A stretch of DNA of 44,497 bases from an uncultured Lactobacillus sp. GTDB lineage: Bacteria; Bacillota; Bacilli; Lactobacillales; Lactobacillaceae. Each line of letters begins with the position of its first letter. Within the stretch, counting starts at the first letter, position 1. The stretch spans positions 1 through 44,497 of the forward strand of contig CAMLHK010000008.1 in NCBI GenBank assembly GCA_946479925.1, written 5' to 3'. The notes below the pieces were generated by a model. That model saw nothing but the letters and a program-made list of their open reading frames with translations. It did not search any database and had not been told where the DNA came from. The translations under genes were made by a program, and so were the position numbers. Of the stretch, positions 1-44,497 are shown piece after piece.

Positions 1-382
1 CCAGCAATAAAATGCTGTCTTCATGAAGTTCTCCGATAAATTCATATAAAGAAGATACCATCTTTAACCAGCCACCAAGAGAAACAAAATACCATGCAGT
101 TGCTTTGTCAATAAAACTCATAGCTGTCCGTAAATCCGATTCATTTTTGATAATACTGCCTAGAATTTTGACTGCTCGTCTCTTTTCTAAGTATATTTTG
201 ACAATCGGTATAATCCAGTAAAGAGGAGAAATTTTAGGCTGTGCTTTGCTTGACTGATTAAATTCTTTTAAAAACCATTCATAGTCATAAAGCTCCATTA
301 ATCCCTGATAAAGAGGAAAAGCGAATAGCAACCAGTCACCCAAAAAACTGATACAATTAATAAACAGTGTGATAATAAACAC
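1..382 (-). CDS. Unrecognised membrane protein, C-terminus beyond window edge (partial)
   Basis: An open minus-strand frame of 127 codons runs off the left edge. Its N-terminus is hydrophobic (FIITLFINCISFLGDWLLFAF), followed by an amphipathic segment with LYDYEWFLKEFNQ and a second hydrophobic segment, ISPLYWIIPIVKIYL. Codon use and sustained composition suggest a real gene. The only upstream start after the in-frame TAA is a GTG at 380-382, with a weak purine-rich stretch (AAAGAAAG) just before it. I do not recognise the family. The GTG start is the main doubt; a 5' truncation is possible. Confidence 0.5.
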   Translation of the reverse strand, partial: MFIITLFINCISFLGDWLLFAFPLYQGLMELYDYEWFLKEFNQSSKAQPKISPLYWIIPIVKIYLEKRRAVKILGSIIKNESDLRTAMSFIDKATAWYFVSLGGWLKMVSSLYEFIGELHEDSILLL

Positions 383-627
383 TTCTTTCTTTTACAATAG
401 AATAAATTTATATTTTACTTGAGAATATTCTAGTCGTTACTAAAGAGATATTCAAAACTTTTATTTTTAATTTTTTGGGCTTTTTAGTGCGGATAATATT
501 AAAAAGATAAGATCACGTCAGTTCAGCATTTTAATATTTTGCTTACTTGTATTACTTAAGCAGGATGATTTCAAATTGCTTAATTAATTGCTGTATCAGC
601 TGTTTTCAAATTAAATTAAATTAGGCC
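383..627. other. AT-rich intergenic stretch, no gene seen
   Basis: Between the left-edge minus-strand gene and the promoter at 628-656 I see no coding frame, RNA gene or repeat. It probably contains the divergent promoter of the left-edge gene, but no convincing -35/-10 pair could be chosen. Confidence 0.5.
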
Positions 628-656
628 TTGCTTTTTATTTATTATTAAGTTATGAT
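628..656 (+). promoter_or_regulatory. Sigma-A-type promoter of the aromatic leader and EIIC gene
   Basis: TTGCTT (628-633) and TATGAT (651-656) are separated by exactly 17 bases. Transcription would start near 663, about 25 bases before the leader ORF, making a leader of about 235 bases before the EIIC start codon. The assignment rests on sequence match alone. Confidence 0.7.
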
Positions 657-687
657 ATTGCTTAAATATTTATGAGAGGTAAAGATT

Positions 688-759
688 ATGACGACAATTA
701 AAAAAATTAATCAACCGCAAGTTAAATATTATTTCTGGTACTTCAGCTATTTGATCTGA
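688..759 (+). CDS. Aromatic-rich leader peptide (23 aa), putative attenuator peptide
   Basis: A short ORF with a good ribosome binding site (GAGAGG, 675-680, before ATG at 688). The first 13 residues are polar and basic. Residues 14-19 are YYFWYF, encoded by TAT TAT TTC TGG TAC TTC (727-744), then S-Y-L-I and TGA at 757-759. Seven of eight consecutive residues are Phe, Tyr or Trp. Runs of codons for one amino-acid class right before alternative hairpins are the hallmark of ribosome-mediated attenuators such as the trp and phe leaders. All three aromatic amino acids are represented here, so it may sense general aromatic shortage. The peptide itself probably has no function after synthesis. I know of no named family for it. 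Confidence 0.75.
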   Translation: MTTIKKINQPQVKYYFWYFSYLI

Positions 760-882
760 GTGCCTAGTTTGTCATTGTCTTAGACACACAGTTCAATCTT
801 CATGACAATTGTGTGTTTTAAAGATTTAAGTACTTTCTTCTCTGAAGACTCACACAGTTGTCGTCATCTGTGTGAGTTTTTT
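756..882 (+). promoter_or_regulatory. Putative ribosome-dependent transcription attenuator ahead of EIIC_2 gene
   Basis: Overlapping complementary segments are visible. Segment 0, CTGAGTG (756-762), overlaps the leader stop codon and can pair with CACACAG (785-791), with one mismatch. Segment 1 (784-793) can instead pair with segment 2 (807-816) in a 10-bp stem with one G-U. Segment 2, extended to 804-815, can pair with segment 3 (851-862) over 12 bp with one G-U, an antiterminator. Segment 3 (848-857) pairs perfectly with segment 4 (868-877) to form the terminator. Segments 1 and 3 share the identical nonamer CACACAGTT (785-793 and 851-859), which explains the switching. A ribosome stalled at 727-744 would leave segment 0 free, releasing segment 2 for antitermination. 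A ribosome at the stop codon would mask segment 0 and favour termination. The model is inferred; the pairings are read directly. Confidence 0.7.
845..882 (+). terminator. Intrinsic terminator in the leader of the EIIC gene
   Basis: A perfect 10-bp stem, ACTCACACAG (848-857) with CTGTGTGAGT (868-877), a 10-base loop, then TTTTTT. Flanking AA/TT pairs extend it. It ends 15 bases before the EIIC start codon, so it must be read through for the transporter to be expressed. Confidence 0.85.
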
Positions 883-897
883 ATTTAGGAGAGTAAA

Positions 898-1935
898 ATG
901 AATACTTTGAAAAAGATTACGCTAGATACCCTAAACGGCTTGTCAACTGGTATAGTTGTAGCTTTAATTCCCGGAGCCCTAATTAACCAGCTGGTAAAAG
1001 CTCTTTTACCAAGTATGCCGCAACTGAGTTTTATCTTAGCCTTAACTACCTTTGCTTCGGCGTTATTACCAGCAATTAGTGCAGTATGTGTCGGCATGAC
1101 TGGTAAATTGACACCTATCCAAACGTCATCTATCGCTTTAGCAGCAACAGCAGGCGCTGGCAATTTCATGATGAATAAGGGTAAAGTCACTGTAACAGGC
1201 AGTGGAGATGTCATTAACACCGCGATTACGATTATGATTGCTTACGGACTAGTATTGTTTTTTGGTAAAAAATTAAAGGCATACACGATTTTACTGGTTC
1301 CCCTTTTAGTTTTACTAATAGCAGGTGGAATTGGCTGTTTGACCCGCATACCTGTTGGTCAACTCACTAGTTTGATCGGTTTAGGAGTCCAAAAACTGAC
1401 AGACTTGCAGCCAATTATTATGGGCATGCTGATGGGAATAGTATTCGGTCTACTTATTGTTTCTCCGATTTCTTCAGTCGGTATCGCCACAGCAATCAGC
1501 ATTTCTGGTATTGCTTCTGGTTCTGCAAATCTTGGTATTACAGCTGTTTCCTTTGCATTAGCAGTTTTTGGATGGAAATCCAATAGTTTCGGGACATCAA
1601 TTGCTCACTTCTTGGGCTCTCCTAAAATGCAAATGGCTAATTTAATGACTAATCCAAAACTACTTATTCCGCTTTTAATTAATGCTGGTATCATGGGTGG
1701 TTTGGGAGCAGTCTTTCAAATTCAGGGAACACCAATGAGTGCGGGCTTTGGTTTTTCCGGCTTAATCGGACCCATAGCGGCAATGGCTAATCGGCCCGCA
1801 AATTTGTTCAATATTCTTTTAATCGCAATTCTTTTCTTCTTTTTGCCAATTGCGTTGGGCATATTGATGAACTACCTCTTTAATAGCAAAGTACATCTTT
1901 TTACAAGTAAAGACTTTGAACTAGATTTCAATTAA
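898..1935 (+). CDS. PTS EIIC_2-family membrane protein (substrate unknown)
   Basis: A 345-residue, strongly hydrophobic protein with about nine membrane segments. It resembles the PTS_EIIC_2 family, with the conserved-looking stretches VGMTGKLTPIQTSS (residues about 60-75), GSGDVINTAIT (about 100-110), SPISSVGIATAIS and GTPMSAGFGFSGLIGP in the second half. Family proteins are annotated as sugar permease subunits, but no EIIA or EIIB domain or gene lies nearby, so phosphoryl-coupled sugar transport is unproven. The start has a clear AGGAG site at 888-892. The gene stands alone between the attenuator and a terminator. The aromatic-rich leader suggests regulation by aromatic amino-acid supply, and hence perhaps transport of an aromatic amino acid or precursor; that is inference. 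Subunit type is fairly sure, substrate unknown. Confidence 0.8.
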   Translation: MNTLKKITLDTLNGLSTGIVVALIPGALINQLVKALLPSMPQLSFILALTTFASALLPAISAVCVGMTGKLTPIQTSSIALAATAGAGNFMMNKGKVTVTGSGDVINTAITIMIAYGLVLFFGKKLKAYTILLVPLLVLLIAGGIGCLTRIPVGQLTSLIGLGVQKLTDLQPIIMGMLMGIVFGLLIVSPISSVGIATAISISGIASGSANLGITAVSFALAVFGWKSNSFGTSIAHFLGSPKMQMANLMTNPKLLIPLLINAGIMGGLGAVFQIQGTPMSAGFGFSGLIGPIAAMANRPANLFNILLIAILFFFLPIALGILMNYLFNSKVHLFTSKDFELDFN

Positions 1936-1948
1936 TTTCAAAACAAAC

Positions 1949-1993
1949 AAAAACTGATAGTTATCAATCATGATCGGTAACTATCAGTTTTTA
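1949..1993. terminator. Bidirectional terminator between EIIC and amidohydrolase genes
   Basis: Long inverted repeat AAAAACTGATAGTTA / TAACTATCAGTTTTT flanked by A and T runs. It serves the convergent genes on either side. Confidence 0.85.
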
Positions 1994-2001
1994 GTTTTAA
2001 T

Positions 2002-3627
2002 TTACTTATCGCGCTTATAAACCAGCTTGCCATCAGAAAAGGTTAAGTTAACTTTGGCAAAACGAATTTCTTGCGGATCAATGTCAAATAGATTTCTATC
2101 TAATACAATGACATCGGCCAATTTACCAGGTTCCAAAGTTCCCAGTTCATTTTCGAAGGATTCAGCATATGCTGACCACTTGGTATGAGCCTGCAAAGCT
2201 TCAGTTAAAGTAATTGCATGTTCTGGGAAATAACCTCCATCTGGCTTACCTTCATTTGGTTCACAACGTGTTACAGCCGCATAAATTGTCCAAATTGGAT
2301 TTACAGAGTATACAGCTGGAAAGTCTGAACCAAAAGCCAAATGGCTTCCCGCATCAAGTATTTCACGGTATGGCCACGTGTGAGACAATCTCTCTTTACC
2401 AATACATGGCAAATATCCTCCACTCATATAGTCTCCTATACAATGTTGTGGTTGAACTGCACACATCACGTTTAGACTCTTTAATCTGGCGATATCATCT
2501 TGTCTAATCATATCAATATGTTCTAATGAATTGTGCAAAGTTAACTTGCCAATTTTACTTTTGGCATATTCATATGCATTAAGGGCCATTGTACTTGCCT
2601 GATCACCAATAGTATGTATTTTGACAGGAAAGCCTTCCTTTTGGGCCGCTAGAACATATTTGTTGAGCTCATCCTGAGTTAAAGAAGTATCACCAAATTT
2701 TCCAGGATCATTATCATACTCTTTACTCAAAAAGGCAGTATGAGCTTCAACCACGCCGTCAAGAACTTGTTTTAATCCTGCGACTCTATGCTTATTAGTA
2801 TGGTACTTTCTCTTCAGTTCTTTCGCACCAGCAATATCTGTCAAGGATGGAAATGATGTAATTCTGGTAGTTAATTCTCCAGATTGCTCTAATTCATCAA
2901 ATATTTCCGGGATATTGTCATTTGTTAGTCCTGAAGGATAGACATCAGCGACTGAGGTAATACCTAATTCACGAAAATGCTTCAAACATTTCAGCAGAGA
3001 CTGTTTCAGTGTCGGCACATTTAAAACTTCGTCCATCATGGCTTTTGTTGCTGGTGGTTCATATAAAATACCATTTAGTTCGCCCTGTTCGTCATGACCA
3101 TATATTCCACCTTGAGGATTAGGCGTATCTTTTTTAATGCCAATCTTCTCTAGAGCTATAGAATTGCACCAGACGGAGTGAAGGTCAAATGAATTTAAAC
3201 ATACTGGACGGTCTAAATTTAAAGCATCTAGTGATTCTTTTGAGGGAGTATGAGGATTATCCCAAACTTCTGAATACCAACCTGTACCATATATCCAAGG
3301 ATTATCAGGATGCGAATCAGCAAATGATTTAACCATTTGTACACATTCTTCCTCACTCTTACAGTTCATCATTTGAATGCAAAAGTCCGGATCATTTTGA
3401 ACAGAACCTAGCGAAATGTGCATATGAGAATCGTTAAAGCCAGGCATAATCAAATGATCACCACAATTAATCACAGTGGTTTTTTCATCAATATAACCAG
3501 TCATTCTATCTAACGGCACGATCTTTAAGATGCGATTTCCCTTGATTAAAACGCAACCAGATATTGGCTTATCACCAGCACCAGTAAAAATAGCTGATCC
3601 TTTTAAAACGAAATCTGCTTTTTCCAT
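2002..3627 (-). CDS. YtcJ-like amidohydrolase (amidohydrolase family 3)
   Basis: A 541-residue metal-dependent hydrolase of the amidohydrolase superfamily. The metal-binding HxH is at H68/H70 in PGFNDSHMHIS. Further family landmarks are HTIGDQAS, NSLEHIDM and AFGSDFPA near the C-terminus, followed by LEPGKLADVIVLD, the typical closing beta-sandwich segment. Length fits YtcJ-type proteins (about 530-550). No signal peptide, so cytoplasmic. The ATG has an AAAGG site upstream. It lies 14 bases behind the MFS gene and is very likely co-transcribed with it, which suggests that the transporter imports the substrate this enzyme hydrolyses. Substrates of this family are mostly unknown (N-acyl or cyclic amides); none can be named here. 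Confidence 0.85.
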   Translation of the reverse strand: MEKADFVLKGSAIFTGAGDKPISGCVLIKGNRILKIVPLDRMTGYIDEKTTVINCGDHLIMPGFNDSHMHISLGSVQNDPDFCIQMMNCKSEEECVQMVKSFADSHPDNPWIYGTGWYSEVWDNPHTPSKESLDALNLDRPVCLNSFDLHSVWCNSIALEKIGIKKDTPNPQGGIYGHDEQGELNGILYEPPATKAMMDEVLNVPTLKQSLLKCLKHFRELGITSVADVYPSGLTNDNIPEIFDELEQSGELTTRITSFPSLTDIAGAKELKRKYHTNKHRVAGLKQVLDGVVEAHTAFLSKEYDNDPGKFGDTSLTQDELNKYVLAAQKEGFPVKIHTIGDQASTMALNAYEYAKSKIGKLTLHNSLEHIDMIRQDDIARLKSLNVMCAVQPQHCIGDYMSGGYLPCIGKERLSHTWPYREILDAGSHLAFGSDFPAVYSVNPIWTIYAAVTRCEPNEGKPDGGYFPEHAITLTEALQAHTKWSAYAESFENELGTLEPGKLADVIVLDRNLFDIDPQEIRFAKVNLTFSDGKLVYKRDK

Positions 3628-3641
3628 TTTTTCTTGCCTTT

Positions 3642-4832
3642 CTATTTATTTTTTGCTTTACTACCAACTTCAGGCAACGCCAATATACATAGTATCGATA
3701 ATCCGAAAATTAACGACTCAATCCCTAGATTCTTAGCGTAGTCGTTTCCAGCAATCTTGGACACAATAATTGGAATAAAATATGATATCAGCATTGAAAC
3801 TGTACCAACTATTCCGCCAGCACTACCAGAATATTTCTCTCCTATTTCTGGAAATTGTATTGGCATAGCTTGAACTATTGGTCCACTAATTGCAGTAAAG
3901 AAGCCATTAATTACTAACATGGCCCATAAAAAGAACCCAGCTGGTGTATACCAGGTAAAGTACATTACGATCGCACCAATTAATGTCGTTACGGTCAAAA
4001 ACATCTTATAACGACCAAGCTTGTTGCACCAAGCTGGACCAATTAAAGAGCCAAAGAAACTACCGACAGTAACTACAGAAGACATAATTCCGGCTGTCGC
4101 ATTATTAATATGTTGACCTAAATTAAGCGCCTGCGGTAAAAAGCCAGCATAAGCAGTTGTTGAGGCGATTCCTAAGCCAGCACAAATTGAGACAATCCAG
4201 GTATTTTTACTTTTAATAGCAACTTTTAAATATTTCATTGTCGGTTCTGCTGGCGGCAATGATTCGCCTTTAGGAGTATCACGAACAAAAACTATCCAGC
4301 AAATAGTTAAGACTAATAATGAAACAGATGAAAACATGTAAGCAGCATTAACAGACGGAAACCATGAACTAGTGATTTGAGCCAAAGTTATTCCCAAGCA
4401 TGAAGCTGCGTAGAATACACCCATGGCAGCATCCGTATCTTGCTTAAACCAGGTACCCAAAACTTTAATTAAGTTGGCATTTAAAAGTGAAATAAAAATA
4501 CCGCATAATAAGAGCATTATCATCATCATGGCAAAATTAGATGCAATAAACCGGCCAAATGCACCTATGATGGATAAAATGCAACCCACAGATATTACCT
4601 TTTTAGAGCCAAATTTATCTCCTAAAGAACCAGCCGGAATACTGAGCACAACGGCTACGAGCATTGGGGCCATTAAAAGAGCCGAAAACTCAGCAGTCGT
4701 AATATGTAATTGAGGCATAATAACCGTGGCCAACGCTGAAACCTGAAACTGAATATAATTAGCAATAAAACACAACAAACTAACAATCGTTAGAATCACC
4801 CAGCGATAAGCAGGCAATTTTTGTTTCTCCAT
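3642..4832 (-). CDS. MFS transporter
   Basis: A 396-residue major facilitator protein with about 12 membrane segments. The loop 2-3 signature appears as PAGSLGDKFGSKKV (residues about 67-80), and a central hydrophilic loop lies around residues 190-205. It resembles the anion/NarK-CynX-like side of the superfamily rather than drug exporters, but the substrate cannot be read from sequence. The start has an AAGGAG site. First gene of a two-gene unit with the amidohydrolase, and downstream of the membrane LuxR-type regulator gene on the same strand but separated from it by a terminator. Its own promoter must lie in 4845-5036. Confidence 0.85.
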   Translation of the reverse strand: MEKQKLPAYRWVILTIVSLLCFIANYIQFQVSALATVIMPQLHITTAEFSALLMAPMLVAVVLSIPAGSLGDKFGSKKVISVGCILSIIGAFGRFIASNFAMMMIMLLLCGIFISLLNANLIKVLGTWFKQDTDAAMGVFYAASCLGITLAQITSSWFPSVNAAYMFSSVSLLVLTICWIVFVRDTPKGESLPPAEPTMKYLKVAIKSKNTWIVSICAGLGIASTTAYAGFLPQALNLGQHINNATAGIMSSVVTVGSFFGSLIGPAWCNKLGRYKMFLTVTTLIGAIVMYFTWYTPAGFFLWAMLVINGFFTAISGPIVQAMPIQFPEIGEKYSGSAGGIVGTVSMLISYFIPIIVSKIAGNDYAKNLGIESLIFGLSILCILALPEVGSKAKNK

Positions 4833-4851
4833 AACTTTTTCTCCTTTTCTT

Positions 4852-4886
4852 TTTGATCCATTTATGGATTAAATTCATAGATCAAA
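4852..4886 (-). promoter_or_regulatory. Imperfect inverted repeat, candidate operator of the MFS-amidohydrolase unit
   Basis: TTTGATCCAT (4852-4861) and ATAGATCAAA (4877-4886) are inverted with 9 of 10 matches and a 15-base spacer. The repeat lies 20-55 bases upstream of the MFS start, partly against the ribosome binding site. It could be an operator, possibly for the neighbouring LuxR-type regulator, or an mRNA hairpin. No family consensus is known for comparison. Confidence 0.35.
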
Positions 4887-5031
4887 TTAAGCAAAAAAGA
4901 GTAATGATGCAATCAACTTTCGTTGTATTTTAAGCATAAAATGTGCTGCAACTAAGCAATTTTAAAAACTAAACTTTAGTAGTAGATGCCAAAACTCTAA
5001 AAAACGGTGCTATAAAATATTGGCAAAACTG

Positions 5032-5075
5032 AAAAAGACTGAAAAATCACTCACCAGTAACATGATTTTCCAGTC
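5032..5075 (-). terminator. Terminator of the LuxR-type regulator gene
   Basis: Stem of GACTGAAAAATCA (5037-5049) with TGATTTTCCAGTC (5063-5075), 13 positions with one mismatch, followed on the minus strand by TTTTT. It lies 40 bases beyond the regulator stop and separates the regulator from the MFS gene. Confidence 0.75.
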
Positions 5076-5114
5076 TCTATGCTTGAACTTGAGATTTAGC
5101 CAATTAGTTTTAGC

Positions 5115-6122
5115 TTATTTTTCTTTATATTCCATAAAAACATGCATTAGCTGACTGCGGCGATCAACAGCTAATTTTTTATAAATGCTGTAAATATGTG
5201 TTTTCACAGTTCCTACAGAAATATACAATTCATCAGCTATTTCCTGATTCTTCTTTCCCTTTAAAACTAGTCTTAATATTTCTGATTCTCTTTTTGTCAT
5301 ATTGTAATAATTACAGAATTCAACAACTTGACTTTCTTCGCTGGCATTTTCCTTTTCGTGAAGCATAGATTGATATTGATTCATTTTTTGCTGCACTAAA
5401 ATTTCTAAGTTATTTTTATTTGCCTCTTCTTCTTCCTTTTTAGCAAACCAAATAATTAATAAAGACAGGATAATTGAAAAAAGATCTTCATTAAAACCGA
5501 TAACTCTCATATAACTGGTTAAAATGACAAAACTATTTTGATTTAAATCATTCAAAAGCAAAAATAAGATTCCTTCTAAGCATGACAACGTCATAAAAAT
5601 AGTAGTTAATATTACAGCACGATCGTAATATTTTTTCTTACTATTTTTTCCTTTAGCATCTGATTTAAAAGTGTTACAAAAATAAATTATGCAAAGAAAT
5701 AAAATACTAGCATCCTGGGTACTCCTTTGGAGTACTCCCGCATTTTGTTCACTATAAGAATTTAACACAAAAGCGACATTTAACAAGGACACAGCAAAAA
5801 TAGGTATATAGTATAAAATTTTGGGTTTCTTATTTATCATGCTGGACATCAATTTAACATAACAAATTCCCCCTATTATAAATGCTAAAATTCTAATTAA
5901 ATAAAAGGCTTTGGTATCAATCTGGTAATTACTATTAGTGACTTTTAGCAGATCTGATGAAAAAGCTATCGTACTGTCAATTATTAACGTAACATAAAGC
6001 AGACCCAAATAGTAAAAAATACTATTATTAGTGGTTTTATAAGCATATTCTGAAACATTTATTACCCATAAATAAAGAACTAAAAAGGCAATATTATAAA
6101 TATAAACAAATATTTCTTGCAA
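5115..6122 (-). CDS. Membrane-anchored LuxR-type transcriptional regulator
   Basis: About 335 residues. The first 230 or so contain around seven hydrophobic segments; then comes a charged linker (KKEEEEANKNN) with coiled-coil character and a C-terminal LuxR/NarL helix-turn-helix (TKRESEILRLVLKGKKNQEIADEL begins the domain, then SVGTVKTHIYSIYKKL). No ATPase or receiver domain is seen. The start is not ATG: a TTG at 6120-6122 has a GGGAG site 8 bases upstream, better than the TTG at 6135-6137, which has none. The layout suggests a sensor that binds DNA from the membrane, a type better known from Actinobacteria and gut anaerobes than from lactobacilli. The adjacent MFS and amidohydrolase genes are the obvious targets, by inference. 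Confidence 0.75.
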   Translation of the reverse strand: MQEIFVYIYNIAFLVLYLWVINVSEYAYKTTNNSIFYYLGLLYVTLIIDSTIAFSSDLLKVTNSNYQIDTKAFYLIRILAFIIGGICYVKLMSSMINKKPKILYYIPIFAVSLLNVAFVLNSYSEQNAGVLQRSTQDASILFLCIIYFCNTFKSDAKGKNSKKKYYDRAVILTTIFMTLSCLEGILFLLLNDLNQNSFVILTSYMRVIGFNEDLFSIILSLLIIWFAKKEEEEANKNNLEILVQQKMNQYQSMLHEKENASEESQVVEFCNYYNMTKRESEILRLVLKGKKNQEIADELYISVGTVKTHIYSIYKKLAVDRRSQLMHVFMEYKEK

Positions 6123-6204
6123 AATTGCAACTCCCAAATTTTATTTCAAAACTATACACTGAGTTTAACATAATACATCCTAAATTATAAAAATGTTTTT
6201 ATTA

Positions 6205-6235
6205 TTGTATTTTTGCTTGCTATCATTGCTATAAT
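6205..6235 (+). promoter_or_regulatory. Promoter of the ArsC/Spx-like gene
   Basis: Perfect -10 TATAAT (6230-6235) preceded by TGC, an extended -10. The possible -35 TTGTAT (6205-6210) is 19 bases away. Transcription would begin only about 10 bases before the ribosome binding site. Confidence 0.6.
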
Positions 6236-6251
6236 TTAAGCAAAGGAGAGC

Positions 6252-6614
6252 ATGAAAATGATAAAATTTTACGGTTATAAGCGCTGCTCAACTTCAAGAG
6301 CAGCTCAAAAATGGTTAACAGAGCACAATGTTAAATTTGACTTTCAGGATTTGGTAGAGCAACCACCCGAGAAAGCTGACTTAATTAATTGGCTTACCCA
6401 ACATCAGGATCGCGGGTTAAAGTATTTTTTCAACACGCACGGACAAGACTACCGCAAACTGCATCTCAAAGAACAGGTAGCTGATATGTCAATTGCCGCA
6501 GCAGCAGATATGATGTCCAAAAATGGTAAATTAATTAAACGACCATTGGTGGTTGAAGGTGAAAAACTGACCTGCGGTTTTAATGAAAAGACCTACCAAG
6601 AAGTTTGGCTATGA
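6252..6614 (+). CDS. ArsC/Spx-family thioredoxin-fold protein
   Basis: A 120-residue protein of the ArsC/Spx/MgsR superfamily. The N-terminal active-site region reads YGYKRCSTSRAAQKW: one cysteine (C12) in a C-x3-R pattern, not the CxxC redox switch of Spx. The conserved IKRPLVV near residues 97-103 is the typical second motif. It could be an arsenate-reductase-like oxidoreductase or an RNA polymerase-binding regulator; the single cysteine argues against a classical Spx. An AAGGAG site lies 5 bases before ATG 6252 and about 11 before a second ATG at 6258, so either start may be used. Single-gene unit with its own promoter and terminator. Confidence 0.8.
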   Translation: MKMIKFYGYKRCSTSRAAQKWLTEHNVKFDFQDLVEQPPEKADLINWLTQHQDRGLKYFFNTHGQDYRKLHLKEQVADMSIAAAADMMSKNGKLIKRPLVVEGEKLTCGFNEKTYQEVWL

Positions 6615-6624
6615 TTTACATTAG

Positions 6625-6659
6625 AGGAAGAAGATTTTTTAAAACCTTCTTTCTTTTTT
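6625..6659 (+). terminator. Terminator of the ArsC/Spx-like gene
   Basis: AGGAAGAAG pairs with CTTCTTTCT, and TTTT with AAAA inside one mismatch, followed by a T run at 6654-6659. It starts 11 bases after the stop codon. Confidence 0.65.
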
Positions 6660-6723
6660 ATTTTAATAACTGGCTTTCTAATAATCTTAATAACAGGTAA
6701 AATAATACAAAAAGGAGAATTTT

Positions 6724-9126
6724 ATGAAATACAATCAATACGCTTATGTCAAAACTGATTACCAAACAGAAGTTAAAGAATTGCAACAAATTAAATTTTT
6801 ACCAGCCGATTATGAAAAGCTTTCTTTTGCTGATCTGCTAGCTGAACTGACAGCAAATGCAGTGGCAGTAGTCGATCCCAATGATGCGGGTGCACGAAAG
6901 GCAAAATTAGCCGAGTTTGCTGTATCAGAAACACAAACACTCAAGCAATTTTTAGACGGCAATCCAGTAAAAATATTGTCTCACCAATTCTATAACGTCG
7001 CCTTGCAACTTTTAGGGTACCACGTTGGGTACGATTATCAACTGGCAGATCCTCTAAAATTCATGAAAAAGCAGGCGTTGCCCTATATTGCAGATATTAA
7101 TGATAAGCAAGCACTCATCCGCGCCTTTTATCGTTTACTAAATACTCGTGCTAAAAACGGACAGCTTTTAATTGATGTGATGGCGGGTGAAGGCTATTTT
7201 TATAACCGCAAAAGCCAATTTACCAAAAATAAGTTTCTCTATTTTAATGGCAAAAGTATGCCAGTTTTTGATACCAGCAAAATAATCAGAGAAGTAGTTT
7301 ACGTTGAAAGTGACCTTGACACTGATGGCGATGGCAAGAGCGATCTCTTGCAAACAACCATTTTTCGACCAGTTGAAAGTGAAAATATGCCGGTACCAGC
7401 ATTATATACAGCTAGTCCCTATTTTGGCGGTATCATTGATAATGAAAAGCGTAACCACAACGTTGACGAAAATTTGTGTGATGCAACCGCTTGGGAAAAT
7501 CCACAATATCAAGCTGCTCCCATTGTTAAAGCTCAAAAGCCAAACACTGATGATACTATGTCATATAAGCCGGTCGAACAAGCCGTTGGTAAATCTTCCT
7601 ATGGCTTAAACGAATATATGTTAGCTCGCGGCTTCGCCAGCGTCTTTGCTGGCGCTATTGGTACCCGCGGCAGTGATGGCCTCAGAATTACCGGCGCACC
7701 AGAAGAAACCGAAAGTGCAAAAGAAATAATTGAATGGTTACATGGGGACAGAATTGCTTACACTGATAGATCCAGACAACATGAAACCAAAGCTACCTGG
7801 TGCAACAAAAAGATTGGGATGACAGGACGGTCTTATTTAGGAACCTTGCAAATAGCTATTGCAACTACTGGTGTTGCCGGCTTAAAAACGGTTATTTCTG
7901 AAGCTGCCATTTCTTCCTGGTATGATTATTACCGTGAGCATGGATTAGTAATAGCGCCAGAAGAATGTCAAGGAGAAGACCTAGACATGCTGGCAGAAAC
8001 TTGTCAGTCCAACTTATGGGATGCAGGAGACTACTTAAAGATCAAACCTAAATTTGACGCAATGCAAAAGATTTTATTAGACAAAGCTGATCGTAAAACC
8101 GGCCAGTATTCTGATTTCTGGGAAAAACGCAATTATCGTCATCATACCAATAATATTAAGTGTTCCTGGATTAGTGTCCACGGTCTCAATGATTGGAATG
8201 TCAAGCCGAAAAATGTTTACAAAATTTGGCAAAAAGTCAAAAATCTTCCTGTAGAACATCATCTTTTCTTGCATCAAGGTCCCCACTATAACATGAACAA
8301 TTTAGTTTCAATTGATTTTACCGACCTGATGAATTTGTGGCTGGTTCATGAACTATTAGGTCTTGAAAACAACGCATATCAGCAATGGCCAACTGTCTTA
8401 GTTCAGGACAATCTAAAAGCAGATAAGTGGCATGAAGAAGAGGATTGGAGCAATGACAGTGGAAAAGAAACAGTTTATTTCCCAGCTGATGACAATGAAT
8501 TAGCAAAGGACACAAGTAGCGAAAAGAGAGTTTCCTTCACAGATGTAGGCGGAACCGAATTTAAAAAAGCCAAAATTTCAGAAAATGACTGGCAATACCA
8601 GTTTATTTGTGGCAACAAGAAATGGGCTCAAGCAAGTTTACGCTTCACGACAGATGAATTTATTCATCCAGTAACAATTGTTGGACGACCAGAAATAAGA
8701 ATGCGGGTAGCATCCAGTCTAAACAGAGGCCAACTTTCTGTAGCTTTAGTCGAAATCGGCGATCGTAAACGGTTGACAGCTACTCCCAGAATCTTAATGC
8801 CAGGAGGCCAAGAATTAGGCTTTCATTTTCAATTAGACTCCCTGCAAGAATTTATGCCGGATAAGCTGACTCATGCTAAATTAATTACCAAGGCTCATAT
8901 GAATTTGCAAAATTACGCGGATATAAAAAAGCCAAGTAGTATTAAAGTCGGTGAATTTTATGACTTACAATTTAAGCTGCAGCCAACCTACTACACAATG
9001 CCTGTTGGCAGCAAACTTTGCTTAATTATTTATTCAACCGATCAGGGAATGACCAAGAGACCCCTTGAAAATACGACTTATACAATAGATCTGTCTGAAA
9101 CCGCTATTAAATTTAGTATTAAATAA
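6724..9126 (+). CDS. pepX: Xaa-Pro dipeptidyl-peptidase PepX
   Basis: An 800-residue serine peptidase that releases X-Pro dipeptides from the N-termini of proline-rich peptides such as casein fragments. Length and layout match lactic-acid-bacterial PepX: an N-terminal helical domain, an alpha/beta-hydrolase domain and a C-terminal jelly-roll domain. The catalytic triad is visible as Ser about 370 in GMTGRSYLG, Asp about 490 in HGLNDWNV and His about 521 in HQGPHYNM. No signal peptide, so cytoplasmic, acting on imported peptides. AAGGAG precedes the ATG closely. Monocistronic, ending at a strong terminator shared with the convergent carB. Identification is firm. Confidence 0.97.
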
Positions 9127-9135
9127 AATTTAACT

Positions 9136-9194
9136 GTACTTAATTTTTTAAGTACAAAAAGAGCAACTGTGTTGTTTACGCAGTTGCTCTTTTG
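9136..9194. terminator. Tandem hairpins between pepX and carB
   Basis: First a perfect GTACTTAA / TTAAGTAC hairpin (9136-9155), then AAAAGAGCAACTG / CAGTTGCTCTTTT (about 9157-9194) with A and T runs on both sides. The second is a strong bidirectional terminator for the convergent pepX and car-pyr transcripts. Confidence 0.9.
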
Positions 9195-9205
9195 CTTATT
9201 AAATT

Positions 9206-12200
9206 TTATTTTATGCTTATTGTAGAAAACGAGCGGTTTTCTAAAGCAGTAAGAAGTGCACGGGCAGTATCCAAGCTGGTAATTAAAGGAATATTTTGCT
9301 GGATAGCCGCTTGACGAATAATAAAGCCGTCAGAAGTTTTCGCCAAATCATGTCCCATAGTGTTTATAACCAAATCAATTTTCCCATTTTTAAACTCATT
9401 TAAAATATTAGTCTCACTGTGCTGATGAATCTTATCAACCAGAGTAATAGGTAAATGGTTTTGCTTTAAAAAGCTTGCTGTACCACTGGTGGCAAAAATA
9501 CGATAACCAATTTGGGCAAATCTTTTGGCAATTGGTAATATTTCCTGTTTATCGCGGTCTTCAATGGTTAACAAAATGTTGCCACTGTCTGGTATTTGCA
9601 TGTTGGCTCCTGAAAAAGCCTTATAAAGTGCTTTTGGAAAACTCAAGTCGCTGCCCATGACTTCGCCAGTTGATTTCATTTCCGGCCCCAAGTAGCTATC
9701 AACATCTGAAAGTTTACTAAACGAGAAGACTGGTGCTTTAACACTAATCATTTTTGTTTCTGGTGCCAGACCATCTTTATAGCCTTGCTCCTTTAGACTT
9801 TCACCCATAATTACCCGAGTGGCAACCTGAGCCATTTCAATACTGGTAATTTTACTTAAAAATGGCACCGTTCTACTGGCACGGGGATTAACTTCAATAA
9901 TATAAATTTCTCCATCGCGCTCAATTAACTGCAAATTCATTATTCCACGGCAATTAAGCTTTAAAGCCAGTTTTTTGGTAATGTCAGCGATTTTTTGCTT
10001 AATGGCAGGTGAAAATGTTTGAGCCGGGTAGACGGCCATAGAATCTCCAGAGTGAACACCAGCATGTTCAATATGCTCCATTATTCCAGGAATAAGTACT
10101 TCTTCTCCGTCACAAATAGCATCAACATCACACTCTCGGCCATCGAGGTAATCATCTACCAAAATTGGATGACTGCTGGCAATGTCAACATGGTTGTGCA
10201 AGTAGTCTTCAAGTTCAGGTTGATTGTAAACAATTTCCATTGCCTTTCCACCTAATACATAACTTGGTCTGACTAAAACTGGGTAGCCCAGCTTCTCAGC
10301 TGCTTTAATAACGCCAGCATGTGTGGTAGTGGTGATTCCTTGCGGCTGCTTCAAACCTAATTCTTTTACTACTTGATCAAATAATTCTCGATCTTCAGCT
10401 CGATTAAGATCTTCTACGCTAGTACCTAAAATCTTGACACCATGTTTTTCCAAACCAGCGGCCAGATTGATTGAAGTTTGACCACCAAACTGAATAATTA
10501 CACCTTCTGGCTGCTCTATATCGCAAACGTTTAACACATCTTCTAAAGTTAAAGGCTCAAAATATAATTTGTCAGAAACGGAAAAATCAGTTGAAACAGT
10601 TTCGGGATTTGAATTAATGACAATAGCTTCATAACCCATCTTTTGCAAGGCTTTAACGCAGTGAACTGTGGCATAATCAAATTCTACACCCTGGCCAATG
10701 CGAATTGGACCTGAACCAACTACCAACACTGACTTCTTGGAAGTTTTCTGACTCTCATTTTCGGTATCATAAGTAGAATAAAAATAAGGAGTTTGAGAAA
10801 CAAATTCACCTGCACAAGTGTCCACCATTTTATATACTGGCAGCAAATGATTTTGTTTGCGCAAAGTTCTTACTTTGTCTTCATCTTCTTGCCACAAATT
10901 AGCGACTGTATGATCACTAAAGCCATACTTTTTAGCATTTTTAAGAACCTCTAGATCATCAGGATTTGCGGCAATAACTTTTTCTAAATCGACAATATGC
11001 TTAACAATATCTAAAAAGTAAAAATTAATTTTAGTTAATTCATGCAAGTCCGACATTGAATAACCCCGCCGGAAGGCTTCAGCTAAGTAGAAAAGACGAT
11101 CATCCTGCGCTCTAACCAGTTTATTTTCGAGGTCTTCATCACTGGCTTTATGGGCTTCAACTGAATAAAAATCTTTTTGATCGATTTCCAGGGAACGAAC
11201 GGCTTTTTGAAAGGCTTCTTCAGCCGTTCTTCCTATCGCCATCACTTCCCCAGTCGCTTTCATCTGTGTACCCAGTTCGCGATTAGCTTTGGCAAATTTG
11301 TCAAAAGGCCAGCGTGGTATCTTGCAGACAACATAGTCCAATGCTGGTTCAAACTCCGCAAAGGTAGTACCAGTGACTGGGTTTTTAATTTCATCTAAAG
11401 TCAGACCCACAGCAATTTTGGCCGCCATCTTGGCAATCGGATAGCCAGTAGCTTTAGAAGCCAAGGCAGAAGAACGTGAAACTCTGGGGTTAACTTCAAT
11501 GACATCATAGTTAAAACTATTTGGATCTAAGGCCAATTGAACATTGCAGCCGCCCTCAATCTTTAGTGCCCGAATAAGCTTTAAGGAGCAATCACGCAAC
11601 ATCTGATATTCTTTGTCAGATAATGTCTGTGACGGTGAGAAAACAATTGAATCCCCGGTATGAATACCGACAGGATCAAAGTTTTCCATACAGCAGACAA
11701 TCATGGCATTATCGTCATGATCTCTCATTACTTCAAATTCAATCTCTTTATAGCCAGCAATCGACCGTTCAATTAAACATTCAGTAACCGGAGACAGTTC
11801 CAAGCCATTTTTGGCAATTTTTGCAAGTTCAGCGCGATCATTACAAATTCCACCACCGGTTCCTCCCATAGTGAAGGCGGGACGGACAATAATGGGATAT
11901 CCAATCTTATCTCCGAAATCTAAAGCTTCTTGGACTGTTTTAACACTGGTTGAAGGCGGAACTGGTTCACCCAGTTTTTGACAAAGTTCCTTGAATTTTT
12001 CTCTGTCTTCGGCTTGTTCAATTGAATCAAGTTTTGTTCCTAACAGTTCAATATTTAATTCGTCTAGAATGCCGCTTTTAGCTAACGATAAGGCCATATT
12101 CAAACCAACTTGACCACCTAAAGTAGGCAATATTGCATCAGGATATTCCTTACGAATAATGCGGGAAACTGATTCAACAGTTAACGGCTCAATATAAACC

Positions 12201-12388
12201 TTGTCAGCAATCGTAGTATCAGTCATGATAGTAGCAGGATTAGAATTAACCAGAACCACTTCATAGCCTTCTTCACGTAAAGCCAAACATGCTTGAGTTC
12301 CAGAATAATCGAATTCTGCTGCTTGACCAATAATAATTGGACCTGAACCTATTACCATTATCTTTTTTATATCAGTTCTTTTAGGCAT
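9206..12388 (-). CDS. carB: Carbamoyl-phosphate synthase, large subunit
   Basis: About 1060 residues. It makes carbamoyl phosphate from bicarbonate, ammonia passed on by CarA, and two ATP. The duplicated ATP-grasp halves are evident: [21 protein letters not shown] at the start recurs as [20 protein letters not shown] near residue 560, and GGTGGGI occurs in the first half. A C-terminal regulatory domain (about 930-1060) would bind UMP or other effectors. The start was set at the ATG of MPKRTD (12386-12388), the usual N-terminus of the family; AAAGGA lies 11 bases upstream. The longer frame adds nine residues unlikely to be translated. It overlaps the end of carA (ATGCCTAA), implying translational coupling. 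Last gene of the pyrR-pyrB-pyrC-carA-carB operon. Confidence 0.97.
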
Positions 12389-13466
12389 GACTTTCATTGT
12401 CCTTTCTTTGATCAATCATTTGCATAAAGTAATCAAAAATCCCTTCCTCGTCGTGCGGACCAGGGGTACTGTCAGGGTGAAATTGAACTGAAAAAGCGGG
12501 ATATTTTTTATGCCGTAGACCCTCAATGGTCCCATCATTAACTTCTACATGAGTTACCATTAAATTTTCAGGATCAATTGAATCACGACTAACAGCATAA
12601 CCATGATTTTGTGAGGTAAATCCAATATTCCCAGTAGCAATTTCACGTACAGGATGATTAAAGCCGCGGTGACCAAACTTCATTTTATAAGTTTTAGCAC
12701 CATTGGCTAAAGCAAAAACCTGATGCCCCATACAAATACCCATGAGTGGTATTTTCTGCTCAACTTCCTGAACCATTTTAGCTGCATCCTTCATTTCAAG
12801 TGGATCGCCGGGGCCATTTGACAATAACACTCCATCTGGCTGCAAAGATAAAATTTTTGCAGCTGAAGTCGTGTAAGGCAGAACTATACAATTGCAGTCT
12901 CGTTTACTAAGTTCACGTAAAATACTGTTTTTCAAGCCAAAGTCGACAACAACAATATTACGTTTTGAACCCGGCACAGGATATGATTTTGCAGTTGAAA
13001 CGCGCTTAACTACTCCTGCAGTAATTTTATTTGCTCTTAAATCAGCAGCAATTGCAGCAGCATTTTCCTTAGAATCGCAGATTTGACCCTTCATTGTGCC
13101 GTGCGCGCGCAGTTTTTTAACCAATTTTCTGGTATCAATTCCCTGAATTCCCGGAATATTTAAGCTCTCCAGAAAAGCAGGCAGAGTAGTCTGCATGCGC
13201 CAGTTGTCGGGATAGCGCGCAACTTGGTGACAAATCACCCCTTTTATTCCCGGTTCAAGTGATTCATAATCAGCTAGCGTAATGCCATAATTACCAATTA
13301 ATGGGTTTGTAAATACCAGAATTTGATCGGCATAAGACTGGTCCGTGATTGCTTCTTGATAGCCGGTCATACCAGTGGTAAAAACGACTTCACCTTTGGT
13401 TACCCGATCTCCGCCAAAACCTTCACCTGCAAAAATGCTGCCATCTTCCAAAATTAAATATCTCAT
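12381..13466 (-). CDS. carA: Carbamoyl-phosphate synthase, small (glutaminase) subunit
   Basis: A 361-residue subunit that hydrolyses glutamine and passes ammonia to CarB. The N-terminal CPSase domain is followed by a class I glutamine amidotransferase domain with the nucleophile C245 in GICMGHQVF and H330 in VQFHPD. The residue at the usual catalytic Glu position is Asp (D332); this substitution is common in CarA of Lactobacillales as I recall and does not imply loss of function. It overlaps pyrC by four bases (ATGA) and carB by eight, so translation is coupled. Belongs to the pyrimidine operon rather than an arginine locus. Confidence 0.96.
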
Positions 13467-14740
13467 TTACTTTCCTCCCTTTGAAAAACAATTTTGCCAT
13501 CAACCATTGTTAATTCCGTTTGACCGAATACTAAATCTTGATTAAAAGGAGTGTTTCTTGCTTTGGATTTGAAGTCAGAACTATTTATAGCTACTTTTTG
13601 CTCAAGATTAAAAATGGCAATATCAGCTGGTTGATTTATTGCTATTCTTCCTGCCTTTTTAAGACCAAAGGCCTTGGCTGGAGCGATTGTCAACCAATTT
13701 AATAACTGCTGTAATGTGAAAGTACCAGTTTTGACAAATTTGGTGTAAAGCTCACTAAAGGCTGTTTCGCTGCCTACAATACCAAACGCAGCATTTTTGA
13801 AGCCACCTTGTTTATCCTTTGCAGTATGTGGTGCATGATCAGTCGCAATCATGTCAATCGTACCGTCCAATAATCCCGCTATTAGTGCTTTTTGATCTTC
13901 CCTGGTTCTTAAAGGTGGGTTCATCTTGAAATTGCTATCATCTTTACCAATATTTTCTTCCCCCAATAAAAGATGATGAGGTGCCACTTCACAGGTAACA
14001 TTAATACCATGACTTTTAGCAATTCTAATTAATTCAACACTTGTTTTAGTGGAAACGTGACAAACGTGGTAGTGAACCCCAGTCTTTTCTGCCAATAAAA
14101 GATCACGCGCAATTTGAGTAGTCTCTGCCAGCTCAGTAATTGGCTCCTGTTTAAGTAGCCGCGCTGTTGGCCCATCATTCATAACGCCATGATTAAAAAG
14201 AGAATCATCCTGAGCGTGCTCAGCTATCAGCAAATTATTTTTTCGAGCTTTTTGCATTGCCAAAAACATAGTTTGCGCATCCTGCACTCCTTTACCATCA
14301 TTACTTAGCGCAACACAACCAGCCTTTTTTAACCCAGCATAATCAGGAATTTCTTTACTATCCTCATCAACTGTGATGGGTGCGTATTGCAAAATATGGA
14401 CTAAACCAGCTTTGTGATTATTCTGAACCATTTTTGCCATTAAATCAGGAGTATTAGGAACGGGGTCTACATTAGGCATTGCACAGACTGTAGTAAAACC
14501 GCCATGTGCTGCTGCCAATGAGCCAGTTCGGACGTCTTCTTTTTCAGTTTGGCCAGGATCTCGATAATGAACGTGAACATCAACTAAACCAGGGCTAACT
14601 AGTTTTCCTTGTGCATTAATCTCTTTTTCAGCTGTTAAATTATTGCCAATTGCGGCAATCACACCATTTTTGATTAAAAGGTCGCTATGGACTATTTCTC
14701 CGCCAGTGTATATGTAACCATTTTTAATAACTGTTGCCAT
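13463..14740 (-). CDS. pyrC: Dihydroorotase
   Basis: A 425-residue amidohydrolase that cyclises carbamoyl aspartate to dihydroorotate. The metal-binding motif is [10 protein letters not shown] (about residues 54-63), with a further metal-ligand region ATDHAPHT around residue 300. Length and motifs fit the class I Bacillus type. The stop overlaps the carA start (ATGA) and the start overlaps the pyrB stop (TAATG). Third gene of the pyr operon. Confidence 0.96.
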
Positions 14741-15696
14741 TAGGATAATCCTCCTAAATTGCGTCCCCGCATAACAGCTTCAATCATTGCCATTCTCATA
14801 AAGACCCCATTTTCCATTTGACGCACGAACCTACACTTTGGAGCTTCGACCAAATTGCCACTAAGCTCAACATCATGGTTAATTGGACCTGGATGCATAA
14901 TAATGGCATCATCTTTCATAGCGTTATAGCGTTTCTGATTAATTCCGTATTTGTCATGATATTTTTTAGCATCAAATTTGGCTTCGTTAGGATCTCCTGC
15001 ATGTCTTTCATGCTGCACCCGCAACAACATCATTACATCCATTTGAGCAACTAATTCATCTATCGGCAGATATTCACCATATTTGTCATATTGTTTGTCA
15101 TACCAATAATCAGGACCTGAGAAATATACCTTTGCTCCTAACCTGGTTAAAAGTTCCATGTTACTTTTAGCTACTCTTGAATTAGTAATATCTCCTACTA
15201 TGGCTACCTTGAGATCTTTAAAATGACCAAAATGTTCGTGGATTGTCATCATATCAAGTAAACACTGTGAAGGATGCTGACCGCTACCATCACCAGCATT
15301 TATCACACCAATATTAAGGTGTTGGTTTTTATTTGGATGTATTAATTTCTCATAATATTCATTTTCCGAATGTCTGATAACCTCAAGGTCAATTCCCAGT
15401 GCTGCCATAATTAAAGAAGTATCATACAGAGTTTCACCCTTTTGGGTTGAACTATGAGCAGCATCAAACGGAATGACCGTCAAACCTAATTTTCTTTCCG
15501 CCATTTCAAAACTGGTATGTGTTCTACTTGAATTTTCGAAAAACATATTAGTAACATAAACCGGTTGAGTTAAATGCGGGCGCGCCCCACCATTTTTAAA
15601 ATATTCTGCGCGCTCGATAAGCGCCCCTACTTCTGCTACAGTTAAATTTTCGACACTGACAAATGATTTTAAGGTTACAAAATTGCTATTTTTCAT
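14740..15696 (-). CDS. pyrB: Aspartate carbamoyltransferase, catalytic subunit
   Basis: 318 residues. It joins carbamoyl phosphate and aspartate. Carbamoyl-phosphate-binding [13 protein letters not shown] lies near residues 52-64 and [11 protein letters not shown] near residue 268; both are diagnostic. No regulatory pyrI subunit gene is present, as usual for Firmicutes. A GGAAAG ribosome site precedes the ATG. A PyrR-responsive attenuator occupies the gap to pyrR, so expression is controlled twice, there and upstream of pyrR. Confidence 0.97.
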
Positions 15697-15713
15697 TTTT
15701 TACTCTTTCCACA

Positions 15714-15818
15714 AAAATAAACCTGAAGCTTTTTAGCTCCAGGTTTACAAAAGGGTCTCTAGTTCAGTCGATGACTCAACAAAATAAACTCAAACCCTTC
15801 TGACCCTCTCTGGAGCCA
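15714..15818 (-). promoter_or_regulatory. PyrR-responsive attenuator upstream of pyrB
   Basis: On the minus strand the transcript carries CTCCAGAGAGGGTC (within 15802-15818), matching the PyrR-binding loop core CNGNGAGG. Then come GACCC (15752-15756 region) and the terminator AAACCTGGAGC / GCTTCAGGTTT (15719-15746) with a T-rich tail. CTCCAG can pair with CTGGAG of the terminator and GGGTC with GACCC, forming a two-helix antiterminator. PyrR with bound UMP would hold the first segment and let the terminator form. Confidence 0.85.
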
Positions 15819-15840
15819 ATTAAACGGTTGAATTGATTTC

Positions 15841-16383
15841 TTATTGCGGCAATGGTTTTAATTCTACATTGTCTTTATTATCAATTTCTTCTACATGGAC
15901 TGCAATTTCTTCATGTGAAGAAGTTGGAACATTTTTACCAACAAAGTCTGCTCGAATTGGCAGTTCACGATGACCGCGATCAACCAAAGCAGCAACAGCA
16001 ATGGAACTAGGTCTGCCTTTGTCCATCAAAGCATCCATAGCTGCTCTAATCGTTCGACCGGTAAAAATCACGTCATCAACTAAAATTACGTGCTTATTAC
16101 TAATTTCAACACCTAATTCTTTAGAGTTAACAACAGGATCCAGCTTCAATGATGCATCATGACGATCATCACGATATAAGGTAATATCAAGCTGACCTAG
16201 TGGTACATCAACACCTTCAAGCTTTTCAATTCGATCATGAATTCGTTGAGCTAAATAAACACCACGAGTTTTAATTCCTATAAGAACCAAATTCTCAGTA
16301 CCTTTATTGCGCTCAATGATTTCATAAGTAATTCTGGTTAGCGCTCTTTTCATTGCAGATGCGTCCCAAATTTCTTTTGTCAT
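15841..16383 (-). CDS. pyrR: Bifunctional pyr operon regulator / uracil phosphoribosyltransferase
   Basis: A 180-residue PyrR. It binds the pyr mRNA attenuators in response to UMP and has some uracil phosphoribosyltransferase activity. The PRPP-binding loop is [17 protein letters not shown] (about residues 95-111). The start chosen is the ATG of MTKEIWD (16381-16383), which has an AGGAGA site 7 bases upstream. The longer frame from 16422 runs through the terminator of its own attenuator and is rejected. First gene of the operon; autoregulated through the leader at 16412-16500. Confidence 0.95.
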
Positions 16384-16411
16384 CTTTATTCTCCTACTAG
16401 TGCTTTGCCCA

Positions 16412-16500
16412 TAAAAAAACACTTAATCTGCCTGAGACTAAGCGTTTCGTAAAAGTCAATACTTAATTGAGCTTTCCTTACTAGCCTCTCGGGACTAACT
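16412..16500 (-). promoter_or_regulatory. PyrR-responsive attenuator upstream of pyrR
   Basis: The transcript contains AGTCCCGAGAGGCTA (16482-16497 region), an excellent match to the PyrR-binding loop. The terminator is a 12-bp stem with G-U pairs, AACGCTTAGTCT / AGATTAAGTGTT (16418-16446), followed by a run of T. It ends about 30 bases before the pyrR start. Confidence 0.88.
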
Positions 16501-16518
16501 TAAAAGGACATCTATTTA

Positions 16519-16547
16519 AATATACTTGCTAAAGCAATAGTTGTCAA
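16519..16547 (-). promoter_or_regulatory. Promoter of the pyrR-pyrB-pyrC-carA-carB operon
   Basis: On the minus strand TTGACA (16547-16542), 17 bases, TATATT (16524-16519). A consensus -35 placed just beyond the pyrD stop codon. Transcription would begin near 16512, just before the PyrR-binding stem. Confidence 0.85.
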
Positions 16548-16579
16548 TAGTAAAGCTGCATATTGACAAGTCGGGTTTA

Positions 16580-17503
16580 TTAATTGAATTCAACCTGTCC
16601 TACCAGTTCATTGATATCTTTGACTCCGAGTTTCTCTAAAAGCTGCGGCAATTGGTGTGCAATATGCGGGCAAGCCAAAGGGTCTTTAAAATGCGCACTA
16701 CCTACTTCGACTGCGTTAGCACCAGCCAGCATAAATTCCACTACATCTTCGGCTGAGCTAATGCCACCCATACCAATGATGGGCAACTGGGTATTTTTTC
16801 TTACCTGATTAATCTGGTATAAGGCAATTGGTTTAACAGCGGGACCAGAATAACCGCCATAATTATTTCCCAAAAGAGGTTTACGCGTTTCAATGTTAAT
16901 GCGCATTCCGGTTATCGTATTGATCAGTGATAAGCCATCCGCGCCGCCTGCTTCAGCAGCTTGTGCAATTGCGGTTATATCCGTTACATTTGGTGTTAAC
17001 TTGACAAAAATAGGCAAGTTAACAACCTGTTTTATAGCAGCAGTTAATTCCGCAACTAATTCGGGATGAACTCCAAAGGTCATTCCACCCTGAGCAACAT
17101 TAGGACAAGATACATTAATTTCCAGGGCATCAACCATTTTGGACTGCGATAGTTTTTGCGCAACTTCAATATAGCCTTCTTTACTTTCACCACCGACACT
17201 GGCAATCAAAGGAAGTTGGGGAAATTGTTTTTTGATTGCCGGTAATTTATTACCAATAACATTATCTACTCCTGGATTAGTCAGTCCAACCGAATTTAAA
17301 ACGCCCTTATCCAAAACCGCAATCTGCGGTTGCGGATTACCTAAGCGAGATTTCGGGGTAGTAGTTTTTATAACTAACGCCCCTAACTCATTCAAGTCAA
17401 ATTTTTTTGCTGCTGGTACGTCACCAAATCCGAATGTGCCACTTGCCGGCATTACCGGGTTCTTTAAGTTAAGACCGGGTAATTTAACACTAATATTGGT
17501 CAT
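16580..17503 (-). CDS. pyrD: Dihydroorotate dehydrogenase, catalytic subunit (class 1B-like)
   Basis: A 307-residue FMN enzyme that oxidises dihydroorotate to orotate. The N-terminal [20 protein letters not shown] is typical of class 1B subunits. The catalytic cysteine is in EINVSCPNV (about residue 131), and the phosphate-binding GMGGISS and [11 protein letters not shown] lie near the C-terminus. Class 1B enzymes normally work with PyrK, an FeS/FAD subunit that uses NAD; no pyrK is seen in this window. GGGAGG precedes the ATG. It is transcribed towards pyrR and reads divergently from pyrF. Whether some pyrD transcripts continue into the pyrR operon cannot be excluded, since no terminator is seen between them other than the attenuator. 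Confidence 0.93.
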
Positions 17504-17592
17504 TTTATCCTCCCAAAATGTAAGCTCTCTGTCAGTACAATTATTTTGGCTATATTTTACACAATTTTTTAACCTTTTAAAATAAAATTTGG

Positions 17593-17621
17593 TTGTATTT
17601 TTTAAATAAAAATGGTAATCT
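17593..17621 (+). promoter_or_regulatory. Promoter of pyrF-pyrE
   Basis: TTGTAT (17593-17598), 17 bases, TAATCT (17616-17621) with TGG immediately before it as an extended -10. Transcription would start near 17628, ahead of the PyrR-binding segment. Confidence 0.65.
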
Positions 17622-17642
17622 CAATGATGATAAACTTTAAAC

Positions 17643-17729
17643 GGTACAGAGAGACCGCAAGTTGAAAACATGACTCAAATTTTAGCTAGTCTATTTTGAT
17701 GCACTCTCGTACCAAAATAGGCTTTTTTT
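17643..17729 (+). promoter_or_regulatory. PyrR-responsive attenuator upstream of pyrF
   Basis: GGTACAGAGAGACCGCAAG (17643-17661) resembles the PyrR-binding loop and its GCAAG tail. The terminator is AGTCTATTTTG / CAAAATAGGCT (17688-17723) followed by T at 17723-17729. The alternative pairing here is unusual: GGTACAGAGAG (17643-17653) can pair with CTCTCGTACC (17704-17713), which lies in the terminator loop and first base of its 3' arm, leaving one bulged A. Confidence 0.75.
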
Positions 17730-17743
17730 CGTGGAGGTTTTTA

Positions 17744-18451
17744 ATGAAAAAAGCAGTATTTGTGGCCTTGGACTATGATAACCAAAAAGAAGTGCAAAAG
17801 TTACTGGCAAATCTGGGTCGGCCCGAGGAAACGTACCTAAAAATCGGCATGGAACTTTACTATCATTATGGCGCAGGTTTAGTTACCAGCCTTGTAAAAC
17901 AAGGTTACCACATTTTTTTAGACCTTAAATTACATGATATTCCAAACACGGTATACCAAGCTGCAAGACAGATAGCGCATTTGGGTGTCTACTGCACAAC
18001 CATTCATGCTTTAGGGGGCAGTGAAATGATCACTGCCGCCAAGAACGGTTTAAAAGATGGCACAGCCCAAGGTAGTGAAGTGCCAAAGTTACTAGCAGTA
18101 ACAGAACTAACTTCAATTACTGCAAAAGTCCTGTCTACTGAGCAAAATTGTTCTTTGTCCATGCCTGAACAAGTTGTCAGCTTAGCCCAAACCGCCAAAA
18201 AAGCCGGAGCTGATGGCGTGATCTGCTCACCGCTTGAAGTGAAAAATCTGAGAAAGAAAATAGGCTCTGATTTTTTATACGTTACACCAGGAATTAGATT
18301 AACTAATAAATCTAATGATGATCAAAAGCGGATTGCAACTCCACAGAAAGCCAAAGAATTTGGCTCCAGCGCAATTGTAGTTGGTCGTCCGATTACCCAA
18401 GCAAAAAATCCTGCTCAAATATATCATGAAATTAAAAAGGAGTTTGAATAA
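17744..18451 (+). CDS. pyrF: Orotidine 5'-phosphate decarboxylase
   Basis: A 235-residue decarboxylase that makes UMP. The start MKKAVFVALDY is at 17744 with GGAGG (17732-17736) upstream; the longer frame starts inside the terminator hairpin and is rejected. The active-site segment FLDLKLHDIPNTV (about residues 58-70) with its D-x-K-x-x-D pattern, and VVGRPI near the C-terminus for phosphate binding, are diagnostic. The stop overlaps the pyrE start (TAATG), so the two are translationally coupled. Controlled by the upstream PyrR attenuator. Confidence 0.96.
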   Translation: MKKAVFVALDYDNQKEVQKLLANLGRPEETYLKIGMELYYHYGAGLVTSLVKQGYHIFLDLKLHDIPNTVYQAARQIAHLGVYCTTIHALGGSEMITAAKNGLKDGTAQGSEVPKLLAVTELTSITAKVLSTEQNCSLSMPEQVVSLAQTAKKAGADGVICSPLEVKNLRKKIGSDFLYVTPGIRLTNKSNDDQKRIATPQKAKEFGSSAIVVGRPITQAKNPAQIYHEIKKEFE

Positions 18452-19086
18452 TGTATCAAGATCAAATCATCAACAAATTAGTTGAGAAAAAGATTATAAC
18501 AATATCCCCTAACAAGCCATACACTTATGCAAGTGGAATGCTATCACCTGTTTATACAGATTTAAGATTAACGGTTTCTTATCCAGATTTACGCGACTGG
18601 ATTGCCTCAGATTTAGCAGCTCTTATTAAAGAAAAGTATCCAGATGTAAGTATCATTGGCGGGGTTGCGACGGCTGGCATTCCTCATGCTGCATGGGTTG
18701 CTGCTAAATTAAAATTACCAATGATTTATGTACGGCCAAAGCCCAAAGATCACGGTAAGGGTAAGCAAATCGAAGGTCTTTTTACTGAAAATGATCGGAT
18801 TGTTCTAATTGATGATTTAATTACTACCGGTGGATCAGTTATTAACGCAGTGAAAGCCACTGAAAAAGAGGGTGGTCATGTGATCGGGGTAAGCTCAATA
18901 TTCACCTATTATTTAAAGGATACCACAGCTAATTTTGCTCAAGCCGGTGTTGATTATAGTCCGCTATTAACATACCCAGAACTGCTGCAAAAAGAAAAAG
19001 AAAAGAATTATATAAATGCCAAAGAATATGAAGCTTTAAAAACTTGGCATGAAGACCCTTGGGCATGGGGTGAAAAGTTTCAGTAA
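18451..19086 (+). CDS. pyrE: Orotate phosphoribosyltransferase
   Basis: A 211-residue enzyme that converts orotate and PRPP to OMP. The PRPP-binding motif is RIVLIDDLITTGGSV (about residues 115-129), and the flexible-loop region YVRPKPKDHGKGKQIEG precedes it. It overlaps pyrF by one base and is followed by a strong terminator. With pyrF it completes the UMP pathway whose earlier steps are encoded on the other strand. Confidence 0.96.
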   Translation: MYQDQIINKLVEKKIITISPNKPYTYASGMLSPVYTDLRLTVSYPDLRDWIASDLAALIKEKYPDVSIIGGVATAGIPHAAWVAAKLKLPMIYVRPKPKDHGKGKQIEGLFTENDRIVLIDDLITTGGSVINAVKATEKEGGHVIGVSSIFTYYLKDTTANFAQAGVDYSPLLTYPELLQKEKEKNYINAKEYEALKTWHEDPWAWGEKFQ

Positions 19087-19117
19087 AAAGTAGTTTCAAT
19101 ATTTTAACATGCATTAA

Positions 19118-19158
19118 AAACTGGCTAAGTTTGCACAAAAAACAAGCTTAGTCAGTTT
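19118..19158. terminator. Bidirectional terminator between pyrE and an MFS gene
   Basis: AAACTGGCTAAG (19118-19129) pairs with CTTAGTCAGTTT (19147-19158) with a single G-U, followed by T on the plus strand; A-rich flanks let it act on the minus strand as well. Confidence 0.8.
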
Positions 19159-19178
19159 CTTTTTATTCAAAATTTAAC

Positions 19179-20363
19179 TTAATGATGCCTAATTGCACTG
19201 TTTAGACGCGTACGGTAATGTAAATAGATCAATATCATAAATGGTACTAAGATTAATTGCACCAAATAAAAATATTTAGCCGGTAACAAATCATTCACAA
19301 AGCCCATGATTATCGGACCAAAGGCCATACCAATATCTAGACCCAAGTAAAATGTACTACTTGCTAGGCCCTGCTCACTAATTGGTGCCAAAAGCATTGC
19401 AGTTGACTGCAAAACAGAATACATTAAACCGTATCCTACTGCCATAAAAGCGGCCGCCAGACTCATTAAAAAATTATTTTTCATTGTGGCCAATAAAATA
19501 AGATATATCAAGGTAGCTGCAACACTCACCCAGAACCAGGTACCGAATTTGACAGTATCAAACAGATTTTTAAGTGTAATTCTAATAAGCAATAATACTA
19601 CGGCATATATTAGAAAGTACGAGCCCACATTTATATTAAGATGCTGCTCTTCAGCATAAGTTACAAGGTCTGCCTGAGTGGCGAAATAAGGAAAAGCAAA
19701 TAAGGTAGTAAGCATTGCTATGGGCAATACATTTTTTTGAATAATTTTAATGTGCAGTAATGAATTCTGTGTTTGAGATTTATTAATATTTTGCGGTTTT
19801 GCTTTATTTCCTACAAACTGAATCATAATGACCATCAAACAGGCAGAAATGCCGGAAGCAATAATCGCTAACCGATACCCGGTTTTTTGATAAATATTAA
19901 TTGCTAACGCTGGAGCGATAGCCATGGCCAGAGCATTCATCAAGCCGTAAAATCCCATTGCTTGACCGACATGAGCACGCGGTACCAAAAAAGCAAGCCA
20001 GGTAGTCATACAAACGGTGCAAAGAACGTAGCCCGAACCATTAATTAAACGAAAAAGAAGTAGCCAACTGCTTGTAGGCGCCAACACATAGCCAATTACT
20101 CCGACTACAATTAAAACTCCCCCAACAAAGGATAAACGATATTTGGAAAATCTATCCGTTAAATTACCAGCAATCGGGCGCAAAAACATCGCAGCAATAC
20201 TCATAATTCCCACAATTATCCCCGCAAAAGCACTACTAGCACCTAAACTTTTGGCGTAACCATTGATTAAAGGATTTACAAACATAGTACTAAACATAAA
20301 AAAGAACGAAGCTGCCATAACTAATATTACGTCTTTAGTATATATTCTTTTTCTTTTTACCAT
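19179..20363 (-). CDS. MFS transporter, probable efflux type
   Basis: A 394-residue protein with 12 predicted membrane segments and a central basic loop (about 190-205). Motif A appears as RPIAGNLTDRFSKYR (residues about 62-76). The pattern resembles the proton-driven drug-efflux (DHA1) branch, but the substrate cannot be named. AAGAGG precedes the ATG. It stands alone between the pyrE terminator and the glnA terminator. I see no regulator next to it. Confidence 0.85.
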   Translation of the reverse strand: MVKRKRIYTKDVILVMAASFFFMFSTMFVNPLINGYAKSLGASSAFAGIIVGIMSIAAMFLRPIAGNLTDRFSKYRLSFVGGVLIVVGVIGYVLAPTSSWLLLFRLINGSGYVLCTVCMTTWLAFLVPRAHVGQAMGFYGLMNALAMAIAPALAINIYQKTGYRLAIIASGISACLMVIMIQFVGNKAKPQNINKSQTQNSLLHIKIIQKNVLPIAMLTTLFAFPYFATQADLVTYAEEQHLNINVGSYFLIYAVVLLLIRITLKNLFDTVKFGTWFWVSVAATLIYLILLATMKNNFLMSLAAAFMAVGYGLMYSVLQSTAMLLAPISEQGLASSTFYLGLDIGMAFGPIIMGFVNDLLPAKYFYLVQLILVPFMILIYLHYRTRLNSAIRHH

Positions 20364-20520
20364 TTTTACCTCTTATACTTAAAACCTAACTCATTTATTT
20401 TATCACTTAAATTCATTTGATTTTTCCAACAGTTTATAATGAATATATTATTTTGCGTTTAATGCTAGTTTATTAGCTTTTTTATTCATCCGCTAAGCAG
20501 GTTGCTTATAAAAACTGTCA

Positions 20521-20552
20521 AAACAAAAATGCCAAGCTAACCATAGCTTGAC
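20521..20552 (-). terminator. Terminator of glnA
   Basis: On the minus strand TGTCAAGCTA-TGGT-TAGCTTGGCA, a 10-bp stem with one G-U, followed by TTTTTGTTTT. The rest of the gap between the MFS start and glnA (20364-20617) shows no gene. Confidence 0.85.
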
Positions 20553-20617
20553 ATAAAGATCTTTAATTAATTTATTACCCAGATTCAGAAATAGTTTCTT
20601 TACTAGAGCAAGTTAGT

Positions 20618-21955
20618 TTAGTAACCCATATAACGGTTTCTTTCCCAGTCAGAAACCGTTTGAGTATATTGGGACCATTCCAATTCTTTAGAATCAATAA
20701 AGCTTTGAGTTAAATGTTCTCCTAAAGCGTCTTGAATTAACTTGTCTTTCTTAAATGCTTTAAGGGCATTATGCAAAGTCGAAGGCAATGGTTTAATCCC
20801 CATTTCATTACGTTGCTTTTCACTTAAAGTAAATAAGTTGCAAGTAATTGGTTCCATCGGCATTTTTTCTTCCTTAATTCCTGCCATACCAGCACTTAAG
20901 CAAGCAGCCAAAAGCAAATATGGGTTGGCAGTAGGATCAGCTGAACGCATTTCAAGACGAGTATTCAATTCACCAGCAGCCGGTACTCGAACCATTGGTG
21001 AACGATTCTTTGAAGCCCAAGAAATATATACCGGTGCCTCAAAACCAGGAATTAAACGTTTATAAGAATTAACAGTGGGGTTACCGACAGCTGTAATTGC
21101 ACGAGCATGTTCCAAAATACCATTTAAGAAGTACAAAGCCGTTTTTGATAAATGATACTCGTTGTTTTCATCATAAAAGGCGTTTTGATTACCCTTAAAT
21201 AATGACATGTTAGTGTGCATGCCATTTCCTGCTTGGCCTTGTAAAGGCTTAGCCATAAATGTCGCAAACAAACCATGTCGTTTGGCAATCTCTCGTACGA
21301 TCATTTTAAAAGTTTGAACACGATCAGCCGTTGTTAAAGCATCATCAAACCTAAAGTCAATTTCCTGCTGACCGTCTCCAACTTCATGGTGAGCAGCTTC
21401 TACTTCAAAGCCAATACTCTCTAAAGTTTCAACAATATCTCTACGGCAGCTCGCACTTTCATCATTTGAAGTTAAATCAAAATATGATGCATGATCAGGA
21501 ACTTCTGTAGTCCAGTTGCCGTTTTGATCAAGTTTAAGTAAATGAAATTCCGCTTCAAAACCAATGTCAAAAGCCGTAAAACCCATTTCCTTCATCTGGC
21601 CAATGATTCTTTTGAGATTATTTCGTGGATCTCCAGCAAAAGGTTTACCATCTGTGGTATGAACTGAACATGTTAAACAGCCAATTTTACCACCTGCGCT
21701 GTCATCCCAAGGTAAAACGGACCAAGTGGAAAAATCAGGATATAATATCATATCACTTTCTTCCAAACGAACAAATCCGTCGATTGAAGAACCATCAAAG
21801 CGGACATCATTACTTAAAACTTTGTCTAGCTGACTATTTGGAACTTCAACCGCTTTAAGAGTTCCGTTAATATCTGTAAAAGCTAGTCTAATAAATCTGA
21901 CATCTTCCTCTGCTACACTTTTTCTGATGTCGTCTGCTGAAATTTTCTTTGTCAT
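20618..21955 (-). CDS. glnA: Glutamine synthetase, type I
   Basis: A 445-residue glutamine synthetase (GSI-alpha length). It makes glutamine from glutamate, ammonia and ATP. Landmarks include [11 protein letters not shown] near residue 60, the metal/ATP region AEFHLL, the [10 protein letters not shown] segment, and [12 protein letters not shown], the arginine-containing glutamate-binding stretch. The start is the ATG at 21953-21955 (MTKKISADD) with GGTGGAG upstream. The product supplies the glutamine used by CarA in the nearby pyr operon. The promoter carries a GlnR/TnrA box at 22058-22074, but the usual upstream glnR gene is missing; the next gene is the ynbB homologue. Confidence 0.97.
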
Positions 21956-22034
21956 GCTTCTCCACCTAAAAAAATCATACAATAATTGGTATAGTCTTAA
22001 TTGGAATTATATTCCTCATTTAAAACTAGATATA

Positions 22035-22074
22035 AGATTAGCAAATGATTAAATCATTGTAAAGTGGTCTAACA
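22035..22074 (-). promoter_or_regulatory. glnA promoter with GlnR/TnrA operator
   Basis: On the minus strand TGTTAGACCACTTTACA (22074-22058) is a perfect TGTNA-N7-TNACA box. Its end doubles as the -35 TTTACA, and TAATCT (22040-22035) follows after 17 bases, with TGC as an extended -10. Binding of GlnR would cover the -35 and repress, as known for glnA in Bacillus and lactic acid bacteria. Confidence 0.85.
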
Positions 22075-22102
22075 AAAAATATTAAAACTTTACCAAAGTT
22101 TT
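22075..22102 (-). terminator. Probable terminator of the ynbB homologue
   Basis: On the minus strand AAAACTTT-GGT-AAAGTTTT then AATATTTTTT. An AT-rich 8-bp stem, so weaker than others here. The T tract runs straight into the GlnR box. Confidence 0.55.
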
Positions 22103-22124
22103 ACTTTACATTTATGATTATCTA

Positions 22125-23378
22125 TTATTTGTTTTGAAAAAATAATTCGTTAACTGCATTAGTAATCGCTATTTTCACATGGGCATAGGTCAATCCACCC
22201 TGCATATATAAAGCATATGGTGGCCTGATTGGGCCATCTCCTGAAAATTCAATGCTGGCACCCTCAACGAAGGATCCATCTGCCATGATTACCTGATCCT
22301 CATAACCGGTGTCATTACTTGGTATCGGATCCACAAATGAATTAATGGGCGAGTTTTCCTGTAAAGCTTTAGCGAACCTAATCATTTTATCTTTATTATG
22401 AAAGATAACAGTCTGAATTAAGTCGGTTCTGTCTTCATTCCATTTAGGAGAAACTTCTAACCCCATCTTTTCTAAAAGTGCAGACGCATAAATTGCACCC
22501 TTAATGGCATTGCCAGTAACGCTCGGAGATATAAACAAGCCTTCAAAATAATCTAAATTGTTATTTAAGCTGGCACCTTCTTCTCTACCTATTCCGCCAG
22601 CTGTAAGACGGACCGCTGTGTTTTCAATTAACTCATGTTTACCAACAACATAACCACCAATTTTAGCCAGGCCACCACCAGCATTTTTGATTAAAGAGCC
22701 TGCCATTAAATCGGCACCATATTCTGTAGGTTCATGTTTTTCTGAAAATTCCCCATAACAATTATCAACAAAAATAATGCTCTTAGGTGAAACCTCCCTA
22801 ATCATAGCAATCATCGGCTTAATCTTACTTACAGTGAAGCTAGGCCTAGTATTATAACCACGTGAACGCTGGATGACTACCATTTTAGGTTGATGATCTG
22901 CAAGCAATTTGCGGGCAGAAGCAAAATCAACACTGCCATCGGGTAATAAATCAACGTGAGAGAATTTTACTCCATATGCTTTTAAACTGCCCCTGCCATT
23001 ACCGGCAATTCCGATAACTTGTTGCAAAGTGTCATAAGGCATACCGGTTAAGTACGTTAATTCATCACCTGGCAATAAATTACCAGCCATGGCTGTAGCC
23101 AAAGTGTGAGTGCCAGAAACAAATTGTGAACGTACTAAAGCATCTTCTGTGTGAAAAATTTGGGCGTAAATACGATCAAGTTTATCTCGTCCACTGTCAT
23201 CGGAGCCATAACCGGTACTGCCAATCAAATCCGATTCAGCTACAGCCTTGTCTTTAAACGCCTGTAAAACTTTATTTTGATTAAAAAGAATGTTTTGCTC
23301 AATTTTTGCCAGCTGCGGCTCAATCTTTTTATCAATATCACTTACAATTTCTTGTAATTCTTTTGGCCAATTATTCAT
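22125..23378 (-). CDS. YnbB-type PLP-dependent enzyme (methionine gamma-lyase family)
   Basis: A 417-residue fold-type I PLP enzyme of the YnbB group, sometimes annotated as aluminium resistance protein. The likely PLP lysine lies in AGSLIKNAGGGLAKIGGY (about residues 230-247), and the cofactor-binding aspartate in IIFVDNCYGEF (about 200). Biochemical role is not established for the family. The gene is conserved between miaA and the glnR-glnA pair in many Firmicutes; here the miaA neighbour is kept but glnR is absent. It overlaps the miaA end by eight bases, so the two are probably coupled. Confidence 0.88.
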   Translation of the reverse strand: MNNWPKELQEIVSDIDKKIEPQLAKIEQNILFNQNKVLQAFKDKAVAESDLIGSTGYGSDDSGRDKLDRIYAQIFHTEDALVRSQFVSGTHTLATAMAGNLLPGDELTYLTGMPYDTLQQVIGIAGNGRGSLKAYGVKFSHVDLLPDGSVDFASARKLLADHQPKMVVIQRSRGYNTRPSFTVSKIKPMIAMIREVSPKSIIFVDNCYGEFSEKHEPTEYGADLMAGSLIKNAGGGLAKIGGYVVGKHELIENTAVRLTAGGIGREEGASLNNNLDYFEGLFISPSVTGNAIKGAIYASALLEKMGLEVSPKWNEDRTDLIQTVIFHNKDKMIRFAKALQENSPINSFVDPIPSNDTGYEDQVIMADGSFVEGASIEFSGDGPIRPPYALYMQGGLTYAHVKIAITNAVNELFFQNK

Positions 23379-24291
23379 TTAACCATTCCTCAACTTTCTG
23401 TAAAATCTCTTGCACACAATTTGAATCAGCTAAAGGATCAAACCAGTAAACGGGTAACTGGTGGTGAAAATATGTCAGCTGTCTTTTAGCATATCTTCTT
23501 GAAGCTCTTTTTAAATTTTTAATACAATTTTCCAGTTTATCCTGACCAGCAAAATAAGGAAAAAATTCTTTATAGCCAATAGCCTGTAAAATAGTATATT
23601 CTTGGTCACGATTTTGATAGACAAAACGGGCCTCGTCAAGTAAGCCCTCGTCCATCATTTGATCAACACGTTTATTAATCCTAGAGTAAATTTCTGGACG
23701 TGCAGAATTTAATCCAATAATAAAATACTGGTATCGCGGTTCAATTTTATCCTGTTGTTCTGAAAATTTATGTCCTGTACGATCAATTACCGTTAAAGCT
23801 CTTAAAACTCTACGTGAATTGTTTAACGGAATTTTTTTAGCAGCTACCGGATCGCGATTTTTTAGTTCTTGCCAAAGCGCCGTCTTATCGTTTTTATTTA
23901 AATAATCCTGCCATTTATCTGATACAGCTGCATTTTCTTTATTCGGCTCACCTAATTGCAATTTATTAAGCAAAGCATTAACGTAAAAGCCAGTGCCACC
24001 GACCAACAAAGGCACTTTATTTTTCTGCACTATTTGCTCAATGGCTTTTTCTGCCTGGGTAACAAAATCAACTACTGAATAAGGTTTAAAAATTGTTTGA
24101 GTGTCGACCAAATAATGTGGTACTAATTTTCGTTCTGTAGGAGTTGCCTTAGCGGTTCCAATTGCGACCTCTCTGTAGACCTGCATGGAATCACCTGAAA
24201 TTATTTCAGCATTAATTTTCTGAGCAAGCTCAATTGCCAAAGCTGTTTTACCAATAGCTGTCGGCCCGACGAGAGCTAAAACTTTTTGCAT
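23371..24291 (-). CDS. miaA: tRNA dimethylallyltransferase
   Basis: A 306-residue enzyme that adds a dimethylallyl group to A37 of tRNAs reading U-starting codons. The P-loop GPTAIGKTALAIELA sits at the N-terminus, then the DSMQVYREVAIGTAK substrate-binding segment and GGTGFYVNAL. Start placed at the ATG of MQKVLALVGPT (24289-24291); an alternative ATG lies at 24309. The longer frame would begin inside the terminator at 24321-24358. The ribosome site is weak (TGAGA). Co-transcribed with the ynbB homologue. Confidence 0.94.
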   Translation of the reverse strand: MQKVLALVGPTAIGKTALAIELAQKINAEIISGDSMQVYREVAIGTAKATPTERKLVPHYLVDTQTIFKPYSVVDFVTQAEKAIEQIVQKNKVPLLVGGTGFYVNALLNKLQLGEPNKENAAVSDKWQDYLNKNDKTALWQELKNRDPVAAKKIPLNNSRRVLRALTVIDRTGHKFSEQQDKIEPRYQYFIIGLNSARPEIYSRINKRVDQMMDEGLLDEARFVYQNRDQEYTILQAIGYKEFFPYFAGQDKLENCIKNLKRASRRYAKRQLTYFHHQLPVYWFDPLADSNCVQEILQKVEEWLNE

Positions 24292-24320
24292 AATCACATT
24301 CTCATTCATGAATAACATAG

Positions 24321-24358
24321 AAAAAACACGTTTGATCAGTGCAACAAACATGTTTTTT
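24321..24358 (-). terminator. Terminator between the rhodanese-like gene and miaA
   Basis: AAAAAACACGTTTG (24321-24334) and CAAACATGTTTTTT (24345-24358) form a 14-bp stem with one wobble pair on the minus strand and a T run. It begins three bases past the rhodanese-like stop codon. Confidence 0.75.
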
Positions 24359-24360
24359 AT

Positions 24361-24765
24361 TTAATATTTAGATTTCTTGGTGCGTCCATCCCACTCATCA
24401 AAACCATTCTTCAACCATTTAATTGAAGAAAAATGCTTTTTTTGTAAAAATCTGGCAGCACGTAAAGTAACTGATAAAGAGTCGGAGTACAAATAAACAG
24501 GTAAATCTGCTCTCAATTCAGTATATTGGTATTTAAGCATTGTGTAAGGCAAGTTTCTGGCTCCATCAATATGTTTTCGTTTAAAAGGAGCTTTTTCACG
24601 TAAATCTACCACTTGCGCTTTACGCATTCCTTTATTAAATTCTTCGTTGGTTAAATCTCCATTACCTAAGCGTTTAGTTTGTATTTTATTCCATAGCCAA
24701 ACTGCCACAAAAGCTAATATGATAACAATTAAAACTACGTCTAGAATAAGTAAAAAAGATGACAT
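24361..24765 (-). CDS. Membrane-anchored rhodanese-like protein without catalytic cysteine
   Basis: About 134 residues: an N-terminal membrane anchor (FLLILDVVLIVIILAFVAVWLW) and a single rhodanese domain with VDLREKAPFKRKHIDGARNLPY. At the place where active rhodaneses have Cys in the loop after a beta strand, this protein has VYLYSDSLSVT, with no Cys anywhere in the loop. It is therefore probably not a sulfurtransferase but a binding or scaffold module. It resembles the YqhL family found next to yqgQ and rhomboid genes in Firmicutes, as here. The ATG at 24763-24765 was chosen with a GGGAG site 12 bases upstream; an in-frame GTG at 24783 would overlap that site. Confidence 0.8.
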   Translation of the reverse strand: MSSFLLILDVVLIVIILAFVAVWLWNKIQTKRLGNGDLTNEEFNKGMRKAQVVDLREKAPFKRKHIDGARNLPYTMLKYQYTELRADLPVYLYSDSLSVTLRAARFLQKKHFSSIKWLKNGFDEWDGRTKKSKY

Positions 24766-24815
24766 AAGTTGTATTTCTCCCACTAAAATTTTAAAAACTG
24801 CTGCACATAAACAAT

Positions 24816-25034
24816 CTAATATTTATGCTTATCTTTATTGTGGCGCTCTTCATACTCATATTCACGTCGCAATATTAATTTAGCGACTAAATAATCATGC
24901 TGGTCAATTAAGTGTGAATGATTAATGTTGTCAAGTTCAAGTGCCATCAACTCAATGTCCCAGATTCTTTTGCCGATATGAACAAAAATACCATATTTTT
25001 CAAGAAGTTGCTGCACATCATACAAAGTTTTCAT
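24816..25034 (-). CDS. yqgQ: YqgQ-family small protein (DUF910)
   Basis: A 72-residue protein beginning MKTLYDVQQLLEKYGIFVHIG, the characteristic start of the YqgQ (DUF910) family, with a charged, helical C-terminus ending in KDKHKY. Function unknown. The ATG overlaps the rhomboid stop (TAATG), so translation is coupled; the longer frame from 25094 lies wholly inside the rhomboid gene and is rejected. Confidence 0.88.
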   Translation of the reverse strand: MKTLYDVQQLLEKYGIFVHIGKRIWDIELMALELDNINHSHLIDQHDYLVAKLILRREYEYEERHNKDKHKY

Positions 25035-25714
25035 TATAAATTGATTACCATGCCCATCCTGACAGTTGCTACACAATAAATAATTAGTAAACAAAGAGCG
25101 ATAACACGTTTTTTAACTGAGTATTGCCTTAACGTTTTTTCACCCAGGATTATTGCAACTAAAAATCCCATAGCGAATCCGCCAATGTGACCAGGTATAT
25201 CAATATTAGGTGCAAACAAATCAATTACTATATTGATTAAAGCCAGCCAAAATGATTGTTTTCCAAGGTAAACCAATATAGGGTTGGCCCGATTTTGCAA
25301 AGCAATTGCCGTCATAGCACCAAATAATCCAAATAAGGCAGTCGAAGCGCCAGCACTAATAGCATTATCACTGCCCCAGGCTAAGCTTAATAAGTTCCCA
25401 CCTATACCAGAAAGAAGATATATTATTAAAAAGCGCCAATGACCAATAATGGTTTCCATATACATCCCAAGGTAATAGATCATGACCGCGTTAGAAACCA
25501 GATGCATAATTCCCATATGCAAAAATTGGGCCGTAAACAGACGCCACCACTGATTGCCTATGACAACGGCATCATTCTTCATGGCTCCCATTTTCATGAG
25601 GACATAAATATTTTCTGAACCACCTATGGCCGTTTCAATTAAAAATACTAGTAAAAGGACAGCTAATATACTGACGGTTATGTAACAACTTTTCAGGTTT
25701 TGTCGCTGATTCAT
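25034..25714 (-). CDS. Rhomboid family intramembrane serine protease
   Basis: A 226-residue rhomboid with about six membrane segments. HMGIMHLVSN (residues about 71-80) is the conserved first-loop/TM2 region. The catalytic serine lies in AGASTALFG (about residue 125) and the catalytic histidine in GHIGGF (about 178). It corresponds to YqgP/GluP of Bacillus but lacks that protein's long cytosolic N-terminal domain and TPR repeats. Sits in the conserved cluster with the 5-formyl-THF cyclo-ligase (11 bases upstream) and YqgQ. Confidence 0.92.
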   Translation of the reverse strand: MNQRQNLKSCYITVSILAVLLLVFLIETAIGGSENIYVLMKMGAMKNDAVVIGNQWWRLFTAQFLHMGIMHLVSNAVMIYYLGMYMETIIGHWRFLIIYLLSGIGGNLLSLAWGSDNAISAGASTALFGLFGAMTAIALQNRANPILVYLGKQSFWLALINIVIDLFAPNIDIPGHIGGFAMGFLVAIILGEKTLRQYSVKKRVIALCLLIIYCVATVRMGMVINL

Positions 25715-25725
25715 TATAGCCTCAA

Positions 25726-26298
25726 TTAATTCGTTAGAATGGATTCCGGAGTAATAATTGTTTGAATAGCTATATCGGTCGCTTCCACTTTCCAGGAGGC
25801 TGTCTTAAAAATCATCTGGGAATTGGCCAAAGCTACCGTTTTAGAATTAGGATGCTTTGACAAAAAACGGTCATAGTAACCTCCACCAAATCCCAAACGT
25901 TGATGTGAATCCAATGCAAAGGCTAGTCCAGGAACAATAATCAAATCTAAATCATTGTTGATTTGAGCATTCGGCTCATTTACTTCTTCAACACCAAATT
26001 TTGACTTTGTTAATTTCGTCATATAACTATAATAGATAAAATCTTGAGTACGTTCAGCATTATCATTTGCACGTGCTAAGTAAACATCTTTACCTTGATC
26101 CCATAACTGAGCAATCAAACCTGAAGTGTCAACTTCATAACTCAAGGAAGAGGTTATGCCAATGCTTTGACAATTACTAATGATCTCAGAATTCATAATA
26201 CTTTTAAGCAAAACCTGATCTTCAGCATCTTTTTCTGCCGATTCAGCAAATTCGCTCAACTTTTCAATTTGTTGTTGTCTTATTTCTTTTTTTGTCAT
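25726..26298 (-). CDS. 5-formyltetrahydrofolate cyclo-ligase
   Basis: A 190-residue enzyme that converts 5-formyl-THF to 5,10-methenyl-THF with ATP. The diagnostic C-terminal segment LIIVPGLAFALDSHQRLGFG followed by GGYYDRFL (about residues 125-153) is intact, and a basic N-terminus KKEIRQQQ is typical. First gene of the set continuing into rhomboid and yqgQ. It lies just beyond the rpmG terminator. Confidence 0.92.
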   Translation of the reverse strand: MTKKEIRQQQIEKLSEFAESAEKDAEDQVLLKSIMNSEIISNCQSIGITSSLSYEVDTSGLIAQLWDQGKDVYLARANDNAERTQDFIYYSYMTKLTKSKFGVEEVNEPNAQINNDLDLIIVPGLAFALDSHQRLGFGGGYYDRFLSKHPNSKTVALANSQMIFKTASWKVEATDIAIQTIITPESILTN

Positions 26299-26310
26299 GA
26301 TTCTTCCATA

Positions 26311-26342
26311 TAAAAAATAGCAGGAGCATAGGCTCCTACTAT
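26311..26342 (-). terminator. Terminator of rpmG
   Basis: On the minus strand AGTAGGAGC-CTAT-GCTCCTGCT followed by ATTTTTTA. A GC-containing stem directly after the L33 gene. Confidence 0.88.
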
Positions 26343-26351
26343 ATTAGTTTA

Positions 26352-26501
26352 TTACTTAGTTTCACGATGAAGAGTAGTATGTCTTTCTACTGGGCAATAC
26401 TTCTTCAAACTTAAACGTTCCGGATGCTTACGCTTGTTTTTCTTAGATAAGTAACTTCTATCGCCACATTCGGTGCATTCCAAAATGATGTTATCTGCCA
26501 T
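26352..26501 (-). CDS. rpmG: 50S ribosomal protein L33
   Basis: A 49-residue protein starting [17 protein letters not shown] and ending TTLHRETK, clear L33. The first zinc-ligand pair CTEC is complete (C9, C12), but the second site reads YCPVE with only one cysteine (C36), so the zinc ribbon is probably incomplete or lost. This mixed state is, as far as I recall, usual for lactobacillar L33. The ribosome site is GGTGGTGAAAG. Short, so missed by simple ORF length filters. Confidence 0.95.
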
Positions 26502-26583
26502 TTCTTTCACCACCTACGCTTTTATTCTGACTGTATTATCTTAGCATTTTTCTATTATTATTACCAGTAATATTAACAAAATT

Positions 26584-28683
26584 CTATTTTTTATGTAATT
26601 TAAAGTAGTCCTGGACCATCGCTTTAGTCATTTGTAATGTATAAGACCCTTCCAATTTGGGATCCAGCCCGGGAAAAATCACAGCTGTAGCAATTTCAGG
26701 GTTATTTGACGGTGCATAACCAACAAAAGTAGCATTGACTAGTTCTGGTGGATTTTTCTGATTAGGATTATCAGGATCGTAATAAAATGTTTGGGCTGTT
26801 CCCGTTTTTCCCGAAATAGATGGTTTTACTTTTTTCAGTTTATGAGCGGTACCCCAAGAATTTGTACCATGAACAACACGCCAGAAGCCCTGCCTGATGA
26901 TGTTAAGCTCATCTTGAGTCCAAGGTATGCGTAATTGTACCTGCGGTTTTTTGTTATAGTCAATATAAACTTTTTTGCCATTATTTGCGGTTCTACCAAC
27001 CGACTGCACCACATAAGGCTGCATGCGATAGCCCCCATTGGCTATCGTTGAAACATATTGTGCCATTTGGATAAGTGTATAAGCATCATAGTTACCATAT
27101 GATAAGTCAAGTACAGAACCTGAAAGAACTAATCCCTGATCGTTGAAAGATCTACCTTGAATACCTGATATTTCCCCTGGTAAATCAATTCCAGTCTTTT
27201 GACCCAAACCAAACATATTAAAATTATGGCGCAAAGTTTCAAAGGCTGTTTGAGGCATAGTAATCTTTATTTTAGGAACATAAGATGCATTAACCCATTT
27301 CATTGCCAAATACATCATGTAAATATTACTGGAAACTTCTAGGGCAGTTTCAGCGTCTAAAGCGCTAAAAGTACCAATTGGATATACTGACTTTTTGACC
27401 GGCGTACTAGGTAAATAAACAGGGGTATCAGGCATTACATTATTGGTAGGAGTAATTACTTTATTTATTAATCCGCCACTTACCATTGCGCCTTTAACTG
27501 CCGAACCCATGACAAACGATTGATTAATAACGCCTAGTGCATTATTGGTAGTTTTATTTTTCTTAGGGTCACGACTGATTCCCGCCATAGCCAAAATTGC
27601 GCCAGTTTTAGGATTCATAGCAATGGCATATGCGCCATTTGAATAGTGAGCGGCACCTGACCCAATGGCAGAAGCATAGATTTTTTCTAATGAACTTTGA
27701 ACCTGTTTTTGATATTGAGCATCAAGGGTCAAAACTAAACTTGCCCCAGCCTGCCCGGAATAAACCGCTTTTGACTGTTCAATATCTCCTGAATTCTTAG
27801 TCCAAACTTTGCTGGTTGATTTAGTTCCTTTAAGTAGGGGTTCATATTTTTCTTCCAAATACGATGTGCCTACCCGATCATTGCGCGAATAACCATTTGT
27901 TAAGTAATATTGTAAGTTATCACTAGGCAAGCCGGCTTTTTCTGTTGATACAGAACCAATAATACTGCGAATAGACGAACCATTAGGATAAGATCTTTGC
28001 CAGTCAGTTCCAATACCCACACCAGGAAGCTCTGAAAGGTGCTCACCCACTTCAGCAATTTCTTTATCTGTTAAATGATTATTTTTAATATAGATTGTAG
28101 AAAGAGTATAAGCACCAGAAATTTTATTATAAATTAATGCCGCTGTTTTCTCACGTGCATTCAGCTTAATGTGTTCTGCACTAACCTGTTCTTGGATTTT
28201 TTGATTAATTAAATTGTCATCCTGAGTAGCTCTGACGGATTTAGGAACTTTGGCAGATTCTTTTGCACTATTTTCCTTATTTGCCAAATAATAATCAATT
28301 ACTTGTTGTTCAGTCGGCTGCTCATCCTTGATAGAAATATAATGACTAAGAGAGTTGGAAATTGCATAGATATCCTCAGTTGTAGTTGAAACGCTTTTGG
28401 TATACGTAATGGCATTTTTAGCCTTATTTCCTACCAGTACACGGCCTTTATTGTCATACATAACACCGCGGGGAACTTGACTGGAAACTATAGCCGAATT
28501 AGATTTTTGTACTTCAGCTTTAAAGCGTGAGCCATAACCTATTTGTAAATAAGCCAGCTGTCCAATCAAAGCCGCAAAAAGAACAAAAATGATACCCAAA
28601 ATTATCTTCATTCTGATTGGAGTAGAAGCTTGCTTTTTGGCATTATTATTTTTAGTTTTCAGTTTTTTCTTGAAAAAATTCAC
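26584..28683 (-). CDS. Class B penicillin-binding protein (PBP2b-like transpeptidase)
   Basis: A 699-residue membrane-anchored transpeptidase. A basic N-terminus, one membrane segment (IILGIIFVLFAALIGQLAYL, about 28-47), the PBP dimerisation domain with RGVMYDNKGRVL, then the transpeptidase domain. Active-site motifs are S394-AVK in MGSAVKG, S451-S-N in SSNIYM and K626-TG in SGKTGTA. It resembles PBP2b/PbpB of the division septum or lateral wall; the exact role cannot be fixed from sequence, since no ftsL or mraW lies beside it. No PASTA domains are present. Its gene ends 83 bases before rpmG, which probably has its own promoter. Confidence 0.92.
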   Translation of the reverse strand: MNFFKKKLKTKNNNAKKQASTPIRMKIILGIIFVLFAALIGQLAYLQIGYGSRFKAEVQKSNSAIVSSQVPRGVMYDNKGRVLVGNKAKNAITYTKSVSTTTEDIYAISNSLSHYISIKDEQPTEQQVIDYYLANKENSAKESAKVPKSVRATQDDNLINQKIQEQVSAEHIKLNAREKTAALIYNKISGAYTLSTIYIKNNHLTDKEIAEVGEHLSELPGVGIGTDWQRSYPNGSSIRSIIGSVSTEKAGLPSDNLQYYLTNGYSRNDRVGTSYLEEKYEPLLKGTKSTSKVWTKNSGDIEQSKAVYSGQAGASLVLTLDAQYQKQVQSSLEKIYASAIGSGAAHYSNGAYAIAMNPKTGAILAMAGISRDPKKNKTTNNALGVINQSFVMGSAVKGAMVSGGLINKVITPTNNVMPDTPVYLPSTPVKKSVYPIGTFSALDAETALEVSSNIYMMYLAMKWVNASYVPKIKITMPQTAFETLRHNFNMFGLGQKTGIDLPGEISGIQGRSFNDQGLVLSGSVLDLSYGNYDAYTLIQMAQYVSTIANGGYRMQPYVVQSVGRTANNGKKVYIDYNKKPQVQLRIPWTQDELNIIRQGFWRVVHGTNSWGTAHKLKKVKPSISGKTGTAQTFYYDPDNPNQKNPPELVNATFVGYAPSNNPEIATAVIFPGLDPKLEGSYTLQMTKAMVQDYFKLHKK

Positions 28684-28895
28684 TTAGCCTCAACCTCACT
28701 AAACTAGTGTAATTTTAACAAAAACTAGAGTACAAATCTATTGAGATGGTAACGTTTTGGAAAAACTTTAAGATAGGATACTTATTGACCAGAAAAGCCA
28801 AAACTGCACACAAATACTTTTTCGAAAGATCTTCAGTATTTTTTCTAAATGTAATAAAATAAAAGTGGGATAAAATATAGAAAGAAGATCAAACT

Positions 28896-29810
28896 ATGAC
28901 ACTTAAATATCTTATTGGAGTTGATGCTGGAGGAACGCACACTACAGCAATAGCTTATGACTTAAAGGGGCAAAAACTGGCAGAGGCTCAAGCCGGTCCT
29001 GGACAAGTAAATACAGACTATAATAATGCCATTACTAACATCACAAAAGCAATCAACGAATTAGTTGATGAAATTGATGGAGATTGTCAACGGATTCTCT
29101 GTGGAATGGCTGGTTTATCAGTTATCGGTCACGCGCCAGAAGTAGCCGCTGAAATCTCTGCCAAGGTTGATAACCTGCCAACCAGAGCAGTTACCGACTC
29201 TCTCCTGGCTCTTTATAATGGCCTTGAAGGAGAAGATGGTGGTCTGGTTATTGCTGGTACCGGTTCCGTTTTCAATGGCTTACAGCATGGCAGCATTATC
29301 ACCACTGGTGGCTATGGTTCCATTTTAGGTGATGAAGGCTCAGGCTATGCTATCTCACTAAGTGCTTTAAAATCTGCTTTACTTAGTTGGGATAAACGAG
29401 AAGACAACGAATTAATTGGCATGTTTAATAAACTGTTTAAAGTCGATAATTTAAATGATGCTACTGCCAAGTTTTATAAAACCAGCAATTCTGATTTTGC
29501 CTCAATGGCTGTGAGCGTGGCACAATTAGCTGATAAAGGTGATCCTTTTGCTTCAGCTGTAATAAAAGAGCAGGCTGAATTACTTGCAAGAGATATTACA
29601 ATCGGAATGGACCGGTATGAAGAGCCTAAGCCAATGAAAATTGCGCTGACTGGTTCTGTACTAGCCAATAACCAAATGTTGCGTAACTTCTTAGAAGACA
29701 AAGTTCATGAAAAATATCCACAAGCCCAATTTTCAATTTCTAACGGTGAAAATGCTCGTGGTGTTATCTTTGATAAAAGCAAGGACTACCGCTACTTTAC
29801 TAGTCATTAA
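28896..29810 (+). CDS. BadF/BadG-family kinase, N-acetylglucosamine kinase-like
   Basis: A 304-residue ASKHA-fold protein. The phosphate-1 motif IGVDAGGTHTTAIAYD is at the N-terminus and the phosphate-2 region VIAGTGSVFNGL near residue 115, with GDEGSGYAIS around 148 and ALTGSVLANN near 250 completing the ATP site. Family members phosphorylate N-acetylglucosamine or other amino sugars (eukaryotic NAGK homologues); others activate CoA-ester dehydratases through an FeS cluster, but that branch needs cysteines not seen here. A weak AAAGAAG site precedes the ATG. Single-gene unit divergent from the PBP gene; the 212-base gap holds both promoters, though I cannot assign them with confidence. Confidence 0.85.
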   Translation: MTLKYLIGVDAGGTHTTAIAYDLKGQKLAEAQAGPGQVNTDYNNAITNITKAINELVDEIDGDCQRILCGMAGLSVIGHAPEVAAEISAKVDNLPTRAVTDSLLALYNGLEGEDGGLVIAGTGSVFNGLQHGSIITTGGYGSILGDEGSGYAISLSALKSALLSWDKREDNELIGMFNKLFKVDNLNDATAKFYKTSNSDFASMAVSVAQLADKGDPFASAVIKEQAELLARDITIGMDRYEEPKPMKIALTGSVLANNQMLRNFLEDKVHEKYPQAQFSISNGENARGVIFDKSKDYRYFTSH

Positions 29811-29821
29811 ATTTAAAAATA

Positions 29822-29878
29822 AAAAAGACCGGACAGTTACCGCTTCTCTTGTGGAAGGCTAACTGTTCTGGTCTTTTT
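29822..29878. terminator. Bidirectional terminator between the BadF-type kinase and greA
   Basis: AAAAAGACCGGACAGTTA pairs with TAACTGTTCTGGTCTTTTT (29822-29839 with 29860-29878), nearly perfect, with A and T runs on the flanks. Confidence 0.88.
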
Positions 29879-29918
29879 GTTTTTATAAGCCTTAGCTAAA
29901 ATAACTCTGTCAAACTAG

Positions 29919-30398
29919 TTATTTTTCTTCAACTTTATTGATTACTACATCAAATTTGCCACCAGGTGTTGAAATAGTTACTGTTTCACCTTTTTTCTTA
30001 CCCAAAATTGCTTGTGCAATTGGTGAATCATTAGAAATCTTACCATTCATTGGATCAGATTCGTCACTACCAACAATTGTATATGTCTCCGGTTCATCTT
30101 CACCAACTTCAGTATAGGTAACAGTTTTACCTACAGCAACTTCATCAGGATCACTGGCATTAGCATCTACAACATGAGCGTACTTAAGCATGTCTTCAAC
30201 AACGCTAATGCGGTCTTCAAGATGGCTTTGCTCGTCTTTGGCTGCATCATATTCCGAGTTTTCGGATAAATCGCCATAAGAACGGGCAACCTTGATTCTT
30301 TCAATTACTTCTGGCCGCTTTACTACTTTTAAATTTTTTAATTCTGCTTCAAGTTTTTCTTTACCTTCAGCAGTCATCGGATATGATTTTTCAGGCAT
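29919..30398 (-). CDS. greA: Transcription elongation factor GreA
   Basis: A 159-residue GreA that stimulates transcript cleavage by backtracked RNA polymerase. The N-terminal coiled coil contains [17 protein letters not shown], the acidic tip that reaches the active site, and the C-terminal domain has [14 protein letters not shown]. Length is standard (about 157). AAGGAG precedes the ATG and a consensus-like promoter lies just beyond the pheT stop. Confidence 0.97.
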
Positions 30399-30443
30399 AA
30401 AACTTTCTACTCCTTAAAGTTAAAATTCTTTTTGCACTGGTCT

Positions 30444-30472
30444 ATGATATTCACTTAAACGTTTAATGTCAA
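30444..30472 (-). promoter_or_regulatory. Promoter of greA
   Basis: On the minus strand TTGACA (30472-30467), 17 bases, TATCAT (30449-30444). It starts three bases downstream of the pheT stop, so greA can be transcribed independently of pheST. Confidence 0.75.
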
Positions 30473-30475
30473 TAA

Positions 30476-32893
30476 TTAACGTATTTCTACTTTAAGTTGT
30501 TTTTCGAGGCTAGCATCAATAGAATTCATTGCTTTATTAACGATTTCATCAGTTAATGTGTCATTTTCATTGAGAAATGTTAAACGATAAGCAAAGCTCT
30601 TTTTATCTTCAGCAATGTGAGAACCGCGATAGACATCAATAATACGGAGGTTATAGAGATATTTTCCACCATTTGCTTTAATAACATCCTCAACAGCTTG
30701 ATTAGTTACATCTTTATCTACTAAAATTGACAGATCGCGTTCAACTGCAGGAAACTTAGGAGCGCTTTGAGCAGTAGTCTGCGGATTAAGAATTAACGGA
30801 ATAATCTCATCAAGATTCAATTCGTAGCCGTAAATTTCGCTATCTTTCATTGCCTTATTAGATTGGGTCACTGGACGATCCAGCATACCAATCATGCCCA
30901 CATATTTGTTTTTAATGTAAATGCCGGCTGTTCTAGTAGGATGCATGTACATGATTACTTCAGCCCGGTATTCAACATCATTCAAATTAATTCCCAGAGC
31001 TAAGAACAGATTAGTCAATTGACCTTTAACATAAAAGAAATCAATTTTTTCATTATCATTCTGCCAGTTTTCAAAATAAACGTTACCGCTATACAGTGCA
31101 GCTAAATGTTCATGCTCATTATATTTGTTATTTTCAAAATCATAGACACGTCCTTGTTCAAAAATTGCTAACTGATTTTGCTTACGTGCCATATTGTAGC
31201 TCGCGGCATCGACCAAACCCGTCATTAAGTTTTGTCTTAAAGTTGAACGATTGGAATTTAAAGGCATTTGGACTTCAACGGGCTTTTTAGGTTCCTTGGA
31301 AAAGCCAATTGCTTTTTCAAGCGAGGTTAATGAATAGGAAATAGCTTCAATTAAGCCTTGACCTTGAACTACATTTTTAATACGTCTAATAGTTTCTTCT
31401 TCTTTAGAATAGCCGCCATGTATTTCTGCTAGGACCGGTTGGGTAGACTTAATATTATCATAGCCGTATAAACGTCCTACTTCCTCAACCAGATCAGCAG
31501 GAATAGCAATATCCCAGCGCCTTGCGGGTACATCGACAACTAAATTGTCACCGTTAATTTCAATTTTAAAATTCAAACGGGCAAAAATGGCAGCAATTTC
31601 TGCAGAGGAGATCTCAGTACCCAACACTTTATTGATATAGGAGATTGTTGTAGTAATTTTTGTTGGTTGACGTTTTTCAGAACTGCCTGTAATGACGCCT
31701 TCATTAATTGTTCCAGAAGCATCATTGCGTAAAAGAAGCGCAGCCATATCTAACGCCCTGGTAGTGGCATCCCAATTAACGCCTTTTTCATAACGACTAG
31801 AGGCTTCTGTTCTATTGGCATGGCGCAGAGCGGCTTTCCTAATTAAAGTAGGATCAAAAATAGCAGATTCTAACAATACATCTGTAGTGTCTGGTTCAAT
31901 TTCTGAATTAAGACCTCCCATTACACCTGCCATCATCACCACATCTTCACCATTGGTGATGACAATGTCGTCAGGATCAAGATCAACTTCTTTGTTATTT
32001 AACAAAGTTAGTTTTTCATCTTTATTAGCTTTTCTAACTACTAGTTTGTTTGTTTTAAAAGCGCGCTCATCATAACTATGCATCGGTTGACCGGTTAAAA
32101 GCATAATATAGTTGGTCACATCAACCACATTGTTAATAGGTCTTATTCCCGCATTCCAAAGTCGTCTTTGGAGCCATAGAGGGCTGTCAGCAATTTTGAC
32201 ATTACTAATTTTGCGCAAGTAATATTTGGGTGCAAGCTGGGAATCAACATCGACAGTAAAATCGTTGGTCCAATTTGGGCCATCTTCTTTAACAACTACG
32301 TCTTCAACTTTAACCGGTACATCAGTGATGGCGCCAACTTCATACGCCGATCCTTCCATTGACAATGTGTCCGCACGGTTAGGAGTAATGTCAAAGTCAA
32401 AAATATAGTCATCCATTCCCAGTAGTTCAAAAGCTGAATCTCCGGGTTTTATTTCTGCATCCTGAGGAAAAACATAGATACCATCCGTGTACTTTTCTGG
32501 TACCAAATTATCTGGAAAACCTATTTCTTGTAAGCCGCAAATCATACCGTTTGATTCATTGCCCCGCAATTTGGTTTTCTTGATTTTAACATTATCGGCA
32601 ATTCTAGCTCCCGGTAAAGCTACCACAACGTCTTCTCCGGCAGCCACATTAGGAGCTCCGCAAACAATTTGGTATGGTTCTGCTTCTCCTACATCAACGT
32701 GAGTTAAATTTAAGTGCGTACCAGAAATTGGTTTGCAGTCAATAATATGACCCACTACCAACTTCTTCATACCATCTTCAGGGTGTTTAACTTCTGCTAC
32801 TTCAACACCTGTCCGAGTTATTTTTTCAGCCAAATCATTAGGATCCTGGTCCAACTTAATAAAATCCTTTAGCCAATTGTATGAAACTAGCAT
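30476..32893 (-). CDS. pheT: Phenylalanyl-tRNA synthetase beta subunit
   Basis: An 805-residue subunit. The N-terminal tRNA-binding (EMAP-like) domain with VGHIIDCKPISGTHLNLTHV lies near residues 45-65. The B3/B4 editing domain with GVMGGLNSEI, the B5 domain around 400-470, and the C-terminal FDX-ACB domain (FPAVERDLSILVDK onward) complete it. The ATG overlaps the pheS stop (TAATG), so the two subunits are made together. Controlled by the phenylalanine T-box ahead of pheS. Confidence 0.97.
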   Translation of the reverse strand: MLVSYNWLKDFIKLDQDPNDLAEKITRTGVEVAEVKHPEDGMKKLVVGHIIDCKPISGTHLNLTHVDVGEAEPYQIVCGAPNVAAGEDVVVALPGARIADNVKIKKTKLRGNESNGMICGLQEIGFPDNLVPEKYTDGIYVFPQDAEIKPGDSAFELLGMDDYIFDFDITPNRADTLSMEGSAYEVGAITDVPVKVEDVVVKEDGPNWTNDFTVDVDSQLAPKYYLRKISNVKIADSPLWLQRRLWNAGIRPINNVVDVTNYIMLLTGQPMHSYDERAFKTNKLVVRKANKDEKLTLLNNKEVDLDPDDIVITNGEDVVMMAGVMGGLNSEIEPDTTDVLLESAIFDPTLIRKAALRHANRTEASSRYEKGVNWDATTRALDMAALLLRNDASGTINEGVITGSSEKRQPTKITTTISYINKVLGTEISSAEIAAIFARLNFKIEINGDNLVVDVPARRWDIAIPADLVEEVGRLYGYDNIKSTQPVLAEIHGGYSKEEETIRRIKNVVQGQGLIEAISYSLTSLEKAIGFSKEPKKPVEVQMPLNSNRSTLRQNLMTGLVDAASYNMARKQNQLAIFEQGRVYDFENNKYNEHEHLAALYSGNVYFENWQNDNEKIDFFYVKGQLTNLFLALGINLNDVEYRAEVIMYMHPTRTAGIYIKNKYVGMIGMLDRPVTQSNKAMKDSEIYGYELNLDEIIPLILNPQTTAQSAPKFPAVERDLSILVDKDVTNQAVEDVIKANGGKYLYNLRIIDVYRGSHIAEDKKSFAYRLTFLNENDTLTDEIVNKAMNSIDASLEKQLKVEIR

Positions 32894-33942
32894 TATCTTT
32901 CCTCCCTACTGAACTGTTCCAAGAAGCGGACATCATTTGTGTAAAAATCACGAATGTCATCAATACCATATTTAAGAATAGCGAAACGATCCAATCCTAC
33001 ACCAAAAGCAAAACCGCCATATACATTGGAATCAATTCCAGCATTTTCTATCACATTAGGGTGAACCATTCCGGCACCTAAAACTTCAATCCAACCTGTA
33101 TATTTACAAATTGAACAGCCTTTGCCATTGCAATTGAAGCAGGAAACGTCCATTTCTACAGAAGGTTCAGTAAAAGGAAAGTAACTAGGACGAAGGCGGG
33201 TTTCGCGATCTTGACCAAAAACATGCTTGGCCATTAGTTCTAGAGTTCCCTTTAAGTCCCCCATCGTAATGTTCTTATCAACTACTAAGCCTTCCATCTG
33301 CATAAACTGATGGGAGTGAGTGGCATCATCATCATCGCGACGATACACTTTACCGGGCCCCACCATTTTTAAAGGACCTTTAGCAAAATCATGTTTTTCC
33401 AGAACTCGTGCCTGATCACCTGAAGTTTGTGAACGCAATAAGTTATCAGAATCAATGTAGAAAGTTTCCTGCATGTCCCTTGCCGGATGGTCTTTAGGCA
33501 AGTTCATCATTTCAAAGCAGTAGTGGTCAGTTTCAATTTCTGGTCCCTGCACAACTTCATAACCCATACCAATAAAGTATTTTTCCAGGTCATCCAAAAT
33601 AATATTAATTGGGTGCTTAGTACCAAGGTGCATTTCCCGTCCGGGTAACGTAACATCTATTTTTTCTTTGTTTAACTGCTCTTCAACTAATGCCTCAACT
33701 ATCTCTGTTTTGGCGTCATCCAGCTTGCTGTTAAAAAGATCACGTAATTTATTAACACGCTGTCCTACTTCACGTCTATCACTGGGATCAATATCTTTCA
33801 TTGAATGGAGGATTTCAGTTAATTCACTTTTGCGACCAGTTAATTTAACGCGAACATCATTTAACATTTCCTCGTTCTTAGCCTTATCGATCTCTACCAG
33901 ACCTTTTTCACGCAGCTCTTTTAACCTGTCAAACAAGTCCAT
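32893..33942 (-). CDS. pheS: Phenylalanyl-tRNA synthetase alpha subunit
   Basis: A 349-residue class II synthetase subunit. The N-terminal coiled coil (about 1-85) binds tRNA. Motif 2 includes [21 protein letters not shown], split across residues 203-222, and motif 3 [14 protein letters not shown] lies near the end; the F-x-C-x-C cysteine loop CFNCNGKGC is typical. An AAAGGA site precedes the ATG. It is the first gene of pheST. Confidence 0.97.
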
Positions 33943-33961
33943 AAAAATTTTCCTTTCAAAT

Positions 33962-34187
33962 CAAACAAAAAAGCTTCATCCCAAAAGGGACGAAGCTTCG
34001 CGGTACCACCCTAGTTTGGACAACAAAAATGTCCACACTTTCAATTTCGCTAACGGTGAATACCGGAATGGATTAGATTCTACTAGTAAGATGAAATTCA
34101 CAGTTCCGTTTAAACTTTTCTTTCAGCTCAATAAAAAAGTTTCTCTGACTAAATGATTGCTGCTACTAGTCTTACTCTTTGTAATTA
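33962..34187 (-). promoter_or_regulatory. Phenylalanine T-box riboswitch of pheST
   Basis: The minus strand carries the T-box AGGGTGGTACCGCG (34012-33999), followed at once by the terminator AAGCTTCGTCCC-TTTT-GGGATGAAGCTT with TTTTTT (33967-33998). The specifier codon is probably TTC (34095-34093) within GTGAATTTCATC, fitting phenylalanine. Uncharged tRNA-Phe would stabilise the antiterminator by pairing its CCA end with TGGT of the T-box. It allows pheST expression only when phenylalanine is short. Confidence 0.95.
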
Positions 34188-34193
34188 GTTAAT

Positions 34194-34222
34194 AGAATAT
34201 AACTTTTTGGAAAAACATGCAA
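34194..34222 (-). promoter_or_regulatory. Promoter of the pheST T-box leader
   Basis: On the minus strand TTGCAT (34222-34217), 17 bases, TATTCT (34199-34194). Start near 34187, directly ahead of the T-box leader. Confidence 0.7.
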
Positions 34223-34236
34223 GCGAATATGCGAAA

Positions 34237-34587
34237 TTAAACCCATTTATCAGCCCAACCATGAATCTGATCGAAAACGGGTTTTAATTCAGCCCCTTTT
34301 TTGGTCAGACTATAAGAGATAATCTTTGTTTTGCTATCAACGGAGCGATTAACAATATTTTCCTTTTCCAGCTCCTTCAGTCTTTCAACCAAAACACGAT
34401 CAGAGCAAGGCAATACACATTGAGCCAAGTCTTTAAAGCGCATATAATCACCAGCACATAAAGAACTAATGATTAGTCCATTCCACTTTTTGCCAATAAT
34501 TTTGAATGCGTTAATAAAATGTTCGCAGTATTCGTAATTAGGAGCACCACAATCCGCACAGCGTTTGTCCTTAATACCTTGAGTCAT
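34237..34587 (-). CDS. HxlR-family transcriptional regulator, cysteine-rich
   Basis: A 116-residue winged helix-turn-helix protein of the HxlR/MarR-like family, with KKWNGLIISSL and VLVERLKELEKENIVNR as the recognition and wing regions. Six cysteines occur (C10, C13, C21, C44, C57, C61), the first two as CADC next to the N-terminus. HxlR proteins such as HypR and YodB sense oxidants or quinones through cysteines, so a redox or metal-sensing role is plausible but unproven. The start ATG at 34585-34587 has GGGAGG 8 bases upstream. Its target is unknown; it sits alone between pheST and a methyltransferase gene. Confidence 0.85.
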   Translation of the reverse strand: MTQGIKDKRCADCGAPNYEYCEHFINAFKIIGKKWNGLIISSLCAGDYMRFKDLAQCVLPCSDRVLVERLKELEKENIVNRSVDSKTKIISYSLTKKGAELKPVFDQIHGWADKWV

Positions 34588-34665
34588 GATATCGTCCTCC
34601 CACAAGAAAGCTTAACTTTGTCTTTTATTATATTAAATATACTTACTAAAAACAAGTGTTAGCAG

Positions 34666-35436
34666 TTAAGCAAAATAATAGATTATAATACCCGCAGCTA
34701 CGGCTGCATTTAAAGATTCAGCTTTGCCCTTAATAGGAATATATAACTTTTCATCACTCATTTCTGCTATTTCTGAAGTAACACCATGAGCTTCGTTGCC
34801 AATAACCAAACCTAATTGGGGCACCTTATTAAACTGAGACAATTGCTTAGCATTTTTATCCAGCATACTAGAATATACAGGTATCGAATTATCTTGCATT
34901 TCTTTAATAACCTCTGTTAGATCCTGCATAATCAATTTAACATGAAACTGACTTCCTTGCATTGCCCTTTGAGTTTTAGGATTGTAGATATCAACACTAG
35001 CAGGAGAAAAAACAACACCATCAAAGCCAGCAGCATCTGCCGTCCTGATAATGGTACCTACATTACCAGGATCAGCCAAATGGTCTAAAAGAACCCACTT
35101 GCCAAAATTAACCTGATAGTCATGAGGTTGGGTAATTTTTAAGACCATAAAAATATCCTGCGAATTTTTGGTACTAGAAAGGTGATGAGCAATAGCCGAA
35201 TTTATGATAAAAGTTTTCTTACTGGTTATTACTTCAGGAAAATTTTCTTTAATTTTAGTGATTGCCGCAGCACTTCCTAGCAGATAAAGGTATTTTTCTC
35301 CTGCTTTGAGTGCTTCTTCAATTAGGTGAAAACCTTCAATTAAGTATAAATTGTTTTTCTGGCGATACTTTTTTTGTTTTAATTTAGATAAATCTTTTAT
35401 TAAATTATTGTTTACCGAACTTATTTGTTCTAGCAT
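34666..35436 (-). CDS. SpoU/TrmH-family RNA 2'-O-methyltransferase
   Basis: A 256-residue SPOUT methyltransferase. An N-terminal substrate-binding segment with NLYLIEGFHLIEEAL (about 30-44) is followed by the three SPOUT motifs: LADPGNVGTIIRTADAAGF (about 140-158), LGLVIGNEAHGV and IPIKGKAESLNAAVAAGI at the end, which builds the trefoil knot that binds S-adenosylmethionine. The target could be 23S rRNA or tRNA. The start is the ATG at 35434-35436 with a GAAAGAAG site; an earlier TTG lacks one. Divergent from acylphosphatase. Confidence 0.9.
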   Translation of the reverse strand: MLEQISSVNNNLIKDLSKLKQKKYRQKNNLYLIEGFHLIEEALKAGEKYLYLLGSAAAITKIKENFPEVITSKKTFIINSAIAHHLSSTKNSQDIFMVLKITQPHDYQVNFGKWVLLDHLADPGNVGTIIRTADAAGFDGVVFSPASVDIYNPKTQRAMQGSQFHVKLIMQDLTEVIKEMQDNSIPVYSSMLDKNAKQLSQFNKVPQLGLVIGNEAHGVTSEIAEMSDEKLYIPIKGKAESLNAAVAAGIIIYYFA

Positions 35437-35528
35437 CTGGAAATCTTCTTTCGTTTTTATCAATATATTTTTTTAATTTGAAGCTGCTAAAATGTTAAAA
35501 TCAAGGAAGCAGTATAGGAAGGATTATT

Positions 35529-35861
35529 ATGGGATTTTTTAACAAACATAAAATTAAAAGAGAAAGCAATCCGACCAATGAAGAAAGAGAAACCTGGCAA
35601 TTAACTATCTCAGGCATCGTTCAAGGAGTTGGCTTTCGCTGGAGCGTTTTAAACCTTGCTAAAAAGATGGGATTAGATGGAAACGTGCGTAATAACAGCG
35701 ATGAAACAGTCACAATTACTTTACAAGCTGAACTAGACAGAGTCAATCAGTTTTGCTCTGAATTACCCAAAAATATTTCGCAATTTGCCCGAATTTCAAC
35801 TATCAAGAAAGAAAAACTGATAAAAGTGGGCAAAATAACTGGTTTTCATGTATTATATTAG
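35529..35861 (+). CDS. acyP: Acylphosphatase with a short N-terminal extension
   Basis: A 110-residue protein; the acylphosphatase domain starts near residue 23 and hydrolyses acyl phosphates. The signature GIVQGVGFRWS with its catalytic arginine, and GNVRNNSDETV with the catalytic asparagine, are both present. The first 22 residues (MGFFNKHKIKRESNPTNEER) are an unusual basic, charged extension; standard members are about 90 residues. GGAAGG precedes the ATG. Lies 34 bases before yidC and is probably co-transcribed with it. Confidence 0.93.
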   Translation: MGFFNKHKIKRESNPTNEERETWQLTISGIVQGVGFRWSVLNLAKKMGLDGNVRNNSDETVTITLQAELDRVNQFCSELPKNISQFARISTIKKEKLIKVGKITGFHVLY

Positions 35862-35895
35862 TTATTGGCAAAAAAATAATAATTGGGTGAGTTGA

Positions 35896-36861
35896 ATGAA
35901 AAAATTTCGTAAATATATCGGATTAATTGCTATTTGTTTGGCAGTCATGCTAATTGTCACTGCTTGTGCACAGAGTGGCGGAGCTAATAAGCCACCGACG
36001 GGCTTTATATATGGGTCGATTTATAAGTTTATTGGCAAGCCTATGCAAAATATCATGCTCTACTTTTCCAATATCATAGGTGGAGCAAATGGAGCTGGCT
36101 GGGCTATTATCTTGATGACCCTTGTAGTTAGAATGATTCTTTTGCCTCTAATGCTTAATCAACAAAAGAAATCAACTACACAACAAGAGAAAATGTCTCG
36201 TTTACAACCGCAGATGAAATTAATTCAGGATACTATGAAACGTAAGGATCTGAATCAGGATCAACAAATGACCTTGGCAGGTTGGCAGCGAGAACTCTAC
36301 TCTAAAAACCATTTATCTCTGACAGGTGGGATGGGTTGTTTGCCACTGATTATCCAGTTCCCTATTATGATTGGTATTTATGATGCTGTAATGTATTCCA
36401 AGAGCTTGGCTAGTTCGTCATTTTTCGGTATCTCCTTAAGTAGCAGATCAATTTCAGTCACGATTTTTGCTACAATTTTTGCTTTTGCACAAGGATATCT
36501 TTCATTGGTGGGAATTCCCCAAGAACAAAAGAAGCAGATGCAGTCAATGATGCTCATGAACCCTATTATGACACTCTTTATCTGTCTTTCCGTTTCAGGT
36601 TCCGTTGCCCTCTATTGGGCTGCCGGCAACTTTTTCTCTATTATTCAGCAATTGCTGGTAGCATATATCATCACGCCAAAAGTTAAAAAAGAAGTAGATG
36701 AAGAATTAAAGCGGGAACCTATTACTGAAGTAGTGACTAAAGAAAAAGTTAATGAATTGCTTAATTCACAAGTAAGTTCTCCAGTGCAAACTGAAGAAAC
36801 CAAAGAATTGCATGAATCCTTACGTAATCGTAACAAAGGTAAGCAACAAAAACGACCTTAA
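35896..36861 (+). CDS. yidC: Membrane protein insertase YidC, lipoprotein form
   Basis: A 321-residue YidC/OxaA/SpoIIIJ insertase. It starts with a lipoprotein signal (AVMLIVTAC, lipid-modified C24), then the five-segment conserved core. The basic cytoplasmic stretch QQKKSTTQQEKMSRLQPQMK follows segment 1, and GCLPLIIQFPIMIGIYDA marks segment 2. The C-terminal tail is charged and basic (ending GKQQKRP), as in YidC copies that contact ribosomes. Inserts membrane proteins alone or with SecYEG. Followed by a strong terminator. Confidence 0.95.
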   Translation: MKKFRKYIGLIAICLAVMLIVTACAQSGGANKPPTGFIYGSIYKFIGKPMQNIMLYFSNIIGGANGAGWAIILMTLVVRMILLPLMLNQQKKSTTQQEKMSRLQPQMKLIQDTMKRKDLNQDQQMTLAGWQRELYSKNHLSLTGGMGCLPLIIQFPIMIGIYDAVMYSKSLASSSFFGISLSSRSISVTIFATIFAFAQGYLSLVGIPQEQKKQMQSMMLMNPIMTLFICLSVSGSVALYWAAGNFFSIIQQLLVAYIITPKVKKEVDEELKREPITEVVTKEKVNELLNSQVSSPVQTEETKELHESLRNRNKGKQQKRP

Positions 36862-36873
36862 CTGATAAATAGC

Positions 36874-36945
36874 AAAAAAGACCTGTAGATGTCATGGTAT
36901 GTTTGTAACTCGACAAGCATTATAACAGACTTACAGGTCTTTTTT
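36874..36945. terminator. Bidirectional terminator between yidC and the histidine kinase gene
   Basis: AAAAAAGACCTGTA (36874-36887) pairs with TACAGGTCTTTTTT (36932-36945) around a 44-base loop. Works for the convergent transcripts. Confidence 0.8.
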
Positions 36946-36952
36946 ATTTATT

Positions 36953-38518
36953 TTATTTTTTACTTTTTTCCGCTTCTTCGCGCTTGCGCAGCCTTTCAGC
37001 CTGAGATTTCGAAAGAGCCGGGAAGTCCATCATAAACTGACTACCCTGTCCCTCAACAGAATCGACGCTAATTTTACCGTGATAACTAGTAACTAATTTT
37101 TGAGCAATTGATAAACCTAAGCCATTACCGCCTTTTTCTCTGGTTCTAGCTTTATCTACTCTATAAAAGCGGTTAAAGATTTTACTTTGTTCTTTTTTGG
37201 AAATTCCTTCGCCATAGTCTTGCACTATAATATGAACTTCATCCTGTGACAAGCCAGCCGACACATTCATTTCTTTACGATCCGTAGAATATTTAACACC
37301 GTTGTCAATTAATATGACAAGGAGTTGTTCCAAGTGGCCCTGGTAAATCTGAATTTCTGTATCTTGAGGCAGATCATCCATATCTAACCTGATAGTAAAA
37401 TCCTTGTGTACCAAAGACATATCACCAACCACTCGTTTTAACACCTCTGAAACCTTGGTAACTGCGTTAGGATACTGAACATTAATCTGCTCCGCACGAG
37501 TTAAATCCAGCATTTCCTGGATAAGATGCTGCATTCTTTTGGCTTCCTGCAGAGAAGCGTCGATAGATTCTGCTAAAATTTGGGGATCATCTTTACCCCA
37601 ACGCTTCAGCATATTTAGATGTCCTTCAATAACAGCAACAGGTGTGCGTAATTCGTGAGAAACATCTCCCACAAACTCTTTTTGTTGATCAATATAGCGT
37701 TGCATACGATCAAGCATCTGGTTGAATGAAACTGCCAGTTCCTGCAATTCATCATGACGGTGAAAATCCCTGATCCTGGCAGTACTATTAGGATCATCAT
37801 TTACTTCCAAAGCAACATGAGACATTTCCTTAATGGGCTTAACAATATCGCGCACTATTATATAAGCAACTAAAGTGAACAATATAACAGCTATCAACGA
37901 AATACGTACCATCCACTTTAACAAGTCCTTCATCAGACCGTTATAGTATGACATTTTATTTTCAACAATAATATAGCCTGTAACTTTACCGGATTTAGCT
38001 GATCTCACTTTTTGATAAGTTAGTAGTTCCTGTTTGCGACTTTTAGTGACACGTGACATTTTATAATCATCCCGAAACTTTTTAAAAGTCGGGATTTTAC
38101 CGCCATTATCAAAAACATCTTCTCCGTGTAAATTATAAACTACTACATTTAAATCAGGATTAGTTAATGAAGATAATAGGTCATCATTGAAAGCTCTATT
38201 GCCCTGTTGGTCAGATCTAATTGGCGGATTACCTCTCATTACTTCTCTAGCTGACGGTGTGAGGGCAAAAGAAACATTAGCAATCTGCAATTCAGTTGGA
38301 ATCCGTGTCAAACTACTATTAAGTTTAGATATCATTTCATTTGAGGTCTGCTTTTGCTGAACCATGGATTGCTGGCCCACAAATGAATATATTATCACAG
38401 AAAATACAACAAAAGAGACCATAATTGTCAAAGCCACGACAGTTACCCATCTCACAACAAGAGATGAGTGTTTGGTCTCCTTTTTGTTTTTGTTTTTATT
38501 CCTTTTCATCGTCCTCAT
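36953..38518 (-). CDS. Two-component sensor histidine kinase, OmpR-partner type
   Basis: About 521 residues. Two membrane segments (about 24-48 and 205-225) flank an extracytoplasmic sensor of some 150 residues, then HAMP, a HisKA domain with phosphoacceptor H288 in VSHELRTPVAV, and a HATPase domain with N box LIDNGVKYS, G1 DYGEGISKKE and G2 GNGLGLSIA. The gene overlaps the response regulator end by about 20 bases, so synthesis is coupled. Two ATGs, 38516-38518 and 38507-38509, are possible; the second has GAGG before it. It resembles the ArlS/LisK type of envelope- or acid-stress sensor, but the signal is unknown. Confidence 0.92.
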   Translation of the reverse strand: MRTMKRNKNKNKKETKHSSLVVRWVTVVALTIMVSFVVFSVIIYSFVGQQSMVQQKQTSNEMISKLNSSLTRIPTELQIANVSFALTPSAREVMRGNPPIRSDQQGNRAFNDDLLSSLTNPDLNVVVYNLHGEDVFDNGGKIPTFKKFRDDYKMSRVTKSRKQELLTYQKVRSAKSGKVTGYIIVENKMSYYNGLMKDLLKWMVRISLIAVILFTLVAYIIVRDIVKPIKEMSHVALEVNDDPNSTARIRDFHRHDELQELAVSFNQMLDRMQRYIDQQKEFVGDVSHELRTPVAVIEGHLNMLKRWGKDDPQILAESIDASLQEAKRMQHLIQEMLDLTRAEQINVQYPNAVTKVSEVLKRVVGDMSLVHKDFTIRLDMDDLPQDTEIQIYQGHLEQLLVILIDNGVKYSTDRKEMNVSAGLSQDEVHIIVQDYGEGISKKEQSKIFNRFYRVDKARTREKGGNGLGLSIAQKLVTSYHGKISVDSVEGQGSQFMMDFPALSKSQAERLRKREEAEKSKK

Positions 38519-39209
38519 CTCTTACCATGTATCCAGTTCCCCGAACTGTTTTGATATATGATTGCTTACCGGGAACGTCAATTTTATTGCGCAAATAACG
38601 CACATAAACTTCTACCACATTAGTTTCAATGTTTGAACCGGGACCCCAAATCTTAGCGAGCAGTTGGTCACGGCTGACAACATTATTCTTATTCTTAATC
38701 AAAGTCATTAACAAGTTATATTCACGCTTAGTCAGATCAACTGCTTTGCCATCACCACGGCGAACAATTCTATTTGCGGTCTCAATTGTAAGATCTTTAA
38801 ACTTTACAACCTTTTTCTCTATTGAATCGTCCGAAGCATCTTTTTCGATTTTTACTCGGCGTAAAACTGCACGCAGACGAGCTAAAAGCTCTTCAATCGC
38901 AAATGGCTTAACAATATAATCATCAGCACCATGATCAAGACCCGAAACGCGATCAATGACGGAATCACGGGCGGTCATCATTATGATAGGAGTACTTTTG
39001 ACTTGACGCACTCTGCGAGCTATTTCCAAGCCATTCAGGTCAGGCAGCATCAAGTCTAACAAAATCGCATCAAAGTCTTCTTTTAACGCTAAGTCCAAAG
39101 CTTTGCGTCCGTTGCCTTCAACAACTGTGTCATACTTTTCGTGTTTTAGTTCCAGCTCAACGAAACGTGCCAAATTCTTTTCATCTTCAACAATTAAGAT
39201 TCTTGCCAT
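38496..39209 (-). CDS. OmpR-family response regulator
   Basis: A 237-residue regulator: receiver domain (1-120) with phosphoacceptor D52 in ILLDLMLPD, conserved TARDS (about 78) and KPFAIEELLARL, and a C-terminal winged-helix domain containing DLTKREYNLLMTL and VVEVYVRYLRNKID. AAAGGA precedes the ATG. Its operon begins after a terminator at 39307-39337; two short palindromes lie between that terminator and the start and could be autoregulatory sites. Resembles ArlR/LisR/CsrR type regulators. Confidence 0.95.
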   Translation of the reverse strand: MARILIVEDEKNLARFVELELKHEKYDTVVEGNGRKALDLALKEDFDAILLDLMLPDLNGLEIARRVRQVKSTPIIMMTARDSVIDRVSGLDHGADDYIVKPFAIEELLARLRAVLRRVKIEKDASDDSIEKKVVKFKDLTIETANRIVRRGDGKAVDLTKREYNLLMTLIKNKNNVVSRDQLLAKIWGPGSNIETNVVEVYVRYLRNKIDVPGKQSYIKTVRGTGYMVRDEDDEKE

Positions 39210-39256
39210 TTTTATTCATCCTTTTTAAAATTTAATTTTGATTAATTTAATTTATA

Positions 39257-39298
39257 TTGTTATTAACAAGTAAAGCATACTTTAAAAGTGCTTTTAAA
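39257..39298 (-). promoter_or_regulatory. Two palindromes upstream of the response regulator gene
   Basis: TTGTTATTAACAA (39257-39269; 6-base arms, one central base) and TTTAAAAG-TG-CTTTTAAA (39281-39298; perfect 8-base arms) lie in the promoter region of the two-component operon. They could be operator sites for autoregulation, or chance in AT-rich DNA; no factor can be named. Confidence 0.35.
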
Positions 39299-39306
39299 AC
39301 AAGATT

Positions 39307-39337
39307 AAAAACCAGCATTTTGCTAATACTGATTTTT
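39307..39337 (-). terminator. Terminator of the yqeG-to-DUF177 operon
   Basis: On the minus strand AAAAATCAGTATT / AATGCTGGTTTTT forms a 13-bp stem with G-U pairs, followed by a T-rich stretch. Located eight bases past the DUF177 stop. Confidence 0.65.
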
Positions 39338-39345
39338 TAACTAAT

Positions 39346-39918
39346 TTAATTATCATTATTTCCGTTATGAATCTTTTCATTATTTTCTTTAAAAAGATCT
39401 TTTAATTTAGCAAAAGCAGGATTGATTTGATCATCTTTCTTTTTATTAAAATCTTTTTCCGAAATGACTCTCCAACCTTTTCCTTCAGGATAAATGCCCT
39501 GTTCTTGCTCATTGGTAGTTAAAATTGTTGTTGGGATATTTAGTAAAATGTTATCCTCAATTGCTTTTTGCAGATCAATAACTTCGTGCTCGACTTTGAC
39601 AATCGGAATATGACTCTCATCAATCTCTTCTTTAGCTATCTCAACATCTGTATAATTTTCACTAAAATGAAAATCTTCTTTAAACTTAACAGGATCTAAG
39701 CTGCGACTGGATGGTACTATAAGATCTGCTTGTACCTGAAAATTGCCAGTGACAAATGGTTGATTATAAAATAAATCTCCTGTCACTAAAACTCTATCAA
39801 CTTGATAGACTAAACCATGACTTCGCTTAATGAAATCATCTGCTACCTGCAAATCGCATTCAATATGAGTTACAGGTTCCTTACTATATTTGATCTGCGA
39901 ATAATTCAGTTTTAACAT
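39346..39918 (-). CDS. DUF177 / YceD-family protein
   Basis: A 190-residue protein of the DUF177 (YceD) family, recognisable by LVTGDLFYNQPFVTGNFQVQADLIVPSSRSLDP, in two parts around residues 45-77, and the DLQKAIEDNILLNIPT segment near 120. Family members often precede rpmF and may have a role in large-subunit rRNA; here the next gene downstream is a regulator, not rpmF. It directly abuts tmcAL and ends the seven-gene operon. Confidence 0.82.
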   Translation of the reverse strand: MLKLNYSQIKYSKEPVTHIECDLQVADDFIKRSHGLVYQVDRVLVTGDLFYNQPFVTGNFQVQADLIVPSSRSLDPVKFKEDFHFSENYTDVEIAKEEIDESHIPIVKVEHEVIDLQKAIEDNILLNIPTTILTTNEQEQGIYPEGKGWRVISEKDFNKKKDDQINPAFAKLKDLFKENNEKIHNGNNDN

Positions 39919-41073
39919 TTAGACCTCCAATGGACGACGGCCAAAGTTTTGATCCACTTGCAGCAGTTGTTCAAAAAAGCGGTCAACTCGAAGTTGCAGC
40001 CTCATTGAGCCACTTTGAGTATTTTTTTGATCAACTTTAGAAATGATATCTGCAGGGGTTTCTTTTCTAATCCGTTTAAGATATTTCCTACCTACTTTAC
40101 TGTATCCCAATAGCAAAAGTGATTCATGATTAAAACTGTCAATCATATCCTCTTGGGTCACATTCATCAAAGTATATAAACTTAGTCGACGCAAGCGTGA
40201 ATACGTATACCGTTTCGATTTTACTCTACGTAAAAACTCAGTAAATGTTTGTGCAGTATGTATCTCCTGCTTCATTTTATATTCCAGGCCTTCACTCATC
40301 TGATATATATTCTGCAATTCTGAAATTGAAGAGGATTCTAACCTGTATTTTAAAAATGGAAACAGCAGATTCCAATTGGGATATTTTTTTTGTTTAAAAA
40401 GTAATTTTACTTCTTTTTTAGGCATCCATTCTTCTAATGTAGAACTAACTTCATTATGCAAAATCATATTGCGAATTGCACTTGCGCTTTGAACTACCTT
40501 ATTACTTTGTAAAACATCGTCATGACCTGCTCCGATGCGGTTAATTGGATGTAAAACTAGAGGAGTACCTAAATTATGGTTGGCTACTGCATAAGCTAAA
40601 GCCAAAATCGCATTAGGTTCACTAACTTCATGACCAACTTCACGTGCTACCATCTGATTATATTGAGTTGAATAAGTCTGACTGTAATCATTAAAGTCCA
40701 TGTGACTTTGAGGAATTTCCGCAATTTTACTACCCAAATAAGCATAATTTTGAGTAGCATCTTCAACTCCAAAAATTAAATCAGTAACGCCCACTTTTAC
40801 CAATTGGTCGATGCTGCCGAGTGCAAATAAATCTGCAGGCTCAACTGAAGTGGAAAATGGCAGTTCAAATACCAAGTCAGCGCCACTAGCAAGTGCTGTC
40901 TGGGCGCGAGTCCACTTATCCATTATTGCCATTTCGCCGCGTTGAACGTAATTTCCAGACATGACGACAATGATCGGGTCTTTGCTTCCAGCTATATAAC
41001 GAGCCTGATTCATTAAGAATTCATGCCCACTGTGAAAGGGATTATATTCTGCAATGATCCCAACTACACTCAT
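39919..41073 (-). CDS. tmcAL: tRNA(Met) cytidine acetate ligase (YlbM)
   Basis: A 384-residue enzyme of the nucleotidyltransferase superfamily that forms acetyl-AMP from acetate and ATP and acetylates the wobble cytidine of elongator tRNA-Met. The HxGH motif is in [16 protein letters not shown] at the N-terminus, followed by [17 protein letters not shown] and [10 protein letters not shown] around 180, typical of YlbM. Six bases behind rsfS and contiguous with DUF177. Confidence 0.92.
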
Positions 41074-41079
41074 GGTTAG

Positions 41080-41427
41080 CTAATCTTCCTTTAATTCTAA
41101 TTTTTTACCATTGACCCATAATTTTTCAACATTATAAAAATCACGAGCATCTTCAGTAAAAACATTTACGACAACATCGCCCAAGTCAAGTAAAAGCCAG
41201 TTGGATTCACTCGTACCTTCAACACGGTAATCATAATAATTATGTTTGTGAGCTTCGTCAATAATTGCATTGGCTATTGCGTGCAACTGTCTGTTTGAGC
41301 CCGCACTAGTAACTACGTAATAATCTGCTAAAATACTATGTCCTTGCATATCGTAAGCTACTGTATCTTCTCCATGACGGTCGCTAATTGCTTTTAAAGT
41401 AAAAGTCAATAATTCTTTGCTAGTCAT
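41080..41427 (-). CDS. rsfS: Ribosome silencing factor RsfS
   Basis: A 115-residue member of the RsfS/YbeB/Iojap family that binds L14 and blocks subunit joining when nutrients are short. The DYYVVTSAGSNRQLHAIA segment (about 31-48) and the SNWLLLDLGDVVVNVFT segment (about 75-91) are characteristic. Eight bases after yqeK, in the standard order nadD-yqeK-rsfS. Confidence 0.95.
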   Translation of the reverse strand: MTSKELLTFTLKAISDRHGEDTVAYDMQGHSILADYYVVTSAGSNRQLHAIANAIIDEAHKHNYYDYRVEGTSESNWLLLDLGDVVVNVFTEDARDFYNVEKLWVNGKKLELKED

Positions 41428-41435
41428 TTTTCTCC

Positions 41436-42032
41436 TTATTCATTAATACCCCAAACGTTATATGCGTCTAAAGTACGGGGATAGATTTTATTTCTTTTAT
41501 CAATTAAAAATTTAAGAGTGTGTGCTAACTGGTAGCCAACTCCCTGGTTAATATTAGCATAAGTTATTTTACGCGCTTCTTCAACACCTGGAAATGATCT
41601 GCCTGGTTCAATATAATCAGCCATGAACACAATTTTATCTAAAGTTGTCATTTCAACGTCAGCAGTAGTATGTTTGCGGACTGCAGTTAGTATTTCCGGA
41701 TCATTAATCTTTAAATCTCTTTGGATAAAATAGGTACCGACAATACCGTGCCAAATGCTCCGATTCCAATTTAACAGTTCCTGATCGAAGCCTTGTGTTT
41801 TAATCACTTCACGATATTCATCAACTGCAACTTGTTTAGCATAATCATGAATAAACCCGGCTAAAGCTGCCTTATCTACATCATAGTGGTTAAGCTCGGC
41901 CAATTTACGTGCAGTTTTACTGACTCCTATACAGTGTTCAAAGCGGTCAGCAGTCATATTGCTCTTTTCCTTAGCAATAATTTCAGAACTTGATAAAGAA
42001 GAATATGTTTTCTTAAATACTAAATCAGTCAT
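41436..42032 (-). CDS. yqeK: YqeK-family HD hydrolase (probable Ap4A hydrolase)
   Basis: A 198-residue HD-domain protein. Metal ligands are in HCIGVSKTARKLA (about 28-40) and FIHDYAKQV (about 59-67), with FMADYIEPGR near 130. YqeK homologues hydrolyse diadenosine tetraphosphate symmetrically. The start is the ATG at 42030-42032 (MTDLVFKK), overlapping the end of nadD by eight bases with AAGGG upstream; the longer frame inside nadD is rejected. Confidence 0.93.
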   Translation of the reverse strand: MTDLVFKKTYSSLSSSEIIAKEKSNMTADRFEHCIGVSKTARKLAELNHYDVDKAALAGFIHDYAKQVAVDEYREVIKTQGFDQELLNWNRSIWHGIVGTYFIQRDLKINDPEILTAVRKHTTADVEMTTLDKIVFMADYIEPGRSFPGVEEARKITYANINQGVGYQLAHTLKFLIDKRNKIYPRTLDAYNVWGINE

Positions 42033-42666
42033 GATATAAACCCTTTTTATGAATATAATTTCTAACTGTATCAGGTACCAGATATCTGATTGAACCTCCA
42101 ATTGCAATCGTTTGTCTAATCAAAGTCGAACTAATATCTATAGCTGGAGAATCAACCCAAATCATCGGCAATTTTGCTTTCTGAGGATAACCAGCCCTTT
42201 GAACACCCACTAAGGTTGCTAATTGAGCCAACTTTGTTGGTTCCTTCCATTCACCTAAATTATTGACTTGGTCACTACCCATGATCAAGTAATAATGGTT
42301 TTCAGGCTGAGTTTCACGTAAATATCTTAATGTGTCTACAGTATAAGATACTCCTCCACGATATAATTCAAACAGTTTTACCTGAAAACGGGGATTGTCT
42401 TGAGTACCTAACTCCAACATATTTGCCCTATCTTGAGCAGAAACACTGGGTTCATTTTTTAGCGGGGGCACATTAGTAGGAATAAACCAAATTTCATCTA
42501 AGTGTAATTTAGTCAATACCTGTTCAGCCACTATCAAATGGCCGATATGAATAGGATTAAAAGTTCCACCAAAAATTCCGATCTGGCGACCCTTTTTAGG
42601 TGTCAATTTTTCTTCCGCTACAGCCACAGTAGGTGTTTTTTGATAATTTTTTGCAATAGCAATCAT
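42025..42666 (-). CDS. nadD: Nicotinate-nucleotide adenylyltransferase
   Basis: A 213-residue enzyme that makes deamido-NAD from nicotinate mononucleotide and ATP. The nucleotidyltransferase motif GGTFNPIHIGHL lies at about residues 34-45 and the second motif ISSTLIR near 180. The N-terminal 25 residues before QIGIFGGTF are longer than in Bacillus NadD (which starts at about that point), so a later start cannot be excluded, but an obvious alternative is not seen. Overlaps yqeK; eight bases after yqeH. Confidence 0.93.
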   Translation of the reverse strand: MIAIAKNYQKTPTVAVAEEKLTPKKGRQIGIFGGTFNPIHIGHLIVAEQVLTKLHLDEIWFIPTNVPPLKNEPSVSAQDRANMLELGTQDNPRFQVKLFELYRGGVSYTVDTLRYLRETQPENHYYLIMGSDQVNNLGEWKEPTKLAQLATLVGVQRAGYPQKAKLPMIWVDSPAIDISSTLIRQTIAIGGSIRYLVPDTVRNYIHKKGLYHD

Positions 42667-42674
42667 TATATCCT

Positions 42675-43790
42675 CTAAATTAAAGCTCGTCTAATACCCA
42701 GTCCGATTTTACCAGGTGTATAAATTTTAACTAAACAATCTGCAGGAACTGTAATAAAACCAATTCCTCCAAAAAGCAAGTCGCTTTTACTACCAGTATG
42801 ATATTCCTGACCCTTTAAAAGAGGCAGTTTATCACTTTTGGCAGGTGGACTAAGTAATTCACCAATATGCTTTTCGTAAAAGCTGTCCGCGTTTTCGGTT
42901 TTAGTTCTGTGAATATACAATCCGCGTGCTGCATAAACTGTAAAACTTGCTTTTTTTCCTTTTAAATAGTCAACTCTGCCCAGACCAGCCAAAAATAAAC
43001 TGTTTCCCGGACTAAGCTGAAAAGTAACCGGCTTAAGCTGTTTTTGAGGCGATATTAACTCCAGTTCCTGGGTGTTTAAGTGCGTGGCCAACTGATTCTT
43101 AGTCAAAATACCTGGTGTATCAACTAAAAAGTGACCATTCGTTAGCGGAATTGCAATCTTATCAAGCGTGGTCCCGGGAAAACGTGAAGTAGTAATCAAA
43201 TTTTGAATATCACCCATTTGCTCAATAATAGCATTAAGAAGAGTTGACTTTCCAACATTAGTCGTTCCGACAAAGTAGACATCTTGATCTCGGGAATTAT
43301 GATCTAGGTAACTTATTAATTCCGGCAAGTTCTTTTTATTTTTAGCACTGACCAAAAAGATTTTTTTAGGGTATAATCCCATCCTATTAGCCTCTTGCCT
43401 CATCCAATCTTTAATTTTGCTTTGACGAGAATTCTGGGGAAAGAGATCAAATTTATTGCCCACTAAAATAAAATCATTATTACCTATAAAACGCTTGAGA
43501 GCCGAAAGCAAAGAGTTAGTAAAATCAAACAGATCTACCACATTAACGACCAAAGCTTTTTTTTCTGCTAACGAATTCAATAACTTTAAAAAGTCATCAT
43601 TGTCCGCTTTGACTGGCATAATCTCATTATAATGACGCAAACGAAAGCAACGTTGACAATAAACGTCATTATCCTCATCTTTGCTTTCTCTTGCCTGCTT
43701 TAAACGTGCAGCCGGAAGATAACCGGCTTCTTCTACATTATCAGATTGAAGAACAGCACCACAACCAATACATATAATTTGGTCATCCAT
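42675..43790 (-). CDS. yqeH: Ribosome biogenesis GTPase YqeH
   Basis: A 371-residue circularly permuted GTPase needed for 30S assembly. The N-terminal zinc finger has CIGCGAVLQ and CQRCFRLRHYN. The GTPase motifs appear in the permuted order G4 (VGNKFDLF) before G1 (GTTNVGKSTLLN), then G2/G3 (FPGTTLDK, DTPGIL). The start is the ATG at 43788-43790 with AAGGAG upstream; the longer frame to 43895 lies inside yqeG and is rejected. It overlaps the yqeG stop by eight bases. Confidence 0.95.
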   Translation of the reverse strand: MDDQIICIGCGAVLQSDNVEEAGYLPAARLKQARESKDEDNDVYCQRCFRLRHYNEIMPVKADNDDFLKLLNSLAEKKALVVNVVDLFDFTNSLLSALKRFIGNNDFILVGNKFDLFPQNSRQSKIKDWMRQEANRMGLYPKKIFLVSAKNKKNLPELISYLDHNSRDQDVYFVGTTNVGKSTLLNAIIEQMGDIQNLITTSRFPGTTLDKIAIPLTNGHFLVDTPGILTKNQLATHLNTQELELISPQKQLKPVTFQLSPGNSLFLAGLGRVDYLKGKKASFTVYAARGLYIHRTKTENADSFYEKHIGELLSPPAKSDKLPLLKGQEYHTGSKSDLLFGGIGFITVPADCLVKIYTPGKIGLGIRRALI

Positions 43791-44307
43791 TTTTGATAGT
43801 CTCCTTAAATTTAACGGGATGTGATAAGCCCAAAAGGAAAAAAATAATTTTTTCAAAAAAACGATTAATTCGGGTATTCCATTTATCAGTTTCAATAAGA
43901 GGTTTTACTAACACCGATTCTACCCCAGCTAGATTTCCTGCCTGAATATCAGTAATTAACTGATCTCCCACCATCATGACTTGTTCTTTTCTTAAACCCA
44001 TACTTTTCCTTTTGCGGGTGATCGCAAAAGGCAGTGGTTTTTTGGATTTGGCAACAAAGTCTATATGATAAGGATTCAATACTTTACCCACTCTTTCAGC
44101 ATTGTTATTAGAAATCACAACAAGCTTAATTTTAGCATGCTCTAACTTCTTATTGAAACTATTCATTTTTTCTGCAGTTTCAAACTCGTTCCAAGCCAAA
44201 AGAGTATTATCTAAATCTGAAAAAACAGCTTTGATGCCCATTTTATGCAACTCAGCAGTATTTAAATGATAAATTGTATCAATCGTGTAGCGTGGTCTGA
44301 ATAACAT
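43783..44307 (-). CDS. yqeG: YqeG-family HAD-type phosphatase
   Basis: A 174-residue HAD phosphatase of class IIIA. Motif I is SDLDNTLLAWN (about residues 32-42), motif II VVISNNN (about 63-69), and motif III/IV KKPLPFAI and MMVGDQLITDIQAGNL. It almost always heads the yqeG-yqeH cluster and may act in ribosome assembly or phospholipid (PGP phosphatase) metabolism. An AAGGGA site precedes the ATG. First gene of the operon running to DUF177, downstream of the rplT terminator. Confidence 0.93.
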   Translation of the reverse strand: MLFRPRYTIDTIYHLNTAELHKMGIKAVFSDLDNTLLAWNEFETAEKMNSFNKKLEHAKIKLVVISNNNAERVGKVLNPYHIDFVAKSKKPLPFAITRKRKSMGLRKEQVMMVGDQLITDIQAGNLAGVESVLVKPLIETDKWNTRINRFFEKIIFFLLGLSHPVKFKETIKNG

Positions 44308-44385
44308 GCAAAATTCCCTTCATCTATATCCATTGCACTAGTTTAATATACCAAATTATCAGCTGCAAGTGCTAAATTTTGACAT

Positions 44386-44411
44386 AAAAAAACAGCGCCA
44401 TAAGCGCTATT
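44386..44411 (-). terminator. Terminator of the rplT transcript
   Basis: On the minus strand AATAGCGC and GCGCTGTT form an 8-bp stem with one wobble pair, followed by TTTTTTT. It begins five bases past the rplT stop. Confidence 0.85.
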
Positions 44412-44415
44412 TTGG

Positions 44416-44497
44416 TTAATTTAAAGCCTTCTTAGCAGTTTTTGCTAATTTTGCAAAGGTCTTTGAATCGTTATAAGCAATATCAGCTAACATCTTA
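44416..44497 (-). CDS. rplT: 50S ribosomal protein L20, C-terminal end (partial)
   Basis: The 26 codons before the stop read KMLADIAYNDSKTFAKLAKT then AKKALN, which matches the C-terminus of L20 (typically RKMLAEIA..D...F..L...AK). The gene runs off the right edge. Its position fits infC-rpmI-rplT upstream of yqeG, a usual order in lactobacilli. Confidence 0.88.
   Translation of the reverse strand, partial: KMLADIAYNDSKTFAKLAKTAKKALN

Follow-up and report, generated by a model that had tools for sequence, protein, structure and literature searches.

The transporter gene near the start of the window (the whole analysed stretch of 44,497 nt, contig CAMLHK010000008.1 of an uncultured Lactobacillus sp.) is very probably preceded by a ribosome-mediated transcription attenuator of the his/trp type; we infer both its response to tRNA charging and the substrate of the carrier. 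Attenuation by an aromatic leader peptide had been proposed in an earlier note on this DNA, and the comparative analysis bears this out: the leader recurs in all 22 closest loci, its antiterminator and terminator show compensatory changes across the 19 leaders aligned, and a like arrangement stands before aminotransferase and DAHP synthase genes.

Leader, alternative helices and predicted folding

The following features, all on the forward strand, were annotated:

628–656 (+): promoter, TTGCTT (628–633), 17-nt spacer and TATGAT (651–656), read from the sequence and from relatives
674–679 (+): Shine-Dalgarno sequence GAGAGG of the leader ORF, 8 nt before the ATG; GAGAGG or GAAAGG in most of the loci L001–L022
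688–759 (+): leader ORF MTTIKKINQPQVKYYFWYFSYLI, 23 codons, stop codon TGA at 757–759
727–744 (+): putative regulatory codons Tyr-Tyr-Phe-Trp-Tyr-Phe (YYFWYF), from the sequence and the leader comparison
737–743 (+): strand A, inside the aromatic codons; partner 758–764
751–767 (+): strand B, over the stop codon; 758–764 with A, 751–767 with C
780–796 (+): strand C; 780–796 with B, or 782–793 with D (807–818)
802–818 (+): strand D; partner C, or E as antiterminator (802–815 with 851–864)
844–864 (+): strand E; 5' arm of the terminator (844–857) and partner of D (851–864)
868–882 (+): strand F; 3' arm of the terminator (868–881), overlapping the T run (877–882)
887–893 (+): Shine-Dalgarno sequence AGGAGAG of the transporter gene, from the sequence and relatives
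898–1935 (+): putative regulated gene, PTS_EIIC_2 (PF13303) membrane protein, Pfam score 302.5 bits

The promoter, the 23-codon ORF with its good ribosome site and the six aromatic codons, as described in the earlier note, were all recovered at these positions. TATGATA or TATCATA precedes the leader in 20 of the 22 closest loci, with CTTGC 17 nt upstream of it in 18 of the 22; a scan for consensus promoters and terminators listed neither the leader's promoter nor its terminator. A short ORF with a Shine-Dalgarno sequence and an aromatic codon run is thus present as in his/trp-type attenuators, its translation being predicted. Folding is much more stable than in dinucleotide shuffles: the fold of the leader (660–900) has a z-score of −4.4 and that of the terminator region (843–885) of −5.5, and in the full fold positions 887–894, over the transporter's Shine-Dalgarno sequence, pair with 832–839. 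As a separate observation, the leader start ATGACGACAA (688–697) and TTGTCGTCAT in the terminator loop (about 858–867) are perfectly complementary, and both were seen by eye to be absent from L011 and L019; contact between terminator loop and leader start could shut off leader translation.

The aromatic codons themselves take part in the first helix, as GGTACTT (737–743) complements GAGTGCC (758–764) across the stop codon (A:B). Strand B can alternatively pair with strand C in a helix of 14 bp with three single mismatches (751–767 with 780–796). The pairings proposed previously are present, namely 784–793 with 807–816 (10 bp), 804–815 with 851–862 (12 bp, extendable to 14) and 848–857 with 868–877 (10 bp, with T6 at 877–882). 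The first switch had been drawn incompletely: the hairpin between the codons and the stop region (737–743 with 758–764) was missed, although the later pairings hold, and in the proposed pairing of CTGAGTG (756–762) with CACACAG (785–791) six of seven positions pair, whereas the middle one (A·A in the window) is unpaired in 19 of 19 aligned leaders. With A:B included, the anatomy as read from the sequence matches that of a six-strand, his/trp-type ribosome-mediated attenuator, in which A:B, C:D and E:F can form as a termination set and B:C and D:E as an antitermination set.

In the proposed mechanism, a leader that is not translated would form A:B and C:D, resulting in termination and an inactive gene. 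With enough charged aromatic tRNA, the ribosome would reach the stop codon and cover strand B, whereupon C:D and then the terminator E:F would form and the transporter would be switched off. If aromatic tRNAs were short, Phe-tRNA above all, the ribosome would halt on strand A; B would be free to take C and D free to take E, so that no terminator would arise and the transporter would be made.

The nascent RNA was folded with the ribosome footprint masked. For the araT leader L166, with the transcript cut off ahead of strand F, this model gives the expected switch: A:B 0.83 and C:D 0.78 when untranslated, B:C 1.0 and D:E 0.98 with the ribosome stalled on the codons, and C:D 0.61 and D:E 0.38 with the ribosome at the stop codon. 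For the window, folded up to position 866, the model predicts A:B 0.75 and C:D 0.80 in the absence of translation; stalling on the codons shifts this to B:C 0.90 and D:E 0.97, and D:E stays at 0.96 for a ribosome at the stop codon. Up to position 840, C:D leads in the stalled state with B:C at 0.0, and at full length (window to 885) the terminator wins in every ribosome state, likewise in L166. The decision would therefore have to be kinetic; C:D would form first and would still have to hold once E appears.

Conservation and covariation

A homologue of EIIC_2 was found in 80 of 150 related genomes. The 22 closest loci (L001–L022, 63–100% identity) all have a leader ORF with an aromatic run, which varies as YYLRYF in L018, YYFGYF in L021 and L022, and IYFWYF in L011; in the 23rd locus (L023), an aminotransferase-like reading frame lies directly upstream in place of the leader. 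The nearest named genome, that of the bee-gut bacterium Lactobacillus melliventris, encodes an EIIC_2 with 99% identity and an identical leader peptide. Of 75 genomes of the genus, 23 gave a match to a covariance model of the element; in 22 the match is the EIIC_2 locus, and the remaining one (G054) is weak and lacks an aromatic leader.

Nineteen of the 22 leaders were aligned (A1), leaving out the near-duplicates L002, L004 and L007, and alignment A2 comprised 18; the rows of the alignments are related to one another, and L001–L007 are near-identical. As a control, the partner strand was moved by 1–3 columns, which left at most 70% paired in every helix count. In A1, 85.5% of cells are paired in C:D (5 of 12 pairs changed on both sides), 95.6% in D:E (804–815 with 851–862; 6 of 12) and 96.6% in E:F (10 of 14), compared to at most 64% after sliding, and the covariation of D:E and that of E:F are each reached by 0 of 500 shuffles. 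As each of the three shows changes on both sides, compensatory change preserves all three helices despite their overlap and shared strands, and among them are the mutually exclusive antiterminator and terminator of a his/trp-type attenuator. Thin rows are found for D:E in L022 (6 contiguous bp) and for C:D in L009, L013 and L021 (5 bp). The earlier note had suggested this very search for the leader and for compensatory changes, and had counted a loss of the aromatic run or of the antiterminator in relatives against its reading; no such loss was seen in the 22 loci and the 19 aligned leaders, respectively.

For A:B in A1, 94.7% of cells are paired (28–49% when slid), one pair is changed on both sides in two sequences, and 38 of 500 shuffles reach the covariation score. 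B:C is paired in 73.5% (at most 43% when slid), shows no covariation in the EIIC_2 leaders and is lost in L016. It contains the previously proposed pairing 756–762:785–791, whose counterpart is well paired in leaders of araT-like genes. From 51 collected leaders, two groups of the latter were chosen for similar architecture, A4 (16 rows) and A5 (9 rows, another araT type); L144 was left out of A5 before alignment, and L101 in A4 ends at a contig edge, so that its gene is not seen. In A4, pairing amounts to 97.4% for A:B, 97.1% for B:C, 100% for C:D and 82.5% for D:E (at most 70% when slid), and in A5 to 94.4% for A:B, 96.3% for B:C, 96.3% for C:D, 96.8% for D:E and 92.1% for E:F (at most 57% when slid). 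Covariation is clear against shuffles for C:D in A4 and for A:B, D:E and E:F in A5 (at most 2 of 500), intermediate for B:C in A5 (14 of 500) and D:E in A4 (34 of 500), weak for B:C in A4 (62 of 500, the pairing percentage being reached by none) and A:B in A4 (106 of 500), and absent for C:D in A5 (255 of 500). The regulatory codons thus lie in the first strand of alternating helices in A1, A4 and A5, with clear covariation of A:B in A5 only. There, L142 and L143 carry the Lys codon AAG for the Trp codon TGG and, in the opposing strand B, CTT for CCA.

The codon strand was also compared with the next 45 nt in 71 leaders singly, of which 39 pass (at most 2% of mononucleotide shuffles as strong). 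The window does not; 9 of 200 shuffles are as strong as its A:B, which is only modestly better than shuffles, and A:B is therefore argued from the grouped comparisons and not from the window alone. Nineteen leaders were re-tested with a reach of 130 nt, and four pass (L089, L190, L197 and L213), partly across an inserted hairpin. In the Arg-codon leader L213 and the DAHP synthase leader L089, the codon strand has a long complement, equalled in strength by 2 of 200 shuffles in each case; L192, another leader with an Arg codon, fails (10 of 200) despite several perfect contiguous base pairs.

Shortly before the run, CAA TTG AAT (Gln-Leu-Asn) was observed in 31 distinct leaders with CAA in 31, TTG in 25 and AAT in 31, and this near-invariance spans families and target genes in many loci (e.g., L166, L174, L190 and L319–L321). 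A partner strand for it was not found by eye. Selection at the peptide level is unsupported because the codons themselves are nearly invariant.

Putatively regulated genes, likely signal and rival explanations

When the genus model was applied to the family, 26 of 397 genomes matched at E up to 0.01, other genera included; besides other matches, these comprised aromatic leaders ahead of aminotransferase genes and, in one case, ahead of a DAHP synthase gene. Matches of model R1 at L073, L093, L095, L098, L099, L100 and L103 were set aside as not being aromatic EIIC_2 or araT leaders. The motif TAYTTYTGGTWYTTY matched in 285 of 397 genomes and was not used as a search tool because matches arise by chance too. 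Upstream of araT-like genes, 35 of 80 regions contained a short ORF in which five or more of six residues are aromatic, compared to 1 of 80 in the reverse-complement control; these regions are the first 81 listed matches minus one at a contig edge (201 family genomes; ranked by protein score, not by leader), and the sample leans to relatives of L086 because the query came from this leader-bearing locus.

Among the named EIIC_2 loci (best 79 of 163), an aromatic leader precedes 40 of 79 (reverse-complement control, 2 of 79). In this set, the leader is found in 22 of 26 loci that have an aminotransferase gene ahead of EIIC_2, whether or not a D-2-hydroxyacid dehydrogenase gene is present too, in 18 of 28 in which EIIC_2 is alone or accompanied by other genes, in 0 of 4 in which a dehydrogenase gene lies downstream only, and in 0 of 21 with 2-oxoacid-dehydrogenase or PTA_PTB/acetokinase-type genes. 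The last group (e.g., L260, L265, L272 and L286) may represent a sister function, with the carrier used for branched-chain acids.

A wider scan yielded two more leaders, before the aminotransferase genes of L241 and L255; among the three other aminotransferase loci that lack a leader, L263 begins at a contig edge. In six bee Lactobacillus genomes, 0 of 12 aminotransferase upstream regions (12 of 19 matches checked) had an aromatic leader. At E up to 0.01, the order-level model R2 had matches in 105 of 395 genomes. Inspection of 30 loci gave 18 with an aromatic leader-like ORF and 11 without; L326, whose ORF lies inside a permease gene, was set aside. The 11 inspected loci with E above 1e-5 lack an aromatic ORF except for L326. 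Through this search, leaders were also found ahead of DAHP synthase and ABC_sub_bind genes from other families, and L313, from a further family, has one ahead of an araT-like gene; the ORF downstream of the L324 leader had no Pfam family match. It hence looks like the EIIC_2-type device also precedes aminotransferase(-dehydrogenase-EIIC_2) operons, DAHP synthase genes and ABC binding-protein genes in other Lactobacillales. Among the putatively regulated genes, DAHP synthase belongs clearly to aromatic metabolism, the aminotransferase and hydroxyacid dehydrogenase by family only, and EIIC_2 by association only. The leaders of L319 and L323, before ABC_sub_bind (PF04392) genes, are aromatic and free of Trp; TrpX of Streptococcus suis is reportedly controlled by a T-box (PMC9382623); we take it to be a member of the ABC_sub_bind family.

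Further candidates were noted in passing. In one genome (G167), a Val-rich short ORF (QVVVVVSVLD, L095) and a Trp-rich one (AWWWLSAFFYTS, L103) precede, each with hairpins, two amino-acid permease genes (PF13520) and are possible further leader-peptide attenuators. In genus g61, L093 and L099 have by eye the frame MILIIIIII (with one more Ile in L099) before hairpins and an uncharacterised gene, a possible isoleucine leader. Elsewhere in the window, a T-box leader lies at 33983–34188 (−) and a PyrR binding site at 16411–16511 (−).

The predicted model of EIIC_2 has a pLDDT of 81. Its best Foldseek match is PtsG, itself a model (TM 0.56, E 2.4e-3), with none at E 0.001 or better, and the list is headed by three glucose-IIC entries (TM 0.47–0.56). 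Together, the PF13303 profile and the EIIC-like fold of the model point to a PTS EIIC permease; a search by sequence found no solved structure for it. EIIA or EIIB partners were not found among three neighbours in the window or seven neighbour proteins from other EIIC_2 loci, where aminotransferase, D-2-hydroxyacid dehydrogenase or 2-oxoacid-dehydrogenase-type genes recur. The target had been taken for a PTS EIIC-type transporter, to which the profile agrees, whereas its relatives sit with 2-oxo-acid/2-hydroxy-acid enzymes and without a PTS partner among the neighbours scanned. In the L. salivarius locus L270, the order is leader, aminotransferase, dehydrogenase and EIIC_2. Going by its associations, EIIC_2 probably transports aromatic amino acids or the corresponding 2-oxo/2-hydroxy acids, a role that would fit both kinds of neighbourhood. 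Downstream of EIIC_2, the window has an amidohydrolase gene (PF07969) and an MFS transporter gene (2002–4832, −); in most of 13 close named Lactobacillus loci, other genes are found there.

The need for such a carrier would come from an apparent inability of these bacteria to make chorismate. Chorismate synthase was detected in neither the host nor five relatives from its genus (0 of 6; G000 and G029 are incomplete) but in 14 of 14 control genomes, so that, as judged from these gene searches, synthesis of aromatic amino acids de novo seems impossible in the host and its relatives. This marker was used since a search for the EPSP-synthase family gave one match per genome and could not separate AroA from MurA.

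The signal was assessed from distinct leader peptides that passed the filter of five or more aromatic residues in six. Of 77 such peptides, three that could not be anchored were excluded. In the core of the remaining 74, Phe is missing in 0, Tyr in 1 and Trp in 20, with mean contents of 2.9 Phe, 2.3 Tyr and 0.7 Trp. The mixed Tyr/Phe/Trp run emphasised previously is thus present in the window, but Trp is not a constant part of it elsewhere. As Phe is in every core and Trp is missing from 20 of 74, Phe-tRNA, together with Tyr-tRNA, would be the likeliest signal.

It is improbable that the leader acts as an arrest peptide, i.e., that binding of a free aromatic amino acid or product makes the nascent aromatic chain stall in the exit tunnel, with identical hairpins as the outcome. 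The recurrence of a bulky aromatic run across genera, often preceded by QLN or QPQ, would suit it, but the fourth residue of the run varies (W, F, R, G, K and others), as do the flanks, and QLN is conserved mainly as nucleotides, at the codon counts given above. Codon changes are moreover matched in strand B (A5; also L213), as a codon-borne hairpin requires. Less probable still is a leader that senses any slowing of translation and not aromatic tRNA in particular: such a sensor exists in ermC, according to an excerpt of PMC2965389, and the codons are mixed, but the genes downstream elsewhere encode aminotransferase, DAHP synthase and hydroxyacid dehydrogenase, and the 77 filter-selected leaders stand before such genes or EIIC_2, compared to the 1 of 80 and 2 of 79 in reverse complements.

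That the hairpins answer to an RNA-binding protein, a T-box or a riboswitch ligand, with the ORF being incidental, is very unlikely. It draws on a match to bglG-cis-reg at 790–900, which at 20.5 bits against a threshold of 80 was rejected as a bglG-type element. Against it, none of 4227 Rfam models reaches its gathering score in the window leader (600–920), where a T-box identity was likewise dismissed for want of a covariance-model match; in the related upstream regions scanned, only tRNA genes matched (three loci), and no T-box was found in the 40 of 80 araT upstream regions scanned (4 with a leader, 36 without a filter-passing leader). The ORF and its aromatic run are, in addition, conserved jointly with the hairpins.

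Known systems and biological meaning

Leader-peptide attenuation, the reading preferred here, is a textbook device of proteobacteria. The his/trp/phe-type attenuators of Proteobacteria and Actinobacteria share with the window leader a short ORF with its regulatory codons in the first hairpin strand, the alternating hairpins and the terminator; here, in contrast, the run mixes Tyr, Phe and Trp codons instead of one amino acid, the hosts are Gram-positive Lactobacillales, and the targets are a PTS-fold carrier or an aminotransferase operon.

The his attenuator case is outlined in PMC9413887. Within Firmicutes, excerpts of PMC2965389 and PMC9413887 describe regular leader-peptide attenuation for histidine only, in Bacillus, Peptostreptococcaceae, Erysipelotrichales and one more species, and the latter assigns T-boxes to the his genes of Lactobacillales. 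T-box leaders of Firmicutes amino-acid genes likewise sense a shortage of charged tRNA and act by antitermination but bind the tRNA directly (PMC2494555, in part), unlike the window leader with its lack of a T-box match. The leader operons hold genes of the same general kinds as the ArAT/HdhD indole-3-lactate pathway of lactic acid bacteria, some of which have ArAT and dehydrogenase genes adjacent to each other; Ligilactobacillus salivarius has a high indole-3-lactate output (excerpts of PMC10040830). ArAT in the bee gut is covered by PMC9018956. The portions seen of these two papers deal with metabolites, and no mention of a leader peptide or attenuator was found in them. Among the literature matches listed, supplementary files being outside the scope, no aromatic leader-peptide attenuator was found in Lactobacillales. 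Hence, attenuation by leader peptide is itself already known, and the mixed-aromatic version in Lactobacillales is new as far as found in the literature and Rfam.

A broader reading is held tentatively, as a possibility somewhat short of probable: Lactobacillales may have an order-wide aromatic regulon based on one pooled-aromatic attenuator, which would control the aminotransferase-hydroxyacid dehydrogenase-EIIC_2 operon (likely a route to indole-3-lactate/phenyllactate), DAHP synthase and ABC uptake. EIIC_2 would then be a carrier of aromatic 2-oxo/2-hydroxy acids with a PTS fold but independent of the PTS, and production or salvage of host-active compounds would be set by the charging of aromatic tRNA.

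While the Firmicutes papers found describe leader-peptide attenuation for histidine genes, the leaders reported here have mixed aromatic codons across Lactobacillales and precede aminotransferase and hydroxyacid-dehydrogenase genes of the kind that makes indole-3-lactate and related compounds. Some compounds of this type act on animal hosts, as stated in excerpts of PMC9018956 and PMC10040830. The charging of aromatic tRNA would thus be a concrete and testable signal for the switching of indole-3-lactate-type pathways, and the association provides a substrate lead for the uncharacterised EIIC_2 carriers.
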